From: Granulicella sp.
GTDB lineage: Bacteria; Acidobacteriota; Terriglobia; Terriglobales; Acidobacteriaceae
DNA: 64,000 nucleotides
Direction of reading: 5' to 3'
NCBI GenBank assembly: GCA_027452215.1
Contig: DAIDGQ010000027.1
Location: forward strand, 1 to 64,000
Below, in pieces: positions 1 to 64,000 of this stretch (positions are counted from its first letter, which is position 1; each line of letters starts with the position of its first letter). Made by a program: the position numbers and the translations under genes. The notes under the pieces were generated by a model. That model was not told the origin of the DNA. It was given only the letters and a program-made list of their open reading frames with translations, and did not search any database.

Positions 1-19
1 CCCGGACTTCGATTCATCC

Positions 20-661
20 ATGCCCAGGCCCCTCTCCTTTGACGCCCTCGCTCCGCCTCCCTCTCAGCCTCTCGCTCCCTCCCTCCGCACCGCGGCTCTC
101 GAAGCTCTGCGCGCCGAAATCGGCGACTGTACCCGCTGTCCGCTCGCCTACGGTGGTCGTCACAACATTGTCTTCGCCGACGGTGATCCCAACGCCCGCC
201 TCATGTTCGTCGGCGAAGGTCCCGGTGCCGACGAAGACGCCACCGGCCTCCCCTTCGTCGGCAAGGCCGGCCAGCTGCTCAACAACATGATCGCCGCCAT
301 GGGACTCAAGCGAGAAGACGTCTACATCGCCAACATCGTCAAGTGCCGCCCTCCCGCCAACCGCACGCCCGAGTTCGTCGAGGCCACCACCTGCTCTCCC
401 TTCCTCCTCCGCCAGATCGACATCGTGCGTCCCGAGATCATCGTCGCCCTCGGAGCCACAGCCGCAACCTATCTCCTCGGCGTCAAGCAGTCGCTCGCCT
501 CCCTCCGCGGCCAGTGGCACACCGCTCGAGGTGCCAAGGTCGCCGTCACCTACCACCCTGCGTTCCTTCTCCGCGATCCTCGCCAGAAGGGTGAGGCCTG
601 GAAGGATCTACAGCGAGTCATGGCCGAGATGGGCCTCACGCCTCCCCGGCGTGCCACCTAG
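20..661 (+). CDS. Family 4 uracil-DNA glycosylase (Fe-S)
   Basis: Removes uracil from DNA in base-excision repair, in the cytoplasm. Four cysteines suited to a 4Fe-4S cluster are visible: C37 and C40 (CTRCPL), C109 (KCRPP) and C125 (TTCSPF). The active-site loop GEGPGADED lies at 65-73 and the second motif YHPAFLLR at 178-185, as in thermophile-type family 4 enzymes. The length (213 aa) is normal for the family. The frame stays open to the window edge, so the true start could lie upstream of position 1; the chosen ATG is the first in view. The N-terminal 25 residues are Pro/Leu/Ala rich and may be a linker. The next feature downstream is tRNA-Ala. Confidence 0.93.
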   Translation: MPRPLSFDALAPPPSQPLAPSLRTAALEALRAEIGDCTRCPLAYGGRHNIVFADGDPNARLMFVGEGPGADEDATGLPFVGKAGQLLNNMIAAMGLKREDVYIANIVKCRPPANRTPEFVEATTCSPFLLRQIDIVRPEIIVALGATAATYLLGVKQSLASLRGQWHTARGAKVAVTYHPAFLLRDPRQKGEAWKDLQRVMAEMGLTPPRRAT

Positions 662-673
662 GTCTCTTCATGC

Positions 674-703
674 TTGGAGCCATGGCCAATCTCCTGCTAA
701 ACT
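674..703 (+). promoter_or_regulatory. Putative promoter of tRNA-Ala
   Basis: A TTGGAG -35-like box (674-679) and a TAAACT -10-like box (698-703) are 18 bp apart. They lie about 60 bp before the tRNA gene, so a short 5' leader would be removed. Called by eye. Confidence 0.35.
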
Positions 704-760
704 AACTCTCGTGGCAGAGTGCGGGTGCGGCTTTTTGCGCGTTCCTTCAGTCTGTGGTGT

Positions 761-836
761 GGGGCTGTAGCTCAGCTGGGAGAGCGCCTCGTTCGCAACG
801 AGGAGGTCAGCGGTTCGATCCCGCTCAGCTCCACCA
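761..836 (+). tRNA. tRNA-Ala(CGC)
   Basis: A complete cloverleaf of 73 nt plus encoded CCA (834-836). The acceptor stem pairs GGGGCTG with CAGCTCC and includes the G3-U70 wobble that identifies alanine tRNAs. The anticodon arm CCTCG/CGAGG closes the loop TTCGCAA, giving anticodon CGC, which reads GCG codons. The T loop is GGTTCGATCCC-like. Confidence 0.97.
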
Positions 837-914
837 AATCCATCACGCAAACGTACCTCTCGTGATACGAGTCCCACACTCGACCTGGCCTTACAATCAT
901 TCCAGACGTAGTAA

Positions 915-994
915 GGGTGATGGAGTTCACCCCAACCGCTGTGTCCTCTTCGGATGCAGATGATGACTCCTCACAGGGAATCGCCCTGCTGAGG
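915..994 (+). promoter_or_regulatory. Fluoride (crcB-motif) riboswitch with downstream hairpin
   Basis: Positions 915-970 match the fluoride aptamer pattern: GGGTGATGGAGTTCACCCC, then AACCGCT, a small hairpin, and GATGATGACTCC. GGAGT (922-926) can pair with ACTCC (966-970) as the long-range helix. Immediately after, CCTCACAGGG (969-978) pairs with CCCTGCTGAGG (984-994), with one bulged C. This hairpin shares bases 969-970 with the aptamer helix, so the two are mutually exclusive, as expected for an expression platform. No U-run follows, so control may not be simple termination. The next gene is the fluoride exporter crcB, about 210 bp downstream, which supports the call. Confidence 0.85.
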
Positions 995-1202
995 ATGTGT
1001 CTCGTCTCGGCGATCCCCCAAATCAATCAGAAGCGCCTGGCAGATCTTCGCCATGGCTCCGGGTGAGCTGCATGACGACCGCAACGACTTCGCTCCACTC
1101 CTCCCACGTCGGATCTCATCCACGAACCGACCCTCCCCATCGCCGCCCCGCCGCGCAGCATTCGCATGCCGCGGCCCGCGTCGCCCCGAAGGGAGCCTCC
1201 GC

Positions 1203-1580
1203 GTGAAACGCTATTTGCTCATCGCCCTCGGCGGAGCTCTCGGGGCCATCGCCCGCTACGTCGTTGGCGTCTTCGCCGCCGAACGATTCGGACAGCGATT
1301 TCCCGTAGGTACGCTCTCCATCAACCTCAGTGCCTGCTTCATGATCGGCTTCCTTCTTGAGTACCTCAACCGTCATACCGGCATGAGCCCGGTCTGGAGA
1401 TATGGTGTCGCCATCGGCTTCATCGGTGCCTTCTCCACCTTCTCCACCTTCGAGTGGGAGACCTGGTCGGACCTCACCAGCGGAGCCTTCTGGATTGCCA
1501 TTCTCTATGTCGCCGTCAGCTTGATCGCCGGCCTCATCGCTGTCGCGCTTGGATCGTCCACCGCGCGGTCGATCTCATAG
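1203..1580 (+). CDS. crcB: CrcB/Fluc fluoride channel
   Basis: Small membrane protein that exports fluoride as a dual-topology dimer in the inner membrane. The 125 aa protein has four hydrophobic segments, the conserved GTLSINL with Asn41, and GFIGAFSTFSTFEW (72-85) with the phenylalanine/threonine track typical of Fluc. A conserved Gly after Asn41 is Ala here. The GTG at 1203 is chosen because GAAGGGA (1188-1194) sits 8 nt upstream and the protein then starts VKRYLL like its relatives. An in-frame ATG at 1053 would add 50 unlike residues. The fluoride riboswitch upstream and the DUF190 genes downstream fit a fluoride-resistance unit. Confidence 0.93.
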   Translation: MKRYLLIALGGALGAIARYVVGVFAAERFGQRFPVGTLSINLSACFMIGFLLEYLNRHTGMSPVWRYGVAIGFIGAFSTFSTFEWETWSDLTSGAFWIAILYVAVSLIAGLIAVALGSSTARSIS

Positions 1581-1635
1581 CCTTCACACCGCATCCGACA
1601 GTGCAAGCGCACCATCGCAGTCGCAGGGAGGGGAA

Positions 1636-2358
1636 ATGCAGCAGCCAGGCAAAGCACTCAAGGTCTCCATCTACGTCGCCGATGGATCAACGCACCACGG
1701 CGTAGCCAGCGCCTCAGCGCTGCTCGACTTCCTGTTCTATCGAGGAGTCTCCGGAGCGACTGTCTTCAAAGGCGTCGCAGGATTCGGTGCAGATCATCAC
1801 CTGCATACCGCCTCCCTCGTCGATGTCTCGGATCGTCTCCCCATCAAAGTCGAGTTCATCGAAACTCCCGCCACGGTCGAGCAGCTGCTCCCCAGGCTCA
1901 AGGAGCTCTGCGGAACCGGCATGATCGAAATCCAGGAGACCACCATCGTCAAGGCCGCCAACTCCGCCTCTCCGCCTCCGCCCGTACATCACAAGGTCGA
2001 AGGCAAAGCGAAGCTGCTCCGCATCTACATCGATGAAACCGATAAGTGGCATGATAAGTCGCTCCACCAAGCCCTCGTCGAAGCTCTCCGAGCCAACGAC
2101 ATCGCAGGGGTCACCGTCTACAAAGCAATCCTCGGCTATGGCTCCGGAAAGCACGTCCATCAACGCCACGTCTTCTCCACCGGAGCCTCCCTCATGCTCA
2201 GCGTCATCGACATCGAGCCGAAGATCCGCAGCTTTCTCCCCCTCCTTGACAAGATGATGCCCAACGGCCTCGTCGTCCTCTCCGACGTCGACGTCATTAC
2301 CTACCGCCAGGGCAGCGCATCGCCGCTGGCCTTCCCCGATGAGGCACCCCATGCGTAA
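1636..2358 (+). CDS. Tandem DUF190 protein
   Basis: The 240 aa protein holds two DUF190 domains, about residues 8-108 and 120-228. Each starts KVSIYVADGSTHHG- or LLRIYIDETDKWHD-like, followed by GATVFKGVAGFG or GVTVYKAILGYG. DUF190 proteins have a ferredoxin/PII-like fold and often sit beside crcB; their role in fluoride tolerance is not established. The start at 1636 follows a strong GGGAGGGG ribosome site. An upstream ATG at 1549 lies inside the crcB tail and is rejected. The gene is probably cotranscribed with crcB (55 bp gap) and with the next gene (8 bp overlap). Confidence 0.85.
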   Translation: MQQPGKALKVSIYVADGSTHHGVASASALLDFLFYRGVSGATVFKGVAGFGADHHLHTASLVDVSDRLPIKVEFIETPATVEQLLPRLKELCGTGMIEIQETTIVKAANSASPPPPVHHKVEGKAKLLRIYIDETDKWHDKSLHQALVEALRANDIAGVTVYKAILGYGSGKHVHQRHVFSTGASLMLSVIDIEPKIRSFLPLLDKMMPNGLVVLSDVDVITYRQGSASPLAFPDEAPHA

Positions 2359-2701
2359 AGAAGAGTTCAACGCCAGGATGGTGCGCATCCACTTCAGCCA
2401 GAAAGATCAGTGGAATGGCCGGCCACTCCATGAAGCGATTCTGTCCCTCTGCATGGACCTCGGCCTCGCCGGAGCCACTGTTTATCAGGGTGTGGAGGGC
2501 TTTGGCCTCAGCGCCCACATCCATCACTCCAGCCTCTGGCCCGGCTCGAACGATCCTCCCATCATGATCACCATCATCGATCGCGAAGATCAGATCGCAA
2601 CCCTCCTTCCCCACCTCGACAAGATGGTCTCAGAGGGCGTCGTCGCCATCTCTGACGTTGAAGTGATCCGCTATCGTAACCATCTACCCTCCGCTTCGTA
2701 A
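2351..2701 (+). CDS. Single-domain DUF190 protein
   Basis: The 116 aa protein is one DUF190 domain, with VRIHFSQKDQWNGRPL at the N-terminal side, GATVYQGVEGFG, and a final DKMVSEGVVAISDVEVIRY strand. The start at 2351 overlaps the stop of the tandem DUF190 gene by 8 bp and has GATGAGG about 7 nt upstream, so translation is probably coupled. An in-frame ATG at 2339 would overlap more. It ends only 5 bp before the convergent radical SAM gene. Any function would be in the fluoride-responsive operon; the biochemical role is unknown. Confidence 0.82.
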   Translation: MRKEEFNARMVRIHFSQKDQWNGRPLHEAILSLCMDLGLAGATVYQGVEGFGLSAHIHHSSLWPGSNDPPIMITIIDREDQIATLLPHLDKMVSEGVVAISDVEVIRYRNHLPSAS

Positions 2702-2706
2702 CGTCG

Positions 2707-4107
2707 TCACATCCGTGCGCCCGCCATCACGCGAAGCACCGTGCCAAGGCTCTGCCTCGTTCGATCGCAAAACGCATAATCCATCTCCCCAATGGATCCG
2801 GTGCGAATGTAGTTGTTCCCAATGCACGCATGACAGACGAACCGCGCGTAACACGAAGAGCAATTAATATTCGTCACCCTCGTATTGGCAATAACTTCCG
2901 CCATCACATCACTCCCCAGAATCTGCCCCAGGTCGTCCGTCAATATGTTCCCCATTCTGAATCGCGTATTGCCCGCGAACATCCAGCAAGGGTAGACATC
3001 TGCATGGGCATCGACGACCAGCTGCGCCGTCCCAGCCGAGCACATCGCCGTCGTCGCAGACCTCTTCGCCAGCGCCCGCATCATCTCCTCCACACAGTTA
3101 AGCCTAGGCCCGCCAGCGGCTGCGTCTCCTTCCGCCAACTCGTCCAGAATATTGGTCGCACTCATCTCGACCGCATCCTGAAACTCCTCATCCAGCGCGG
3201 CCGAATCTGCGTCGGCTCCCCTCAGTGCATGACCCTCCGGCAGGCAGGCAACAGTGATATGCGGTGCCACCACGCCAAACTCCTCCGCAATAAAATTCAA
3301 GCGCTGCGAAACCGACAACCCGCCATCTGCCTGCGCTCCCGTCACCGTGCTCTCAATCGAAACCGACTCCGCATGTGCCTCCGCATAGCGCTTGATATTG
3401 AGAGAAACAGCATCGTAAGAACCCGTCCCATCCTTCCGAATTCTCACCAGGTCATGGGTCGCCTTCGGACCATCCACGCTAAACGTCAACTGAATCCCAA
3501 ACCTCTCGATCACCGCGTACAGGAGCTCCGAGATTCGCACCCCATTTGTAATCATTCCGAATCGCGGCGTCCTTCGCCCCAACCGCACTGCCTCCGAGAC
3601 GCAATACTCACAGCCCTCTTCGATGGCCTCTTCACTAAGAGAAGGCTCCCCGCCAATGAACATAAGGGTCTCGATCGTCTCGAAAAACTCATAGCACCGA
3701 TCGATCGCAGTCCTGATAGCCCTTCGTCCAAGACATCGCGCCGGATGCTTGAGGGCCGTCTCCTTCTCATAGCAATAGCGACACTGCAAATTGCAGTAGT
3801 TATTCACCATCAGCACGAGCTTCGGAAGAACTCTCCTTCGACCCGGCTCGCCCACTAGCGACGAACGAAACGTCTCCAACTTCGGAGCTCTCAAGACACA
3901 GTCCACCGTGGCCCGCAAAAAGCCGGCAACCCCCTCGCTCTCCATCTCCGCCTCGGCCTCGCGTGACAGCGCGGCCTTCGCGATTCGCAACCCGTCAGGG
4001 CTCAATCTCATCAGCACCAAGCGTTCGGGGCAGAACAGCAGCGGAGCATCCTGCTCTCCGAGCACCACCAGGTCGAGAGCCAGAAACTGCTCCAGCAGAG
4101 ACTTCAT
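2707..4107 (-). CDS. Radical SAM/SPASM peptide maturase (RiPP)
   Basis: The 466 aa enzyme has a radical SAM core with CNLQCRYC (C105, C109, C112) binding the SAM 4Fe-4S cluster, GGEP at 152-155, and a C-terminal SPASM region with seven cysteines (C356, C374, C416, C419, C425, C428, C447) for auxiliary clusters. This arrangement is known in peptide-modifying enzymes such as sactisynthases and anaerobic sulfatase maturases. The first 90 residues precede the core and contain a stretch that could be a PqqD-like leader-binding domain (inference). The gene just upstream encodes a 46-49 residue peptide, which makes RiPP maturation the most likely role. A strong hairpin separates the two. No sulfatase, transporter or protease is adjacent. 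Confidence 0.88.
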   Translation of the reverse strand: MKSLLEQFLALDLVVLGEQDAPLLFCPERLVLMRLSPDGLRIAKAALSREAEAEMESEGVAGFLRATVDCVLRAPKLETFRSSLVGEPGRRRVLPKLVLMVNNYCNLQCRYCYEKETALKHPARCLGRRAIRTAIDRCYEFFETIETLMFIGGEPSLSEEAIEEGCEYCVSEAVRLGRRTPRFGMITNGVRISELLYAVIERFGIQLTFSVDGPKATHDLVRIRKDGTGSYDAVSLNIKRYAEAHAESVSIESTVTGAQADGGLSVSQRLNFIAEEFGVVAPHITVACLPEGHALRGADADSAALDEEFQDAVEMSATNILDELAEGDAAAGGPRLNCVEEMMRALAKRSATTAMCSAGTAQLVVDAHADVYPCWMFAGNTRFRMGNILTDDLGQILGSDVMAEVIANTRVTNINCSSCYARFVCHACIGNNYIRTGSIGEMDYAFCDRTRQSLGTVLRVMAGARM

Positions 4108-4142
4108 TTCGTCCTTCGTCTTCCTTCAGTCGTACGCAAAAC

Positions 4143-4176
4143 GGGCAGCACGCCGCCGACTCGTCGGGTGCTGCCC
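4143..4176 (-). terminator. Hairpin between peptide gene and maturase (attenuator or partial terminator)
   Basis: A perfect 9-bp stem GGGCAGCAC/GTGCTGCCC (4143-4151 with 4168-4176), with CCGA/TCGG able to extend inside the loop. On the minus strand it follows the peptide stop codon and is followed by GTTTTGC. Such a structure could give more peptide than maturase mRNA, an expression ratio common in RiPP operons. Confidence 0.6.
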
Positions 4177-4213
4177 ATCTCAATCAACGCCGCGGGATAC
4201 CCGTTGCGCGATG

Positions 4214-4354
4214 CTAAGACGACGGAGTCTGCGTCGGAGGCGTGCACCCGGACCCCTTGCTGGCCGCCACGCCCTCCGCCATCCTGCGAAGGCTCCCCAG
4301 GTCGACCAGTTCAATCCACGGCTTAGGCTCCGCGAGTTCCTTTTCATTCGTCAT
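4214..4354 (-). CDS. Putative RiPP precursor peptide (46 aa)
   Basis: Read by hand. Translation from 4354 gives an N-terminal part rich in Glu, Lys and Pro, then PWIELVDLGSLRRMAEG, then a tail with ASKGSGCTPPTQTPSS at the C-terminus. The acidic, amphipathic front looks like a leader, and the Gly/Ser/Cys/Pro/Thr tail like a core with a single cysteine (residue 37 of 46). The ribosome site AAGGAG (4365-4370) is 10 nt from this ATG; another in-frame ATG at 4363 is only 1 nt away and would add three residues (49 aa). The maturase follows 106 bp downstream on the same strand. I do not recognise the peptide family. The gene could be missed by length cut-offs. Coding status rests on the ribosome site, the partner enzyme and composition. 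Confidence 0.72.
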   Translation of the reverse strand: MTNEKELAEPKPWIELVDLGSLRRMAEGVAASKGSGCTPPTQTPSS

Positions 4355-4587
4355 CGTTTCCATTCTCCTTCTCTCGTTGGGGCTTCCAACTGCCTCAAGG
4401 ATTGCGTCGCATCCCGCTTCAGTCTGTGACGTTCATCACCGATTTTTCGTCCCATTTCTGCCGACGCCGCTCGATCATCAATTCGTAGTCGCGAGGCACT
4501 TCCTCCACGTCGCACACGAAGTTTCTGCAGGCAGCGGTTTTGCAGGAAGCGACCCACGTCCTGTTTCATTGCGCCTCAGCCGCAAGG

Positions 4588-4593
4588 TATAAT
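4588..4593 (+). promoter_or_regulatory. -10 box of tRNA-Gly
   Basis: A perfect TATAAT, 10 nt before the first base of the tRNA, with a TTTCAT -35-like box 18 bp upstream (4564-4569). The mature 5' end is therefore close to the transcription start. Confidence 0.55.
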
Positions 4594-4603
4594 TCGACCT
4601 GTT

Positions 4604-4678
4604 GCGGGAGTAGTTCAGTGGCAGAACGTCAGCTTCCCAAGCTGAATGTCGCCGGTTCGATCCCGGTCTCCCGCTCCA
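4604..4678 (+). tRNA. tRNA-Gly(CCC)
   Basis: Cloverleaf with acceptor GCGGGAG/CTCCCGC, discriminator T and encoded CCA (4676-4678). The anticodon stem TCAGC/GCTGA closes the loop TTCCCAA, giving anticodon CCC for GGG codons. The T arm GCCGGTTCGATCCCGGT is regular. Confidence 0.96.
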
Positions 4679-4698
4679 AAGTTCAGCTCCACAAACAC

Positions 4699-4732
4699 AA
4701 AGGCCGCGCTCCTCAGCGCGGCCTTTGTTCTT
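4699..4732 (+). terminator. Bidirectional terminator between tRNA-Gly and ctp
   Basis: A perfect 12-bp stem AAAGGCCGCGCT/AGCGCGGCCTTT with loop CCTC (4699-4726), followed by GTTCTTCC on the plus strand. The A/T ends on both sides let it serve tRNA-Gly on the plus strand and the protease gene (stop at 4745) on the minus strand. Confidence 0.85.
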
Positions 4733-4744
4733 CCTCACGGCGGG

Positions 4745-6370
4745 CTAGTTTTTCGCACTCGCTGTCTGTGTCTTCTGCTCCGTGGCCAGCGTATGATTCT
4801 CGAGCGCCAGCGCCTCCGGCATGTACGACAGCGCCTTGTTGATCTGCGGATCCCACTCGGTGATCACCTCGCTGCCCGCGGCCTGCCCAAACGACGATGT
4901 AAACAACTCCGTCTTGATCCGCGCCTTCAGCCAATCCAGGTTGTCAGCAAACTCCTTGTCCGTAAAGTCAATCTTCTGCGCCTTCAGGAAGTCCTTGAAC
5001 TGTTGCTGCAATGCATCATCGACCACCAGCTCTTTCGTCACCGTATGGTTGGAAAGATAGTGCTTGCTGAAGTCGAAGAACGCATAGTGCATCAGCATCT
5101 CATCTTGGAAATGATTGCTCTTCAGCTCCGGAATCTTCTCATCCGGAGTAATCCCTCCGCCGCCATACACCGTACGTCCCGAGTCCGTCAGCTTCACCTC
5201 TTTATTGGTGTCGTTTGCCGGAGCCGCATCGTTGCGCACATAGTAGTAGTCGTACAGCGAAACGCCGTTGTAATTCCGCTGAATCAAGCGTCCCGACGGA
5301 GTGTAATAGTGATACGTCGTCAGCGCCAGCCCGGCGTTCTCAGAGATCGGGAATACCGTCTGCACCAGGCCCTTCCCGAACGTCGTCTCGCCCACAATTA
5401 GCGCCCGATCATGATCCTGCAGAGCTCCTGAAATAATCTCCGCAGCCGACGCCGTGTTGCGATTCACCAGCACTACGATAGGGTATTTCGCATCCGACCC
5501 GCTCGGAACCGTATACACCTGATCCGGGAAAACGCCCTTCCTCGCTCGCTGCGATACGACGATCTGTCCCTTCTGCAGGAACTTGTCGCACACATTAACG
5601 GCCTCGTTCAACAGTCCGCCCGGATTGCCGCGCAGGTCGATCAGCAGCCCCTGCAGCCCGGGCCCAAACTTGTCCAGCGCCATCTGCACTTCGTGCGACG
5701 TCGTCTCCATCTCGTTCGTGATATGGATATACCCGATGCCCGGCTTGATCATGAACGCAAGGTCAACCGAGTACTGTGGAATCTCATCGCGAATCAGGTC
5801 GAACACCAACGGCTTGGCCGATCCCTCCCGCCCCATCGTCACAGACACATGCGTCCCGCGAGGTCCCTTCAACACCGCAGCCACCGCGGCCGAATCCATA
5901 TTCTCCGCCGACTTGCCATCTACCGCCATGATCACGTCCCCCGGATGAATACCCGCGCGGTACGCCGGCGTTCCTTCCTGCGGTGACACAACCACAATCT
6001 TGTTATTCTGCTGCACGATCCGCATGCCTACGCCGTAATATTTGCCGCTCTGTTCTTCGCGCATCTGCGCGTAGCTCTTCGGATCGTAGAAATTCGAGTG
6101 CGGATCCAGCACATGCAGCATGCCCGGAATCGCGCCGTCGTAGATCGCCTTGTCCACCTGGTCGGTGTTCAGCTTGTTGGCGTAGTTCTCCTCCACCAGC
6201 GCATAGACGTCCGTGAACTGCTTCATCGAGTCACGCAGCGTCGATTGGTCCGTCGCCGATTGCGCCGCCACGCCGCCGCCGATAATAGAGCCCGTGAACC
6301 CGCAGGCTGCGAGAAAGATGGTTGCTGTAAACAGCGCGCGACGAGTAGGGGAAGCCGTAGAGAAAGCCAT
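4745..6370 (-). CDS. C-terminal processing peptidase (S41A)
   Basis: Periplasmic serine protease that trims proteins from the C-terminus. The 541 aa protein has an N-terminal hydrophobic segment (residues 11-37) for export or anchoring, a PDZ domain around 113-180, and the S41 core with DLRGNPGG (245-252) and the Ser/Lys dyad S308 (NTASAAE) and K333 (FGKG). The C-terminal 140 residues resemble the extra domain of long Ctp proteins. The frame opens at 6475, but a TATACT box at 6442-6447 would place transcription after that codon, so the ATG at 6370 is preferred. No strong ribosome site is seen. It is divergent from the SurA-like gene; both act in envelope protein quality control. Confidence 0.9.
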   Translation of the reverse strand: MAFSTASPTRRALFTATIFLAACGFTGSIIGGGVAAQSATDQSTLRDSMKQFTDVYALVEENYANKLNTDQVDKAIYDGAIPGMLHVLDPHSNFYDPKSYAQMREEQSGKYYGVGMRIVQQNNKIVVVSPQEGTPAYRAGIHPGDVIMAVDGKSAENMDSAAVAAVLKGPRGTHVSVTMGREGSAKPLVFDLIRDEIPQYSVDLAFMIKPGIGYIHITNEMETTSHEVQMALDKFGPGLQGLLIDLRGNPGGLLNEAVNVCDKFLQKGQIVVSQRARKGVFPDQVYTVPSGSDAKYPIVVLVNRNTASAAEIISGALQDHDRALIVGETTFGKGLVQTVFPISENAGLALTTYHYYTPSGRLIQRNYNGVSLYDYYYVRNDAAPANDTNKEVKLTDSGRTVYGGGGITPDEKIPELKSNHFQDEMLMHYAFFDFSKHYLSNHTVTKELVVDDALQQQFKDFLKAQKIDFTDKEFADNLDWLKARIKTELFTSSFGQAAGSEVITEWDPQINKALSYMPEALALENHTLATEQKTQTASAKN

Positions 6371-6441
6371 AGGGTAGTGGTAAAACCTCGAGGTACACGG
6401 CCTGCAGATCTGCTCTATCGCAGCCGTCTCCATTTGGACGG

Positions 6442-6447
6442 AGTATA
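6442..6447 (-). promoter_or_regulatory. Putative -10 box for the ctp gene
   Basis: TATACT on the minus strand, about 70 bp before the chosen start codon. The -35 region is weak. Its position argues against the longest open frame. Confidence 0.4.
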
Positions 6448-6658
6448 GCATCGCCAGGTTAGCCTTTACCCGCATTTACTGTGCCATCCGTTGCTCCGGC
6501 GCTCTTCTCAACGGCACTCGCACGCCTCCGTGTCCCCACGGGAGCCTTTCCACGGGTAGAATGAAGTTGCCAGATAACCTCTACCCGGCCGCGCGGTCTA
6601 ATCCTCATCGGACCGCAGGGGCAGCATTCCTGCACGGGCGGTTCTGCATAAGGATCGG

Positions 6659-8581
6659 ATGACCGAGAAGCTAACACGCATCAACCTCCACGGCCGCTTC
6701 AGCACCGCGACCCGCATCGTAGCCGCCTTCGTTCTCTCCGCGGCAGCGGCCTCAGGCCCGGCTGCCTTGGCGCAGGCGCCGCAATCCAACTTTCCTACCC
6801 CCGGTGGAGCCTTTACTCCGGCGTCGAATCTGCAGCTCCCGCCCCTGCCGACCCCGCCCGCCATTACTCCCAATGGCAGCGTCGTCGAGGATGTCATTGC
6901 CCGAATCAACGACCAGATCATTACTCGAAGTGAATATGAGGCTGCGGAGGGTCAACTCCTTCAGGACGCGCGCCAACAGAACCTCTCCGAAGCTGAGCTC
7001 GAAGACCACCTGCACAATCTCCTCCGCGACATGATCGACGAGCAACTCCTCCTCTCCAAGGGCAAGGAGCTCGGCATCACCGGCGACGCCGAGACCATGC
7101 GTGAGCTCGACGACATCCGCAAGAAGAACAACCTCGCCTCCATGGAGGAGCTCGAAAAGGCCGCCGCCGCGCAGGGAGTCTCCTTCGAGGACTTCAAGCA
7201 GCACATTCGCGACCAGATCATCCGCCAGCAGGTCGTTCGCGACGAAGTCGGTCGTCACCTCAACATGACCCACGCCGATGAGCAGGCCTACTACGCCGCC
7301 CACGCCTCGGACTTTACCGTCCCGGAGCAGGTTCATCTGAGCGAGATCCTCATCCCCACGCCCGAAAACGCGTCGGAAGCCGACATCACCGCAGCTCAGG
7401 CCAAGGCCGATGCTGTTGCGGCCAAACTCAAGGCTGGTGCAAATTTTGCCGAACTTGCGAAGACCGCGTCGGGAGGCCCGAATGCTTCTACTGGAGGCGA
7501 TCTTGGTGACTGGAAGCGGGGCGCACTAGGCGACATCCTCGAAAAGGCCACCTTCTCGCTACCTGTAGGAGGTAACACTCCTCCCATCCGCACTCGACAG
7601 GGCTTCGTGATTTTGCACGTCGATGCCCACCAGGCCGCGGGCGTCCCCCCTCTTTCTAGTGTCGAGGACAAGATTCAGGAGGCGCTTTATTTCCAGGAAC
7701 TCCAGCCTGCGTTGCGAGCCTACCTGACCAAGGCCCGTGAAGATGCTTATATGGAAATCGCCAACGGTTTCGTCGATGCTGGCTCGGCCAGAAAACTATC
7801 TGCGCCAGGAGACATCGCTTACACCGCTTATAAGGCGCCAGCGGTCAAAAAGAAGATTAAGGTCAAGCAGCGTGTCGAGCAGGAGCAGGCCAATAAGGCC
7901 CAGGCCGAACTAGCCGCCGCTCGCGAGCGAGTCGCACAGAAGCAGGCTGCCAGGGCTGCCGAGGTCGAGCAGAGGTCAGGCGCCAAGAGCGTTTCAAAGC
8001 CCTATAAACCCAAGAAGACACACCGCGAAAAGATCCGTTACGGTCAGGCACCGCAGCGATCGCTGCCGTCTGGAACAACACAATCTGCGACTGTCACCTC
8101 CGTAGGTGCGCCGATCACAGGTCAGGCCCCCGGCGTCGCCATGTCCCCTACTGACTCCATCACATCCATCACCACCGGTACGGGTGTCGACGCGGATGCG
8201 GATCCGTTTGCCGCCAAGGAAGGTCCTCATAAAAAGACTCGCCTGTCGGCTCACGAGAGTGAGGCGGAAGAGGCGGCCGCCAAGGTCAAGCTAGCCAAGG
8301 CTGAGACCAAGGCCTCCACTCGTCCCATAGCTCAGACCCCGGTTGAGGACGCCACCGAGAAGCATCAGGCCGCCCCCCTCGGCCTCAACGGCGACACCAC
8401 TGTCAAGCCCAAGAAGCGTAAGCGCAAGAAGGGTGACGTCAAGGAGCGCCTCCAAGACAAGCCCAAGCCAGTTGACGCAGCGCCTAGCATCGCACCAACC
8501 GTCAATCCGGACCTCGCTGCGCCGTCCACCGCGCCGTCCACCGCGCCGTCCACTTCCTCCACGACATCACAGCCTCAGTAG
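6659..8581 (+). CDS. SurA-like periplasmic peptidyl-prolyl isomerase with long basic tail
   Basis: The 640 aa protein starts with an export signal (about residues 17-39, ending ALAQA), then a SurA N-terminal-like chaperone region starting VIARINDQIITRSEYE, and one parvulin domain (roughly 220-330) with VHLSEILI, GGDLGDWKRG and GFVILHVDA. It would help outer-membrane proteins fold. From about residue 395 the protein departs from the family: some 240 residues rich in Lys, Ala, Gln and Thr, including KPKKRKRKKGD and a TAPSTAPST repeat near the end. The ribosome site AAGGA (6649-6653) lies 5 nt before the ATG. It is divergent from ctp. Confidence 0.85.
   Translation: MTEKLTRINLHGRFSTATRIVAAFVLSAAAASGPAALAQAPQSNFPTPGGAFTPASNLQLPPLPTPPAITPNGSVVEDVIARINDQIITRSEYEAAEGQLLQDARQQNLSEAELEDHLHNLLRDMIDEQLLLSKGKELGITGDAETMRELDDIRKKNNLASMEELEKAAAAQGVSFEDFKQHIRDQIIRQQVVRDEVGRHLNMTHADEQAYYAAHASDFTVPEQVHLSEILIPTPENASEADITAAQAKADAVAAKLKAGANFAELAKTASGGPNASTGGDLGDWKRGALGDILEKATFSLPVGGNTPPIRTRQGFVILHVDAHQAAGVPPLSSVEDKIQEALYFQELQPALRAYLTKAREDAYMEIANGFVDAGSARKLSAPGDIAYTAYKAPAVKKKIKVKQRVEQEQANKAQAELAAARERVAQKQAARAAEVEQRSGAKSVSKPYKPKKTHREKIRYGQAPQRSLPSGTTQSATVTSVGAPITGQAPGVAMSPTDSITSITTGTGVDADADPFAAKEGPHKKTRLSAHESEAEEAAAKVKLAKAETKASTRPIAQTPVEDATEKHQAAPLGLNGDTTVKPKKRKRKKGDVKERLQDKPKPVDAAPSIAPTVNPDLAAPSTAPSTAPSTSSTTSQPQ
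8519..8554 (+). repeat. Tandem 12-bp repeat in the surA-like 3' end
   Basis: Three consecutive copies of GCGCCGTCCACC, the last differing in the final base. They encode APST units at the C-terminus. In-frame copy number could vary by slippage. Confidence 0.9.
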
Positions 8582-8605
8582 GCTCCATGAGGCTTTCACC
8601 ACCTG

Positions 8606-8640
8606 CAGCGAGGGCCAACCGGTCCTCGCTGTCGTGTTTT
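8606..8640 (+). terminator. Putative terminator after surA-like gene
   Basis: An 8-bp stem CAGCGAGG/CCTCGCTG (8606-8613 with 8624-8631) and a short T-run at 8637-8640. It lies 25 bp after the stop codon and 33 bp before the next start. Confidence 0.6.
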
Positions 8641-8672
8641 GTCCCCCGCCCTGTCGTATCTTGGCTACATAT

Positions 8673-9833
8673 ATGAAAGATTTCTATATCGCCGACGCCG
8701 CGCACTTTGAGAACCAGCCCATCACCAGTTTCTTCTGCGTCGCCGCCATCGGTGCCCGCGACCGCAAGGGAAGTGGCCAGTACCTCGCCCTCACCCTCTC
8801 CGACAAATCCGGCCAATTCGAAGCCCGCATGTGGGACGACTTCGCCGACGCCCTCCAGACCTGCCCCGCCGGCTCCTACGTCAAAGTCCAGGGCCAGGTC
8901 TCTAAATATCAGGGCAAATTCCAGATCACCCTCACCAAGATCCGCCTCGCCGCCGCCTCCGAGATCGACACCGCCGACTTCATCCCCACCACCCAATACG
9001 ACATCCCCGCCATGGCCGCCGAGCTCCGTAGCTACGTCCACGCCTTCTCGAACCCCCACCTCCGCGCACTCGTCCTCGCCTTCCTCGACGACCCCGCCAT
9101 CGGCGCCGCCTTCCTCGAAGCCCCCGCCGCCAAGCGCCTCCACCATGCCTGGATCGGTGGCCTCCTCGAGCACGTCCTCTGCCTCGTCCGCGTCTGCCTC
9201 GCCACCGCGCCCTTCTACCCTGAAGTCGACCCCGACCTCCTCCTCACCGGAGCCATCCTCCACGACATCGGCAAAGTCCGCGAGCTCTCCTGGCGCTCCA
9301 GCTTCGACTACACCCTCGAAGGCCAGCTCATCGGCCACATCTCCATCGCGATGAGCATGCTCAACGAAAAAATCGCCCAACTCAACGCCGCCGCCGCAGC
9401 CGCCATCCAAGTCGACCCCTCGTCACCCCACCCATCTCTCTTCGCCACGACCCCCTCGCTGTCCCCACCGGAATTGTCATCCTTCGCCGCAGGCGGCGGA
9501 TCCGCTTCTCCCGCCACCGAAGCCCAACTCCCGCCGTCCGCGCAGGAGTTCCCGCCCCAACTCCGCCTCCTCATCGAGCACATGCTTCTCTCCCACCACG
9601 GCAAGCTCGAATTCGGCAGCCCCAAACTCCCCATGACCCCCGAGGCCATCCTCCTCAGCGCCCTCGACGACCTCGAAGCCAAATTCCAAACCCTCCGCAA
9701 CGCCTTCGCCGACGCCACCGCCGCCGGCCGCCCCCCCACCGAACCCACCGACTGGGTCCGCTCCATGGACCGCAACCTCTTCAACTCCCATGCCTACCTA
9801 ACCTCCACCAACCCCAAAACCACCAAACCCTAA
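8673..9833 (+). CDS. YhaM-like OB-fold/HD-domain 3'-5' exonuclease
   Basis: The 386 aa protein has an OB-fold nucleic-acid-binding domain at about 15-90 (GQYLALTLSDKSGQFEARMW) and an HD phosphohydrolase domain with HHAWIGGLLEH and GAILHDIGK, as in YhaM/CBF1 RNases that degrade RNA or ssDNA from the 3' end. A low-complexity insert of about 55 Ala/Ser/Pro-rich residues (roughly 245-300) sits between HD helices. The start at 8673 gives MKDFYIAD. The open frame continues back to 8343, but that part overlaps the surA-like gene and is Pro/Arg/Ser noise. The gene ends in a Thr/Pro/Lys tail. Confidence 0.82.
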   Translation: MKDFYIADAAHFENQPITSFFCVAAIGARDRKGSGQYLALTLSDKSGQFEARMWDDFADALQTCPAGSYVKVQGQVSKYQGKFQITLTKIRLAAASEIDTADFIPTTQYDIPAMAAELRSYVHAFSNPHLRALVLAFLDDPAIGAAFLEAPAAKRLHHAWIGGLLEHVLCLVRVCLATAPFYPEVDPDLLLTGAILHDIGKVRELSWRSSFDYTLEGQLIGHISIAMSMLNEKIAQLNAAAAAAIQVDPSSPHPSLFATTPSLSPPELSSFAAGGGSASPATEAQLPPSAQEFPPQLRLLIEHMLLSHHGKLEFGSPKLPMTPEAILLSALDDLEAKFQTLRNAFADATAAGRPPTEPTDWVRSMDRNLFNSHAYLTSTNPKTTKP

Positions 9834-9977
9834 CGCCAGTCCTGCCGTCGGCTCGAACTTAGCCAAAACCCGACTTTTGAGGCAATTGGACATGCGATGG
9901 CGCGAATGAACTGATGCGGACATTCTCAAGTCCAACTTTTGTGGGAGTACCATCGGCACAAGCAGGGGAGCGACGTA

Positions 9978-11768
9978 ATGAGAGGCTGTGGTCAATGGGT
10001 TGTGTTTGCTGTTCTGGGGATGTGCGGTTGCAGTGGTGGTAGCGCGGTAAGCGGAACTCCGCCGCCTCCGCCGCCTCCGTCGACTCTGACGTTGACCGTA
10101 GTTGCGCCCATGGGCGTAACTACCGGTGGACAGAACTGGGTTGTCGCGGGTACGCCTAGCTTTACGTTGCTTGCGACGGGCACCGGATTTACGTCAACGT
10201 CGGTGATTCGCTGGAATGGTACGGAGTTGGCGACGCAGTTTGGCAGTAGCACAGGGCTATCCGCCACCGTTGCCGCAACATTGGTTGCATCGCCTGGAAC
10301 AGCCAGCATCACCGCTTACGATTCTGCGGCCAGTGCAACATCGAGCGCTCTGCCATTCGGCATCGCCTCCCCAGCCGCTGCAACTGCGGGCGTAGTCCAG
10401 ATGATTACAGTTGCTCCTGATGGAACTCCGGCCAACGCCAACAGCCTCGTCGCACCATCCATTAGCGCGACTGGCAGGTATGTGTCCTTTCAATCGGCAG
10501 CCACCAATCTCAGTGCGGGCGTATCCAGCGCTTATCAGCAGATCTACGAGCGTGACACCTGCATCGGGGCACCAACGGGCTGTGTTCCCACCACCATTCC
10601 AATCTCGGTTACCTATGACGGGTCGCCAGTTGATGGTCACAACCGTAATTCCTCCGTCAGCGGAGATGGGCGATATGTGACTTTCGATAGTAGCGCGGGA
10701 AACATACTTCCTAATACAAGTATGTGCAGTAGTACGGCCTGTGTTTTTTTGCGGGATACCTGCATTGGCGTGACTGTAGGCTGCACCCCACAAACTACAC
10801 TAATATCCATCACTGCAGATGGGAATATAGCCAATGGTGGAAATCCCGGAATCAGTCCGGATGGTCGTTACGTAACATACGACTCCAGTTCGGCAAATGA
10901 GGCCCAAAATAATCCGGGTGGGTTACTACAGGTTTTTCTGCGCGATACTTGCAATGGCGCTCCAACTAGTTGTCGCCTAACGACCTATTTGGTGTCACAG
11001 TCATCGGGTGAAGCAATCGGGAATGAGGGTAGTTCTTTGCAAGTTGCTAACACGGGTGGTCGCTATGTGGCTTTTACCTCCTATGCGAACAATCTGATTG
11101 CGAATGATACCAACCTGGGCGATCCTGACCTCTATCTGCGGGACACCTGTCTTGGGGCGTCTACAGGATGTGTCCCCAGCACTACGGAGGAAGATGTTTC
11201 AACCAGTGGCACCCAAGCCGCTGGTGCGTTGGATACTTTTTCGCCCGCGTCGATCAGCAGCAATGGGCGTTTTCTCTCTTTCTCCACGCTTGCCACAAAT
11301 CTCGTTTCCCAGAATGTGAACGGATTTGGCAACGTCTATCTGCGTGACACCTGCAATGGCGTGGCCTCGGGCTGCACGCCAACGACAAGTCTCGCCTCGC
11401 TAGGTAATGACGGTTCCATAGCCAATGCCAGCCAGGACAACACGTCCATCAGCGCGGATGGACGGTTTATAGCCTTCGCTTCACTAGCTTCGAACCTCGT
11501 TCCAGGTGATACTTTTCCCTCTAATGGCTGGAAAGACATCTTCGTCCGCGATACCTGCTTCGGTGCCGGCCCGACGTGTAAGGTGAGCACGGTGCGGGTT
11601 TCCGTGAGCGACTCTCCCTACTTCGCGCAACAGTCGAATGCCATAAACGATTACCCCCAGATCAGCGCCGACGGGCACTACATGGTATTTCTGTCGGCGT
11701 CAACCAATTATTTATCCGCCCCTGGTAATGGATATGACATGGTGTTCTTGGCGAAAACGGGATACTGA
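9978..11768 (+). CDS. Secreted lipoprotein, TolB-like beta-propeller with RDTC repeats
   Basis: The 596 aa protein starts MRGCGQWVVFAVLGMCGCSG, a lipoprotein-type signal with C16 or C18 as the lipidated residue. A seven-proline linker and an Ig-like/TIG-like region (about 55-150) follow. The remainder is six repeats, each with a blade motif such as GRYVSFQSAATNL and a cap motif RDTC-x-G-x4-5-C, giving paired cysteines that could form disulfides outside the cell. WD40/TolB-type propellers are the nearest recognisable fold. AGGGGAG (9964-9970) precedes the ATG by 7 nt. Base composition is more AT-balanced than in neighbouring genes, so acquisition or relaxed codon use is possible. Function is unknown; binding of a polymer or partner is a guess. 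Confidence 0.75.
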   Translation: MRGCGQWVVFAVLGMCGCSGGSAVSGTPPPPPPPSTLTLTVVAPMGVTTGGQNWVVAGTPSFTLLATGTGFTSTSVIRWNGTELATQFGSSTGLSATVAATLVASPGTASITAYDSAASATSSALPFGIASPAAATAGVVQMITVAPDGTPANANSLVAPSISATGRYVSFQSAATNLSAGVSSAYQQIYERDTCIGAPTGCVPTTIPISVTYDGSPVDGHNRNSSVSGDGRYVTFDSSAGNILPNTSMCSSTACVFLRDTCIGVTVGCTPQTTLISITADGNIANGGNPGISPDGRYVTYDSSSANEAQNNPGGLLQVFLRDTCNGAPTSCRLTTYLVSQSSGEAIGNEGSSLQVANTGGRYVAFTSYANNLIANDTNLGDPDLYLRDTCLGASTGCVPSTTEEDVSTSGTQAAGALDTFSPASISSNGRFLSFSTLATNLVSQNVNGFGNVYLRDTCNGVASGCTPTTSLASLGNDGSIANASQDNTSISADGRFIAFASLASNLVPGDTFPSNGWKDIFVRDTCFGAGPTCKVSTVRVSVSDSPYFAQQSNAINDYPQISADGHYMVFLSASTNYLSAPGNGYDMVFLAKTGY

Positions 11769-12026
11769 GCTGTAGGCGACTCTGACGTTGTCAGTGAGCC
11801 GATTACACATCCGCTAAGCATTTGTCGAGCCTACGGATTCCTTTGGCCTCGATCTTACCGGCAGCCATATCTAGGGCCAACCTGAGACAAGCCGATCCGG
11901 ATGCTCACGGATACTTAGCTGGCTCCAGAAATACGGCGTTTGCGCCAACCTCGATTCCGGAGCACGCTTCCAGCCCAGACCACGCGAAGCCTCCCGCCGT
12001 CCGCGCAGTACCCCCTCGCCGCGCTT

Positions 12027-12032
12027 TATAAT
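12027..12032 (+). promoter_or_regulatory. -10 box immediately before aroC
   Basis: A perfect TATAAT whose expected start site (about 12039) is only a few bases before the aroC ATG at 12042. No Shine-Dalgarno sequence is present. The mRNA from this promoter would be nearly leaderless. The -35 region is poor. The 273 bp before aroC otherwise show no gene or clear structure. Confidence 0.45.
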
Positions 12033-12041
12033 CAGTAGCTC

Positions 12042-13220
12042 ATGCTTCGTTTCTCTACAGCCGGCGAAAGCCACGGCGAATCTCTCGCAGCCCTCATCAG
12101 CGGCCTCCCTGCAGGCATTCCCGTCGACCAATCCTTCCTCGACCACGAACTCTGGCGTCGCCAGCAGGGCTACGGTCGCGGAGGCCGCATGCGCATCGAA
12201 CGCGATACCGCCCACATCCTCTCCGGCGTCCGCCACGGCAAGACCATCGGCTCCCCGATCGCCATGACCCTCGCCAACAAGGACTGGAAGAACTGGGAAG
12301 AGATCCTCCCCATCGAGACCGGAGACCCCGAAAAGCACAAGGCCGTAGCCTCCCCGCGCCCCGGCCACGCCGACCTCGCCGGAGCCCTCAAGTACGACTT
12401 CCCCGACGCCCGCTACATCCTCGAGCGAGCCTCCGCCCGCGAGTCCGCCGCCCGCGTAGCCTGCGGAGCCGTCGCCAAAATGCTCCTCCGCGCCCTCGGT
12501 ATCGAGGTCGCCAGTCACGTCACCCGAGTCGGCACCGCCGAACTCTCCCGTGAAGCCTCCTTCGCCGAAATCGCAGCCCTCAGCAGCAGGGAAGAAGTCC
12601 TCCTCGCCTGCGTCGACCCCGAATCCGAAGCCCGCATGAAGGCCGAAGTCGACACCGCCCTCCGCACCGGAGACACCATCGGCGGCATCTTCGAGGTCGT
12701 CGTCCACGGCCTCCCCCCCGGCCTCGGCACCCACGTCAACTGGGACGAGCGCCTCGACGGCCTCCTCGCCCAGGCCGTCATGAGCCTCCAGGCCGTCAAA
12801 GCCGTCGAGCTCGGCCGCGGAGTCACCGCAGCCTCCAGCCCCGGCTCCCAGGTCCACGACGCCATCGCCTATGCCGAAGGCGACGCCCAGCCATTCACCA
12901 AATTTATCCGCGAGCGCAACAACGCCGGAGGCATCGAGGGCGGCATCTCCAACGGCGAAGACCTCGTCGTTCGAGGCTACCTCAAGCCCATCTCCACCCT
13001 CCGCCGCCCCCTCGCCTCCGTCTCCTTCGAATCCCGCGAGGCCACCAAGGCCGCCTACGAGCGCTCCGACGTCTGCGTCGTCCCCGCCGCCGGAGTCGCA
13101 GCCGAAGCCATGGTTGCCCTCACCGTCGCTCGCTGCGTCATCGAAAAATTCGGAGGCGACAGCCTCCGCGAACTCCAGCGAAACTACCAGGGCTATTGCG
13201 CCCAGATAAAATCATTCTGA
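12042..13220 (+). CDS. aroC: Chorismate synthase
   Basis: Converts 5-enolpyruvylshikimate-3-phosphate to chorismate, the last common step of aromatic synthesis, using reduced FMN. The 392 aa product begins MLRFSTAGESHGESL with the conserved GESHG, continues GRGGRMRIERD, and has the RASARESAARVACGAVAK signature and SPGSQVHD. Length is normal. It opens a short-spaced cluster with def, fmt and rsmB on the same strand. AroB of the same pathway is encoded about 7 kb away on the other strand. Confidence 0.97.
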   Translation: MLRFSTAGESHGESLAALISGLPAGIPVDQSFLDHELWRRQQGYGRGGRMRIERDTAHILSGVRHGKTIGSPIAMTLANKDWKNWEEILPIETGDPEKHKAVASPRPGHADLAGALKYDFPDARYILERASARESAARVACGAVAKMLLRALGIEVASHVTRVGTAELSREASFAEIAALSSREEVLLACVDPESEARMKAEVDTALRTGDTIGGIFEVVVHGLPPGLGTHVNWDERLDGLLAQAVMSLQAVKAVELGRGVTAASSPGSQVHDAIAYAEGDAQPFTKFIRERNNAGGIEGGISNGEDLVVRGYLKPISTLRRPLASVSFESREATKAAYERSDVCVVPAAGVAAEAMVALTVARCVIEKFGGDSLRELQRNYQGYCAQIKSF

Positions 13221-13237
13221 CGAAGTCTTTCTGAACC

Positions 13238-13834
13238 ATGCCCACGGACACCAAACTCGACACCGCCGCCGAACGACGCCTCGCCCGCCAAACCACCCGC
13301 GACGCCGTCCGCAAGACCGCCCCCAAACTCCACGAGGTCATCAAGTACCCCCACCCCATCCTCATGAAGAAGGGCGAACCCGTCACCGAGTTCACCCCCG
13401 ACCTGGCCCAGCTCGTCGAAGAGATGTTCGACAGCATGTACGCCGCCGAAGGCATCGGCCTCGCCGCCCCGCAGATCAGCATCTCCAAACAAATCACAGT
13501 CATAGACATCAGCTTTAAAGAAAGACCTGAAGATAAGCTGGTCCTCATCAACCCCGAGGTCATCGACCGCCGAGGCAAGCAGGTCGAAGAGGAAGGCTGC
13601 CTGAGCCTCCCCGAAATCCACGAAAAAGTTCAGCGCGATGCCTGGGTTAAAGTCCGCGCACAGAATGTCAAAGGGGAATTCTTTGAAGTAGAGGGTACAG
13701 AGTTGCTGGCACGAGCCATGCTCCACGAGATCGACCACCTCCACGGGATCCTCTTCATCGACCGCCTAAGCCGCCTCAAGCGAGACCTCGTCCTCCGCCG
13801 CATCAAGAAGCTCCAGAAGAACGGCGACTGGTAA
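13238..13834 (+). CDS. def: Peptide deformylase
   Basis: Removes the N-formyl group from new proteins. The three family motifs are present: GIGLAAPQ, EEGCLSLPE and HEIDHLHG, which supply the metal ligands Cys and two His and the catalytic Glu. The 198 aa protein has about 30 extra N-terminal residues before the usual KYPHPIL start. The gap to aroC is 17 bp. The next gene is fmt, which adds the formyl group; def-fmt pairing is common in bacteria. Confidence 0.97.
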   Translation: MPTDTKLDTAAERRLARQTTRDAVRKTAPKLHEVIKYPHPILMKKGEPVTEFTPDLAQLVEEMFDSMYAAEGIGLAAPQISISKQITVIDISFKERPEDKLVLINPEVIDRRGKQVEEEGCLSLPEIHEKVQRDAWVKVRAQNVKGEFFEVEGTELLARAMLHEIDHLHGILFIDRLSRLKRDLVLRRIKKLQKNGDW

Positions 13835-13924
13835 GCTCTTGCCTTCCATTGCGAGCCCTTCCTTAGCGAGCCCTCGCGTCACACCTTCGCGCCCTTTGCT
13901 TCAAAGCCTTTCCTCTTCCCGCCC

Positions 13925-14860
13925 ATGAAACTAGTCTTCTGCGGAACCCCCGAATTCGCCGTTCCCAGCCTCCAGGCCCTCGTCGACGCGGGCCACGAAG
14001 TCGCCCTCGTCCTCACCCAGCCCGACCGCCCCGCCGGCCGCAAGCTCGAGCTCCACGCCCCCCCCGTCAAGCGGCTCGCCCTCGCCCTCGGCCTCCCCGT
14101 CCTCCAGCCTGAGCGCCTCAAAACCAACCTCGACCTCCGCTCCCGCCTCGAAACCCTCGCCCCCGACGCCATCATCGTCGTCGCCTACGGCCGCATCATC
14201 CCCCAGTGGATGCTCGACCTCCCGCGCTTCGGCAACATCAACGTCCACGGCTCGCTCCTCCCCAAATACCGTGGAGCCGCCCCCATCCAGTGGGCCATCG
14301 CCAACGGCGAAACCGAAACCGGCGTCACCACCATGCTCCTTGACGCCGGCCTCGACACCGGAGATACTCTGCTTTTCCACAGCATCTCCATCCCTCCCTC
14401 CACAACCTCCCCCCAACTCTATCCACAGCTTTCACAGATAGGCGCAAACCTCCTCATCCAAACACTTTCCGGCTTGGAGCAGGGAACTCTTCGCCCCACG
14501 CCACAAGATTCCCACAACGCCACCCTGGCCCCCATCCTCACCCGCGAAGACGGCCGCCTCGACCTCGCCCACCGCACCGCCCTCCAGACCTACAACCGCT
14601 GGCGAGGCTTCACTCCCTGGCCCGGAGCCCACGCGATCTTCCGCGGCAAGCGCTTCCTCATCCACCAGATGCACCCTTCATCGGTTACTTCAACTCTCAG
14701 CCCTAATCAGCTTGATGCCTCAACCTCCGAGCTTCTGGTGGGAGCTGCCAACAACACCCTTCTGGCCCTCGACGAAGTCCAGCTCGAAGGCAAACCCCGC
14801 ATGTCCGGAGCCCAGTTCGCCCGAGACTTCCAACTCCATCCCGGTGAGCATCTTGAATAA
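13925..14860 (+). CDS. fmt: Methionyl-tRNA formyltransferase
   Basis: Formylates initiator Met-tRNA with 10-formyl-THF. The 311 aa protein shows the N-terminal MKLVFCGTPEFAVP, the catalytic HGSLLPKYRGAAPIQWAI region with the conserved Asn/His and SLLP, and LDTGD. The C-terminal tRNA-binding domain starts around 205. Its last codons overlap the chosen rsmB start by 17 bp, so translation is probably coupled. Confidence 0.97.
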   Translation: MKLVFCGTPEFAVPSLQALVDAGHEVALVLTQPDRPAGRKLELHAPPVKRLALALGLPVLQPERLKTNLDLRSRLETLAPDAIIVVAYGRIIPQWMLDLPRFGNINVHGSLLPKYRGAAPIQWAIANGETETGVTTMLLDAGLDTGDTLLFHSISIPPSTTSPQLYPQLSQIGANLLIQTLSGLEQGTLRPTPQDSHNATLAPILTREDGRLDLAHRTALQTYNRWRGFTPWPGAHAIFRGKRFLIHQMHPSSVTSTLSPNQLDASTSELLVGAANNTLLALDEVQLEGKPRMSGAQFARDFQLHPGEHLE

Positions 14861-16259
14861 ATCCACAGGCCCCCGCAACCCGCGGCGCCCCGCAAAACCC
14901 ACCTCCGCACATCCTGTGGAAAACACCGCCCCCAGCCACGCCCCCATCAGCCCGGCCCGCTCCGCCGCCTTCGCCATCCTCGACCGCGTCGCCACCACCT
15001 CCGCCCACTCCGACGATCTTCTCCACGGCCCCGGCATGTCCGCCCTCTCCCAGGCCGACCGCAACCTCGCCACCACCCTCGTCCTCGGAGTCCTCCGCTG
15101 GCAGATCGCCCTCGACGCCCGCATGCAGCCGCTCCTCCAGCGCCCCGACCTCGCCCTCCCCACCCCCGTCGCCACCGCCCTCCGCATGGGAGCCTTCCAG
15201 CTCCAGCACCTCGACCGCATCCCCGCCCACGCGGCGCTCTGCGAATCCGTCGAGCTCGTCCGCGCCGCCGGCCACGGCCACGCCTCCGGCATGGTCAACG
15301 CAATTCTCCGCAAGCTCACCCGTCAGCCCGCGCCCCAGCCCAAACTCTACGAAACCACCGCTCTCTTTGCCCAGCGCCTCGCCCATCCGGAGTGGCTGGT
15401 CGCCCGCTGGGTCCGAACCTATGGCCGCACCGCCGCCATGGCCATCTGCGCCTACGACCAGCAGCCACCCACCCTCGGCACCCTCTTCCCCACGCAGCAA
15501 CCCGACACCCCAACCCTCCCCCACATGGACGACGGCTCCCGCCTCGTCGCCGAGCTAGCCGCCGCCAGCCACCCCAGCCCCGCTCGTATCTGGGACTGCT
15601 GCGCCGCTCCCGGCGGCAAAACCCTCATCCTCGCCCACCGCCACCCAGCCTCCGACCTCCTCGCCTCCGACGCCAACCCTCGCCGTCTCCAGGCCCTCGC
15701 CGCCCGCCTCCACACCGACGCCCCGCACGTACGCACCCTCGAAGCCGACGCCACCAGGCTCCCCGAACCCGAAGGCCTCTTCGACCTGATCCTCTGCGAC
15801 GTCCCCTGCAGCGGTACTGGAACTCTCGGCCGTAACCCGGAGATAAAGCAGCGCCTTCTACCATCCGACCTCTCCCGTCAAGCCACCCGCCAGCGCGAGA
15901 TCCTCTCCGCCGCCCTCACCAGCCTCGCCCCCGGTGGCCGCCTCCTGTATTCCACATGTTCCCTCGAGCCTGAGGAAAACGAGAACGTAGTCGCCGATGT
16001 CCTCGCCGCCCTCCCACCCGGCACCGACATCGCCGCCACCTCCCTCGAACCCGTCCTGACCCACCTCGCCACCGCCGGAATCCTCAACGCCCCCGCTCCC
16101 ACCAACCTCCTCCGCAACGGCCGCCTCCGCACCCTCCCCGGCGTCCCGTCCAGCCCGGCCATTGAAGCGTCCACCGCAGCATCCGCCCCCGCCGCCGCGA
16201 CCTCCGGCACACCCTTCCAGGGCGACGGCTTCTTCGCCGCCCTCTTCCACCGCTCTTAA
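14844..16259 (+). CDS. rsmB: 16S rRNA m5C967 methyltransferase RsmB
   Basis: The N-terminal part (about 35-165) is a NusB-like RNA-binding domain (ARSAAFAILDRV). The C-terminal part is the SAM methyltransferase with CCAAPGGKT, the motif DVPCSGTGTLGRNPEIK and the catalytic STCSLEPEEN cysteine. The protein is about 471 aa from GTG 14844. TTG 14853 is an equally possible start; the ATG at 14712 lies deep inside fmt and is rejected. The C-terminus has an Ala/Ser/Thr-rich insert before the terminal GDGFFAALFHRS. The order def-fmt-rsmB is a known arrangement. Confidence 0.92.
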   Translation: MSILNKSTGPRNPRRPAKPTSAHPVENTAPSHAPISPARSAAFAILDRVATTSAHSDDLLHGPGMSALSQADRNLATTLVLGVLRWQIALDARMQPLLQRPDLALPTPVATALRMGAFQLQHLDRIPAHAALCESVELVRAAGHGHASGMVNAILRKLTRQPAPQPKLYETTALFAQRLAHPEWLVARWVRTYGRTAAMAICAYDQQPPTLGTLFPTQQPDTPTLPHMDDGSRLVAELAAASHPSPARIWDCCAAPGGKTLILAHRHPASDLLASDANPRRLQALAARLHTDAPHVRTLEADATRLPEPEGLFDLILCDVPCSGTGTLGRNPEIKQRLLPSDLSRQATRQREILSAALTSLAPGGRLLYSTCSLEPEENENVVADVLAALPPGTDIAATSLEPVLTHLATAGILNAPAPTNLLRNGRLRTLPGVPSSPAIEASTAASAPAAATSGTPFQGDGFFAALFHRS

Positions 16260-16356
16260 AGCTGTCTCCCAGGCCGCAGCCGGACGGCCTCATCCTCCAC
16301 GCCGGCATAAAGACCCGCAACCCCCTCCGTCCACCTAGGGAGCCCTTGGCGATCTC

Positions 16357-17121
16357 TTAATGCACCACAGGAGGCGCCACAGGAGCCGCCGCCCCCAGCG
16401 TCAACCGCACAATGTCCCCCCGACTCGCCTTGAACCCCGACTCCGGCGACTGAGCCATTACCGTACCGGTCGGTACAGCCGGCACCATCGGCAGCCCTGC
16501 CGCAGGCACCGCCGGCACATCGCCCGCCAGCGCCACCCGCAGTCCCAGCCCCATCGCCGCATGATTCGCCGCCGCAAAACTCATCCCCACAAACGACGGC
16601 AGCACAAATGCCGTCGACACATTTGCCGACGAGCTCAGCAGTAGATTCACCCTCGGCTGATCCACCCCCGCATTCGGAGGAGGAGTCTGCGCCAGCGTCA
16701 TATCCGGGTCCCCCGGCGCCTCGATATGCGCCAACGTCCCCAGGTCCAGCTGCATCTTCCGGATCTCCATCGACGCCTGCTGCAACGACTCGCCCACCAC
16801 ATCCGGAATCGTCACCTGCTGCGGCCCCAGGCTCTCCGTCACCCTCACCTGCCACCCATGCCGCACCCTCGACCCCGCCGCCGGAGCCTGCGATAGGATC
16901 CTCCCCACCGGAACCGTCGTCGAATAAAACCTGTTCTCAATATTCAGATCCACACCCGTCTTCAGCGCCGCCTCACTGGCCTCCGAGACGCTCATCCCCG
17001 CAAAGTCCGGAATCGTCACCTCATGGCCATGCAACGCAATCCGCAGCGTTATCGCCGCCGACAGCAGCATCACCGCCAGCATCGCCAGCGCCGTAATCGC
17101 AATCCTGAAGTAACGTTTCAT
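16357..17121 (-). CDS. Membrane-anchored triple PASTA-domain protein
   Basis: The 254 aa protein has one N-terminal membrane helix (about 5-27) and three PASTA repeats outside the membrane (roughly 34-98, 102-171, 176-247), seen as VTIPDFAGMSVSEA, VTIPDVVGESLQQA and FVLPSFVGMSFAAA, each ending with a QxP-type segment. PASTA domains bind peptidoglycan fragments or beta-lactams in PknB kinases and PBPs. Neither a kinase nor a transpeptidase domain is attached here. It ends 98 bp from the convergent rsmB. Role unknown, probably at the cell wall. Confidence 0.85.
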   Translation of the reverse strand: MKRYFRIAITALAMLAVMLLSAAITLRIALHGHEVTIPDFAGMSVSEASEAALKTGVDLNIENRFYSTTVPVGRILSQAPAAGSRVRHGWQVRVTESLGPQQVTIPDVVGESLQQASMEIRKMQLDLGTLAHIEAPGDPDMTLAQTPPPNAGVDQPRVNLLLSSSANVSTAFVLPSFVGMSFAAANHAAMGLGLRVALAGDVPAVPAAGLPMVPAVPTGTVMAQSPESGFKASRGDIVRLTLGAAAPVAPPVVH

Positions 17122-17190
17122 CCCAGCCCCAGCATACAGTCAAGCTCCAACCTCTGAGAGTGCAACCCCCGCCGTAAGCCTCTCGCTTCC

Positions 17191-17356
17191 AGCTCCTAGC
17201 TCCTAGCTTCTAGCTCCAAGCCAAAGGCGAGAATTCAGCAGCTGGCAACGGACGACCCCAAACACCAGCAACCGCGACGACAGATCGAGAAGCACCACCA
17301 AAAAAGCTAGCAGCCCCCACCAAAAAGCTAGGAGCTAGATGCTAAAAGCTAAGAGC
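17191..17356. repeat. Intergenic direct and inverted short repeats
   Basis: The 250-bp gap between the PASTA and CDF genes holds AGCTCCTAG units in tandem (17191-17216) and CACCAAAAA(A)GCTAG twice (17296-17310 and 17318-17331). AGCTAGGAGCT (17326-17336) is the exact reverse complement of AGCTCCTAGCT (17191-17201), so a large hairpin is possible. AGCTAxxAGCTA-like words continue to 17356. No gene is seen here. Confidence 0.8.
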
Positions 17357-17371
17357 AAGCAGCCGTCCCAT

Positions 17372-18868
17372 CTACCGCCGATTATCCGTAGCCGGCTCCG
17401 GATGAATAAACACCCTCGCCACCTGCGGATGATCCAGCCGAAACTCGCTCTCAAAGTTGGTAATCACCTCATGCACGGCCTCCATCGGAAGGTCATCCGG
17501 AAGCGTGCAGTGGCAGTTCACCTGCACGCTGTTCGCGGCTCCGCCATGCCCTCGCGTCAGCGAAATCTCGTGAATATCCAAAATCTCGGGGAAGTGGCTC
17601 GCCGTCTCCCGCAGCTGATTCTCCAGGTTCACACTGGGATCAATCTGCGCCGAGGTAGCAATCGTCGCCGGCTCGCTCTCAATGTGCGTCAGCAGCGTCG
17701 CAATCCCCGGAATCTCGGTCCGCATCTCCGTCTCCAGCGTCGTCGCAATCTCATGAGCTTCGCGCAGCGGCATCGTCTCCGGAACCTCCAGGTGCAGCTC
17801 CACATGCAGCGCCCCATCGTACTGCTGCACGCTCACATCGTGGATCGCCAGGTTCGACCGCGCCGCCACCGCGCGAATCTGGTCAAACACGCTCTCCCCC
17901 AGCGACGCCGTCGGCACCGTGCGAATCACCACATCCGCTCCCGGCAGCAGCAGTTGCACCGCCTCCGTCGCCGCAAACGTAATCTGTTCCGACCGCTGAA
18001 ACGTCAGGTTTCGCGGCAGGCTCAGCGTCAAATCCACAAAATAATTCGATCCCGACCTCCGCACCCTCACCCTCCCCACCGACAGCACCCCGCCGACCGC
18101 CGCCAGGTCATGCACCAGCCTGCGGCTCACCTGCTCCCGCACCTCCGGAGGAGTAGCATCCAGCAGCGAATCCACCGTCTGTCGCGCCAGCCTCCACGTC
18201 ACCCGCAAAATAATCGCGGCCACCACCAGCGCCGCAATCGGGTCCGCATACTCCAGCGCAGCAATGTGCAGCCGCTCCCCCGCAAACGCCGCCAGCAGCC
18301 CGAAAAACACCGCGGTCGACGACCAGATGTCCGTCCCAAAGTGGATCGCATCCGCCTCCAGCGCCTCGCTCCGATGCTCCCGCGCCACCCTGTGCAGCGC
18401 CCGCGACCTCGTATAGTCCACCGCAATCGACAGCAGCAGCACCGCAAACGGCCACACCGACCACCGCAGGTCCAAATGCCGATGATGCACAATCCGCTCA
18501 ATCGCCTCACGCGCAATCCATGCGCACGACACCACCATCAGCACCGTCTCAAACGCCGCCGAAAGGTTCTCCAGCTTCCCATGCCCGTAGTTGTGTTCTT
18601 CATCCGCCGGCCGGTCCGCCACCCGCACCGTCAGCAGCGTAATCCCCGCCGCAATCAAATCAATAAACGAGTGCGCCGCCTCACTCAGCATCCCCAGCGA
18701 CCCCGTCAGGATCCCCGTCAGCAGCTTCAGCAGCGTAATCCCCAGCGCCGCAAACACCGACGACTGCGCCGCTGATCTCTTCGCCGCCGACGACTGGCTT
18801 TGGCTCGCTAACACGGTCTCGCGCTCTCCAACCTCATCCAACCAAGCCCCATGGCCCTGAGCATACAC
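17372..18868 (-). CDS. Cation diffusion facilitator transporter, extended C-terminus
   Basis: Metal/proton antiporter of the inner membrane. The 498 aa protein has the CDF core (about 35-235) with metal ligands HSFID (H66, D70) and H176-x3-D180, plus HNYGHGKLE. Typical CDFs have one cytoplasmic domain of about 90 aa. Here roughly 260 residues follow the core and contain two or three such ferredoxin-like segments (for example AIHDVSVQQYDGALHVELHL and EISLTRGHGG). The metal cannot be told from the sequence; iron, zinc or manganese are possible. The product starts MYAQGHGAWL; a later start around residue 20 is also possible. Confidence 0.85.
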   Translation of the reverse strand: MYAQGHGAWLDEVGERETVLASQSQSSAAKRSAAQSSVFAALGITLLKLLTGILTGSLGMLSEAAHSFIDLIAAGITLLTVRVADRPADEEHNYGHGKLENLSAAFETVLMVVSCAWIAREAIERIVHHRHLDLRWSVWPFAVLLLSIAVDYTRSRALHRVAREHRSEALEADAIHFGTDIWSSTAVFFGLLAAFAGERLHIAALEYADPIAALVVAAIILRVTWRLARQTVDSLLDATPPEVREQVSRRLVHDLAAVGGVLSVGRVRVRRSGSNYFVDLTLSLPRNLTFQRSEQITFAATEAVQLLLPGADVVIRTVPTASLGESVFDQIRAVAARSNLAIHDVSVQQYDGALHVELHLEVPETMPLREAHEIATTLETEMRTEIPGIATLLTHIESEPATIATSAQIDPSVNLENQLRETASHFPEILDIHEISLTRGHGGAANSVQVNCHCTLPDDLPMEAVHEVITNFESEFRLDHPQVARVFIHPEPATDNRR

Positions 18869-18881
18869 GCGTCCCGCACCG

Positions 18882-19643
18882 CTACCGCTTCACCCCGCGA
18901 TAAAGTCCCGCCGCCCGCAGCAAATATCCATCCCACGAGCTCTCCACAAACCCCGCCTCCGCCATCATCGCCAACATCTGCGGAGGCCGCGGGAACCTCG
19001 CCACCGACGCCGGAAGATACCGATACGCCGCCCGATCCCCCGAAATCATCCCTCCAAGCAGTGGAAGCACGTGCTGAAAGTAAATTCCATAGCCGAATCC
19101 ACTCAACCCCCCCGGCTGATTACACTCCAGGATTCCAATCATTCCCCCCGGAGCCAGCACCCGGTACATCTCCGCCAGCCCTTCCGCATAGTTCGTCAGA
19201 TTCCGAAACCCAAACGCCGCCGTCACCAGGTCGAAGCTCCCTTCCGCATACGGCAGATGCATCGCATCGCCCTCCACCCACACCGCATTCGCCGCCGCAT
19301 ACTTCACGCGAGCACGCCTCAGCATCTCCGCGGAAAAATCCAGCCCCGTCACCGGAGTCGCACTCTTCGGCCGTTCCTTCAACAGCGCCGCCGTCATATC
19401 CCCGGTCCCGCAACACACATCCAGCACCCGAGCGTCCGGCTGCGCCAGCACTGCCTGAAACCGCCTCGCTGCCCTCGACCACCACCGCCGGTCCAGCCCC
19501 ATCGATAGCAGATGATTCAGCAAATCATAGCTGGGAGCAATCGAATTAAAAATCTCCTGCACATGCTCCGCCGCGGCCGCCTCCGTAGCCTCACCCGCCG
19601 GCCGCGCCCCCGGAGTCACACCGTCCTCGATGACGGGACTCAC
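18882..19643 (-). CDS. menG: Demethylmenaquinone methyltransferase
   Basis: Class I SAM methyltransferase of the UbiE/MenG family; makes menaquinone from demethylmenaquinone. The 253 aa protein shows [20 protein letters not shown], the SAM motif [11 protein letters not shown], and [10 protein letters not shown] and [10 protein letters not shown]. Its ATG overlaps the aroB stop by 4 bp (ATGA), so the two genes are translationally coupled. Both feed chorismate-derived metabolism, since menaquinone is built from chorismate. Confidence 0.93.
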
Positions 19644-20899
19644 GCGATCACCCCAGCCTCTGCAACAATCCCCATCGCCGCCGCCATCAACTCCGCCTCG
19701 CTCACATCCTTCACCACCACCGCATCGCCAATCCCCACCGGCAGCACAAACGACCTCGCCCCACTCCGATTCTTCTTATCCTTCGCGGTCAACGCCACCA
19801 GCTCGTCCGCGTCCGCAATAAATCCTCGCATCGGTCCATACATCCGAATCACGCGCTCCATCCGCTCGGCCTCCGCGGCACTCACCGTCCCACGCCGCAA
19901 CGCAATCCCCACGGCCGCAATCATGCCCCACGCCACAGCCTCGCCATGCAGCAGCTGCTTATATCCAGTGGCCGCTTCAATCGCATGCCCCAGCGTATGT
20001 CCCAAATTCAAAATCATCCGCACGCCCAGCTCGCGCTCATCCGCATTCACCACATCGGCCTTCACGCGAACGATGGCCGCCACCACGCTCGTCAGCAATG
20101 CGTTTCTCTTCGCATCGAAAGAATTCGTCATCTCGACCGAATCCGCACTCTGCGCATTTTTATAATCCGTCATCTCGACCGGAGGCGCGCCCTTTGCGCC
20201 GGAGTGGAGAGACCCCTGTATTCCCTCATTGCCGCCGAGAATCCCCGCGCTCTCCGCCTCCAACATCTCAAACAGCGCGCGGTCGCGAATAATCCCAGCC
20301 TTCACCGACTCCTGCAGCCCCGCCCGCAACTCCTCCGCCGGCAGCGTCTCCAGCACCGCCGTATCCGAGTACACCGCCAGCGGATGATGAAACGCTCCCA
20401 CCAGATTTTTTCCCGCCGCCAGGTTCACGCCCGTCTTCCCGCCCAGCGAGCTGTCCACCTGCGCCAGCAGCGTCGTCGGAACCCCCACATACCGAATCCC
20501 GCGCATATACATCGCCGCCACAAACCCCGTCATGTCGCCAATCACGCCGCCACCAAACGCAATCAAAACCGAATCCCGATCCGCTCCATGCTGCGCCAGC
20601 TCTTCCACCAGCCGCTCCACCGTAGCCAGCCGTTTATGTTCCTCGCCTGCCGGCACCATCAGCTTTGTCATCGGAGCAGGGAAGCCACCCACCAGCCGCT
20701 CTCCCCACAGCCGGTCAATCTCCTCAGATGTCACCACAAACGCCCGCTGTTTCCCCGCCGCAATCCCTCCCGCCAGCAGCGCATCCACGCGCTCGCCCAC
20801 CAGCCCCACCAACCCCGCACCAATCTCCACGTCATACGCAACCGACGCCGTACGAACAGCAATCGTCGAACTCTGAACCGCATTTGAACGAGTAATCAT
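19640..20899 (-). CDS. aroB: 3-Dehydroquinate synthase with in-frame insert
   Basis: Second step of the shikimate pathway, using NAD and a divalent metal. Typical motifs are present: [37 protein letters not shown] and the metal ligands in [12 protein letters not shown]. The protein is 419 aa against about 345-370 in the family. The excess is largely an insert at about residues 224-266, between [10 protein letters not shown] and [18 protein letters not shown], encoded by a repeat-like DNA element (20126-20224). The frame stays open through it, so the enzyme is probably functional; the insert falls in the loop before the metal-binding domain (inference). Upstream neighbour is the Mo hydroxylase operon. 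Confidence 0.93.
20126..20224 (-). repeat. REP-like element inside the aroB coding sequence
   Basis: CGTCATCTCGACCG occurs twice in direct orientation (20126-20139 and 20168-20181). The second copy is followed by an imperfect palindrome GGCGCGCCCTTTGCGCC and GGAGTGGAGAGACCCCTGTA. From memory this resembles dispersed intergenic repeats of Terriglobia-type acidobacteria; no second full copy is seen in this window. Confidence 0.65.
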
Positions 20900-21005
20900 C
20901 GTACCTCAGGATACCGTGCTTTGTTTGCCACTGCTGTCACTTGGCCCGCTGGAACGAGAACGGGCCTATAGTCCTCCGAGACGCTCCATCCAAACGCCGC
21001 GAGCT
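20900..21005. other. Intergenic gap at GC-skew switch
   Basis: The plus strand is C-rich for 20 kb to the left (positions 20401-20460 have 12 G and 27 C) and G-rich to the right (21601-21660 have 33 G and 10 C). The genes on both sides, aroB and the FAD subunit, are on the minus strand. The gap has an inverted repeat GGCCCG/CGGGCC (about 20943-20966) but no AT-rich unwinding region and no DnaA box visible by eye. Confidence 0.7.
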
Positions 21006-21896
21006 TTAGGCAGGTAAGGTGCGTAGGAACTGTTCGAGGAGGTTAGCAGCCACTGCGGTGCGGTAGGCGGCTGTGGAGCGAATGTCGTCGATGGGGCAGG
21101 ACTCGGAGGCGAGGGCGGCTCGTGCGCGAAGGACGGTGGTGGTGATGTCGGCGGCCGCAAGCGACGCGTTCAGGAGGGCGGCTTCTGTAGTATAGAGCCG
21201 CACGGGGCGGTCGGCGAGAGATGCAGCGGCGAGGCGAACTTCGGTGAGAGTGTGATGGTCGCCAACTGTTGCAATGGCGGCGAGGGCGGTCTTGGAGATG
21301 GCTTGGGCGTTGCGGGTGCCCACTTTGCGGATGAAGTGGTGGTGAGCCGGAGTGGGGAGGGGAATGGTTACGCTGTGGAGCAGCTCACCGGGGTGGAGGA
21401 GGGTACGTTTGTAGGCGAGGTGGAATTCAGCATAAGGGAAGGTGCGTTCGACGAGCTCACGGGTCTCGGGATTTGCGCTGATGAGGGTGACGGCGGCGTC
21501 GTAGACGAGAAGGGCGGGAGGGGTGTCAGCGGCGGGGGAGGCATTGCAAATGTTACCGCCAAGGGTGGCGCGGTTCTGGTTGGCAATGGAACCGGTCCAG
21601 GAGGCGGCGAGGGTGAGGAGGGGCAGCTCGGCTGCGATGGTGGGGTTGCGGCGGATGTCAGTGAAGGTGGTGTTGGCACCAAGGGTGATGGCGGTGGGGG
21701 TGGTTTGGATGAAGCGGAGCTCGGGGAGGTGGTTGATGGAGACGAGGGATTTTTGCTGAAGGCGGCCAGCAGCGAGAGCGACCATGAGTTCGGTGCCTCC
21801 GGCGATGGGGGTGTGGCGGCCATTGCTCAAGAGTGCGAGGGCCTCGGAGAGCGTGGCGGGGGCGATCAGGGCGAATTGGGTGGGGTCGGAGTGCAT
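21006..21896 (-). CDS. Molybdenum hydroxylase FAD subunit (CoxM/XdhB type)
   Basis: The 296 aa protein has the FAD-binding pattern of the medium subunit: IAGGTELMVAL, TLGGNICNASPAADTPPALL and a C-terminal CO-dehydrogenase flavoprotein domain (about 175-285). It passes electrons from the Fe-S subunit to an acceptor. The stop is 105 bp from aroB. Only 3 bp separate it from the 2Fe-2S gene upstream, so it is the third gene of an operon in the order Mo, Fe-S, FAD. The substrate cannot be told from this subunit. Confidence 0.9.
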   Translation of the reverse strand: MHSDPTQFALIAPATLSEALALLSNGRHTPIAGGTELMVALAAGRLQQKSLVSINHLPELRFIQTTPTAITLGANTTFTDIRRNPTIAAELPLLTLAASWTGSIANQNRATLGGNICNASPAADTPPALLVYDAAVTLISANPETRELVERTFPYAEFHLAYKRTLLHPGELLHSVTIPLPTPAHHHFIRKVGTRNAQAISKTALAAIATVGDHHTLTEVRLAAASLADRPVRLYTTEAALLNASLAAADITTTVLRARAALASESCPIDDIRSTAAYRTAVAANLLEQFLRTLPA

Positions 21897-21899
21897 GGT

Positions 21900-22376
21900 C
21901 TAGTGGTTAGGGAGTAGCGATTTCGCGGCTGCTTGCCGGACGGATTCGAAGATGCGCATGTAGCCGGTGCAGCGGCAGAGGTTGCCGGCGAGGCCTTCGC
22001 GGATTTGGGCGTCGGTGGGATTGGGGTATTGAGCTAAAAGATGGTGCGTGGCGAGGATCATGCCGGGGGTGCAGATGCCGCACTGGGCTCCGCCTTGCTC
22101 AAGGAAGCATTGTTGGATGGGATGAAGGTGGGTCGCGTTGGCGAGGCCTTCGATGGTGGTTAGGGTGGCGTTGTCGGCTTGGAGCGCGGGGATCAAGCAG
22201 GAGTTCACCAACTCGCCGTTCATCAGGATGGCGCACGCACCGCATTCGCCCTCGCCGCAACCTTCTTTGGTTCCTGTGAGGTGAAGGTCATCGCGGAGGA
22301 CGTCGAGGAGACGCTTAATGGGCGACACGGAGAGCGTTGCTGGCGTGTTGTTGATAGTGAGTTTGATGGTGGTCAT
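21900..22376 (-). CDS. Molybdenum hydroxylase 2Fe-2S subunit (CoxS type)
   Basis: The 158 aa protein carries two 2Fe-2S clusters: C40, C45, C48, C60 in the plant-ferredoxin-like part (EGCGEGECGACA) and C99, C102, C134, C136 in the four-helix part (QCGICTPGM, NLCRCTGY). The start at 22376 gives MTTIKLTINN, the usual beginning. A longer frame to 22493 would add 39 unlike residues and is rejected. There is a 109-bp gap to the large subunit. Confidence 0.93.
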   Translation of the reverse strand: MTTIKLTINNTPATLSVSPIKRLLDVLRDDLHLTGTKEGCGEGECGACAILMNGELVNSCLIPALQADNATLTTIEGLANATHLHPIQQCFLEQGGAQCGICTPGMILATHHLLAQYPNPTDAQIREGLAGNLCRCTGYMRIFESVRQAAAKSLLPNH

Positions 22377-22485
22377 AACGCTGTTGCCTCGCCGGAGATT
22401 GGAGAGACAACAGCAAGCGCTTTGACGCAAAGAACGCCAAGGTCCATGACAAGTTTCGGAAAGGAAGACATGGTCGTTCGCGACA

Positions 22486-24888
22486 TTATGCATTGACCTC
22501 AGGGGACTCGGTGCGGGTGGCTTGATCGACTACGGGGTTTAGGTCTTCTGCGCCGCCGTGTGGGCGGGCGGTCAAGGATGTCAGGCGTTCATAAACATCC
22601 TCGGGGAGGAGAGGGATGGAGTTGAAGCCGATGCCGGTGGCGTTCTCTATGGCGTTGAGGATCGCCGGGGCGGGGCCGTCCATGGGCAACTCCCCGATGC
22701 CTTTGGCTCCGCCGGGGCCATGGAGGCTGGGGACTTCTTCGAAGGTGACGTGGATGTCGGGGAGGTCGGCGGAGGTGGGCATGATGTAGTTGGTCATCTG
22801 GTTGTTCATGAGGTGACCGTCTTTATAGACGCACTTTTCGTAGAGAGCGTAACCAATGCCTTGGGCGATGCCGCCTTCGATCTGGCCTTTAGCGAGGATT
22901 GGGTGGAGGACGCGGCCGACTTCCTGAAGGGCGTCGAAACGGGTGACCTGGACTTGGTATGTGTTGAGGTCAACGGCTACTTCGGCGACGTAGACGGCCC
23001 AGGCGTAACCGGGATAGGCGTCGCCGCGATAGAGGTCGTCGTCCCAGAAGATTTTGGCGGGAGGCTCGTAGCGAACGGAGGCGCGGAGGAAGCCTTGCTG
23101 GGCGTGATGGCGCTGGGCGGCGGCAATGAATTGCTCCCGCGTGTGGGGCGTGGGTAGCGCGGCCTGGGTTCGGAGGGTGGCGAGGACTTCATTGGCGGCG
23201 CGCTCGACTAATTTGCCGACGATCATGGCGGTGCGGCTGGCCACGGTGGGACCGGAGTTGGGGACTGCGGCGGTGTCTACTTCGTGAATGAGGATGTCAT
23301 CGTAGGGGAGGTGGAGGGCTTCGGCGGCTACCTGGCAGAGGATGGTATTCGTCCCTTGCCCAAACTCTGTCGACGAGACCAAGACTTGGGGGCGGCCATC
23401 GGCGAGGATGTCGAGGTGGACGAGGGAGTTGAGGCGGCGCTCGCCGGAGCCGGTGAAGCCGGTGCCGTGCATGAAGGCGGCGAAACCTACACCTCTCTTG
23501 ATTCGGGAATGCTGGTTCGATTCAGCGAAGGCGGCGCGTTTGGCGTGGTAGCCGGAGTCGGCGAGGGCGCGGGTAAGGAGGTGATGCATGTCTACGGGCT
23601 CGACGAGGGGTTGACCGGTGGCGGTGTGGTCTCCGGTGGAGAGGAAGTTGCGGCGGCGAAATTCCTCGGGGGTGAAGCCGATGGTGTAAGCGATCTTGTC
23701 CATGTGCCGCTCGAGGGCAAAGAGAGACTGGGGGGCTCCAAAGCCTCGGAAGGCGCCGTGGGGCGGGATGTTGGTGGCCATGGCCTTGGAGCGAACGCGG
23801 AGGTGCGGCCACTTGTAGGGGCCCGGCGCGTGGATGGTTGCGCGGGAGAGGACGACGGGGGAGAGGGTGGCGTAGGCTCCTCCGTCGATGGCCACGTCAA
23901 TGGTGCCGCCGAGGAGCTTGCCGTCGCGGGAGACGGCCGTGCGGAGGCGAGTGCGGGAGGGGTGGCGCTTGGTGGTGGCGGCCATGTCTTCGCCGCGGTC
24001 GTAGATGATTTTTACCGGATGTCCGGACTTCATCGCGAGGAGCGCGGCGTGTGAGCCGATAACGGAGGGGAAGTCTTCCTTGCCGCCGAAGGCTCCTCCG
24101 GTTTCGACTTGAATGACGCGGCACTTTTCTTCGGGGAGATTGAAGACCAAGGTGAGGGCGTGGACGAGGTAGTATGGGCACTGCATGGAGCCACGGACGG
24201 TGACTCCACGAACGTGACCCGTGACGGGGTCGAGATCGCATTCGGCGATGACGCCATTGGGCTCGATGTAGAGCTGTTCTTGCGCGCCGGTTGTGTACTC
24301 TCCTTCAACGATGAAGTCGGCGGCCTCGAAGGCTTCGACAAGGGCTGATTCGGTGGGCGCAGCTTCGCCGGTATACATCTGGTAGTTTTTGAAGCAGTTG
24401 GGGGTGCCTCCTTCGGAGGAGCCGGGCCAGATGATGTTGTCGGTGTCGTTGGGGTCATTGATGAAGGCTGCAACGGCGGCTTCAGAGGCTTCGATGTTGA
24501 AGATGCCGGGGAGTTCGTCGTAGTCGATGTGGATGGCGGCTTTAGCAGCAAGTAAGGCCGATTTCTCGGGGTGGGCCAGGAGGAGGATGGGCTCGGCTAC
24601 ATGGTTGATTTCACGGGCCGCGAGGCAAGGATGATCCTTGGGGAGGTGGACGATGGCGTTTTCGCCAGGGATGTCGGAGGCTCGGACGATCGCGTATTCG
24701 GACCAGTTGATATGGGGCGCGAAGGTGATGGAGCGGATCGTGCCGCGTGCGATGGTGGAACGGACGGTGGCGCCGTGCCACATGCCGGGGAGGGTCAGAT
24801 CGTCGATGTACTGTGCCGCACCGAGGACCTTGGGGCGACCCTCCTTGCGGAGTGGCGAGGAGCCGAGGATGGATTTGGTTTCGGACAT
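22486..24888 (-). CDS. Molybdenum hydroxylase large subunit (xanthine dehydrogenase family)
   Basis: The 800 aa subunit binds the molybdopterin cofactor and substrate. Visible motifs are GGAFGGKED, GAFRGFGAPQ and, near the C-terminus, GAKGIGELP with the catalytic Glu. The CO dehydrogenase active-site loop AYxCSFR is absent, so this is not a CO dehydrogenase. Purines, aldehydes or N-heterocycles are candidate substrates. A start at 24888 (MSETKS) is preferred over 24897. It is divergent from an MFS transporter, which might import the substrate. No XdhC-type maturation gene is in the window. Confidence 0.9.
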   Translation of the reverse strand: MSETKSILGSSPLRKEGRPKVLGAAQYIDDLTLPGMWHGATVRSTIARGTIRSITFAPHINWSEYAIVRASDIPGENAIVHLPKDHPCLAAREINHVAEPILLLAHPEKSALLAAKAAIHIDYDELPGIFNIEASEAAVAAFINDPNDTDNIIWPGSSEGGTPNCFKNYQMYTGEAAPTESALVEAFEAADFIVEGEYTTGAQEQLYIEPNGVIAECDLDPVTGHVRGVTVRGSMQCPYYLVHALTLVFNLPEEKCRVIQVETGGAFGGKEDFPSVIGSHAALLAMKSGHPVKIIYDRGEDMAATTKRHPSRTRLRTAVSRDGKLLGGTIDVAIDGGAYATLSPVVLSRATIHAPGPYKWPHLRVRSKAMATNIPPHGAFRGFGAPQSLFALERHMDKIAYTIGFTPEEFRRRNFLSTGDHTATGQPLVEPVDMHHLLTRALADSGYHAKRAAFAESNQHSRIKRGVGFAAFMHGTGFTGSGERRLNSLVHLDILADGRPQVLVSSTEFGQGTNTILCQVAAEALHLPYDDILIHEVDTAAVPNSGPTVASRTAMIVGKLVERAANEVLATLRTQAALPTPHTREQFIAAAQRHHAQQGFLRASVRYEPPAKIFWDDDLYRGDAYPGYAWAVYVAEVAVDLNTYQVQVTRFDALQEVGRVLHPILAKGQIEGGIAQGIGYALYEKCVYKDGHLMNNQMTNYIMPTSADLPDIHVTFEEVPSLHGPGGAKGIGELPMDGPAPAILNAIENATGIGFNSIPLLPEDVYERLTSLTARPHGGAEDLNPVVDQATRTESPEVNA

Positions 24889-25004
24889 GCGCCTCATGCC
24901 TGCGGGGTTTGGGGTATCCGATGAGGATAGTACGAAACGGGGTGCCGGCGCTAATGCTGAAAAGACGCTGAGAACCGGATTCGAATAGAATCTGATGTCT
25001 CAGG

Positions 25005-26318
25005 ATGAAGACAAACGCTACGAAGTTGAAGCCACGGAATACTCCGCGCCAGGTGCTGTTTGCGAGCATGGTGGGAACGACAGTCGAATTTTTCGACTTT
25101 TATATTTATGCGACAGCTGCGGTGCTGGTGCTTCCGAAGTTGTTTTTTCCTTCGTCTGATCCGACGACGTCGACGCTGGCTTCGCTGGCTACGTTTGGGA
25201 TTGCGTTTTTGGCACGGCCGGTAGGGTCGGCGTTGTTTGGACACTTCGGTGATCGGATTGGACGAAAGAAGACGCTGGTAGTGGCACTGTCGACGATGGG
25301 GTTGTCGACGTTCGCGATTGGCGTGCTGCCGGCGTATCAGGCGATTGGCGTGACGGCACCGCTGCTGCTGGCGCTGTGCAGGTTTGGGCAGGGGATTGGG
25401 TTGGGCGGGGAGTGGGGCGGAGCGGTGTTGCTGGCGGTGGAAAATGCTCCTCCGCACAAGCGGGCTCTGTATGGGATGTTTCCGCAGTTGGGTGCGCCGC
25501 TGGGATTTTTGCTCTCGGGAGGAACGTTTCTATTGCTGTCGCGGTGGCTGACGAATGCGCAGTTCTTTGCATTTGGATGGCGGCTGCCGTTTTTGGCTAG
25601 CGCGGTGCTCGTGCTCCTGGGACTTTATGTGCGGCTGACGATCACTGAGACTCCAGTGTTTGAGGCAGCGATGAAGCGAGCGGAACAGGTGGGCGTCCCG
25701 ATGTTCGAAGTGTTGCGGAGGCATGGGCGCGAGCTTGTCGCGGGGATTCTGACTTGCCTGGCGACGTTCGTATTGTTCTATTTGATGACCGTATTTGCGT
25801 TGTCGTGGGGTACAACCGCGTTGCACTACAGCCGGGCGAATTTCCTAATGATTCAGTTGGTAGGGATTCTGTTTTTCGCTGCGACGATCCCCGTTTCGGC
25901 GCTGCTCGCAGAGAGGGGACGGCGGCCGGTGATGCTGGCGGTGACGGTGGCGATTGGGTTGTTTGGGCTGGTGCTCGGGCCGCTATTTGCGTCGGGACCG
26001 ACTGGAGCTGTGGTGATGATGGCGGTGGGGCTGGCGCTAATGGGGATGACATATGGGCCGCTGGGCACGGTGGTATCCGAGCTGTTTCCGACGGCGGTGC
26101 GGTACACGGGGAGTTCGCTGGCGTTCAGTATGGCGGGGATTCTTGGGGCTTCGCTGGCGCCGTATGTGGCGACATGGCTGGCGAAGAATTATGGGCTGCG
26201 ATACGTCGGATATTACCTGACGGGGTCGGCGGTGGTGACCTTGGTGGGGTTGATGATGATTCGGGAGACGAGAGGTGGGGATTTGCTCGTGGATGCAGCA
26301 CCGCATTTGATTGAGTAG
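25005..26318 (+). CDS. MFS transporter, metabolite:H+ symporter (MHS) type
   Basis: The 437 aa protein has about 12 membrane helices. It has the MHS start VGTTVEFFDFYIYATAA, the loop motif GHFGDRIGRKKTL and GQGIGLGGEWGGA, as in proline/betaine, citrate and shikimate transporters. The substrate is unknown. It is divergent from the Mo hydroxylase operon (116-bp gap). A TAGAAT box at 24985-24990 would give a very short leader, and the only ribosome-like bases (CAGG) touch the ATG. Confidence 0.88.
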   Translation: MKTNATKLKPRNTPRQVLFASMVGTTVEFFDFYIYATAAVLVLPKLFFPSSDPTTSTLASLATFGIAFLARPVGSALFGHFGDRIGRKKTLVVALSTMGLSTFAIGVLPAYQAIGVTAPLLLALCRFGQGIGLGGEWGGAVLLAVENAPPHKRALYGMFPQLGAPLGFLLSGGTFLLLSRWLTNAQFFAFGWRLPFLASAVLVLLGLYVRLTITETPVFEAAMKRAEQVGVPMFEVLRRHGRELVAGILTCLATFVLFYLMTVFALSWGTTALHYSRANFLMIQLVGILFFAATIPVSALLAERGRRPVMLAVTVAIGLFGLVLGPLFASGPTGAVVMMAVGLALMGMTYGPLGTVVSELFPTAVRYTGSSLAFSMAGILGASLAPYVATWLAKNYGLRYVGYYLTGSAVVTLVGLMMIRETRGGDLLVDAAPHLIE

Positions 26319-26435
26319 TGGGGCGGGCGAGGCACTCGGGGTTGGCGCGACCTCAGGTCACAGGCAAATTCTTACGCCGCGCTGCGGGATGGACCCGGCA
26401 GCGTGTGGGGTAAAGGCGGAGATGCCTCTCAATTG

Positions 26436-27206
26436 CTAGAAGTGGCGGAGCTTGGGGCGGGGCGGAGTGGAGTCGGTGAGCGGTGGAACTTCGGTAGGGC
26501 GGGGTGGCGCGGGGCGCTCCATATTCTTTTCAATGGAGCGGCTGACGAGATCTCGTGAGCCGAGGCCGATGGCGAGAGAGAGGGTGAGGACGATACCTCC
26601 AAAGAGGATGCCGAAGGCGAGTTCGACGACGGAGCCTCCGATCTGGAGGTGGTCGAGCGCCATGGCGGCGGTGAAGACGAGGACGAGCCATTTGATTCCG
26701 TGGGAGAGGAATCGGGCGTATTGAAGTTGGGCGTTGACAGCTCCGATTAGGACAGTGCGGGCGAGGAAGCGGGAGAGCAGGCTGCCGGCGAGCAGGATGA
26801 GAATAGCTCCGGTGACGTGGGCGACGTAGGGGAGAAGGAAGACCGTATAGCTGGAATCCACGGCGTAAGATGCGTCGAATGCAGAGATACCGATGGCGAC
26901 GCCGACTAGAACAAAGACCCAGAAGGTGACTCGAGCGGCGAGCAGGGTGGGGGAGTTGGAGCGGGACCAGTCGGCTATGAAGACGGCGGAGCCGGGAGCT
27001 TCATGGGAAGCTAGACGGTCGTCAAAGCGTAGCGCAGAGAGCAGCGTCCGGACGAGGGCGGAAATGGCCCAGCCGATGAGGGTGAAGACAACGAGGGCGA
27101 GCAGGAAGGCGAGGATTCCGGGGAGGAAGCTGGCCAGAACGAGGACGACCCTGTGGAGGGATTGATGGAGGGCGGAGCTGATCTGCTGTCCTAATTGTTG
27201 TCCCAT
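26436..27206 (-). CDS. Membrane protein with MscS-like transmembrane helix repeats
   Basis: The 256 aa protein has about five hydrophobic helices and the pattern SFLPGILAFLLALVVFTLIG near the N-terminus, like the conserved helix repeat of small MscS-related proteins. It has no clear cytoplasmic MscS beta domain. The last 35 residues are Pro-rich and basic. It is the last gene of the glgE-treS strand and may respond to osmotic state, which would fit trehalose metabolism (inference). Confidence 0.7.
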   Translation of the reverse strand: MGQQLGQQISSALHQSLHRVVLVLASFLPGILAFLLALVVFTLIGWAISALVRTLLSALRFDDRLASHEAPGSAVFIADWSRSNSPTLLAARVTFWVFVLVGVAIGISAFDASYAVDSSYTVFLLPYVAHVTGAILILLAGSLLSRFLARTVLIGAVNAQLQYARFLSHGIKWLVLVFTAAMALDHLQIGGSVVELAFGILFGGIVLTLSLAIGLGSRDLVSRSIEKNMERPAPPRPTEVPPLTDSTPPRPKLRHF

Positions 27207-27269
27207 GGTGGTGAAGATTCCCTTCCTGAGTTTTGATGCGGAGACGCGGGGTCTGTGGTGCCTGAATGC

Positions 27270-28502
27270 CTAGGGATTGAATCGGTCGGGCCAGCGCCAG
27301 CGGGAGACGATGTAGGATTTCTCGTCTTCGAAGGCGGCGGCGGTGATTTCGATGGCCTGGGCGGCGCGGGTCGGGTCGTCGGCTACGTTACGGAGGTGGG
27401 AGGCGACCCATGCTAGGTAGAGTGGGGTCATGGCACCCAGAAGATGATTGCGATTGAGGGTGCGGAGGTGGAACGCGAGTGTAAAGTCGTAAACGATCCG
27501 GGCCCAGAGGTCGGGCTCGAGGGTGAAGTCGTCTGCGGGGAGTTGGGCGAGCTTCTTGAGTGCGAGGCGTGATTGGGGAGGGAGGACGAGGGACCAGATT
27601 TCCTGGAGATTGTCCTGCGCCAGATGGAAGCTTTCGATCATTGAGTGGATCTCGGGCGAGGCAGCGACGAGCTCGGGTAGGGACGCTGAAGGGGTAACGG
27701 GGGTTCGGAGGGGGAGGCTTCGGGCTCGCTGCCAGAAGGAGGCTTTGGCATCAATGTCGGTGAAGAGGGAAGACGCGACGGTGGTGAACAGGGTGTTGAA
27801 GTCGGTCTGGGAGGGAGGAGGCGAGGGAGGAGTGGCGTCGCCGGCGGGGATTTCGCGGACGGAGAAGCCGGCGATGGCAGCCTCTGCGACCGGCCAGAGA
27901 AGGAGGGAGGACTGATTGAGGGCAACGAGGCGCTGGGTAGTGGAGAGAAGACGTTGCGCCATGCGGGAGGAGAGGGCGGCATCGACGGGAAGGGGAAGAT
28001 GAATATCGACGCCGAAGAGGGCTCTGGAGAGGGGATAGAGGAGGGCGGAGTTGACGAGGGCGTCATTGGGGCCGAGGTTGAAGCGGGGGAGGACCAGGTC
28101 GACGTTCTTCGTGCGGACGGCGTCGGCGAGGCTGCGGAGTAGTGGAGGGTTGAGCGGGGCGTGATCATCGCCAAGGAGGATGACAGCGCGAGGGTTGCGG
28201 TCTGCGACGATGTGGGCGGCGGCGGCATAGTCTCCAACGGAGAGGACCCAGCCGACCTCGGTCAGGGTCCGGGCGTAGGGTATGAACTCGAGCGAGGGCC
28301 ATTCGTTGGCGGCGTTGGGGGGATTCGAGGAGGCGACGAGGACGGATTCGCCGGGAAAGGCTGAGGCGATGGCTTCGAACGCGGAGGGTAGCCCGTCCGC
28401 GGGTATGGTGGGAAGGCAGACGAGGACATCGCCAGCGGCGCGAGAAGCCGCCGAGGGGGCATTGGGGAGTGCGGCGTCGTCGAGGATGGAAGTGGATGCC
28501 AT
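27270..28502 (-). CDS. GT-A-like glycosyltransferase linked to trehalose/glucan genes
   Basis: The protein of about 410 aa has a GT-A-like N-terminal half: a nucleotide-binding strand VLVCLPTIPADGL, AVILLGDDHAPLNPPLL in place of the usual DxD, and PLSRALFGVDIHLPLPVDAAL, which resembles the PLTxALFGxxIxQPxGGD segment of glucosyl/mannosylglycerate synthase relatives. The GGD signature is replaced by LPVD. The rest is helical. It starts at ATG 28502 or TTG 28523 and follows the treS-maltokinase gene by about 40 bp. It might make a sugar-glycerate compatible solute or be a degenerate regulator. Exact function not recognised. Confidence 0.6.
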   Translation of the reverse strand: MASTSILDDAALPNAPSAASRAAGDVLVCLPTIPADGLPSAFEAIASAFPGESVLVASSNPPNAANEWPSLEFIPYARTLTEVGWVLSVGDYAAAAHIVADRNPRAVILLGDDHAPLNPPLLRSLADAVRTKNVDLVLPRFNLGPNDALVNSALLYPLSRALFGVDIHLPLPVDAALSSRMAQRLLSTTQRLVALNQSSLLLWPVAEAAIAGFSVREIPAGDATPPSPPPSQTDFNTLFTTVASSLFTDIDAKASFWQRARSLPLRTPVTPSASLPELVAASPEIHSMIESFHLAQDNLQEIWSLVLPPQSRLALKKLAQLPADDFTLEPDLWARIVYDFTLAFHLRTLNRNHLLGAMTPLYLAWVASHLRNVADDPTRAAQAIEITAAAFEDEKSYIVSRWRWPDRFNP

Positions 28503-28541
28503 AGAGGAGTGGGTGGTAATCAATCCAGGTGCATGCAGCGA

Positions 28542-31500
28542 TTATGCACCGTTTCGCGCCAAGGTGAGTAGGCCCCTAAGGGGTATGACGATCCACGTGG
28601 GTCGGTTGTTTAACTCGTAGAGAAGCTCGTAGCAGGCCTTTTCCAGCAGGAAGGCTTGAAGCATGGCTGGGTGCGCAGCGTCCTGGGTCGCGGGCGCGGC
28701 TTCCAGAGTCAGCGGAGGCTGAGGGAGAAGAGTGGGGTGCTTGAGGAGGGTGGATCGGTACGCGGTGAGGAAGGTGTTGGAGACGGTGGCCTCCCATCCT
28801 GCCGCCCATGCTTGCAGATTGGCGGCGTGGGCGGGCGTGCGTTGGATCGCAGTGTTGAGCGCGGAGTGGGCTGCGTAGCTGAAGCTGCGAAGCATTCCGG
28901 CGACATCGCGGAGAGGGGATTGCTTGCGGCGGCGTTCGGCGAGCGGGCGGGCGGGTTCGCCTTCGAAGTCGATGATGAGGAAGTCGGGGTGGGATTTGGA
29001 TTGGGTACGAAGGACCTGGCCGAGGTGGTAGTCGCCGTGGATGCGGATTCGCTGGCCGAAGACGGCGGGATCTCCGGTGAGGGACTGGATGCGGGCGAGT
29101 AGCGACTCGCGCAGAGTGATTAGCCTGTTCGCGAGGTCGATAGCATCGGGAGAGAGGGTTGTAGTCGGGTTCTGAATGGCGGCCTGGAGGGCATTGAGGG
29201 CGGTGGTGGCTTGGCGATCGATGCGCTCGCGGTCAACGGCGAGGTCTTCAGCGGTGGTGGGCTCAGCGGCGAAGGCGAGATCGTCGGTTGGGGTGGCGAG
29301 GGCGAGATGCAGCTCGGCTGTGCGGCGGCCTAGTAGTTCGGCTGCGGCGAGGTACTCGGCGGCATAGTGGAAGATCGCGTCGGCGGAAGCTGAGGGTCTC
29401 TCCGACTCCGGTCGGGATGAAAGGGTGGGGGGAAAGGGCAGCGTCGCGACGGTAGTGTAGAAGTGATCGAGCTCGTTGAGTGTCCAGGCCCAGCCGTCGC
29501 CCTGGTTGGGCGCAAAGGTCTGGAGGAAGGCGAAGGTGGTGCTATCTGAAGAGCGGTGAAGGTCGCCGAGGTATGCGGGTATGTGGGGAAAGTGAGCGAC
29601 CTCGGTGAGGAAATGTGTGATTTCGACATCGGGATTTTCTCCGATACGGAGGTGACGGAAGAGCTTGAGGATGGCTAGGTTGTCATAGAGGATGCTGGTG
29701 TTGGACTGCTCGGCTGAACCGAGGCTAGAGGGGATGTCGGTGAAGCGTTTGGCGTCGAGTGCGGAGGACTGCGTGGCGATGAGATCGGAGGTGTTGGAGG
29801 GATTAAAGATTTTATTGAGAAGCGCGGACTGGAACGCGGGGCTGGCAGTGGCGTCGAAGAGGGTTGTGGCGGGATCGAGGACAGCGATAACGGCGGAGGG
29901 CGAATTGGCGCGGAGCGATGCAGCTTGTTGCTGCGATGCTATGGCGAGAGGGAGTTGATAGAGGTCGGTGGTGGCGTCGTCGTAGGTAAGCTCAACTAGC
30001 GCTAGTACGGAGGCCGCATCGATGGCGATGGTGGAAGTGATGCCGGCAGAGCGAATAGTCCGGGACTTGCCGCCAAACCACCGCTGCTGCGCGATGTAGG
30101 AGATCAGAGAGGTGGTGAGGAGATCGAGATTGGTCTGCATGAGGCCGGCGATGGTGAGCGGTGCGGCGGCAGAGACGGCGATGTCTTCGGAGCGGGGGAG
30201 GAGCGGGGCGGTTGTGGAGACGATCTCGGACGGTGAGAGGTTGACGGGAACTACGGCCGCTCGCATATTAGCGGGTTGGAGCTCGAGCCAAAAGAAACTG
30301 TAGGGCGCGAGGGTGATCTGGTAGGCCTGGTCGGTGATGGGGGGGAAGGGGACATAGCCCAGCATCTCGACGGGCTGGCGGCCGGCGAACTTTGAGAGGT
30401 CGAGTTGTACAGGCTGCGCGAAGCGGGAGAGATTAGCCACGCAAAGGACGGTCTCGGAGTGAGCGTCGGCATCTGAGGCGTCCGCGCTGGAGGGCTCTTT
30501 GTACTCGCGGATGTAGGCGAGGACCTTACGATTTTCAGGATGGAGGAATTCCTGCGTGCCGCGGCCGAAGACCTGAAAGATTTTGCGCAGCGCGATCATA
30601 TTGCGCGTCCAGTGGAGCAGCGAGGAGGCGTCGGACTGCTGCGCTTCCACGTTGATCGCCTGATAGCCCCAGATGGGATCCATAATGACCGGGAAGTACA
30701 GCTTGGCAGGGACGGCTTTGGAAAATCCGGCGTTGCGATCGGAGTTCCACTGCATGGGAGTGCGGACACCGTTGCGATCGCCGAGGTAGATGTTGTCGCC
30801 CATACCGATCTCGTCTCCGTAGTACATGATGGGCGTGCCGGGGAAGGATAGGAGGAGGGAGTTAAGGAGCTCAATGCGGCGGCGGTTATTGTCCATCAGG
30901 GGTGCGAGGCGGCGGCGGATTCCGACGTTGATTCGCATGCGGGTATCGGCGGCGTAGGCGAGGTTCATATAGTCGCGCTCGTCGTCGGTGACCATCTCGA
31001 GGGTAAGCTCATCGTGGTTGCGGAGGAAGAGTCCCCACTGGCAGTTGGCGGGGATGGGCGGAGTCTGCGCCATGATGTCGGTGATGGGGAGACGGTCTTC
31101 CTGGCGAAGCGCCATGTAGATGCGCGGCATCAGGGGAAAGTGGAAGGCCATCTGGCACTCGTCGCCGTCGCCGAAGTAGGGGCGGACGTCGGCGGGCCAC
31201 ATGTTGGCTTCGGCGAGGATAAGCCTATTTTCGTACTCGGCGTCCATGACGGAGCGAATGTGCTTGATGAGGAGATGAGTCTCCGGGACGTTTTCGCAGC
31301 TGGTGCCGTCGCGCTCGACTAGGTAAGGGATGGCGTCGAGACGCAAGCCGTCAACTCCCATGTCCATCCAAAAGCGCATCGCATTGAGGACCTCTTCCAT
31401 GACGCGGGGGTTATCGAAGTTAAGATCGGGCTGATGGGAGAAGAAGCGGTGCCAGTAGTACTGCTGGGCGACGTCGTCCCAGGTCCAATTGGATTTTTCA

Positions 31501-31958
31501 GTATCGGTGAAGATGATGCGGACGCCTTCGAATTTCTTGTCCGTGTCGGACCAGACGTACATGTTGCGGTCGGGAGAATCTTTGGGAGCTCGGCGGGCAC
31601 GCTGGAACCAGGGGTGCTGATCGGAGGTGTGGTTGATGACGAGCTCGATCATGACCTGCATGTTGCGGGCGTGCGCTTCGTCGAGGAATTGCTGGAAGTC
31701 TGCGATGCTACCGTAGGAGGGATTGACGTTGGTGTAGTCGGAGATATCGTAGCCGTCGTCCCGGAGGGGCGACGGGAAGAATGGAAGAAGCCAGAGGCAG
31801 GTGACGCCGAGTTCCTGGAGGTAGTCCAGCTTGGAGATGAGGCCTTGAAAGTCGCCGATGCCGTCGGCGTTGGAGTCGGCGAAGGCGCGGACGTGGATCT
31901 CGTAGATGATCGCGTCTTTGTACCACAGGGGATCGGTGGCGCTGCAGGGCTTCTTCAT
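28542..31958 (-). CDS. treS: Trehalose synthase-maltokinase fusion (TreS-Pep2)
   Basis: The 1138 aa protein joins a GH13 trehalose synthase (about 1-560: WYKDAIIYEIHVRAFADSN, DGLRLDAIPYL, LILAEANMWP, LRNHDEL) to a maltokinase (about 640-1135: QQRWFGGKSRTI cap, then IHGDYHLGQVLRT and LIIDFEGEP with the catalytic Asp residues). It interconverts trehalose and maltose and phosphorylates maltose to maltose-1-phosphate, the donor for GlgE just upstream. The fusion is known in several phyla. The ATG at 31958 (MKKPCSATDPLWYKD) is chosen; the frame extends 30 codons further with unlike sequence. The operon is glgE-treS-GT-membrane protein. Confidence 0.94.
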   Translation of the reverse strand: MKKPCSATDPLWYKDAIIYEIHVRAFADSNADGIGDFQGLISKLDYLQELGVTCLWLLPFFPSPLRDDGYDISDYTNVNPSYGSIADFQQFLDEAHARNMQVMIELVINHTSDQHPWFQRARRAPKDSPDRNMYVWSDTDKKFEGVRIIFTDTEKSNWTWDDVAQQYYWHRFFSHQPDLNFDNPRVMEEVLNAMRFWMDMGVDGLRLDAIPYLVERDGTSCENVPETHLLIKHIRSVMDAEYENRLILAEANMWPADVRPYFGDGDECQMAFHFPLMPRIYMALRQEDRLPITDIMAQTPPIPANCQWGLFLRNHDELTLEMVTDDERDYMNLAYAADTRMRINVGIRRRLAPLMDNNRRRIELLNSLLLSFPGTPIMYYGDEIGMGDNIYLGDRNGVRTPMQWNSDRNAGFSKAVPAKLYFPVIMDPIWGYQAINVEAQQSDASSLLHWTRNMIALRKIFQVFGRGTQEFLHPENRKVLAYIREYKEPSSADASDADAHSETVLCVANLSRFAQPVQLDLSKFAGRQPVEMLGYVPFPPITDQAYQITLAPYSFFWLELQPANMRAAVVPVNLSPSEIVSTTAPLLPRSEDIAVSAAAPLTIAGLMQTNLDLLTTSLISYIAQQRWFGGKSRTIRSAGITSTIAIDAASVLALVELTYDDATTDLYQLPLAIASQQQAASLRANSPSAVIAVLDPATTLFDATASPAFQSALLNKIFNPSNTSDLIATQSSALDAKRFTDIPSSLGSAEQSNTSILYDNLAILKLFRHLRIGENPDVEITHFLTEVAHFPHIPAYLGDLHRSSDSTTFAFLQTFAPNQGDGWAWTLNELDHFYTTVATLPFPPTLSSRPESERPSASADAIFHYAAEYLAAAELLGRRTAELHLALATPTDDLAFAAEPTTAEDLAVDRERIDRQATTALNALQAAIQNPTTTLSPDAIDLANRLITLRESLLARIQSLTGDPAVFGQRIRIHGDYHLGQVLRTQSKSHPDFLIIDFEGEPARPLAERRRKQSPLRDVAGMLRSFSYAAHSALNTAIQRTPAHAANLQAWAAGWEATVSNTFLTAYRSTLLKHPTLLPQPPLTLEAAPATQDAAHPAMLQAFLLEKACYELLYELNNRPTWIVIPLRGLLTLARNGA

Positions 31959-32083
31959 GCGTGCTTGGTTGCCTCTTGGGTTGTGGGCATCTTTGCGGTT
32001 TGATGCAGAGCGGTGAAAGGGGGGTGGCTCGAATTGTGGAGGACCCAATTTCAGAATCGAGATGTGGGCCTCCGAAGGTGCAG

Positions 32084-34087
32084 TTATGTTCGGGTGATGC
32101 GGAAGATGTGGGCGGTTGTAGCTGGGGTGAGGGCTACATAGTTGTATTGGCCGCTCCAGGTGTAGCTCGCGCCGGTGAGGAGATCTTCAACGATGAAGGT
32201 CGCGTCCCAGGGAAGGTTGAGTTTGTCGAGGGCGAGGTCAACGATTCCGGATTGAGGGTTGATGGGATCAAGGTTGACTACAGTGAGGATGATGTTGGTG
32301 TAGTCGGATGAGGACTTGGAATAGACGAGCAGGTTGTCGTTCGCGATGGTGTGGAAGTGTAGGTTCTCATTGCGCTGTACCGCCGGGTTTTCGTGGCGAA
32401 TGCGGTTAAGTTGGGTGATGAGTGGCGCGATGGAGTTGGGGTCATCGCGGTTCCAATGGCGGAGTTGATATTTTTCGCTATCGAGATATTCTTCACTGGA
32501 AGTTTTGCCGGCGGCTGGTTTGGCTGGACGTCCTTCCAGTAATTCGTAGGCGGGGCCGTAGATTCCGTAGTTGGAGGAGAGAGTGGTTGCGAGGATGACC
32601 CTCTGCTGGAAAATAGAGCGGCGCTGAGCGAGGTCATCGATTTGGAATTGCGCGTGGAGGATGTCGGGGGTATTGGGCCAGACGTTGGGACGGAAGAAAT
32701 CGGAGACGGGTGGATTGCAGATCTCTTCGAAATATTCGATGAGGTCAGCCTTGGTATTGCGCCATGTGAAGTAGGTGTAGGACTGGCTGAAGCCACCCTT
32801 GGCAAGCGAGTACATAACGTGGGGCCGGGTAAAAGCTTCGGCCAGGAAGAGGGCGTCCGGCGTAGTCTTGTGTACTTCGGCGATGCACCACTCCCAGAAC
32901 GGGAGCGCCTTGGTGTGTGGGTTGTCGACGCGGAAGACGCGAACGCCGCGATCGATCCAGAATTTGAAGACGCCGAAGAGGGCGTCCCAGAGTCCGCGCC
33001 AATCCGAGGACTCGAAGTTGAGAGGGTAGATGTCCTGATATTTTTTAGGAGGATTTTCGGCGTACTGGATGGTGCCGTCCGGACGATGCGAGAACCAGGC
33101 GGGATGGGCGGCGACCCACGGGTGGTCGGGGGAGCACTGAAAAGCGATGTCGAGCGCGATGTCGATATTGTGGGACTGTGCGGTGTGGACGAGGGCGTCG
33201 AAGTCGGCAAGGGTGCCTAGTGCGGGGAGGATTGCAGTATGTCCGCCTTCGGGTGCTCCGATGGCCCAGGGGCTGCCTACGTCGTTGGGTTCGGGCGTGG
33301 TCGAGTTGTTGCGACCTTTGCGGAAGGCTGTGCCGATGGGGTGGATGGGCGGCATGTAGAGGACGTCGAAGCCCATCGCAGAGATTTCTGGGACGCGTGC
33401 CGCGACGTCGCGAAGGGTTCCGTGGTGCCCGGGGTTCAGTGATGACGAGCGGGGAAAGAGTTCATACCAACTAGAGAAGCGGGCGCGCTCGCGGTCGATC
33501 CATAGGGGGAGTTCGGTGGAATATTTTGTGGCGAAGCCTAAATCAGGATATTTGGCGACGAGGGCGATGAGATCGGTCGTGATGGGAGAGTCGTAGAGGG
33601 CGAGGTTTTGGTCCGCGAGTCTGCGGAGATCGGCGGCGGCAGCCGTGAGTTTTCTCGCATCGGCAGATTTGGCTTTGGCGCGTAACGCTACGGCGTCGAG
33701 ATGATTGGCACCGATGCGGAGAGCTAGGGGGATGTCCTGCGCTGAATCGGTCTGGGCGGCGAGGCGCTTGGCGAGGTCGTGTGTCCAGGTGTCGAAGTGG
33801 TCGATCCAGGCTTCGATGGTGAAGTACCAAAGTCCTAGCCTGTCTGCGGTGAAGGTGGCGGACCAGAGATCGTTGGTGAGTGCGGCGAAGGGAGTGGCCT
33901 GGGTTTTGCGTTGGGACGCGTGGCGGTAGAGCAGGCGTGCAGCGACGTGATCGTGGCCGTCGCCGAAGATGGCGGCCGTGATTTCGATGAGGTCACCGAG
34001 GATTCGCTTGGCGGGATAGCGTCCGTCGTTGACGGACGGTTGAATCTCTTCAATGACGATTCGTTTGCGGCCTTCGGTTGGCTTCAT
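32084..34087 (-). CDS. glgE: Maltose-1-phosphate maltosyltransferase GlgE
   Basis: Extends alpha-1,4-glucan with maltosyl units from maltose-1-phosphate. The 667 aa GH13_3 protein has the N-terminal domain beginning RKRIVIEEIQPSVNDGRYPAKR, then MGFDVLYMPPIHPIG, IALDIAFQCSPDHPW, GVRVFRVDNPHTK with the nucleophile Asp, and LFLAEAFTRPHVM with the acid/base Glu. AAAGGAG lies 11 nt before the ATG at 34087. A longer frame to 34321 runs into the divergent gene region and is rejected. It is the first gene of the minus-strand arm. Confidence 0.95.
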   Translation of the reverse strand: MKPTEGRKRIVIEEIQPSVNDGRYPAKRILGDLIEITAAIFGDGHDHVAARLLYRHASQRKTQATPFAALTNDLWSATFTADRLGLWYFTIEAWIDHFDTWTHDLAKRLAAQTDSAQDIPLALRIGANHLDAVALRAKAKSADARKLTAAAADLRRLADQNLALYDSPITTDLIALVAKYPDLGFATKYSTELPLWIDRERARFSSWYELFPRSSSLNPGHHGTLRDVAARVPEISAMGFDVLYMPPIHPIGTAFRKGRNNSTTPEPNDVGSPWAIGAPEGGHTAILPALGTLADFDALVHTAQSHNIDIALDIAFQCSPDHPWVAAHPAWFSHRPDGTIQYAENPPKKYQDIYPLNFESSDWRGLWDALFGVFKFWIDRGVRVFRVDNPHTKALPFWEWCIAEVHKTTPDALFLAEAFTRPHVMYSLAKGGFSQSYTYFTWRNTKADLIEYFEEICNPPVSDFFRPNVWPNTPDILHAQFQIDDLAQRRSIFQQRVILATTLSSNYGIYGPAYELLEGRPAKPAAGKTSSEEYLDSEKYQLRHWNRDDPNSIAPLITQLNRIRHENPAVQRNENLHFHTIANDNLLVYSKSSSDYTNIILTVVNLDPINPQSGIVDLALDKLNLPWDATFIVEDLLTGASYTWSGQYNYVALTPATTAHIFRITRT

Positions 34088-34271
34088 GCTCGGTGCGACT
34101 CCTTTGAATTCTTTGATGCGGTTTGCTGACTGTGGTCGATTCGTACGAGCCCATGATAATCCGTCGTGGCATGTGGTGTGGGAGTACGGCTGAGATGAAT
34201 GCGCGTGCATCGAAGTAAAGGAGTAGATCAAAGGGCATCCAAAACATGGAGCGCGCCCGAATGGAGGGAAT

Positions 34272-36104
34272 TTGCCCGAGAGAGCGAAGCGAAAATCATT
34301 ACCGCTGCACGGAGCTCGCATTGAGGACTATGCGGTGATCGGAGATTGCGAGACGGCGGCGTTGGTGAGCCTGGATGGGTCGATTGACTGGCTGTGCTGG
34401 CCCACGTTCTCCTCGGGTGCCTGCTTTGCGGCACTGCTGGGGACTGCGGAGAACGGGTTCTGGCGAGTACGTCCTGTGGATCAGATTGTCGCTAGGAGCA
34501 GGCGCTATCAGCCGGGAACAATGATCGTCGAGACGACGTTCGTGACAAAGGGTGGAGAAGTCTGTTTGACGGATTTTATGCCTCCACGCGGGAAGCATTC
34601 AGATGTGGTCAGGATAGTGCGCGGAATTCGCGGCAAGGTAAAGATGCATATGGACCTGGTGCTGCGATTCGATTATGGGCTGACGGTTCCGTGGGTGACG
34701 AAACACGTGCAGGAGGTGCGAGCAATTGCGGGGCCAAATATGACCGTTCTTCGTAGTGAGTGCATGGGGGGAACGGCTGCGGAGTTACACGGGGAGGACA
34801 TGACAACGATGAGCGACTTTGTGTTGTGTGCCGGCGACCAGGTTTGCTTTACGCTGACGTATGCGGGGTCGACGGAGGATGTTCCCGTTGCAGTGCCGGT
34901 AGAAGATGCTCTCCGGGATACGACTGAGTATTGGTGTGCGTGGTCGGATAGATCGACGTACGTGGGGAAGTATGGCGAGGCAGTGCAGCGCAGTTTGATG
35001 ACGCTGAAGGCCTTGACCTATCGGCCAACGGGTGGAATAGTTGCGGCGGTGACGGCGGGGCTTCCGGAAAGCATTGGCGGTGAGCGCAACTGGGACTACC
35101 GCTATTGCTGGCTGCGGGACACGTCATTCATGTTGCTGGTGCTGATGAGCGCCGGGTATACGGATGAGGCGGTGCGATGGAGGCTATGGCTCTTGCGCGC
35201 GATTGCCGGATCCCCGGGGCAGATACAGAGCCTATATGGAATTGATGGAGAGCGGCGTCTGATGGAGTGGGAGGTAGGATGGCTGGCAGGCTATGAGCAT
35301 TCGCTGCCGGTGAGGATTGGGAATGCAGCGGCTGAACAGTTTCAGTTGGATGTGTATGGAGAGGTTTCGGTCGCATTGGGTCGAACACCGGTGGCGGATG
35401 ACGAGTTGAAGACGCCGTCGCTGGAAATGGAAGCGGCCTTGATCGATCATCTCTGCAGGGTGTGGCCTTTACCGGATGAGGGGATCTGGGAGACGCGCGG
35501 TGGAGCGCAGCACTTTGTCTATAGCAAGGTGATGGCGTGGGTGGCACTGGACCACGCAGTAAAGCGGCATGAGCAATTCGATGGCGGTGGCGATGTGAAG
35601 CGATGGCGAAAGAATCGTGACATGCTGCACAAGGAGATTTGCGTGAAAGGATTCAATAAAAAGTTGAACTCATTTACGCAGAGCTATGGATCGAAGATCC
35701 TCGATGCTTCGTGCCTGCGGATGGTGCTGGTGGGGTTTCTCCCCCCGGATGATCCTCGGATGGTGGGAACGATTGACGCGATTCAGCGATCGCTGACAAA
35801 GGATGGATTGGTGCAGCGGTACGACACCGCAGCCATGAAGGATGGATTGCGTGGCAGTGAGGGGACATTTCTGGCGTGCAGCTTCTGGATGGTGACGTGT
35901 TTGTGGCTGATTGGCCGGAAGGAGGAGGCGACGGCGATGTTCGAACGAATGCTGTCGCTGCGTAATGATGTGGGGTTATTGAGTGAGGAGTATGACGCGA
36001 AGGCGAAGCGGATGTTAGGAAATTTTCCACAGGCTTTGTCGCATATCGGCTTGCTTCATGCGGCATTTGCGCTGTCGGGGCAATGGCGTCCGGAGACAAG
36101 TTAG
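34272..36104 (+). CDS. GH15 glucoamylase/trehalase-like hydrolase
   Basis: The 610 aa protein has the GH15 N-terminal beta domain (IEDYAVIGDCETAALVSLDGSIDWLC) and an alpha/alpha barrel with GGERNWDYRYCWLRDTSF, PDEGIWETRG and LLSEEYD, the last two carrying candidate catalytic Glu residues. No signal peptide is seen, so it acts in the cytoplasm on glucan or trehalose. The start is TTG at 34272, with GGAGGG only 3 nt upstream; the conserved region begins 16 residues in, and no ATG is in frame. It is divergent from glgE and heads the plus-strand arm GH15-treY-treZ. Confidence 0.88.
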   Translation: MPERAKRKSLPLHGARIEDYAVIGDCETAALVSLDGSIDWLCWPTFSSGACFAALLGTAENGFWRVRPVDQIVARSRRYQPGTMIVETTFVTKGGEVCLTDFMPPRGKHSDVVRIVRGIRGKVKMHMDLVLRFDYGLTVPWVTKHVQEVRAIAGPNMTVLRSECMGGTAAELHGEDMTTMSDFVLCAGDQVCFTLTYAGSTEDVPVAVPVEDALRDTTEYWCAWSDRSTYVGKYGEAVQRSLMTLKALTYRPTGGIVAAVTAGLPESIGGERNWDYRYCWLRDTSFMLLVLMSAGYTDEAVRWRLWLLRAIAGSPGQIQSLYGIDGERRLMEWEVGWLAGYEHSLPVRIGNAAAEQFQLDVYGEVSVALGRTPVADDELKTPSLEMEAALIDHLCRVWPLPDEGIWETRGGAQHFVYSKVMAWVALDHAVKRHEQFDGGGDVKRWRKNRDMLHKEICVKGFNKKLNSFTQSYGSKILDASCLRMVLVGFLPPDDPRMVGTIDAIQRSLTKDGLVQRYDTAAMKDGLRGSEGTFLACSFWMVTCLWLIGRKEEATAMFERMLSLRNDVGLLSEEYDAKAKRMLGNFPQALSHIGLLHAAFALSGQWRPETS

Positions 36105-36160
36105 CGTCGGGGACCCAGCGACGAGGAATGGATGCAACCTCAAGTGCGGATGCCAGAATC

Positions 36161-36179
36161 TATCTAGTTTGACTAGATA
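36161..36179. promoter_or_regulatory. 19-bp perfect palindrome upstream of treY
   Basis: TATCTAGT-TTG-ACTAGATA: two exact 8-bp arms around a 3-bp spacer, 27 bp before the treY ATG and 11 bp before its ribosome site (AGGAGAG, 36190-36196). It is AT-rich against a GC-rich background. It could be a repressor operator or an mRNA hairpin. A single copy was seen. Confidence 0.55.
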
Positions 36180-36205
36180 AATGTTTTGTCAGGAGAGAAC
36201 CAACT

Positions 36206-38851
36206 ATGGGGCGTGTGCCTGGTTCGACATATCGCCTGCAGTTGCACAAGGGCTTTAGTTTTGATGACGCAGTAGCGATCGTTGAGTACCTGAAGGCGCT
36301 TGGGGTGACGCATGTGTATAGCTCGCCGTATCTGCAGGCCGCTCCGGGGAGCACGCATGGATATGATGTCGTGGATCATCGCAAAGTAAATGAGGAGTTG
36401 GGGGGAGCGGAGGCGCATGAGCGCTTCTGTAAGAAACTCAGTGATAGTGGGCTCGGACAAGTGCTGGATACAGTGCCGAACCACATGAGCTTGGGCGCGC
36501 AAAACCGTTATTGGTGGGACGTGCTGGAGAACGGGACGAATAGCCGATACGCAAGCTTCTTCGATATTGATTGGAACTCGTCGGAGGAGAGGTTGCGAGA
36601 TAAGGTGCTGGTGCCGATCTTGCCGGACCAGTATGGACGTGCGCTGAGCGCGGGTGGGGTGGTGGTGGTTCGCAAGGGCGCGTTGTTCATGGTGGAAGCG
36701 GCGGGGCAGACATTTCCGGTGTCGCCGACAAGTTTGTCGATGATTTTAGGGAGGGCGGCAGACTATGCAAAGAGCGATGCGTTGAGCTTTGTGAGTGCGA
36801 GCTTTGCTCGCTTGCCGACTCCGGATTTCTGGGATCGGCGAACCATTCTTGCAAGACATCGGGATAAGAATGTGTTGCATGGATTGCTGGAGCGACTGTG
36901 CAGGACAGAAGCCAATCTGCCTGAGGCGATTGACCGCGTTGTGCGCGAGTTGAACGCAAATGTGGATCTGCTTGATGAGTTCCTATCGCAGCAGTATTAC
37001 CGGTTGGCTTATTGGAAGACGGCGGATCAGCAGTTGGGATATCGCAGATTTTTTGATGTAAATACCTTGATCGGACTGCGAGTCGAACGGGAGTTTGTGT
37101 TCGATGAGACGCATGCGCTGATTGTGAAGTGGCTCAAGCAGGGAGTTCTGGATGGAGTTCGGGTAGATCACCCGGATGGTTTGCGGGATCCGAAACAATA
37201 TCTTGAGCGGCTTCGTGAACGAGCTCCGGATGCGTGGATTGTGGGAGAAAAGATTCTTGAGCCCGGCGAGTGGATGCGTCGAGACTGGCCGATTGAAGGA
37301 ACGACGGGATATGACTTTCTGAACGTCGTTATGGGAGTGCTGGTCCATGGAGACGGGCTGAAACGACTGGGAGAGCACTACACCGCTTTTACAGGAGACA
37401 CGACGGAGTTTCCGGTGGTCGCGCACGACAAAAAGATTGCGGTGACGCAAGAGGCTCTCGGTAGCGATGTGAATCGGCTGGCCAGTTTGTTCGTGGATAT
37501 TTGCGAAGGGAATCGTGACCAGCGGGACTTTACCCGCGCCGAAATTCGGCGCGCGATCCGTGAGGTGGCCGCTTGCTTCTCGGTGTACAGAACGTATGTG
37601 GTGCCGGAGCGAAACGAGATCGAGGGTGAAGATCGCGAGCGCATCGAGCATGCGACCGAGTGTGCGAAGGCAAATCGCGTGGATATCGACGGCGGCTTGT
37701 TCGATTTTATGCGGGACGTTCTGACACTGAAGGTGACTGGAAAAATTGAGACGGAGTTTGTGAATCGCTTCCAGCAGTTCACTGGACCGGTAATGGCGAA
37801 GGGCGTGGAAGATACTGCGCTGTACTGCTCAAATCGTCTGGTAGCGATGAATGAAGTTGGCGGCGATCCGGATTGTGACGGGTTCAGCTTGGATTATTTC
37901 CACGACTACAACGCAAAGATGCAGGAGACGTTTCCAACCACGATGACTGCGCTGGGCACGCATGATACCAAGCGCAGCGATGATGTTCGTGCGAGGATGC
38001 TGGTGTTGAGCGAGATGCCAGATGCGTTTGCAGAGGCCGTGCGGCGGTGGAGCGCGAAGAATGCAAAGCATCGGAGTGGAGATCAGATCGATACGGGGAC
38101 GGAGTGGTTTCTGTACCAGACGCTGGTGGGTGTTTGGCCGATCAGCGCGGAGCGTTTGCGGGAGTATATGCGGAAGGCGATGCGCGAGGCAAAGATACGA
38201 ACGAATTGGGTGTGGAACAATGCGGACTATGAAGTCGCATTGAATGCGTATATCGATTCGCTACTGGGGGATGCGGGTTTTGTCATGGAGTTGGAGAAGT
38301 TTGTAGGGGGCATTGCCGAGGCGGGGCGTGTCAATTCGTTGGCACAGACGCTGTTAAAGTACACGTCGCCGGGAGTGCCGGACACGTACCAGGGAGGGGA
38401 ATTATGGGATTTTTCTTTGGTGGATCCGGACAACCGACGACCAGTGAATTATGCGGTTCGGAGAAAGCTGTTGAAAGAAATTGAAGGGTTGTGTGCGACG
38501 CAGGTGATGGAGCGCAGTGAGGAGGGATTGCCCAAACTTTGGGTGGTGCATCGCGCGCTGTGTTTGCGAATGGAGCATCCGGAGTGGTTTGGTGCTGAGG
38601 CGGAGTATGTGCCAGTGACGGCAGAGGGATTGCAGCGGGATCGCGTGATTGCGTACCTTCGAGGTGGGAGCGTGTTGACGGTAGTTCCGCGGTGGTCTCA
38701 TGAGGCGGCAGATTGGGGAGAGACGACGATTGCGGTTCCGGAAGGTCGGTGGGTGAATCGGATGACGGACATGGATGTGCCTGTCGGCAAGGTACGAGTG
38801 GGCGATCTGCTGACGGAGTTTCCGGTGGCGTTGCTGGTGCGAAACGTCTAG
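36206..38851 (+). CDS. treY: Maltooligosyl trehalose synthase
   Basis: Turns the reducing end of an alpha-1,4-glucan chain into a trehalose unit. The 881 aa GH13 protein starts PGSTYRLQLHKGFSFDDA and has YSSPYLQAAPGSTHGYDV, LDTVPNHM, VRVDHPDGLRDP with the nucleophile Asp, IVGEKILEPGEW with the Glu, and LGTHDTKRSDDVRARM. Length is usual or slightly long for the family. AGGAGAG is well spaced from the ATG. The 34-bp gap to treZ shows cotranscription. Confidence 0.96.
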   Translation: MGRVPGSTYRLQLHKGFSFDDAVAIVEYLKALGVTHVYSSPYLQAAPGSTHGYDVVDHRKVNEELGGAEAHERFCKKLSDSGLGQVLDTVPNHMSLGAQNRYWWDVLENGTNSRYASFFDIDWNSSEERLRDKVLVPILPDQYGRALSAGGVVVVRKGALFMVEAAGQTFPVSPTSLSMILGRAADYAKSDALSFVSASFARLPTPDFWDRRTILARHRDKNVLHGLLERLCRTEANLPEAIDRVVRELNANVDLLDEFLSQQYYRLAYWKTADQQLGYRRFFDVNTLIGLRVEREFVFDETHALIVKWLKQGVLDGVRVDHPDGLRDPKQYLERLRERAPDAWIVGEKILEPGEWMRRDWPIEGTTGYDFLNVVMGVLVHGDGLKRLGEHYTAFTGDTTEFPVVAHDKKIAVTQEALGSDVNRLASLFVDICEGNRDQRDFTRAEIRRAIREVAACFSVYRTYVVPERNEIEGEDRERIEHATECAKANRVDIDGGLFDFMRDVLTLKVTGKIETEFVNRFQQFTGPVMAKGVEDTALYCSNRLVAMNEVGGDPDCDGFSLDYFHDYNAKMQETFPTTMTALGTHDTKRSDDVRARMLVLSEMPDAFAEAVRRWSAKNAKHRSGDQIDTGTEWFLYQTLVGVWPISAERLREYMRKAMREAKIRTNWVWNNADYEVALNAYIDSLLGDAGFVMELEKFVGGIAEAGRVNSLAQTLLKYTSPGVPDTYQGGELWDFSLVDPDNRRPVNYAVRRKLLKEIEGLCATQVMERSEEGLPKLWVVHRALCLRMEHPEWFGAEAEYVPVTAEGLQRDRVIAYLRGGSVLTVVPRWSHEAADWGETTIAVPEGRWVNRMTDMDVPVGKVRVGDLLTEFPVALLVRNV

Positions 38852-38885
38852 ACGCAACAACGGCTCGATGAAGGAGAATTAATCT

Positions 38886-40655
38886 ATGTATACGTTTGGC
38901 GTATGGGCGCCGAAGGCGAACACGATGTCGCTGAAGTGGCGCGGCAGTGTGTTGCCGATGGATGGTCCGAATAAGCGCGGATGGTGGACCCTGCAGGTGG
39001 AAGGGGCCGTGTGTGGTGACGATTATTCATTCCTGATGAATGACGACCCGACGGCGTATCCCGATCCTCGTGGATTGCGGCAGCCGAATGGGGTTCATGG
39101 ACCGTCGCGGGTTTATTGCCATGATGAGTTTGAGTGGCACGATCAACTTTGGAGAGGATCACCGAGAACGGGAGCTGTGCTGTATGAGGTGCACATCGGT
39201 ACGTTCAGTAAGGCTGGAACGTTCGACGGAGCCGTCGAACATTTGGATTATTTGGTGGATATTGGGGTGACGCACATTGAAGTGATGCCTGTTGCGGAGT
39301 TTGCCGGAGATAGAGGATGGGGCTATGACGGCGTTGCCTTGTTTGCGACGCACGAGCCTTATGGTGGACCGGACGGATTCAAGCGACTGGTCGATGCCTG
39401 TCACGCGAAGGGTCTTAGCGTAATACTGGATGTGGTGTACAACCACTTTGGGCCGGTGGGAAATTACGCGACTAAGTTTGGGCCCTATCTTACGAACAAG
39501 CACCGTACGCCATGGGGTGACGCGGTGAATCTGGACGAGGGTGGTAGTGACGAGGTACGGAGATTCTTCTGCGACAACGCACTAATGTGGCTGAAGGATT
39601 ATCACTGCGATGGTTTGCGCCTCGATGCAGTGCATGAGTATTACGATAAGTCGGCCGTGCATTTCATGGAGCAGCTCTCAGTGGAGGTGGAACGACTGAG
39701 TGCAACGGTGGGACGCGAATACTACCTGATTGCAGAAAGTGATTTGAATGACCCGAGGGTGATTCGACCGCGCGAGGCGCACGGGTATGGAATGGATTCC
39801 CAGTGGAGCGATGACTTCCATCATGCGCTCTTTTCGTTGTTGTATACGAAGGAGCCGGGGCGAGGATATTACGGAGATTTCGGGAGGCTGGCCGATCTAC
39901 ATAAGGCGCTAAAGCATGCGTATGTGTATGACGGGCAGTATTCAACCTATCGGAAGTGCAAGCATGGACGGCTAGCGGAGGGATTGTCGGCGCACCACTT
40001 TGTGCATTTCGATCAGAACCATGACCAGGTGGGAAATCGTGCGCAGGGTGAACGACTGGAGCATCTTTGCGGAATGGATGCGGCGAAGGTTGCGATTGGT
40101 TTGGTGTTGATGGCTCCTTATGTGCCGCTGTTGTTTATGGGCGAGGAGTTTGCAGCGTCAACGCCGTTTCTGTACTTCGCGGATCACGACGACGAGGAGA
40201 TGCGGAGGCTGGTGGCCGAGGGGCGTAAACGGGACTTTGCGCTATTTGGATTTGGAGATGACGTTCCGAATCCGGAGGAGATGGAGACGTTTCAGCGGTC
40301 GAAGTTGAATTGGGACGAGGTGGGTGAGGGACGACATGCGGAGATGCTGGCGTGGACGAAGGCGTTGATTAAGCTGCGGCGATCGACGGTGGCGTTGAAT
40401 GACGGAAGCATGCAGCACCTGATGGTGTCGAGCGATGAGGGAAAGCGGACGCTGGTGTTGCAACGGGACGAGGTGCGTATTGTGCTCAATATGGGGAGGG
40501 AAACTCAGCAGTTCGACCTGCTGGAAGGTGAGGAGCTGCGACTGGTATCGCGGGAGAGTTTGGAGGTCAGGGCCCGCACGGTGGAGCTGCCAGGGATGAC
40601 GTTGGCTGTGTTGATGTCGAGTCCAGAAGAGGCGGAGGAGCGCGAGGTGCATTGA
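38886..40655 (+). CDS. treZ: Maltooligosyl trehalose trehalohydrolase
   Basis: Releases free trehalose from the product of TreY. The 589 aa GH13 protein has an N-terminal CBM48-like domain (FGVWAPKANTMSLKWRG), then VVYNHFGPVGNY, DGLRLDAVHEYYD with the nucleophile, LIAESDLNDPR with the acid/base Glu, and HFDQNHDQVGNR. The ribosome site AAGGAG lies about 10 nt before the ATG. TreY and TreZ together convert glucan to trehalose, the reverse of the TreS-maltokinase-GlgE arm. Confidence 0.96.
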   Translation: MYTFGVWAPKANTMSLKWRGSVLPMDGPNKRGWWTLQVEGAVCGDDYSFLMNDDPTAYPDPRGLRQPNGVHGPSRVYCHDEFEWHDQLWRGSPRTGAVLYEVHIGTFSKAGTFDGAVEHLDYLVDIGVTHIEVMPVAEFAGDRGWGYDGVALFATHEPYGGPDGFKRLVDACHAKGLSVILDVVYNHFGPVGNYATKFGPYLTNKHRTPWGDAVNLDEGGSDEVRRFFCDNALMWLKDYHCDGLRLDAVHEYYDKSAVHFMEQLSVEVERLSATVGREYYLIAESDLNDPRVIRPREAHGYGMDSQWSDDFHHALFSLLYTKEPGRGYYGDFGRLADLHKALKHAYVYDGQYSTYRKCKHGRLAEGLSAHHFVHFDQNHDQVGNRAQGERLEHLCGMDAAKVAIGLVLMAPYVPLLFMGEEFAASTPFLYFADHDDEEMRRLVAEGRKRDFALFGFGDDVPNPEEMETFQRSKLNWDEVGEGRHAEMLAWTKALIKLRRSTVALNDGSMQHLMVSSDEGKRTLVLQRDEVRIVLNMGRETQQFDLLEGEELRLVSRESLEVRARTVELPGMTLAVLMSSPEEAEEREVH

Positions 40656-40694
40656 GGCTGAGATAATGGCGACACGAAAAAGGGGGATGGAATT

Positions 40695-41267
40695 GTGTCG
40701 ATCAAAACGATCAGTAGCCGTGAGGTGTATCGGAACCCGTGGTGCAGCGTGCGGGAGGATGTGATTGAACGGGGCGGGGCTGCGGAGGGCGAGCCGAAGC
40801 GGGGAATCTATGGGGTGATGGATAAGGACCCAGCGTGCATCGTGATTCCGCTCGAGGTGGCGGCTGACGGAGAGTTTGTGTGGCTGGTGAGACAGTACCG
40901 GTACACGGTGGGTGACACCTACTACGAGCTGCCGCAAGGCGGTTGGGAGACGGCAGAGGTGGACCCGGAGGAGCTGGCTCGTGGGGAGCTAGCCGAAGAG
41001 ACTGGGCTTCGTGTGGAGCGCATGGTTAGGCTGGCGGACTTGTGGATTGCGTATGGAGCCATGCGGCAAATTCATCATGTGTTTCTAGCTGAGGGGTTGA
41101 GCCATGGTGAGACCGAACGCGATCCCGAGGAGCATGACATGACTGTGCACCGGGTGGCAGTGACTGAGTTTGAAGCGATGATATTGGACGGGAGAGTGAT
41201 GGATAATTGCACCGTTGCGGCGTGGGGTGTGTATCGAGTGTGGAAGGATAAGCTGGGAAAGTCGTAG
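40695..41267 (+). CDS. Nudix hydrolase (ADP-ribose/ADP-sugar pyrophosphatase type)
   Basis: The 190 aa protein holds a Nudix box GGWETAEVDPEELARGELAEETGL-like, given here in two parts: GGWETAEVDPEELARG and ELAEETGL. The Arg before the conserved GlxAEE core is Gly, a small deviation. VRQYRYTVGDTYYELPQGG before the box is typical of ADP-ribose or ADP-sugar pyrophosphatases. The start is GTG 40695 with AGGGGG about 8 nt upstream. It lies 39 bp after treZ, so it may act on ADP-glucose and tune glucan synthesis (inference). Confidence 0.85.
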   Translation: MSIKTISSREVYRNPWCSVREDVIERGGAAEGEPKRGIYGVMDKDPACIVIPLEVAADGEFVWLVRQYRYTVGDTYYELPQGGWETAEVDPEELARGELAEETGLRVERMVRLADLWIAYGAMRQIHHVFLAEGLSHGETERDPEEHDMTVHRVAVTEFEAMILDGRVMDNCTVAAWGVYRVWKDKLGKS

Positions 41268-41381
41268 GAGCCGGAGTTGCTTTGGTGAGGTCAAGTTTTA
41301 AGTAGCCGTTGGGGAGATTGTTTTAAGAAGGTGCGGGATTGGTGTAGGCTGAACGTCATTACTGCTGATGAAAGGGTTGAC

Positions 41382-42500
41382 ATGTTCAAGATGAGGCTGA
41401 GGTGCCTTGGTGTTGCGCTGGGGTGTGTCGTCGGAATGCAGGCGCAGGCAAAGGTGGAGACGCAGGAGCCTGTGCAGCACGAGTATGTGATTAAGAACTT
41501 CAAGACTGAGAGCGGCGTGGTGCTCCCGGAGGCGAAGATCCTATACGGAACGTACGGAAAGCTGGATGCAGCGGGAGATAATGCGGTGCTGTTGCCGTCG
41601 CACTACATGGCGGAGATGCATGGGTATGGGTGGTTGATTGGGGAGGGAGGAATCGGGAAGGGCAAGGCGCTCGATCCGACAAAGTTGTTTCTCGTGACGA
41701 GCGAGTTATTTGGGAATGGGCGATCGAGTTCGCCGAGTAATACTCCGGAGCCGTTCCATGGGCCGAGGTTCCCCGTGATGACGATTCGGGACAATGTGAA
41801 CGCGGTACATCAGATGCTGACTGAGCAATTGGGGGTGAAGCACCTGAAGGCCGTGATCGGGTTTTCGATGGGCGCGCAGCAGGCATTTCAATGGGCAGTG
41901 AGCTATCCGGATTTTATGGACCGGATAGTAGCGACGAGTGGGACGGCGAAGACCTATGGGCACGGGATTGCCCGGAATGAGGGGCAAATCGCGGCGATCA
42001 CAGCGGATGAGAACTTCAAAGGCGGTGATTACACGGAGGAGCCGGCAAAAGGGATTAGTGCGTTTGGTATGGTGTGGGCTGCGTGGCTCTACTCGCAGGA
42101 GTGGTGGCGGCAGGAATTATGGAAGACCGAGGAACCGGCGGGAACCACGCTGGAGCAGGTCCTCGACCATTTTCGCTCGGGATTTATTCCGGGGGCGGAC
42201 GCAAATAATTTAATCCTGCAGATGCGGACCTGGGAAAAGAACGACGTAGGAGCGACTCCGGGATTTGGAGGAGATGAGAAGAAGGCCCTCCGGTCCATCA
42301 AAGCTCCGGTGCTGTATATGCCATCGGCCTCGGATTTGTATTTCCCGGTGACGGATGCTCAGTATGAGGCGCAGTTCATTCCGAATGTGACACTAATGCC
42401 GATACCGAGTTTGTGGGGACATCCAGCAGGTGCGGGAGCGAGTCCTGCGGACGAAAAGTTTTTGAATGAGCACATCGCGGCATTCATGACGGGAAAGTGA
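41382..42500 (+). CDS. Secreted MetX-like alpha/beta hydrolase
   Basis: The 372 aa protein starts with an export signal (residues 1-23, ending GMQAQA), then an alpha/beta-hydrolase core like homoserine O-acetyltransferase: ALDPTKLFLVTSELFGNG, GFSMGAQQAFQWAVSYPD with the nucleophile Ser, PSASDLYFP with Asp, and LWGHPAGAG with His. True MetX enzymes are cytoplasmic, so the signal peptide suggests another ester or acyl substrate in the periplasm. AAAGGG sits 5 nt before the ATG at 41382. It is followed by a convergent gene after 8 bp. Confidence 0.8.
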   Translation: MFKMRLRCLGVALGCVVGMQAQAKVETQEPVQHEYVIKNFKTESGVVLPEAKILYGTYGKLDAAGDNAVLLPSHYMAEMHGYGWLIGEGGIGKGKALDPTKLFLVTSELFGNGRSSSPSNTPEPFHGPRFPVMTIRDNVNAVHQMLTEQLGVKHLKAVIGFSMGAQQAFQWAVSYPDFMDRIVATSGTAKTYGHGIARNEGQIAAITADENFKGGDYTEEPAKGISAFGMVWAAWLYSQEWWRQELWKTEEPAGTTLEQVLDHFRSGFIPGADANNLILQMRTWEKNDVGATPGFGGDEKKALRSIKAPVLYMPSASDLYFPVTDAQYEAQFIPNVTLMPIPSLWGHPAGAGASPADEKFLNEHIAAFMTGK

Positions 42501-42508
42501 TGCGCCTG

Positions 42509-43732
42509 TCAGTTGACGTGCTTGCTTCGGCGGGACATGAAGTCCATGAGCAGATAATTGCCTAATGTTTGCGGAGTGGTGAAGTAGGCCTTGCCACGGC
42601 ACATCGCGGACATTTTCTGGACGAACTGAACCAGTTGGAAGTCATCGGCGAGCATGAACGTATTGATCATGATGCCTGCGCGTTTGCAGCGGCTTACTTC
42701 TTCCAGCGTTTCCTGAATAACGATGGGGTCTAGGCCGAAAGCGTTCTTGTAGATGCGTCCATCATCCATGGTGAGGGCGGACGGCTTGCCGTCGGTGATC
42801 ATCACGATCTGCTTCATGTCCTTGCCACTGCTTTTGAGGATGCGTTGCGCGACCCGCAGGCCTTCGCGGGTATTAGTGTAGTGGGGTCCGACTTTGACTC
42901 GAGGAAGTTGGGAGATGGGGATGTGCTCAGCGGAGTCGTGGAACAAGACGAGATCGATGGAGTCGCCGGGATACTGCGTTCGGATCAGATGGGCGAGCGC
43001 CATGGCCACTCGCTTGGCGGGAGTAAAGCGGTCTTCGCCGTAGAGGATCATGGAGTGCGAGCAGTCGAGCAGGACCACGGTCGCGCACGACGACTGGAAG
43101 TCGGCCTGCTGGACGTGGAGGTCCGAGTACTCAAGGTTCAGCAGGCCAGAGCCGTCGGGAGCTCCTTCGCGGGCGAAGACGCTGTTGAGCGTGGCGGTGA
43201 TGTCGAGGTTCAGAGAATCACCAAATTCGTAAAGCTTGGACGAGCCGTTGGTCTCAACCCCGGCAGCCTCGTACCGGGTGTCGTGACGCCCCAGGGACGA
43301 CTTGCCAATAGGGCCGAGGAGATCGCGGAGGGCTTTGTAGCCGAGGAAGTCCATGCCCTTGTCTGTGACTTCGAATCGGGCGCCGTCGTTACCCTGGCCA
43401 GCTTTCCCTTCGCCTTCGGAGGGCTCTTCGGCGTTAAGGTAGGCTTCGGCCTTCATGCGCTGGATGATCTTGTCGATGAGTTCTTCGACCTGCGCATCTT
43501 CAAGCTTTTCGAACTGCTCTTGGGATTCTTCGTCGAGGAGTTCACCGGACTCGAGCGCTTGGCGGATGGCCTCGCGCAGGCTCTCCATCGAGTCGTCCAT
43601 GTTCTGGTAGGGGGAGAACGGGTCCTGAAAGCCGGAGTCGAGCAGGAAGTCGGAGAGGGCCTGCATGAGGTCTTCGAGATCGAAGCTCGAGGAGAGGTCG
43701 CCGGTGAACTTTGTGTAACGAGTGAGTTTCAT
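42509..43732 (-). CDS. VWA-domain protein (ChlD/BatA-like)
   Basis: The 407 aa protein has an acidic helical N-terminal half (about 15-130) and a C-terminal von Willebrand factor A domain with the metal site DCSHS (D223, S225, S227), then a Thr in FTPAKR and ITDGKPSA. It has no signal peptide, so it is cytoplasmic. Such proteins work with MoxR/ChlI-type AAA+ ATPases, and one is encoded 5 kb away on the same strand (48906-50483). The target of the pair is unknown. Confidence 0.8.
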
Positions 43733-43854
43733 TGAATTAGACCGAGACCTTGGACTCTACTTCAGATTAGACGTCCTGCAAAGTGGGAGGATTCCGGCGG
43801 TCAGGAAAGTTGATGAATAGGGCCTGGATGAGTGCGATTTAGATTGAGGGCTGG

Positions 43855-44670
43855 TCACTCCGCGGAGTGGTGGCCCCAGTCAAAGTGACGGCCAAGAATG
43901 CCCTTTACTATCAGGTGGTCGGTGCCCCCTGTGACATTGACTCCGACTCCGAAATTGATCTCCCATTTAGGACTTACATTGAGGTCGGAGGCGAGAAAGA
44001 TCTGCTGCTGCTGGTCATGAATCGAAACGGGGTTGAATATGGGGCCGGTTTGGCCGTAGTACTCAATTCCTGCCTGAACTTTCTTTGTAAAGTCGTAACC
44101 GATTTTGAGGTTAGGAGAAAAGACGACACCCTGATTGACGTCGGGGCCATGCCAGGCGCGGTCTAGGGTGGGGTTGAAGGCGATGTAGTAACGGCCGATT
44201 TGCTTGTCGACGATGGGGCGAAGTTCCCATGTCCAGGTGTCGGGGGAGAAGCGCGCGCGCTGGTAGCCGACCTCGTTGGAGATGGAGACACCGACGGGCC
44301 AGTGCCAAGAGTCGGGTACGCGGACGCGCGGGCGGATATGGTCGCCGACCCACTGATAGCCGAAGGCTGTCGAGTAGGTGGTGAAGACATAGAAGCCGAC
44401 TTCACTCCATTTGGTGACGCCCTCGGTGAGTTCGAGAGTCTCTCGACCCGCATGGTTGGTGGGGTAGGTGCCGTCGGCCGTGTACGGCGAACCCGGCAGC
44501 GGCCTGAAGCCGTCGATGGAGTAGTTGGAGTGGAGCTCCACCATGAGGGACTTGGGAGCGACAGTATCAGAGCCGTAAACCTGTATCTCATAGTTATCCT
44601 GCGCACGCAGGGGCGACGTGGCGAGGAGCGCAAGGAAGAGAGAGAAGGTCGCGAGATAAGTTATGCGCAT
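43855..44670 (-). CDS. Putative outer-membrane beta-barrel protein
   Basis: The 271 aa protein has a signal peptide (residues 1-23, cut near PLRAQ) and alternating polar/aromatic strands such as SEVGFYVFTTYSTAFGYQ and KVQAGIEYYGQTGPI, ending in a short aromatic/charged tail. It reads like a small transporter-type or YfaZ-like barrel, but I do not recognise the family. The 121 bp before it on the minus strand show no clear promoter. Confidence 0.65.
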   Translation of the reverse strand: MRITYLATFSLFLALLATSPLRAQDNYEIQVYGSDTVAPKSLMVELHSNYSIDGFRPLPGSPYTADGTYPTNHAGRETLELTEGVTKWSEVGFYVFTTYSTAFGYQWVGDHIRPRVRVPDSWHWPVGVSISNEVGYQRARFSPDTWTWELRPIVDKQIGRYYIAFNPTLDRAWHGPDVNQGVVFSPNLKIGYDFTKKVQAGIEYYGQTGPIFNPVSIHDQQQQIFLASDLNVSPKWEINFGVGVNVTGGTDHLIVKGILGRHFDWGHHSAE

Positions 44671-44791
44671 CGAGCTTTGATTTTAAAGTAGCCGGCACAA
44701 AGTTTCATGAACGGATGGTCATCGGTGTTCATCCAGCAGGAAACCACGCATTGGTGCTACAACGTCGGACCGCCTGCAGCATGTGATTGGT

Positions 44792-47700
44792 TCATTTTGT
44801 TGACTTCAGCAGGAGTTCGACCGCATGCTGGAGTTGGATGTCGGTGTCGGCTTCGGTTTCGCCGAGGGGCTGCTCGACTTCAATGTCGACGGGGCGGGGA
44901 TGCATTTCCATGTTTTGGCCACGCGTGTCTTGGATGCGGAATCCAGGGACACGGACCTGCGAGCCGTCGATGAGACGTTGGGCTCCCGTGAAGATAATCC
45001 ACCCGGCGGTGGGGACTCCGACGACCTGACCCAGTTGGAGGGTACGGTAGCCTTCGGTGAAGTCCTCTCCATCGGAGAGCGTGGACTCGTTGGTGACAAG
45101 GATGGTCGGAAGGCCTAGCGCTCGCTGTCCAAGGGCCTGACGGCTCGGTACGGGATCGGCTCCGCGAGGAGTCATGATCAGGTAGTTCTTGCGTGCAAAG
45201 ACGTCGATCACTCGGCCGTTCACATACCCTCCGTTGTTGTTGCGGACGTCGACGACAACACCTTTCCGTGACTCATTTTGAGCGTCGAGATCGAGATAGA
45301 GCTGGGTGAGATCAGAGTCTCCCATCGCGGCGAGGTGGACGTAACCGAGCTTGCCACCCGAGATGCGATCGACATAGGCGCGCTTCTGTTCGACCCACGC
45401 GTTGTAAAGGAGTCCACTCTCGACGGGTAGCGTGACGGGGCGGAGAACGGCGTCATGCTTCTTTGCGAGATCGCCCGCAGGGGCTACGGCCACGATGGTT
45501 CGTTTGCCTGCGAGTCCCGTAAGTAGGTCGTCGAGATTGGTGGTGGGCTCGATGGAGGTTCCGTCGATAGCGAGAAGATGGTCCCCGGGATGGATGGAGC
45601 CCTCGATGGCCGCCGGCCCGAGCGGAATCACCTCGCGCACGATGAGGCCGTGACCGGACTCGAAGGGTTCACGCTCAAAGCGCAGACCGAGACGCCCGAC
45701 TCGCTCAGGAGGCGGCGTCATGGCCGAGGTTCCGGAGTGGGAGGAGTTGAGCTCACCGATCAGCAGATTCTCGTCGCGGCGAAGCTCGACAGGATTGCGG
45801 GCACCGCGGATGTAAGGCTGCCACCGGTCGCGAAGGGCGGCCCAGTTGTGGCCATTGAAGTCGGCATCCCAGAAGCGGCGATCGAGAGTGCTCCAGAGTT
45901 CTTCAAAGACCACTTGCTTCTCATGGTCGAAGTCTATGTCCATGGACGCGTCGATTGCGACGGGTTTGGACACGTGAGACTCAAGAGTCAGGACGTGGAC
46001 GGTGCCGCTGGGGTTGAATCGGCCACCCTCACCGGAACCTCCTTCGAGGTAGTAGAGCTCCTTAGAGTCGGGGGTGAAGTGGTACGCGGCCTTGCTTCCG
46101 GCCGTGGTGGTAAGTTGATGGGCCACGGCAGGCTCTCGGGCTAACTCGTCAAGGGAGTACGAGTAGAGGTTGGGTTGATCGGCAGTCGTGGCGAGGAAGA
46201 TGAGGGTCTTACCGTCAGGGCTGATCACTGGCGCTTCAGCGTCGAGGCCAAGGGGAAGAACCGTCACGCGATCGCGGATTCCTTCGAAGACGATCTTCAC
46301 TGGCTCGGGCTTCTTGTCTGGCTTGGAGGAGGGCTTGGATTCTGCCGTCGTGGTGTCTGGAGATTTTTGCTGTGGGGTGTCGGGCGCTCCGGGAGTGGAT
46401 TGCTTGTTGAAGAGGTCGCGAAGCTTATCTTCCTGGAAGGCGGGCACGTGGGGAACGAGATCGACGCGGGCGATGCTGCCGGGTTCAGCTCGCTGAGTCG
46501 TGTCGAATAGGATGTATTTGCCGTCAGGAGACCACGCGATGTTCGAGCCGGTCTGGCCGTTGGCGAGGAAGGTGATGGGATGGTCCTCGCCACCCATTGC
46601 CTGGACGACGTGGATGTTAGCGAAAGCGTCGACGCCGTTAGAAACGAAGGCGAGCCACTGCGAGTCGGGCGACCAGGAGAGGCGGGTCTCGGAGAAGCCG
46701 GGCACGATGTGGGCGACGAGCGTATCGGCGAGCGTAGCGAGGGTAAGAACGTGGATCTCGTGGTTGTTGCGAAGGAAGGCGACGAGTTTTCCATCGGGCG
46801 AATAGGTGGGGTGAACGTCATAGCCGGTGCCGTGGGTGAGGTCTCGCTCCGTGTTGGTGGCGAAGCTATACTCATAGAGATTAGAGGCACCATTGCGCTC
46901 GCTGCGGTAGACGACGCGGGAGGAATCGGAGGACCAGTCCGGGTCGTATTCGGCGGCGTCGGTGTGTGTGAGTCGTTGCGCTTCGCCACCCTCCTTCGCG
47001 GGAGCGGCGAAGACCTCTCCGTGCCCGAGGACGGCGAGCTTCTTTCCGTCAGGCGCCAGAGCGAGGCCGTTCCAGCTGGTGAGCTGCAGGTGTGTACGTC
47101 CGAGGGAGCTCGGAGCTCCGAGCAGGTTGATGGCAACCTTGGCGGCTTTACCCGTCGCGGTATCGAGTTGCCAGATAGCGAAGTCTCGCTCGAAGACGAT
47201 GGAATGGCCGTCATAGGCGATCGTGGGCCAGAGGACCCGCCCATTCGTGAAGTGTGTGATCTGCTTTGGTATGTCGGACGAGAGATCGAGTTGCCAGATA
47301 TTTTCGGCACCGGATTTGTCTGACATGAAGTAGAGGGTCTTGCCGTTAGGCGACCACATGGGCCACGCATGCTTGGCGTCGCCAGCAAGTATGCGCTTAT
47401 AGCTAGGGCTCGCGATTGGACGAAGCCAGAGCTCGGTCTCGTCGATGTGAGAGTGGCCGTTGCGCCACCACTGGCTGGAGCTGATGCCTTTGGCGAGCAG
47501 AGCGATCTGTGTTCCGTCGGGCGAGGGAGCGGATTCGAACTCGTTGAGATAGCGCTCGCTACTGACCTCCAGGGGAGTGCCTCCGGTGCTGGAGACCCGG
47601 AAGATATCCCCCAGCCCCCCTACATCATTGGCGGAGGAGGTGAAGTAGAGCCACTTGCCGTCGCGGGACCAGGCGTCCAGATTGTCAGGCGCATCGGAAT

Positions 47701-48034
47701 ACGTGATGCGCTGTAGCTGGCCGCTAGCGAGGGTGAGCACGTAGATGTCCCCCGCGCCGGTGCGCGTCGAGACGAAGGCGAGCCGGGTGCCGTCGGGGGA
47801 GTAGAGAGGGCGCGACTCGTCAGCAGGGTCGGTGATGAGCAGCCGCGCATCGCCACCAGAGATGGGGACTGTCCATATGTCGCCCCCGGAGGCGAACGCA
47901 ATCTGTTTGCCGTCGGGGGAAAGCGCGGGTGTGGCGAGCGACGGCAGGCTCAGCTCGGCGCTCTGCGCTAGAAGCGAAGACAGAGGGGCGAGAGGAAGGG
48001 CGAACAGCAGGACTGCCACGAAGCGAGTGCGCAC
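44792..48034 (-). CDS. Tricorn-like protease (beta-propeller, PDZ, S41)
   Basis: The 1080 aa protein has a signal peptide (VRTRFVAVLLFALPLAPL), two TolB/tricorn beta-propeller regions (about 30-560) with repeated LSPDGK or SPDSQW blades, a spacer rich in Lys/Pro/Ser, a PDZ domain (about 745-830) and a C-terminal S41 protease core. Catalytic candidates are His in ELNSSHSGTS and Ser in ESTLSDGED, matching tricorn. The GTG at 48034 is chosen because it gives the signal peptide. It would degrade peptides outside the inner membrane. Unlike archaeal tricorn it is secreted. Confidence 0.88.
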   Translation of the reverse strand: MRTRFVAVLLFALPLAPLSSLLAQSAELSLPSLATPALSPDGKQIAFASGGDIWTVPISGGDARLLITDPADESRPLYSPDGTRLAFVSTRTGAGDIYVLTLASGQLQRITYSDAPDNLDAWSRDGKWLYFTSSANDVGGLGDIFRVSSTGGTPLEVSSERYLNEFESAPSPDGTQIALLAKGISSSQWWRNGHSHIDETELWLRPIASPSYKRILAGDAKHAWPMWSPNGKTLYFMSDKSGAENIWQLDLSSDIPKQITHFTNGRVLWPTIAYDGHSIVFERDFAIWQLDTATGKAAKVAINLLGAPSSLGRTHLQLTSWNGLALAPDGKKLAVLGHGEVFAAPAKEGGEAQRLTHTDAAEYDPDWSSDSSRVVYRSERNGASNLYEYSFATNTERDLTHGTGYDVHPTYSPDGKLVAFLRNNHEIHVLTLATLADTLVAHIVPGFSETRLSWSPDSQWLAFVSNGVDAFANIHVVQAMGGEDHPITFLANGQTGSNIAWSPDGKYILFDTTQRAEPGSIARVDLVPHVPAFQEDKLRDLFNKQSTPGAPDTPQQKSPDTTTAESKPSSKPDKKPEPVKIVFEGIRDRVTVLPLGLDAEAPVISPDGKTLIFLATTADQPNLYSYSLDELAREPAVAHQLTTTAGSKAAYHFTPDSKELYYLEGGSGEGGRFNPSGTVHVLTLESHVSKPVAIDASMDIDFDHEKQVVFEELWSTLDRRFWDADFNGHNWAALRDRWQPYIRGARNPVELRRDENLLIGELNSSHSGTSAMTPPPERVGRLGLRFEREPFESGHGLIVREVIPLGPAAIEGSIHPGDHLLAIDGTSIEPTTNLDDLLTGLAGKRTIVAVAPAGDLAKKHDAVLRPVTLPVESGLLYNAWVEQKRAYVDRISGGKLGYVHLAAMGDSDLTQLYLDLDAQNESRKGVVVDVRNNNGGYVNGRVIDVFARKNYLIMTPRGADPVPSRQALGQRALGLPTILVTNESTLSDGEDFTEGYRTLQLGQVVGVPTAGWIIFTGAQRLIDGSQVRVPGFRIQDTRGQNMEMHPRPVDIEVEQPLGETEADTDIQLQHAVELLLKSTK

Positions 48035-48118
48035 AGAGACCTCGGGTGTTGCATCAGGGAATATGTTGTAGACGAGTGTATCCGGAAGAAGGACGCACGT
48101 GGGTCGGATGCACGTACG

Positions 48119-48160
48119 AAAGCCCAATGCACCGCGGAGTTGAGCGAGGCATTGGGCTTT
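48119..48160 (-). terminator. Hairpin after the methyltransferase gene
   Basis: A perfect 12-bp stem AAAGCCCAATGC/GCATTGGGCTTT (48119-48130 with 48149-48160) and an 18-nt loop, 25 bp after the methyltransferase stop. The A/T ends suit termination in either direction; the loop is longer than usual. Confidence 0.65.
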
Positions 48161-48184
48161 GTGTGTCGAAGCAGTAAGCCGATT

Positions 48185-48856
48185 TTACGCGGGGCGCGTT
48201 CCGGCGAGAACAGCGAAGCGATTGTCCTTGAACCAGCAATCGGCGTCCGCGAAGCCAGCCTCTCGCATCCAGTCGAGCTGGTCTTCGACAGAGGCGCAGC
48301 GGTCGTCCTGCTGGCGGTAGAGGGAGTCCGCGATCTGATCGGGCGTCGCTCCGGCTTCGCGAACTTGCTGCAACCAGAGTTTCTGGTAGAGAGCGTCGAG
48401 GGCCGGGGTGGGACCGGCGACTTGTTCGGCATTCACGAAGGTGCCGCCCGGGCGGAGCGCACGGAAGATCTTGGCGAAGAGAGCCCGCTTGGCCTCATGG
48501 TCGATGTGATGAATCGAAAGTGCGGACACGATGGAGTCGTACGTGCCATCGATAGGCGCAGTCGTGTAATCGGTGACCTCGAACGTGACATTCGAATCGT
48601 TCGCGAAGCGGACGCGGGCCTTAGCCAGCATAGGTTCGGAGAGATCGGCTAGAACAATGTGGGCGCTCGGGTACCACTGGCGGACAAACTGCGAGAGGAG
48701 GCCGGTGCCGGCGCCGAGGTCGAGAATATTTTTGGCGTCGTGGGCGATGAGGTCAGTGGAGCGGCGATAGAACGCGTCGAAGCAGGGAATAAGCTTGGCG
48801 CGGTCAGCGTCGTAGGTCGGGGCTGTGATGTCGAAGATGGTTTGCGTAGCGGACAT
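48185..48856 (-). CDS. Class I SAM-dependent methyltransferase
   Basis: The 223 aa protein has the SAM motif NILDLGAGTGLLSQ, then VLADLSEPML, SALSIHHIDHEAK and RPGGTFVNAEQ, like Methyltransf_25/TrmR-type enzymes that act on small molecules. No substrate can be assigned from the sequence or its neighbours. It lies 49 bp downstream of the MoxR-like gene on the same strand and may share its transcript. Confidence 0.82.
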   Translation of the reverse strand: MSATQTIFDITAPTYDADRAKLIPCFDAFYRRSTDLIAHDAKNILDLGAGTGLLSQFVRQWYPSAHIVLADLSEPMLAKARVRFANDSNVTFEVTDYTTAPIDGTYDSIVSALSIHHIDHEAKRALFAKIFRALRPGGTFVNAEQVAGPTPALDALYQKLWLQQVREAGATPDQIADSLYRQQDDRCASVEDQLDWMREAGFADADCWFKDNRFAVLAGTRPA

Positions 48857-48905
48857 GGTATCTCTCTCGCTATATAGGATACAGCGTGATGGGCTTGCGG
48901 AGAGT

Positions 48906-50483
48906 TTAGTTGAAGCCGCGGCGGGTACGGTTGCGGGCTATGTCGTCCAGGTCGCGCTCCTGAAGGCGTTCGCGGGCTCGCTCCCCAGCGTTGGCGGCGT
49001 CTTCGTTCCGGCGACGCTTTTCTCCGGCAGTGAAGGTGCGGGCCTCTGAGCGCGAGATCTTCTTGTGCGCGGTCATGCCTTCGAGGAGGAACTCCGCGGC
49101 GGAGACGGCTACTTCGACGGGGGTACGCGAATTGATCTTCAGCGGCGAGAGTTTCTCCATCAGGCCCTGAATTGTTTTTAGCTCAGTGAACACCGATTGC
49201 GCGGGCTGTTTGTCGTTAAGCTCGACGGAACCGCCGAGGTTGAACCACTGCTCGATCTGCTGCGTGTTCGTGTCGGCAAAGTAAGTATCGTAGATGTTAG
49301 CGACGGACTGGCGTATGAGTTCGCGGATGACGATGTCGGCACCCTTCAGCTCCCCTTCATACTCGAGTTCGATCTTGCCGGTAATGCCGGGTAGCGCAGC
49401 AAAGATATCGCCAACGCGTGGAACGACGAGCGACTCGCCGTGGATGAGGGCGCGGCGTTCGGCATTCGAGACGACGAGCTCCATGGTGGATATCGGCAGC
49501 CGCTGCGATACGCCGCTGCGTTTGTCCACTTTCTTGTCCTCGCGCGCGACGAAGGCAACCTGCTCGACAATCTGGCGAATGTAGTGGGGGATCACGATGT
49601 TCTGGATAGCATCAGAGCCGGGCGCGTAGGAGCGGGCCGTCCAGGCTTCCTGCTCGGTTATGCTGATCGCCTCGTCGAGCGACTCCGGATAGTGGGTGCG
49701 AATCTCGCTCCCGATGCGGTCCTTGAGCGGTGTGACGATCTTGCCGCGCGCGGTATAGTCCTCGGGATTCGCGGAGAAGACGATCGCCACATCAAGCTCG
49801 AGGCGAATGGGGTAACCCTTAATCTGGACGTCGCCTTCCTGCATGATGTTGAAGAGCGCAACCTGAATCTTGCCGGCTAGGTCGGGGATTTCGTTGATCG
49901 CGAAGATGCCTCGATTGGCGCGGGGAAGAAGCCCATAATGCATCGTGAGCTCAGACCCGAGCTCATGCCCGGAGCGTGCTGCCTTGATAGGGTCGACGTC
50001 GCCGATAAGGTCGGCTACGGTGACGTCAGGGGTCGCGAGCTTTTCGACGTAGCGGTCGAAGGGCTTCATCCATGCAATGGGCGTGTCGTCCCCTAACGAC
50101 GCGATGAGGTCGCGGGAGAATTTGCTGAGAGGAGCGTAGGGATTGTCGCGGAGCTCAGAGCCGGCGACGTACGGGCAATAGGGATCGAGCAAAGTAGTAA
50201 GCGAGCGGAGGATGCGCGATTTGGCCTGGCCGCGCAGCCCAAGCAAAATGAAGTTGTGGCGCGAGAGGACGGCGTTGACCACTTGCGGGACGACCGTATC
50301 ATCGTAGCCGACTATGCCGGGGAAGAGGGACTCGCCTTCGCGAGATCCTCCGGGCGCGATCTCGCGCAGACGCGCGATGAGGTTGTCGCGGAGCTCGTCC
50401 TTGACGCTGCGTGCGACGCGTTCGGGAGTGTATTCAGAGGAACGTAGCTGACCTAGTGTGCGCGGGAGTTGAGTCTGCGGCAT
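48906..50483 (-). CDS. MoxR/ChlI-like AAA+ ATPase
   Basis: The 525 aa protein has an AAA+ core with Walker A GLRGQAKS (82-89) and a Walker B-like GIFAINEIPDL, then VFSANPEDYTARG with sensor residues, as in magnesium-chelatase I subunits and MoxR proteins. About 180 further residues form a helical C-terminus ending in Arg/Glu-rich sequence. Such ATPases remodel partner proteins or insert metals together with VWA proteins; a candidate partner is the VWA gene at 42509-43732. I see no chlorophyll or cobalamin genes. Confidence 0.83.
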   Translation of the reverse strand: MPQTQLPRTLGQLRSSEYTPERVARSVKDELRDNLIARLREIAPGGSREGESLFPGIVGYDDTVVPQVVNAVLSRHNFILLGLRGQAKSRILRSLTTLLDPYCPYVAGSELRDNPYAPLSKFSRDLIASLGDDTPIAWMKPFDRYVEKLATPDVTVADLIGDVDPIKAARSGHELGSELTMHYGLLPRANRGIFAINEIPDLAGKIQVALFNIMQEGDVQIKGYPIRLELDVAIVFSANPEDYTARGKIVTPLKDRIGSEIRTHYPESLDEAISITEQEAWTARSYAPGSDAIQNIVIPHYIRQIVEQVAFVAREDKKVDKRSGVSQRLPISTMELVVSNAERRALIHGESLVVPRVGDIFAALPGITGKIELEYEGELKGADIVIRELIRQSVANIYDTYFADTNTQQIEQWFNLGGSVELNDKQPAQSVFTELKTIQGLMEKLSPLKINSRTPVEVAVSAAEFLLEGMTAHKKISRSEARTFTAGEKRRRNEDAANAGERARERLQERDLDDIARNRTRRGFN

Positions 50484-50697
50484 CGTTCAAGTATAGATGT
50501 TTCGCCGGGATCGAGGATTCGGACCGGCTGAGAGTTGTGGCTATGCGAACGAAATCCAGTGTTCTCTCCACTTGGCACTAAATACGCTCACGGCTCCCTC
50601 AAGCGAAGGACGTTTGAGGAGAGGATATTGAATAGTGCGAGGTTGCGGCCCAGCAACGTTAGATTGGGCTGCATCCAACTCAGGAAGGAGGGATGGG

Positions 50698-51798
50698 ATG
50701 ACTGTGCTGCATTTTCGTCATGGATGGTTCTTTGTGGTCTTTCTCTTTTGCGGTGCGTTGGTTGCCGCCAATGTGCTGCACTATGTGCTGTTTCGGTTGC
50801 TTAAGCGGAAGGAGGCCGCCGGAAGGCAGATGGGTTGGGGACTGCAGGAACACCTTGGCAGGCCAGCCCGGGCGATCTTTCTGCTGACCTGCGTCCTGAT
50901 TGCGCTACCGTTTGTGCCGGGGCTTCCGGAGTCCATGGACGCGTCGATTCGACAGGGCGTAGTGATGGCCGTTGTAGCTTCGCTCGGATGGTTTGCTGTG
51001 GGGTTAGTGTATGTATTTCAGGCGGTGCTGCTTCGCAAGTACGACCTCACCGCAGAGGATAATTTCCGGGCCCGCAGGGTACATACGCAGTTCCAGTTAT
51101 TCCGGCGGATGGCGATTGCCTTTGTGGTGGTTGTAACGATTGGCGCGCTGCTTTGGACGTTCAATGATCCAAGGATCTGGCACTACGGAAGCGGGCTGCT
51201 CGCGTCTGCTGGAATTGCATCGTTGATCCTGGCGACGGCGGCGAAGTCGACCGCTTCGAACTTTTTGGCCGGACTGCAGATTGCGCTGACCGAGCCGATT
51301 CGGATTGACGACGTGGTGGTGGTTCAGGGCGAATGGGGACGGGTAGAGGAAATTACATCTGCCTACGTGGTGATTAAGATATGGGATCTGCGCCGGCTGA
51401 TCGTGCCGCTGAGCTGGTTTATCGAGAACGCGTTTGCGAACTGGACCAGGGAGAGCTCAAACATCCTCACCACGTCGTTCCTGTATCTGGACTACGCCGT
51501 GCCGGTCAAGGAATTGAGAGCCCAGCTGGAGGTCGTCGTGAAGGCTTCTGGGATGTGGGACGGCGTTGCGATGGGCTGCCAGGTGACGAACCTCACCGCG
51601 CAGGCCATGGAAGTGCGGTGTCTTATGAGTGCCAAGGACTCGAGTACAGCATTCAATCTGCAGTGCCTGGTGAGAGAAGAGATGATGGATTGGGTGAAGG
51701 CGAAGTATCCAGAGGCGTTTCCGAACATGCGCTACCGCGCAGTGGGAGAAACCGCGAAGCAGGATGTTGGACCCGCCCAAATTGCGCCGTCGAGATAG
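50698..51798 (+). CDS. MscS-family mechanosensitive channel
   Basis: The 366 aa membrane protein has four or five helices, a pore-lining helix SAGIASLILATAAKSTASNF, and the MscS beta domain start QIALTEPIRIDDVVVV with the following WGRVEEITSAYVVIKIWD. The start at 50698 is set by AAGGAGG (50685-50691) 6 nt upstream; a frame back to 50635 lacks a ribosome site. It protects against hypo-osmotic shock or serves as a related small channel. The 214-bp gap before it holds an imperfect hairpin near 50597-50619 and no gene. Confidence 0.88.
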   Translation: MTVLHFRHGWFFVVFLFCGALVAANVLHYVLFRLLKRKEAAGRQMGWGLQEHLGRPARAIFLLTCVLIALPFVPGLPESMDASIRQGVVMAVVASLGWFAVGLVYVFQAVLLRKYDLTAEDNFRARRVHTQFQLFRRMAIAFVVVVTIGALLWTFNDPRIWHYGSGLLASAGIASLILATAAKSTASNFLAGLQIALTEPIRIDDVVVVQGEWGRVEEITSAYVVIKIWDLRRLIVPLSWFIENAFANWTRESSNILTTSFLYLDYAVPVKELRAQLEVVVKASGMWDGVAMGCQVTNLTAQAMEVRCLMSAKDSSTAFNLQCLVREEMMDWVKAKYPEAFPNMRYRAVGETAKQDVGPAQIAPSR

Positions 51799-51820
51799 TG
51801 CACTGGAACCGACAAAAAGT

Positions 51821-51852
51821 GAAGGGCGCGGCTGGTGGCCGCGCCCTTCTTT
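51821..51852. terminator. Bidirectional terminator between mscS and rho
   Basis: A perfect 12-bp stem GAAGGGCGCGGC/GCCGCGCCCTTC (51821-51832 with 51838-51849) and loop TGGTG. TTTGC follows on the plus strand. On the minus strand it is followed by ACTTTTTGTC, a five-T run, so rho itself ends at an intrinsic terminator. Confidence 0.88.
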
Positions 51853-51870
51853 GCTGCTCTGAATCTCTGG

Positions 51871-53142
51871 CTACAGGGAGCTCATGTTGTGGAGGAACTC
51901 CTGGTTGTTGCGGGTCTTGCCTAGCTTATCGCTGAGCAACTCCATCGCTTCCACCGGGCTGAGCGGGTTAAGAACCTTGCGGAGAATCCAGGTACGCTGG
52001 AGGTCGTCCTTGGGGATGAGGAGCTCTTCTTTACGCGTTCCAGAACGTTGAATATCAATCGCAGGAAAGACTCGCTTGTCAACGAGTTTGCGATCGAGGA
52101 TAACCTCCATGTTGCCGGTGCCTTTGAACTCTTCGAAGATGACCTCGTCCATACGCGAGCCGGTATCAATGAGTGCCGACGCGATGATCGTGAGCGAACC
52201 GCCTTCTTCGATATTGCGAGCCGCGCCGAAGAAGCGCTTGGGGCGCTGCAGCGCGTTGGAGTCGACGCCGCCCGAGAGAACCTTTCCGGAAGGCGGCACG
52301 ATGGTGTTGTAGGCTCGTGCCAGGCGAGTGATTGAGTCAAGCAGGATGACGACGTCGCGCTTGTGCTCGACCAGGCGCTTAGCCTCTTCGATAACCATCT
52401 CGGCCACCTGTACATGGCGTGCGGCGGGCTCGTCAAAAGTCGAAGAAATGACCTCGCCCTTGACCGAGCGCTGCATGTCGGTAACCTCTTCCGGCCGCTC
52501 ATCAATGAGCAGAACGATGAGGACGATCTCAGGGTGATTCGCCGTGATGGAGTTCGCAATGGACTGCATCAGGACGGTCTTGCCGGTACGTGGCGGAGCC
52601 ACGATGAGACCACGCTGGCCCTTGCCGATCGGGCAGAGAAGATCCATCACCCGGCCGGGAATCGCGTCCTTCACGGTCTCCATCTTGATCTGTTCCTGCG
52701 GATAGAGCGGCGTCAGGTTGTCGAACAGAATCTTGTTGCGGGTCTCTTCGGGAGACTCAAAGTTGATGGCCTCAATCTTGACGAGGGCGAAATATTTTTC
52801 GCCTTCATGCGGGCTGCGTACGTTACCGGAGATCGTGTCGCCGGTTTTAAGGTCGAACTTGCGAATCTGTGACGGCGATACGTAGATGTCGTCCGGGCCG
52901 GGTAGGTAGTTGTAGTCGGGCGACCGCAGGAATCCATACCCGTCGGGTAGGATCTCGAGAACGCCTTCGGCGAAGATGTGGCCTTCTTTTTCGCTCTGGG
53001 CCTGAAGGATCTTGAAGATGAGGTCTTGTTTGCGCAGGGCACTGGTGCCGGCAATTTCAAGAGCGCGGGCGAGCTTGCCGAGTTCGGCGATGCTCTTTTC
53101 TTTCAACTCGGAGATGGTCATGAGTACCTGAGTGGTTTCCAT
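51871..53142 (-). CDS. rho: Transcription termination factor Rho
   Basis: Hexameric RNA helicase that ends transcription. The 423 aa protein has the Rho N-terminal helices ([19 protein letters not shown]), the cold-shock-like RNA-binding domain ([20 protein letters not shown]), Walker A APPRTGKT, the Q-loop region and [13 protein letters not shown]. The first ATG is 53142; an internal ATG at 53121 gives the usual family start and has AGG 5 nt upstream, so it may be the real one. The gene is short compared with Rho proteins that carry extra N-terminal inserts. Confidence 0.97.
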
Positions 53143-53315
53143 AGATTTTTGCGGGATGGGATGAGGCGAGGGGGTAGTGCGGAATTACGCTGGAACGGGG
53201 AGTCATCGAGAGATGAGCTACAGAAGTGATTGGGCGGGGGGTGACAGGTAAGCAGGTTTAATCGTGCTACAAATATGACGTGTAGGTTGGGTAAAGCCTA
53301 GCAGATGGGGATGAG

Positions 53316-53351
53316 GAAAACATGGCCGGGCGATCGGAACCGCTCGGCCAT
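53316..53351 (-). terminator. Terminator of rpoZ
   Basis: A 10-bp stem ATGGCCGAGC/GCCCGGCCAT read on the minus strand (one G-U pair), 7 bp after the rpoZ stop, followed by GTTTTCC. Confidence 0.7.
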
Positions 53352-53358
53352 ATCTCGA

Positions 53359-53580
53359 TTAAGCTGCGCGGCGTTCGCTGGGAACAAACCCGGCGATGCC
53401 ATCATCGGTGGTCGTATCCATGGGAATCGTGTCCTTGAAACGGTCAAGGACCTCATTGGTGGTGTCCTGCAAGCGGGTGTTGGGCTTATGCAGTTTGCGC
53501 GTAGCTTTCGATGCGAGTTGGCAGAGCTTATAGCGATTGTTCACGTGCGTAAGGGCACCAAAAATCAGATCTGAGCGCAT
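53359..53580 (-). CDS. rpoZ: RNA polymerase omega subunit
   Basis: The 73 aa protein MRSDLIFGALTHVNNRYKLC-like matches the omega family: a start with FxAL, NRYKLCQLASKATRKLH, then a variable acidic tail. Omega helps assemble beta-prime. It lacks the longer C-terminus of the E. coli protein but is close to acidobacterial length. The ribosome site TTAGGAG lies 8 nt before the ATG. It is followed on the same strand by rho after its own terminator. Confidence 0.85.
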   Translation of the reverse strand: MRSDLIFGALTHVNNRYKLCQLASKATRKLHKPNTRLQDTTNEVLDRFKDTIPMDTTTDDGIAGFVPSERRAA

Positions 53581-54045
53581 GGATAATTCTCCTAAGGTGG
53601 GCGAGGCTCCGGCAACATCGAGGTAGCGCCTGTGATCGGATGCTTCGTGGCTTGTTCAAGTTGTAACAAGCCGGTTACTAGTTAGACGCATTTCTGGGAC
53701 AGCCAGATGCGTCAAAAATCTTATGCAGGGGCTGCCTCCCGCAAGTTATTGCCACACAGCTAGTTAGGTGGCGATCGTACAGGTTGATCCCGCCCCATAG
53801 GATCAGGGGAATACTCTTAGAACCATGAGACGACACTATGTTTGGAAGGATTATCGCGGCTGAAGTCGGCTGTGTAGCCGAACCGAGACTAAGACGAAGC
53901 CCTTGAAGTGTTAGAGGAGAAACTTCTGCCTTAATGCCTACCTCTTGCACGATACCGCCTGAAATCGCAAAGGTCAATCCTTTTTTTGGGACTTTCCACG
54001 GAATGGTTTACTGAAAATGGAATCTCCCCAATTTAGGACCAGCAC
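53581..54045. other. 465-bp intergenic region, lower GC, no certain gene
   Basis: The gap between rpoZ and comM is less GC-rich than its surroundings. It holds an inverted repeat GGCTTGTT/AACAAGCC (53649-53656 with 53665-53672). A 99-codon frame on the minus strand (53678-53977) has no ribosome site, no recognisable family and no codon bias like neighbouring genes, so it is left uncalled. The promoter of rpoZ must lie in the left part of this gap. Confidence 0.5.
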
Positions 54046-55638
54046 TTACGACCAATAGCTGCGGTCGAGAGTGCGGTATTGGATCGCTTCGGCGATGTGG
54101 GGCACTGTGATGGACGGTGCGCCTTCGAGGTCGGCGATGGTGCGGGCTACTTTGAGGATGCGGTCGTGAGCCCGCGCGCTAAGCCCCTGCTGCTGCATGG
54201 CTCGCTCGAGCAGTCGCTCGGCGTCGGTGGAGAGTTCGCAGAACGTGCGAATCTGCTGGGTCGACATCTGTGCGTTCGCGAAGATGGCGCGGCTGGGCGC
54301 GCGGGAGGATGGCTTGGTGCGGACCGGGGTTTCAAGGAATCGGGCATGCTGGATCTCGCGGGCAGCCAGCACGCGGGCTCGAATCTCTGCGGAGCCCTCG
54401 GAGCTGGCGCCACCGCGAAGCTCCTTATATTGCACCGCCGGGACTTCGATGTGGATGTCGATGCGATCCAGCAGCGGGCCGCTGACTTTGCTCACATAGC
54501 GCTGGATCATGGGAGGCGTGCACATGCACTCGCGCGACTTGTCGTTGAAGTAGCCGCAGGGGCATGGGTTCATGGCGGCCGCGAGCATAAACCGCGCGGG
54601 AAAGCTGAGCGACATGGCCGCTCGCGAGATCGTCACCATACCATCTTCGAGTGGCTGTCGGAGAACCTCAAGGACGTTGCGGGGGAACTCAGGGAGCTCG
54701 TCCAGGAAGAGCAATCCGTTGTGGGCGAGGGACACTTCTCCCGGTCGCGGAATCATGCCGCCACCGATGAGGCCAGCATCGGAGACAGTGTGGTGCGGCG
54801 AACGAAACGGGCGGTGCGTAACGAGGCCTTCGTCGCGGTTGAGGATCCCGGCGACAGAATGGATCTTCGTGGTCTCCAGAGCCTCTTCAAAGCGCAGCGG
54901 CGTGAGTATCGACGGCAGGCGCTTGGCCAGCATGGTCTTGCCTGAGCCTGGAGGGCCGATCATGAGGATATTGTGCCCCCCAGCTGCAGCCACTTCCAGA
55001 GCACGTTTTGCCACATGCTGGCCGCGGACGTCGCGGAAGTCAGCTTGATATTCAACGGCCTCATTAAGCAGGGTGGTGCAGTCGACGACGAGAGGCTGGG
55101 CAAAAATGCTGCCGTTGGCGGCGGAGTTAAGCAGCTCGCGGACCTCAAGTAGTGATGTCACAGGATAGACGTTAACTCCGGAGACCACGGCCGCCTCGCG
55201 GGCGTTAGCCGCGGGGATGACCAGGTTGTGAATGCCAGCGGCGCGGGCTGCGATGGCAATCGGGAGCATGCCCTGGACCGCCCGGAGCGAGCCATCGAGG
55301 CCAAGCTCGCCGACCAGGACAAAGTCGGAGATGTCCTTGATGGTGAGGGCTCCGTAGGCTCCAAGGATGCCAATCGCGATGGGAAGGTCGAAGCCCGACC
55401 CCTCTTTCTTGAGGTCGGCCGGAGCGAGATTGATGGTGATCCGAGTGGGAGGAAGATCGAAGCCCGAGTTCTTGATCGCGGAACGAACGCGGTCTCGCGA
55501 TTCTCTGACCGCCGCATCGGGCAGGCCAACCGTGGCGAAGGTTTCTTCCTGGGTTTTGATGCCCGAGAAGTCGACCTCTACGTCGATGATATGTGCGTCG
55601 ATGCCGTAGACGGCGGCGCTGCGAGCTTTGAAGAGCAT
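54046..55638 (-). CDS. comM: ComM/YifB family AAA+ ATPase (Mg-chelatase-like)
   Basis: The 530 aa protein has the Lon-like N-terminal domain ([20 protein letters not shown]), the AAA+ Mg-chelatase domain with Walker [11 protein letters not shown], and the C-terminal domain. ComM is a DNA helicase that aids branch migration in natural transformation. Start MLFKARSAA at 55638 is preferred; a frame to 55680 adds 14 unlike residues. A CxC-x7-CMC-like cluster ([16 protein letters not shown]) typical of the family is present. Confidence 0.93.
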
Positions 55639-55713
55639 GCCTGATGATTCCTTGAGGCCGTGATGCGGTAAGTGTAGCACTGCACCTAAAATGATCGCGG
55701 TGATGGAGGCGTT

Positions 55714-56139
55714 ATGGCGCGTGAATCAGAGCAGGGAAAGGCAAAGCGAACGGAGGAGAGGGTCAGATCAGGGGAGCAGAAAGACCTGTCGACATATCGG
55801 CGGCTGGCTCTGGCGTTACCTGGCGCAGAGGAGGCCTCGCACATGGGCGCGCCGGATTTCCGGATCAACGGAAGGATCTTTGCGACGCTGGCGTACGGCA
55901 GAAAGGGACTCGGTACGCTGATGATCAGTCCGGAACAGCAGGCGTTGTTTGTAGCGGAGGCGCCGGAGTATTTCTCTGCCGTCGCGGGAGGTTGGGGTAA
56001 ATCGGGTGCGACGCTGGTGCGTGTTGATGCTCCCGAGAGTGTGCTGGCGGGGGCGCTATCGACGGCATTCCAGCATGTTTTGGGGAAGCAGGCCTTGGGG
56101 CGGAAATCGGTGGCGGCGAAGGCAAAGGTTCAGAGGTGA
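55714..56139 (+). CDS. MmcQ/YjbR family protein
   Basis: The 141 aa protein has the YjbR-type core from about residue 27: [20 protein letters not shown], then [18 protein letters not shown] and an [20 protein letters not shown] region. YjbR proteins bind DNA weakly in structural work, and their cellular role is unknown. The N-terminus is Lys/Arg/Glu-rich and the C-terminal tail basic. It lies in the gap between comM and sdaA. Confidence 0.75.
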
Positions 56140-56175
56140 CGGCTACAATCATGGGGACGTGAGGCTTACCCTGCG

Positions 56176-57672
56176 ATGAATACGAGTTTGTTTGAGCTGT
56201 TCAAGATCGGGATTGGGCCATCGAGCTCGCACACGGTAGGGCCCATGCGCGCCGCACTGAGATTCGTAAGAGAGCTTTCAGCGCGCGGAGAGTTCGGTTC
56301 CGCCATCACGGTAGACCTCTATGGTTCGTTGGCGCTTACAGGGATTGGGCATGGTACCGATCGGGCCGTGATCATGGGGTTGCTCGAGGAGTCGCCCGAC
56401 ACGGTGGACCTGAATACTATTGGCGGGAAGATCGAGGAGTTGCGCGCTACTGGCGAGTTGAACCTATCGGGAAAACATGCGGTGCGATTCGACCCCGCGA
56501 TGGATTTGCGTTTCCGCCGAGACCAGATGTATCCGGATGCGGGCGTGGTGACCCATCCGAATGGAATGCGGTTTACCTCGCTCGATGCCAGTGGGAAGGT
56601 CTTGTTTCAACACGTGTTCTACTCGGTGGGCGGAGGGTTCATTCTTTCGGAGGAGGAGTTTGCCGCGGCCGACGGCGGATCGAAGCGGCGTGAGGTTCCG
56701 TACGCTTACTCAAGTGCGGATGAGTTGCTGAGGTTGGGCGAAGCACATGGCCTGTCGATTGCCGAAATGGTGCTGGCGAATGAGGTCGCATTGCTGGCCG
56801 ATCCGACCATCGTGCGAAGGATCGATCGAATCGTGTCACCGCTGCGGCCAGGCAACAAGATGACGCAGGCGGAGGAGTCCCTGACCGGTGAAGCGAGGGT
56901 TAAGGCGGCGATCTTTACCCTGTGGCAGGCTATGTCCGATTGCATTGAGCGAGGGATTGCGACGGAGGGAACGCTCCCGGGCGGCCTCAATGTACGGCGT
57001 CGAGCTCCGGGGCTCGCCCGGCGATTGGCAGCAATGGACGAGGTGGGGAAGGTGCGTGATCCTCTGGCACCGCTTGACTCTGTAACGCTGGTGGCGATGG
57101 CGGTCAATGAAGAGAATGCCGCAGGCGGAAGAGTGGTCACCGCTCCAACCAATGGAGCCGCGGGGATCATTCCGGCGATTGCGTATTACTACCTGAACCA
57201 CGCGAGCCAGGGGCTAGATGACCAGCAGAAGCAGGAGGGGCTACTGCGGTACTTTCTAACCGCCGCTGCGATCGGAATCTTGTATAAGGAGAACGCTTCC
57301 ATCTCGGGTGCGGAGGTTGGATGTCAGGGAGAGGTAGGTGTGGCGTGCTCAATGGCGGCGGGCGGTTTGGTAGCGGCGTTGGGAGGAGATAACGCCGCTG
57401 TGGAGTCGGCCGCCGAAATTGCGATGGAGCACAATCTCGGCATGACCTGCGATCCGATCGGAGGACTCGTGCAGATTCCCTGCATCGAGCGCAATGGGAT
57501 GGGCGCAGTGAAGGCGGTCAATGCTGCGAGGCTCGCGATCAACGATCAGGGCGTGCATAAAGTTTCGCTGGATCAGGTCATTGAGACGATGTACCGGACG
57601 GGAATGGACATGCAGTCGCGCTATAAGGAGACGAGCCTGGCAGGGTTAGCGCTGAATATTATTGAGTGCTGA
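56176..57672 (+). CDS. sdaA: L-serine ammonia-lyase (Fe-S)
   Basis: Deaminates serine to pyruvate using an oxygen-labile 4Fe-4S cluster. The 498 aa one-chain form has [20 protein letters not shown] at the N-terminus, and in the C-terminal half [38 protein letters not shown] and [20 protein letters not shown] with the cluster cysteines. The beta and alpha parts are fused, as in E. coli SdaA. Length is slightly over the E. coli enzyme, with extra residues near 165-185. It overlaps the next gene by 7 bp if that gene uses GTG 57666. Confidence 0.95.
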
Positions 57673-59000
57673 GACGGCGAGTAGAGGTTGATAGACTAAA
57701 GCCCATGGCCCCGTTGGAATCGCAGAACTCTGGCGCACGTACGCATGACCGGCGGCTGCTGGTGTTTGTCCTGGTGAGTTTGTTCCTTGCGAACATTGCA
57801 CAGTGGGCGATTTGCCGGGCACTGCATCTGGGAAATCCAGGGAGCATGATTCCAGACCTGCGCGCGTTCTTTCATCTCCGGCAGTGGACGGATTCCTGGC
57901 TGCCGATGATGAAATCGCTGGATTATTTCAAGGCCCATCCAACGTTGCCAATCTATGACGCGAAGCTATATGACACGCTCATTTATTCTCTTGCGAGCGA
58001 ATTGCCGCTGGTTGCGATGCGGGCGATTGGCATGAGCGACGCGGCCATGCTTCGCACGCTGGCGGTGCTTTCATTTTTGGCAGTTTGGGGAGTGGCGGCG
58101 GTGTCGCTGGTCATGGGCCGGTGGCTGCTGCGTCGACGTGGCGCCGAACTTACATGGCCTGCGATAGTGGCAGTTGTGCTCGCGGTGCTGGGATGCTATC
58201 CGCTACTCAAGGGATATTCCCTCGGCAATGCGCAGACGTTTTTGTCCTTTGGATTTGCACTGCTGCTTTTGTTGTGGACGACGGGTCGTGAGCGCAGTGC
58301 GGGTGTCGTCGCTGCTCTGATGACGGCGGTGAAGCCGCAATTTATTTTGCTGCTCGTATGGATGCTCGTAAGGAAGCGGTGGGGCGCGGCGTGGGCGTTT
58401 GTGGCTTGCGGAGTGGTGCTGATTGCCGCGTCGGTTGCAGTGTTTGGTTGGCACAATAACCTGGACTACATCGGGGTGCTGGCGGGGCTGAGTCATAAGG
58501 CGCAGTCGCACTATGCGAACCAGTCGATGTTTGGAACGATCAATCGCATGATCTTCAACGGGGAGAATATCGGCTACACGCCATACGTGTACACGCCATA
58601 CATTCCCTGGGTGTACCGGCTCACGGTAGCGACGTCGCTGCTTCTGGTCGGTTTGGTGCTGGCGTATCCATGGAGGCAGCTGCGAGGCTCGACCGCCGAC
58701 TTGGCAGCGATGGGGATTATTGCGGTCGCGGCGAGTCCCATGGCATGGGAGCATCACTACGGCATCGTGTTTGCGATTGCCGCGTGGGCTTGGTTCGCCC
58801 ATGGATGCTGGATGAAGGAGCGCCCTTGGCTGTTGGGCGTTGCCGTGTTTCTCTGCATGAATTTTCTGCCGGCGTTCAATTATCTTTCGGATATACGCGG
58901 GTGGAATATCTTGCAGTCCTATCTCTATATCGGCGCGCTGATGCTGGTAGGTTGGTTGATGCATCTCAGCCGCGGCGCTGATGAATCGACGCAGGTCTAG
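57666..59000 (+). CDS. GT87-family (DUF2029) membrane glycosyltransferase
   Basis: The protein of about 444 aa has roughly ten membrane helices, an acidic first loop after the first helix and [14 protein letters not shown] and [20 protein letters not shown] patterns of GT87 polyprenyl-phosphate-mannose-using transferases. It probably adds a sugar to an envelope glycan. The start may be GTG 57666, overlapping sdaA, or ATG 57705; neither has a clear ribosome site. The stop shares the tetramer CTAG with the stop of the convergent thiolase. Confidence 0.78.
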
Positions 59001-60178
59001 CGCTCCAGCGCCATGGCGACGGAGTTGCCTCCTCCGAGGCACAGGGCGGCAACTCCCCTATGAACGTTGCGGCGCTGCATCTCATAGAGCAGCGTAACCA
59101 GGATGCGAGCGCCGCTGGCTCCGATTGGATGACCAATCGCGACCGCTCCTCCATTGACGTTAACGCGATCGAGAGAAAGCCCCAGTTCCTTTGTGACACC
59201 GAGCGCCTGGACAGCGAACGCTTCGTTGAGCTCATAGAGGTCAACCTCATCAAGTGTCCAGTCCGCGCGAGCAAGAACCTTCTGGATTCCGGTCACCGGC
59301 GCGAGCATCACCCATCGGGGAGCGACACCGCTGGTGGCCTGTGCGCGGATCGTTGCAAGCGGCGTGAGGTGCAGTTCACGCGCGCGATCGGCAGACATCA
59401 GAACGACGGCCGCGGCCGCATCATTCACGCCCGGAGCGTTGCCTGCCGTGACGGTGCCATCTTTTTTGAAGGCGGGCCTGAGGGACGCGAGAGCTTCGAG
59501 TGAGGTGTCGGGGCGAACGCTTTCGTCGAGCGTGAGGAAGGACGGAGGAGCTCCCTTTTTTGTTGCGAGGGGAACAGGAATGATCTCTGCATCGAAGCGC
59601 CCTTCGCGTTGTGCGGCGGCGGCTTTCAGGTGCGAGTTGAGAGCGTACATATCCTGTTGCTCGCGAGTGATGGAGTGCTTGTCGGCGACAAGTTCGCCGG
59701 TCATACCCATGTGCTGATCGTCGCAGGCGCACCAGAGGCCGTCGTTGATCATGGAGTCGACGGCCTCCGTGTTGCCCATGCGAAACCCCTTGCGAGCATT
59801 GGGTAGAAGGTATGGCGCGTTGGACATGGATTCCATGCCTCCAGCAACGGCGATCTCGGAATCACCGGTCGCGATGGCTTGTGCGGCAAGTCCGACGGAC
59901 TTGAGACCAGACCCGCATACCATGTTGATGGTGAGCGCGGAGACAGTATCAGCGAGGCCTCCGCGAAGTGCCGCCTGACGTGCCGGATTTTGGCCAAGCC
60001 CAGCGGGAAGCACGCAGCCCATAATGCACTCAGTCACTTCTGCGGGTGCGATGGATGCACGTTCGACCGCGGCACGCACGGCCATCGCACCGAGTTCAAC
60101 GGCCGAGAGATAGGAGAGCGCGCCGAGGAACTTTCCTACGGGCGTGCGGGCTGCGCTCACGATGACGACTTCTCGCAT
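58997..60178 (-). CDS. Acetyl-CoA C-acetyltransferase (thiolase)
   Basis: Condenses two acetyl-CoA to acetoacetyl-CoA or runs in reverse. The 393 aa protein has the nucleophile Cys in [11 protein letters not shown], then [23 protein letters not shown] with the catalytic His, and [12 protein letters not shown] with the second Cys. AGGAG lies 5 nt before the ATG. It is most like biosynthetic AtoB/PhaA thiolases, but no PHB genes are near. The gene is convergent with the GT87 gene, overlapping by 4 bp. Confidence 0.94.
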
Positions 60179-60534
60179 GGGGACTCCTATGTTTACGACA
60201 TTCGCTGCCGGTACTCTTCAAACACCGAAGTATACGACGCAAAGCATGTCGCATGCTGTGGCGAGTCATTGGTTGTTCAACGCCCACGCTCTGCTTCAGC
60301 TCGAGGCATCGAAGCGCAACTCATTGTGCTGCGCTTCGTCGATATTTTGATGCGAGGTGTCCTGCGTTTGCATTGCATCCTCGGCATAAATAGATGGCGA
60401 CCAAGATGGTGGTTGCGCCTCGCATTCGTAACCTTGAGCCGATCATGGAGCCGCGCCTCCCCGGCGTGACGTGAGGTCGATCGCGAGTGAGGAAAAGTAG
60501 GGACAAAATTTCGTCGCTACCGATTCTTTTTTGC

Positions 60535-60563
60535 TTGACTCTTCGGCGCGAGAAAACTATACC
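60535..60563 (+). promoter_or_regulatory. Strong sigma-70-like promoter in the thiolase-rsmE gap
   Basis: TTGACT (60535-60540), exactly 17 bp, then TATACC (60558-60563). This is among the best promoter matches in the window. The expected start is near 60570, some 190 bp before rsmE. Confidence 0.65.
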
Positions 60564-60569
60564 TTCGTT

Positions 60570-60704
60570 AGCTGCTTCATACAGATGAACGCAGCGTCGA
60601 TGGTTACCATCGATCGGGAGCGCAGGCAAACGCAACCAAGGCAAAGCATCACCATCAAGGCAACACACTCAGGGAATGCGATCTTCGCATTCCCTGAGGT
60701 GTTT
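60570..60704 (+). ncRNA. Candidate small RNA or rsmE leader attenuator
   Basis: A transcript from the promoter at 60535-60563 would run about 135 nt to a very strong hairpin. AACAC plus CTCAGGGAATGCGA (60662-60681, one bulged A) pairs with TCGCATTCCCTGAG plus GTGTT (60685-60703) around a TCT loop, with TTTAA after it. A second small hairpin GATGGT/ACCATC lies near 60598-60611. It can be a free-standing sRNA or a leader that controls rsmE. A 45-codon frame (60584-60721) runs through it; coding seems less likely because the stem falls inside that frame and no ribosome site is seen. The remaining gap 60179-60530 shows no gene. Confidence 0.45.
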
Positions 60705-60760
60705 AATCGCCAATGTTCATAAGGTGTTCGAGCATGGTGCGAACACAGTATCCTGTTTGT

Positions 60761-61468
60761 ATGACGAGACGTAGATGGATTGCCGATACGTGGACAAAGA
60801 CAACTGCATCGTTGAAGGGCGAGCAGGCCGTGCATCTTGCACGAGTGCTGCGGGCACAGCCGGGGCAGATTTTTGATGTAGTGGCGAACGGATTTTTACA
60901 TCGGGCTGAGATTATTTCTTCCTCCGAGCAGGAGGTGGTGTTCACGCTGCATGAAGAATTGGAGGCAGAGAGTGCGCTGCCCGTCCACCTGCTCATGGCG
61001 GTGTTCAAGTTCGATCACATGGAGTGGGGAATCGAAAAGGCGACAGAGTTGGGAGTGGCGCGGATCACTCCGGTGATCGCTCGCAGGACTGAGAAGCACC
61101 TGGCGCAGGCGGCCGCAAAACGCGTGGACCGTTGGCGACGGATTGCGCGCGAGGCATCGCAGCAGTCGCGGCGAACCGACGTGCCGCAGATCGATGATCC
61201 TGTTGCATTGAAGGCCGCATTGGCAATGGCAAGCGCGGAGCGTAAGTTGCTGCTTGCCGAGACGGAGCAGGAAAATTCTCTCCGCGTGGCGCTGCTAGGG
61301 GAGGCCGCGAACGTGGCGCTCGCGATTGGTCCCGAGGGTGGATGGACAGCAGAAGAGATGGCTCTGTTCAGTGAGCACGGGTGGAAGCATGTGACGCTGG
61401 GTCCAAGGATCTTGCGGGCGGAGACCGCGGCAATTGCGGGGCTCGCCCTGTGCGCGGCGATGTTGTAG
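60761..61468 (+). CDS. rsmE: 16S rRNA m3U1498 methyltransferase RsmE
   Basis: SPOUT-class methyltransferase that modifies 16S rRNA at U1498. The 235 aa protein starts MTRRRWIADTW, has HLARVLRAQPGQIFDV in the PUA-like N-terminal domain, and the knotted SAM site LAIGPEGGWTAEEM and LGPRILRAETAAIAGL. In-frame ATGs at 60713 and 60734 are upstream; 60761 fits the family. In many bacteria rsmE lies next to dnaJ/prmA; here dnaJ is convergent. Confidence 0.94.
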   Translation: MTRRRWIADTWTKTTASLKGEQAVHLARVLRAQPGQIFDVVANGFLHRAEIISSSEQEVVFTLHEELEAESALPVHLLMAVFKFDHMEWGIEKATELGVARITPVIARRTEKHLAQAAAKRVDRWRRIAREASQQSRRTDVPQIDDPVALKAALAMASAERKLLLAETEQENSLRVALLGEAANVALAIGPEGGWTAEEMALFSEHGWKHVTLGPRILRAETAAIAGLALCAAML

Positions 61469-61480
61469 AGCAGAGACGGA

Positions 61481-61516
61481 AACGGCGACCGATGAGAGAT
61501 CGGTCGCCGTTCTCTT
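61481..61516. terminator. Bidirectional terminator between rsmE and dnaJ
   Basis: A perfect 13-bp stem AACGGCGACCGAT/ATCGGTCGCCGTT (61481-61493 with 61499-61511) and loop GAGAG, with CTCTTTG after it. It serves both convergent genes. Confidence 0.85.
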
Positions 61517-61530
61517 TGTGACACTCCAAG

Positions 61531-62664
61531 CTAGCTGAACATTTCCTTGACTTTGCTGAAGAGGCCGCGTGAGGTCGGGGTGTTCTCGACGGAGATGGAT
61601 TCGGCCAACTGCTTGAGAAGATCCTTCTGCTGTTTTGTCAGCTTCGAAGGAGTCTGCACGCGTACTTCGACGATCAGGTCGCCCTTGCCGTGCGAGTTGA
61701 GGTGAGGGACACCCTTGCCTCGCAGCTTGATTTCTCGACCGCTCTGCGTTCCTTCGGGGACCTTAATGGTTTCCACGCCGTCGAAGGTCTCGAGTTCGAG
61801 TTCTGTGCCAAGTGCGGCCTGCGGAAAGCTGATCGGGATCACGCAGTGGAGGTCGTCGCCGTCGCGCTCGAAGAATTTGTGGGCCTTCACTTCGAGGACT
61901 ACATAAAAATCTCCGGCGGGACCTCCAAAGCGGCCAGCCTCCCCTTCACCCGAGTAGCGGATGCGTGTGTCCGTCTCGACTCCTGCCGGCACCTTGACCA
62001 GGATGCTATGCTCGCGCGTCACACGTGAGTCGCCCTTGCAGGTGGCGCACGGCGTGCGGATGACGGAGCCTGTGCCGCTGCAGACGGGGCAAGTTCGAGC
62101 GACGGCGAAGAAGCCCTGCTGCGACCGGATCTGGCCGCGGCCCCCGCACTGTTGGCAGGTCTCGGGCTGCTTACCGTTAGCGGAGCCGGTGCCACTGCAA
62201 TCGTCGCAGGGCTCGGCGCGACGGATCTTGATCTCGCGTTCCACGCCAAAGACGGCCTCTTCGAACTCCAGCTTCATATCGAACTTGAGGTCGCGACCGC
62301 GTTGCTGACGCGTAGCCCGGCGGTTGCCTCCGCCCATGTTGAACATCTCGCCGAACAGATCACCGAAGATGTCATTGAGATCGCCCTGGCCCTGGAACGG
62401 ACTGCCACCGCCAAAGCCGCTAGACCCGTTAACCCCGGCATGACCGTAGCGGTCATAGGCCGCTCGCTTGTCAGGGTCGGAGAGGACCTGGTACGCCTCG
62501 CTGCACTCCTTGAACTTCTCCTCGGCCTCAGGATTGTTCGGGTTGCGGTCAGGGTGGAACTGCATGGCGAGTTTGCGATACGCAGACTTGATTTCCACGT
62601 CAGAGGCGTTGCGTTCGACGCTGAGGATTTCGTAGTAGTCAGTCTTCATCGTGGCTGTGGGCAT
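61531..62664 (-). CDS. dnaJ: Chaperone protein DnaJ
   Basis: Hsp40 co-chaperone of DnaK. The 377 aa protein has the J domain ([20 protein letters not shown] with HPD in FHPDRN), a Gly/Phe-rich linker ([15 protein letters not shown]), four zinc-finger repeats ([32 protein letters not shown]) and the C-terminal substrate-binding domain. ATG 62664 has an AGGAA about 8 nt upstream; MKTDYY at 62649 is the alternative. Third gene of the hrcA-grpE-dnaJ heat-shock cluster. Confidence 0.97.
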
Positions 62665-62774
62665 TCCTGATTCCTGGTATGTGCGAATGACTCGATGGTC
62701 GTTATTGTTCGGAGCTAAATCCCAACTCGTGATGCGTTCGTTTCACGCAGCCTCGAGTCCACTTCCAATCGGCA

Positions 62775-62835
62775 GGGATGTTGCTCATTCAACGGCTGCT
62801 CATGCAATGGACCGCTGCTGATCCAGCGACATCCC
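62775..62835 (-). other. Hairpin between grpE and dnaJ
   Basis: GGGATGTTGC (62775-62784) can pair with GCGACATCCC (62826-62835), 9 bp plus one G-U, with a 41-nt loop, right after the grpE stop. It may protect upstream mRNA or slow readthrough into dnaJ. The rest of the 174-bp gap shows no gene and no CIRCE element. Confidence 0.4.
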
Positions 62836-62838
62836 TTG

Positions 62839-63390
62839 CTACTCACTCTTCTGCGCCGAATTGCTGGCGATGCGAACCAGAGCGGGGCGAAGCAGCTTGT
62901 CGCGGAGCTTATACCCACGACGGATCTCTTCGAGGATCTGGTGGTCCGGATGCTCCAACGTTTCGATGCTCCCGAGGGCCTCATGGATTCGCGGGTCGAA
63001 CTGCGCACCAATGGCCTCCACCGGCTGCACGTTCAGGCCGCGCAGAGCTTCTTCCATCTGCTTCACGATCAACTGCACGCCGGTCCGGAGTTGCGCAACA
63101 TCGCCCGTTGAATTCAGGGCGAGCGCAAAGTTGTCGAGGACTCCGAGGAACGGCTCGACGGCAGACTGAACGGCATAGTCGCGAGCGTCCTGACGCTCCT
63201 TGATCTCCCGCTTGCGTGCGTTATCGAACTCGGCCTGGAGGCGAGCAAGCCGGTCGACCAGTTGATCGCGCTCACCCCGAAGCTGCTCAAGCTCCGCGTT
63301 GCTGTCCTGCGCTTCCATCCCGGCTTCGACGTCTACCTGCGCAGTCTCCGGTTCGTGAAGTTCGTTTTGTTCGATCTGTTCTGTGCTCAT
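62839..63390 (-). CDS. grpE: Nucleotide exchange factor GrpE
   Basis: Releases ADP from DnaK. The 183 aa protein has an acidic N-terminus, a long coiled coil (NAELEQLRGERDQLVDRLAR) and the C-terminal beta domain seen in VQPVEAIGAQFDPRIHEALG. ATG 63390 is chosen because AAAAGGA lies about 9 nt upstream; the frame extends to 63447 without a ribosome site. It lies 84 bp after hrcA. Confidence 0.94.
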   Translation of the reverse strand: MSTEQIEQNELHEPETAQVDVEAGMEAQDSNAELEQLRGERDQLVDRLARLQAEFDNARKREIKERQDARDYAVQSAVEPFLGVLDNFALALNSTGDVAQLRTGVQLIVKQMEEALRGLNVQPVEAIGAQFDPRIHEALGSIETLEHPDHQILEEIRRGYKLRDKLLRPALVRIASNSAQKSE

Positions 63391-63474
63391 AGTGTTTTCC
63401 TTTTGGCTACGCGACCAACGCGCGAAGCGGTCTTTGACGGTGGTCATGAATAAATCCAGTCTCTTTGCCGGCCG

Positions 63475-64000
63475 TTAGGGGGACAACGGCGCCATCTCGC
63501 CGCTGTCTATTCGATGCAGAAGCTGCGCAATGTATCCTACGGCGGATATGGCGCTCTCGTAATTCATGCGTTTGGGGCCAAGGATCGCGACCGTACTATC
63601 GCCGGAGATTTGCGCCGGGGCAGCGATGAGCACGAGCCCGGCCATACCAGGGTCCTGCTGCTCCAGGTCGAAGATCACGCGAACGGACTGCTCGGTGGTA
63701 TCGATGTAGGCGTTGAGCAACTCGATCAGCCGTTGCTTTTGCTCCAGCGCTGACAGCATGGCACGCAGGCGATCGCGGTCCGCAGGAAGGCCGATCAGGT
63801 TCGCTACTCCTTCGATGTAGACCGACTGCTGCTGCGCGGAACCAGCGGGAACGGTCCGAGACCACAGGTCAACCGCATCGGCAAGTTGCTGGTAGACGGC
63901 ACGCTCGTGGTCGATCCGGCGCGTCAGTTCGTTCCGCACCCTGTCGATGTTCCAGCCGCGGAAGTGCTCATTCAGGAAGTTGGCCGCCGTCTCGAGTTGC
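63475..64000 (-). CDS. hrcA: Heat-inducible repressor HrcA (C-terminal part)
   Basis: The visible part (about 174 codons, open at the right edge) has the HrcA C-terminal features ILGPKRMNYESAISAVGYI and an end AQLLHRID. HrcA binds CIRCE operators and represses heat-shock genes. The DNA-binding N-terminus and any CIRCE element lie beyond the window. The coding frame runs on past a possible GTG at 63939, so no start is in view. It heads the hrcA-grpE-dnaJ cluster. Confidence 0.93.
   Translation of the reverse strand, partial: QLETAANFLNEHFRGWNIDRVRNELTRRIDHERAVYQQLADAVDLWSRTVPAGSAQQQSVYIEGVANLIGLPADRDRLRAMLSALEQKQRLIELLNAYIDTTEQSVRVIFDLEQQDPGMAGLVLIAAPAQISGDSTVAILGPKRMNYESAISAVGYIAQLLHRIDSGEMAPLSP

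Follow-up and report, generated by a model that had tools for sequence, protein, structure and literature searches.

The radical SAM/SPASM enzyme CteB is reported to link Cys32 with a threonine in its peptide CteA (studies differ between Thr37 and Thr34), the Cys-Thr link being placed in one study at a non-alpha carbon (PMC8326336), and PapB is reported to link Cys to Asp or Glu and to accept Cys-Xn-Asp with n from 0 to 6 (PMC9413430). The canonical spacing of SPASM ligands is CX2CX5CX3C (PMC5715301), and the RiPP recognition element (RRE) is defined as three strands followed by three helices (PMC12710340). The locus described here lies in a 64,000-nucleotide stretch of Granulicella sp. DNA, the whole of which we call the window. 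It resembles the SCIFF pair CteA/CteB in its layout of RRE, radical SAM and SPASM domains, in a precursor that adjoins the enzyme and in the availability of a threonine as acceptor, and it resembles PapA/PapB in that the PapB model NF047865 is the best-scoring NCBIfam model for all five enzymes compared. We argue, at a probability of roughly 0.6, that it is best explained as a minimal two-gene RiPP cassette that closes one thioether ring at Cys40 of the precursor. The locus adds an unnamed precursor/maturase family to soil acidobacteria, a rare one but of known radical SAM/SPASM RiPP kind; the literature searched, mostly outside subscription papers, names no such precursor in its accessible parts.

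There can be little doubt that the precursor and enzyme genes form a pair. Both lie on the minus strand (Table 1), the precursor upstream and separated from the maturase by 106 bp, and the same arrangement of a short conserved precursor gene beside a modifying enzyme is found in the window and at two related loci, L002 and L003. The precursor ORF has 49 codons from an ATG at 4363, from which residues are numbered throughout, and a second ATG at 4354 gives 46 residues; because AAGGAG lies 10 nt before the second ATG and 1 nt before the first, the later start is the likelier, and the working peptide is probably the 46-residue MTNEKELAEPKPWIELVDLGSLRRMAEGVAASKGSGCTPPTQTPSS. The initial annotation had placed a peptide gene of 46-49 residues with a ribosome site upstream of a SPASM maturase with 3 + 7 cluster cysteines, and the ORFs, the Shine-Dalgarno sequence and all ten cysteines were located as it described. 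Neither NCBIfam nor Pfam holds a match to the precursor itself at E<=1.

Table 1. Features of the cassette, with their positions in the window
Feature	Position	Strand	Basis
Radical SAM/SPASM maturase, 466 aa	2707-4107	-	Pfam and TIGR04085 above cut-off; relatives
Predicted RiPP recognition element, enzyme residues 1-75	3883-4107	-	AlphaFold2; fold matches
Hairpin between precursor and maturase genes	4138-4181	-	Stem in 3/3 loci
Precursor peptide gene	4214-4363	-	ORF; orthologous ORFs in L002 and L003; 3/28 genus genomes; pN < pS
Presumed core KGSGCTPPTQTPSS, residues 36-49, with invariant Cys40	4217-4258	-	Conservation in 3/3 precursors
Leader recognition segment PWIELVDLGSL, residues 15-25	4289-4321	-	Conservation in 3/3 precursors
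Shine-Dalgarno AAGGAG	4365-4370	-	Sequence; kept in L002 and L003
Conserved upstream block with palindrome GTGATGAACGTCAC (4426-4439)	4397-4442	-	Sequence comparison; putative promoter/operator

A contig search returned three relatives of the enzyme locus: L002 (Granulicella sp. UBA5172 MAG; enzyme 69% identical to that of the window), L003 (Granulicella sp. bog_210 MAG; 58%) and L004 (a Myxococcota MAG; 31%). The initial annotation had proposed looking beside maturase homologues in other acidobacteria for a WIELVDLGS-like leader and an invariant Cys, and both are present in 2/2 close relatives, where a small ORF with the tail MARCVSPCKGCGCTPPAQTPAA in L002 and MEEGIAPSKGCGCSPPTQTPAPTS in L003 sits directly upstream of the enzyme. 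The three precursors have in common the leader PxIExVDLGxL and the tail KG[SC]GC[TS]PP[TA]QTP, and their alignment contains 21 invariant columns, among them P15, I17, E18, V20, D21, L22, G23 and L25 in the leader and K36, G37, G39, C40, P42, P43, Q45, T46 and P47 in the core. The tail reads GSGC in the window versus GCGC in both relatives, and since the window has Ser at the first of these cysteines, Cys40 is the only invariant one. The single-Cys tail claimed earlier is thus a property of the window copy, and did not carry over to the relatives, which have 4 and 2 cysteines in all.

Both the start region and the reading frame of the precursor are kept in L002 and L003. By Nei-Gojobori counts over the three pairwise comparisons, pN is 0.17-0.21 and pS 0.73-0.80 (0.11-0.15 and 0.69-0.91, respectively, for the tail alone), non-synonymous change per site being 3.5 to 4.4 times rarer than synonymous change in the whole precursor, a ratio to be read as a bound only because synonymous sites are near saturation. 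The precursor is under purifying selection, and a chance ORF is ruled out by its conservation together with these values. In the Myxococcota relative, a 72-aa ORF containing GLGCGGSWS (L004 7586-7804, +) lies just upstream of the maturase and may also be a precursor.

The radical SAM site of the maturase reads CNLQCRYC (CX3CX2C; C105, C109 and C112), and the seven SPASM cysteines are C356, C374, C416, C419, C425, C428 and C447. Three domain models pass their cut-offs, PF04055 Radical_SAM with 47.0 bits, PF13186 SPASM with 30.8 and TIGR04085 with 46.3; among the best 25 models listed, however, the enzyme falls below the cut-off of every named maturase family. For NF047865 the window enzyme scores 156 bits and its relatives 154.9, 154.3, 143.4 and 166, against a cut-off of 340; the window tail differs from PapA also in having no CX3D/E motif, and Asp or Glu after Cys40 is absent from 3/3 precursors. 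For the SCIFF model TIGR03974 the window enzyme scores 112.8 bits and the relatives 113.0, 119.4, 123.9 and 129.3, against 425; here the differences extend to the cysteines of the precursor (1, 4 and 2 in our three versus six in forty-five) and to the last SPASM motif, which is CX2CX5CX2C in all five enzymes compared, with CX2C in place of the canonical CX3C. The nif11-type maturase model TIGR04064 is second-best for the window enzyme (127.7 bits; cut-off 518.7), a system from which the locus departs in that its precursor lacks any NCBIfam or Pfam match. A sulfatase or quinohemoprotein maturase was rejected on scores far below cut-off (anaerobic sulfatase maturase 81.3 of 349.45 bits, QhpD 117.3 of 453) and on the neighbouring genes, which are DUF190, CrcB, tRNA and S41 protease genes; the initial annotation had named a location of maturase homologues beside sulfatases or quinohemoproteins, or without a conserved small ORF, as evidence against its proposal, and neither was seen. 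Among solved structures, CteB (PDB 5wgg, 5why) matches the whole enzyme best, both in sequence and in Foldseek E-value. The enzyme probably works like the thioether formers, although by the cut-offs it is not itself a PapB, SCIFF, QhpD or sulfatase maturase.

The enzyme N-terminus is predicted to be an RRE. Its AlphaFold2 model (mean pLDDT 78.2) has three strands followed by three helices, and the RREs of lasso B1 proteins and of CteB are the top matches in a fold search, with modest scores and with the unrelated folds GdmN and NO66 close behind. The closest solved fold is that of the lasso B1 proteins (TbiB1, 6jx3), and the LVDLGD motif of the leader is one that we take to be reminiscent of lasso leaders; in contrast to the lasso systems, the RRE is fused here to a radical SAM enzyme, and no lasso protease or cyclase is seen at the locus.

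The model that we propose would operate as follows. The precursor leader PxIExVDLGxL would bind the RRE, the radical SAM cluster (C105/C109/C112) would cleave SAM, and the resulting 5'-deoxyadenosyl radical would abstract a hydrogen from one of the tail residues. The Cys40 thiol, held at an auxiliary SPASM cluster, would then bond that carbon to give one intramolecular thioether ring with a loss of 2 Da, and leader removal and export, if any, would be performed by genes elsewhere. We infer the type of linkage, and likewise leader removal, export and biological role; a single thioether from Cys40 is, in our estimation, the probable product. The residues on offer downstream of Cys40 are Thr41, Thr44, Gln45 and Thr46. 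Of these, Gln45 and Thr46 are invariant, whereas Thr41 gives way to Ser in L003 and Thr44 to Ala in L002, and the likeliest acceptor within CTPPTQTP would therefore be Thr46. The Cys-Thr link of CteA, at a non-alpha carbon, offers an analogy for this choice, which is nevertheless tentative and may well prove wrong. It is conceivable, if somewhat short of probable, that the locus represents a new ranthipeptide-like acidobacterial subclass, marked by the shared tail, an RRE-fused SPASM enzyme with CX2CX5CX2C, a single Cys40-to-Thr46 (or Gln45) ring across the Pro-Pro turn, possibly a CRP/FNR-type regulator, and no export genes of its own at the locus. With two short genes and one invariant Cys, the cassette offers a simple substrate for the study of SPASM acceptor choice when Asp, Glu and Asn, the customary acceptors, are missing, and the Ser/Cys substitution that sets the window apart from its two close relatives provides a ready natural test for a second ring.

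The most durable alternative retains a real RiPP cassette and changes its chemistry: the product could be a sactipeptide, with its thioether at an alpha carbon, a peptide crosslinked through C-C or C-O, an epimer, or a peptide altered at Gln, Thr or Pro, with Cys40 serving as a disulfide partner or as a metal or cluster ligand. This is consistent with the presence of DynA, FxsB, GrrM and GggB, of varied chemistries, in the same list of models, with the tie in Z between ChlB and CteB in the fold search, and with the rank of the sactipeptide maturase GggB as second model (130.4 bits) for the distant relative L008. Gln45, Thr46 and three prolines are, moreover, as invariant as Cys40. However, thioether formers supply the top-ranked models as well as the structure with the best E-value, and the tail has no aromatic residue, which argues against a cyclophane. 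We therefore consider a different chemistry possible but on the unlikely side.

The single thioether ring that we prefer would belong to a narrowly distributed element. An alignment of the enzyme found 3/398 family genomes at E<=1e-60, namely the window's own (59% complete) and those of L002 and L003, all of one genus; L002 and L003 surfaced in this search, a single-sequence search at E<=1e-40 having returned 1/250 family genomes, the window's own. The peptide alignment found the same three genomes, 3/28 of the genus, at E<=1.6e-31; the next match has E 0.044 and an internal stop, and with matches of E 0.044 to 1 treated as chance, the 28 genus genomes hold no strong peptide match outside the three that bear the enzyme. 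A phylum sample of 396 genomes yielded, besides the window's own, one more distant enzyme (genome G727, locus L008; E 3e-51), and the peptide was found in 0/396 genomes at E<=0.001, in a set that had no positive control and of whose candidates a part was scored. The plasmid search returned one record for the enzyme, an Actinomyces oris radical SAM protein 29.0% identical and with no small precursor among the annotated genes of the record, and no match for the peptide at E<=1, and viral contigs gave four partial enzyme matches (28-34%). Downstream of the maturase in L008 lies a 171-aa protein (2626-3141, +) with a C-X3-C repeat, CGIGCGSNCGGTCGISC, and an N-terminus that is Tat-signal-like by eye; it may be a precursor of another kind, and is followed by a Gly-rich 109-aa ORF (3544-3873).

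Two further explanations can be weighed against this distribution. PqqA and mycofactocin are small cofactor precursors modified in the cell, and the peptide could perceivably be such a precursor, or a regulatory protein modified in the cell, rather than an exported product. No cofactor-pathway gene is adjacent, however, its occurrence in 3/28 genus genomes is more in keeping with an accessory product than with a cofactor, and the mycofactocin maturase is absent from the best 25 models for the window enzyme and reaches 50.4 of 265 bits for that of L002, all of which renders this explanation improbable. The idea that the small ORF is no gene at all, with the enzyme acting on something encoded elsewhere, could draw on there being only three known loci, all in one genus, but is scarcely credible given the preserved Shine-Dalgarno sequence, start region and frame, the rarity of non-synonymous change and the coincidence of peptide and enzyme among the 28 genomes searched.

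As to the genomic site, the initial annotation had seen no protease adjacent, and this needs qualification: across a tRNA-Gly (4604-4678), the next upstream protein gene encodes an S41/PDZ protease (4745-6475, -). We rejected it as a leader peptidase, and regard it as probably incidental, because no such ORF was seen beside L002, where ORFs were judged by eye; upstream sequence on the L003 contig is limited to ~880 bp, too short for this comparison. On the other side, a block at 1206-2701 (+) in the window, convergent with the cassette here and in both close relatives, encodes a fluoride exporter, CrcB, together with two DUF190 proteins, one of which (PII-like) has tandem domains. This DUF190-DUF190-CrcB block is kept in L002 and L003 and also in the genus genomes G297 and G333, where it is followed by an enolase-like gene (named by eye) and where the cassette is absent, no remnant of it being found in those two stretches by blastn or tblastn. 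The site is thus seen as variable and the cassette as accessory; a functional link to DUF190/CrcB was discarded on the same grounds, the neighbours looking incidental. Upstream of the L002 cassette, a stretch at 7302-7475 (VLDNLSTHTRKAATDWFG) is transposase-end-like by eye and may hint at mobility.

The palindrome of the upstream block, which by its consensus we take to be CRP/FNR-like, has the L003 counterpart TGTGATGAAGATCACA. The window contains 3 copies of the pattern GTGAN6TCAC versus 0.67 expected (0/100 shuffles reach 3), and a search of the window's genome with the block gave no further match at E<=1. It lies 34 bp upstream of the precursor in the window and ~630 bp upstream in L003, and the case for its driving the precursor in L003 is weakened by this distance and by an intervening 171-codon ORF (L003 262-777, +) with ~60 residues of 3-oxoacyl-ACP synthase II (E 2.8e-08). 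That piece is a fragment, perhaps a remnant of recombination. Between the two genes of the cassette, the hairpin arms are GGGCAGCA and TGCTGCCC, the 5' arm in L002 being GGGCACCA, and the intergenic stretches of the three loci fold at z -2.80, -1.94 and -3.71. Since a short T-run follows the hairpin in the window only, the hairpin is more likely to stabilise the RNA or to act as an attenuator than to serve as a full terminator.
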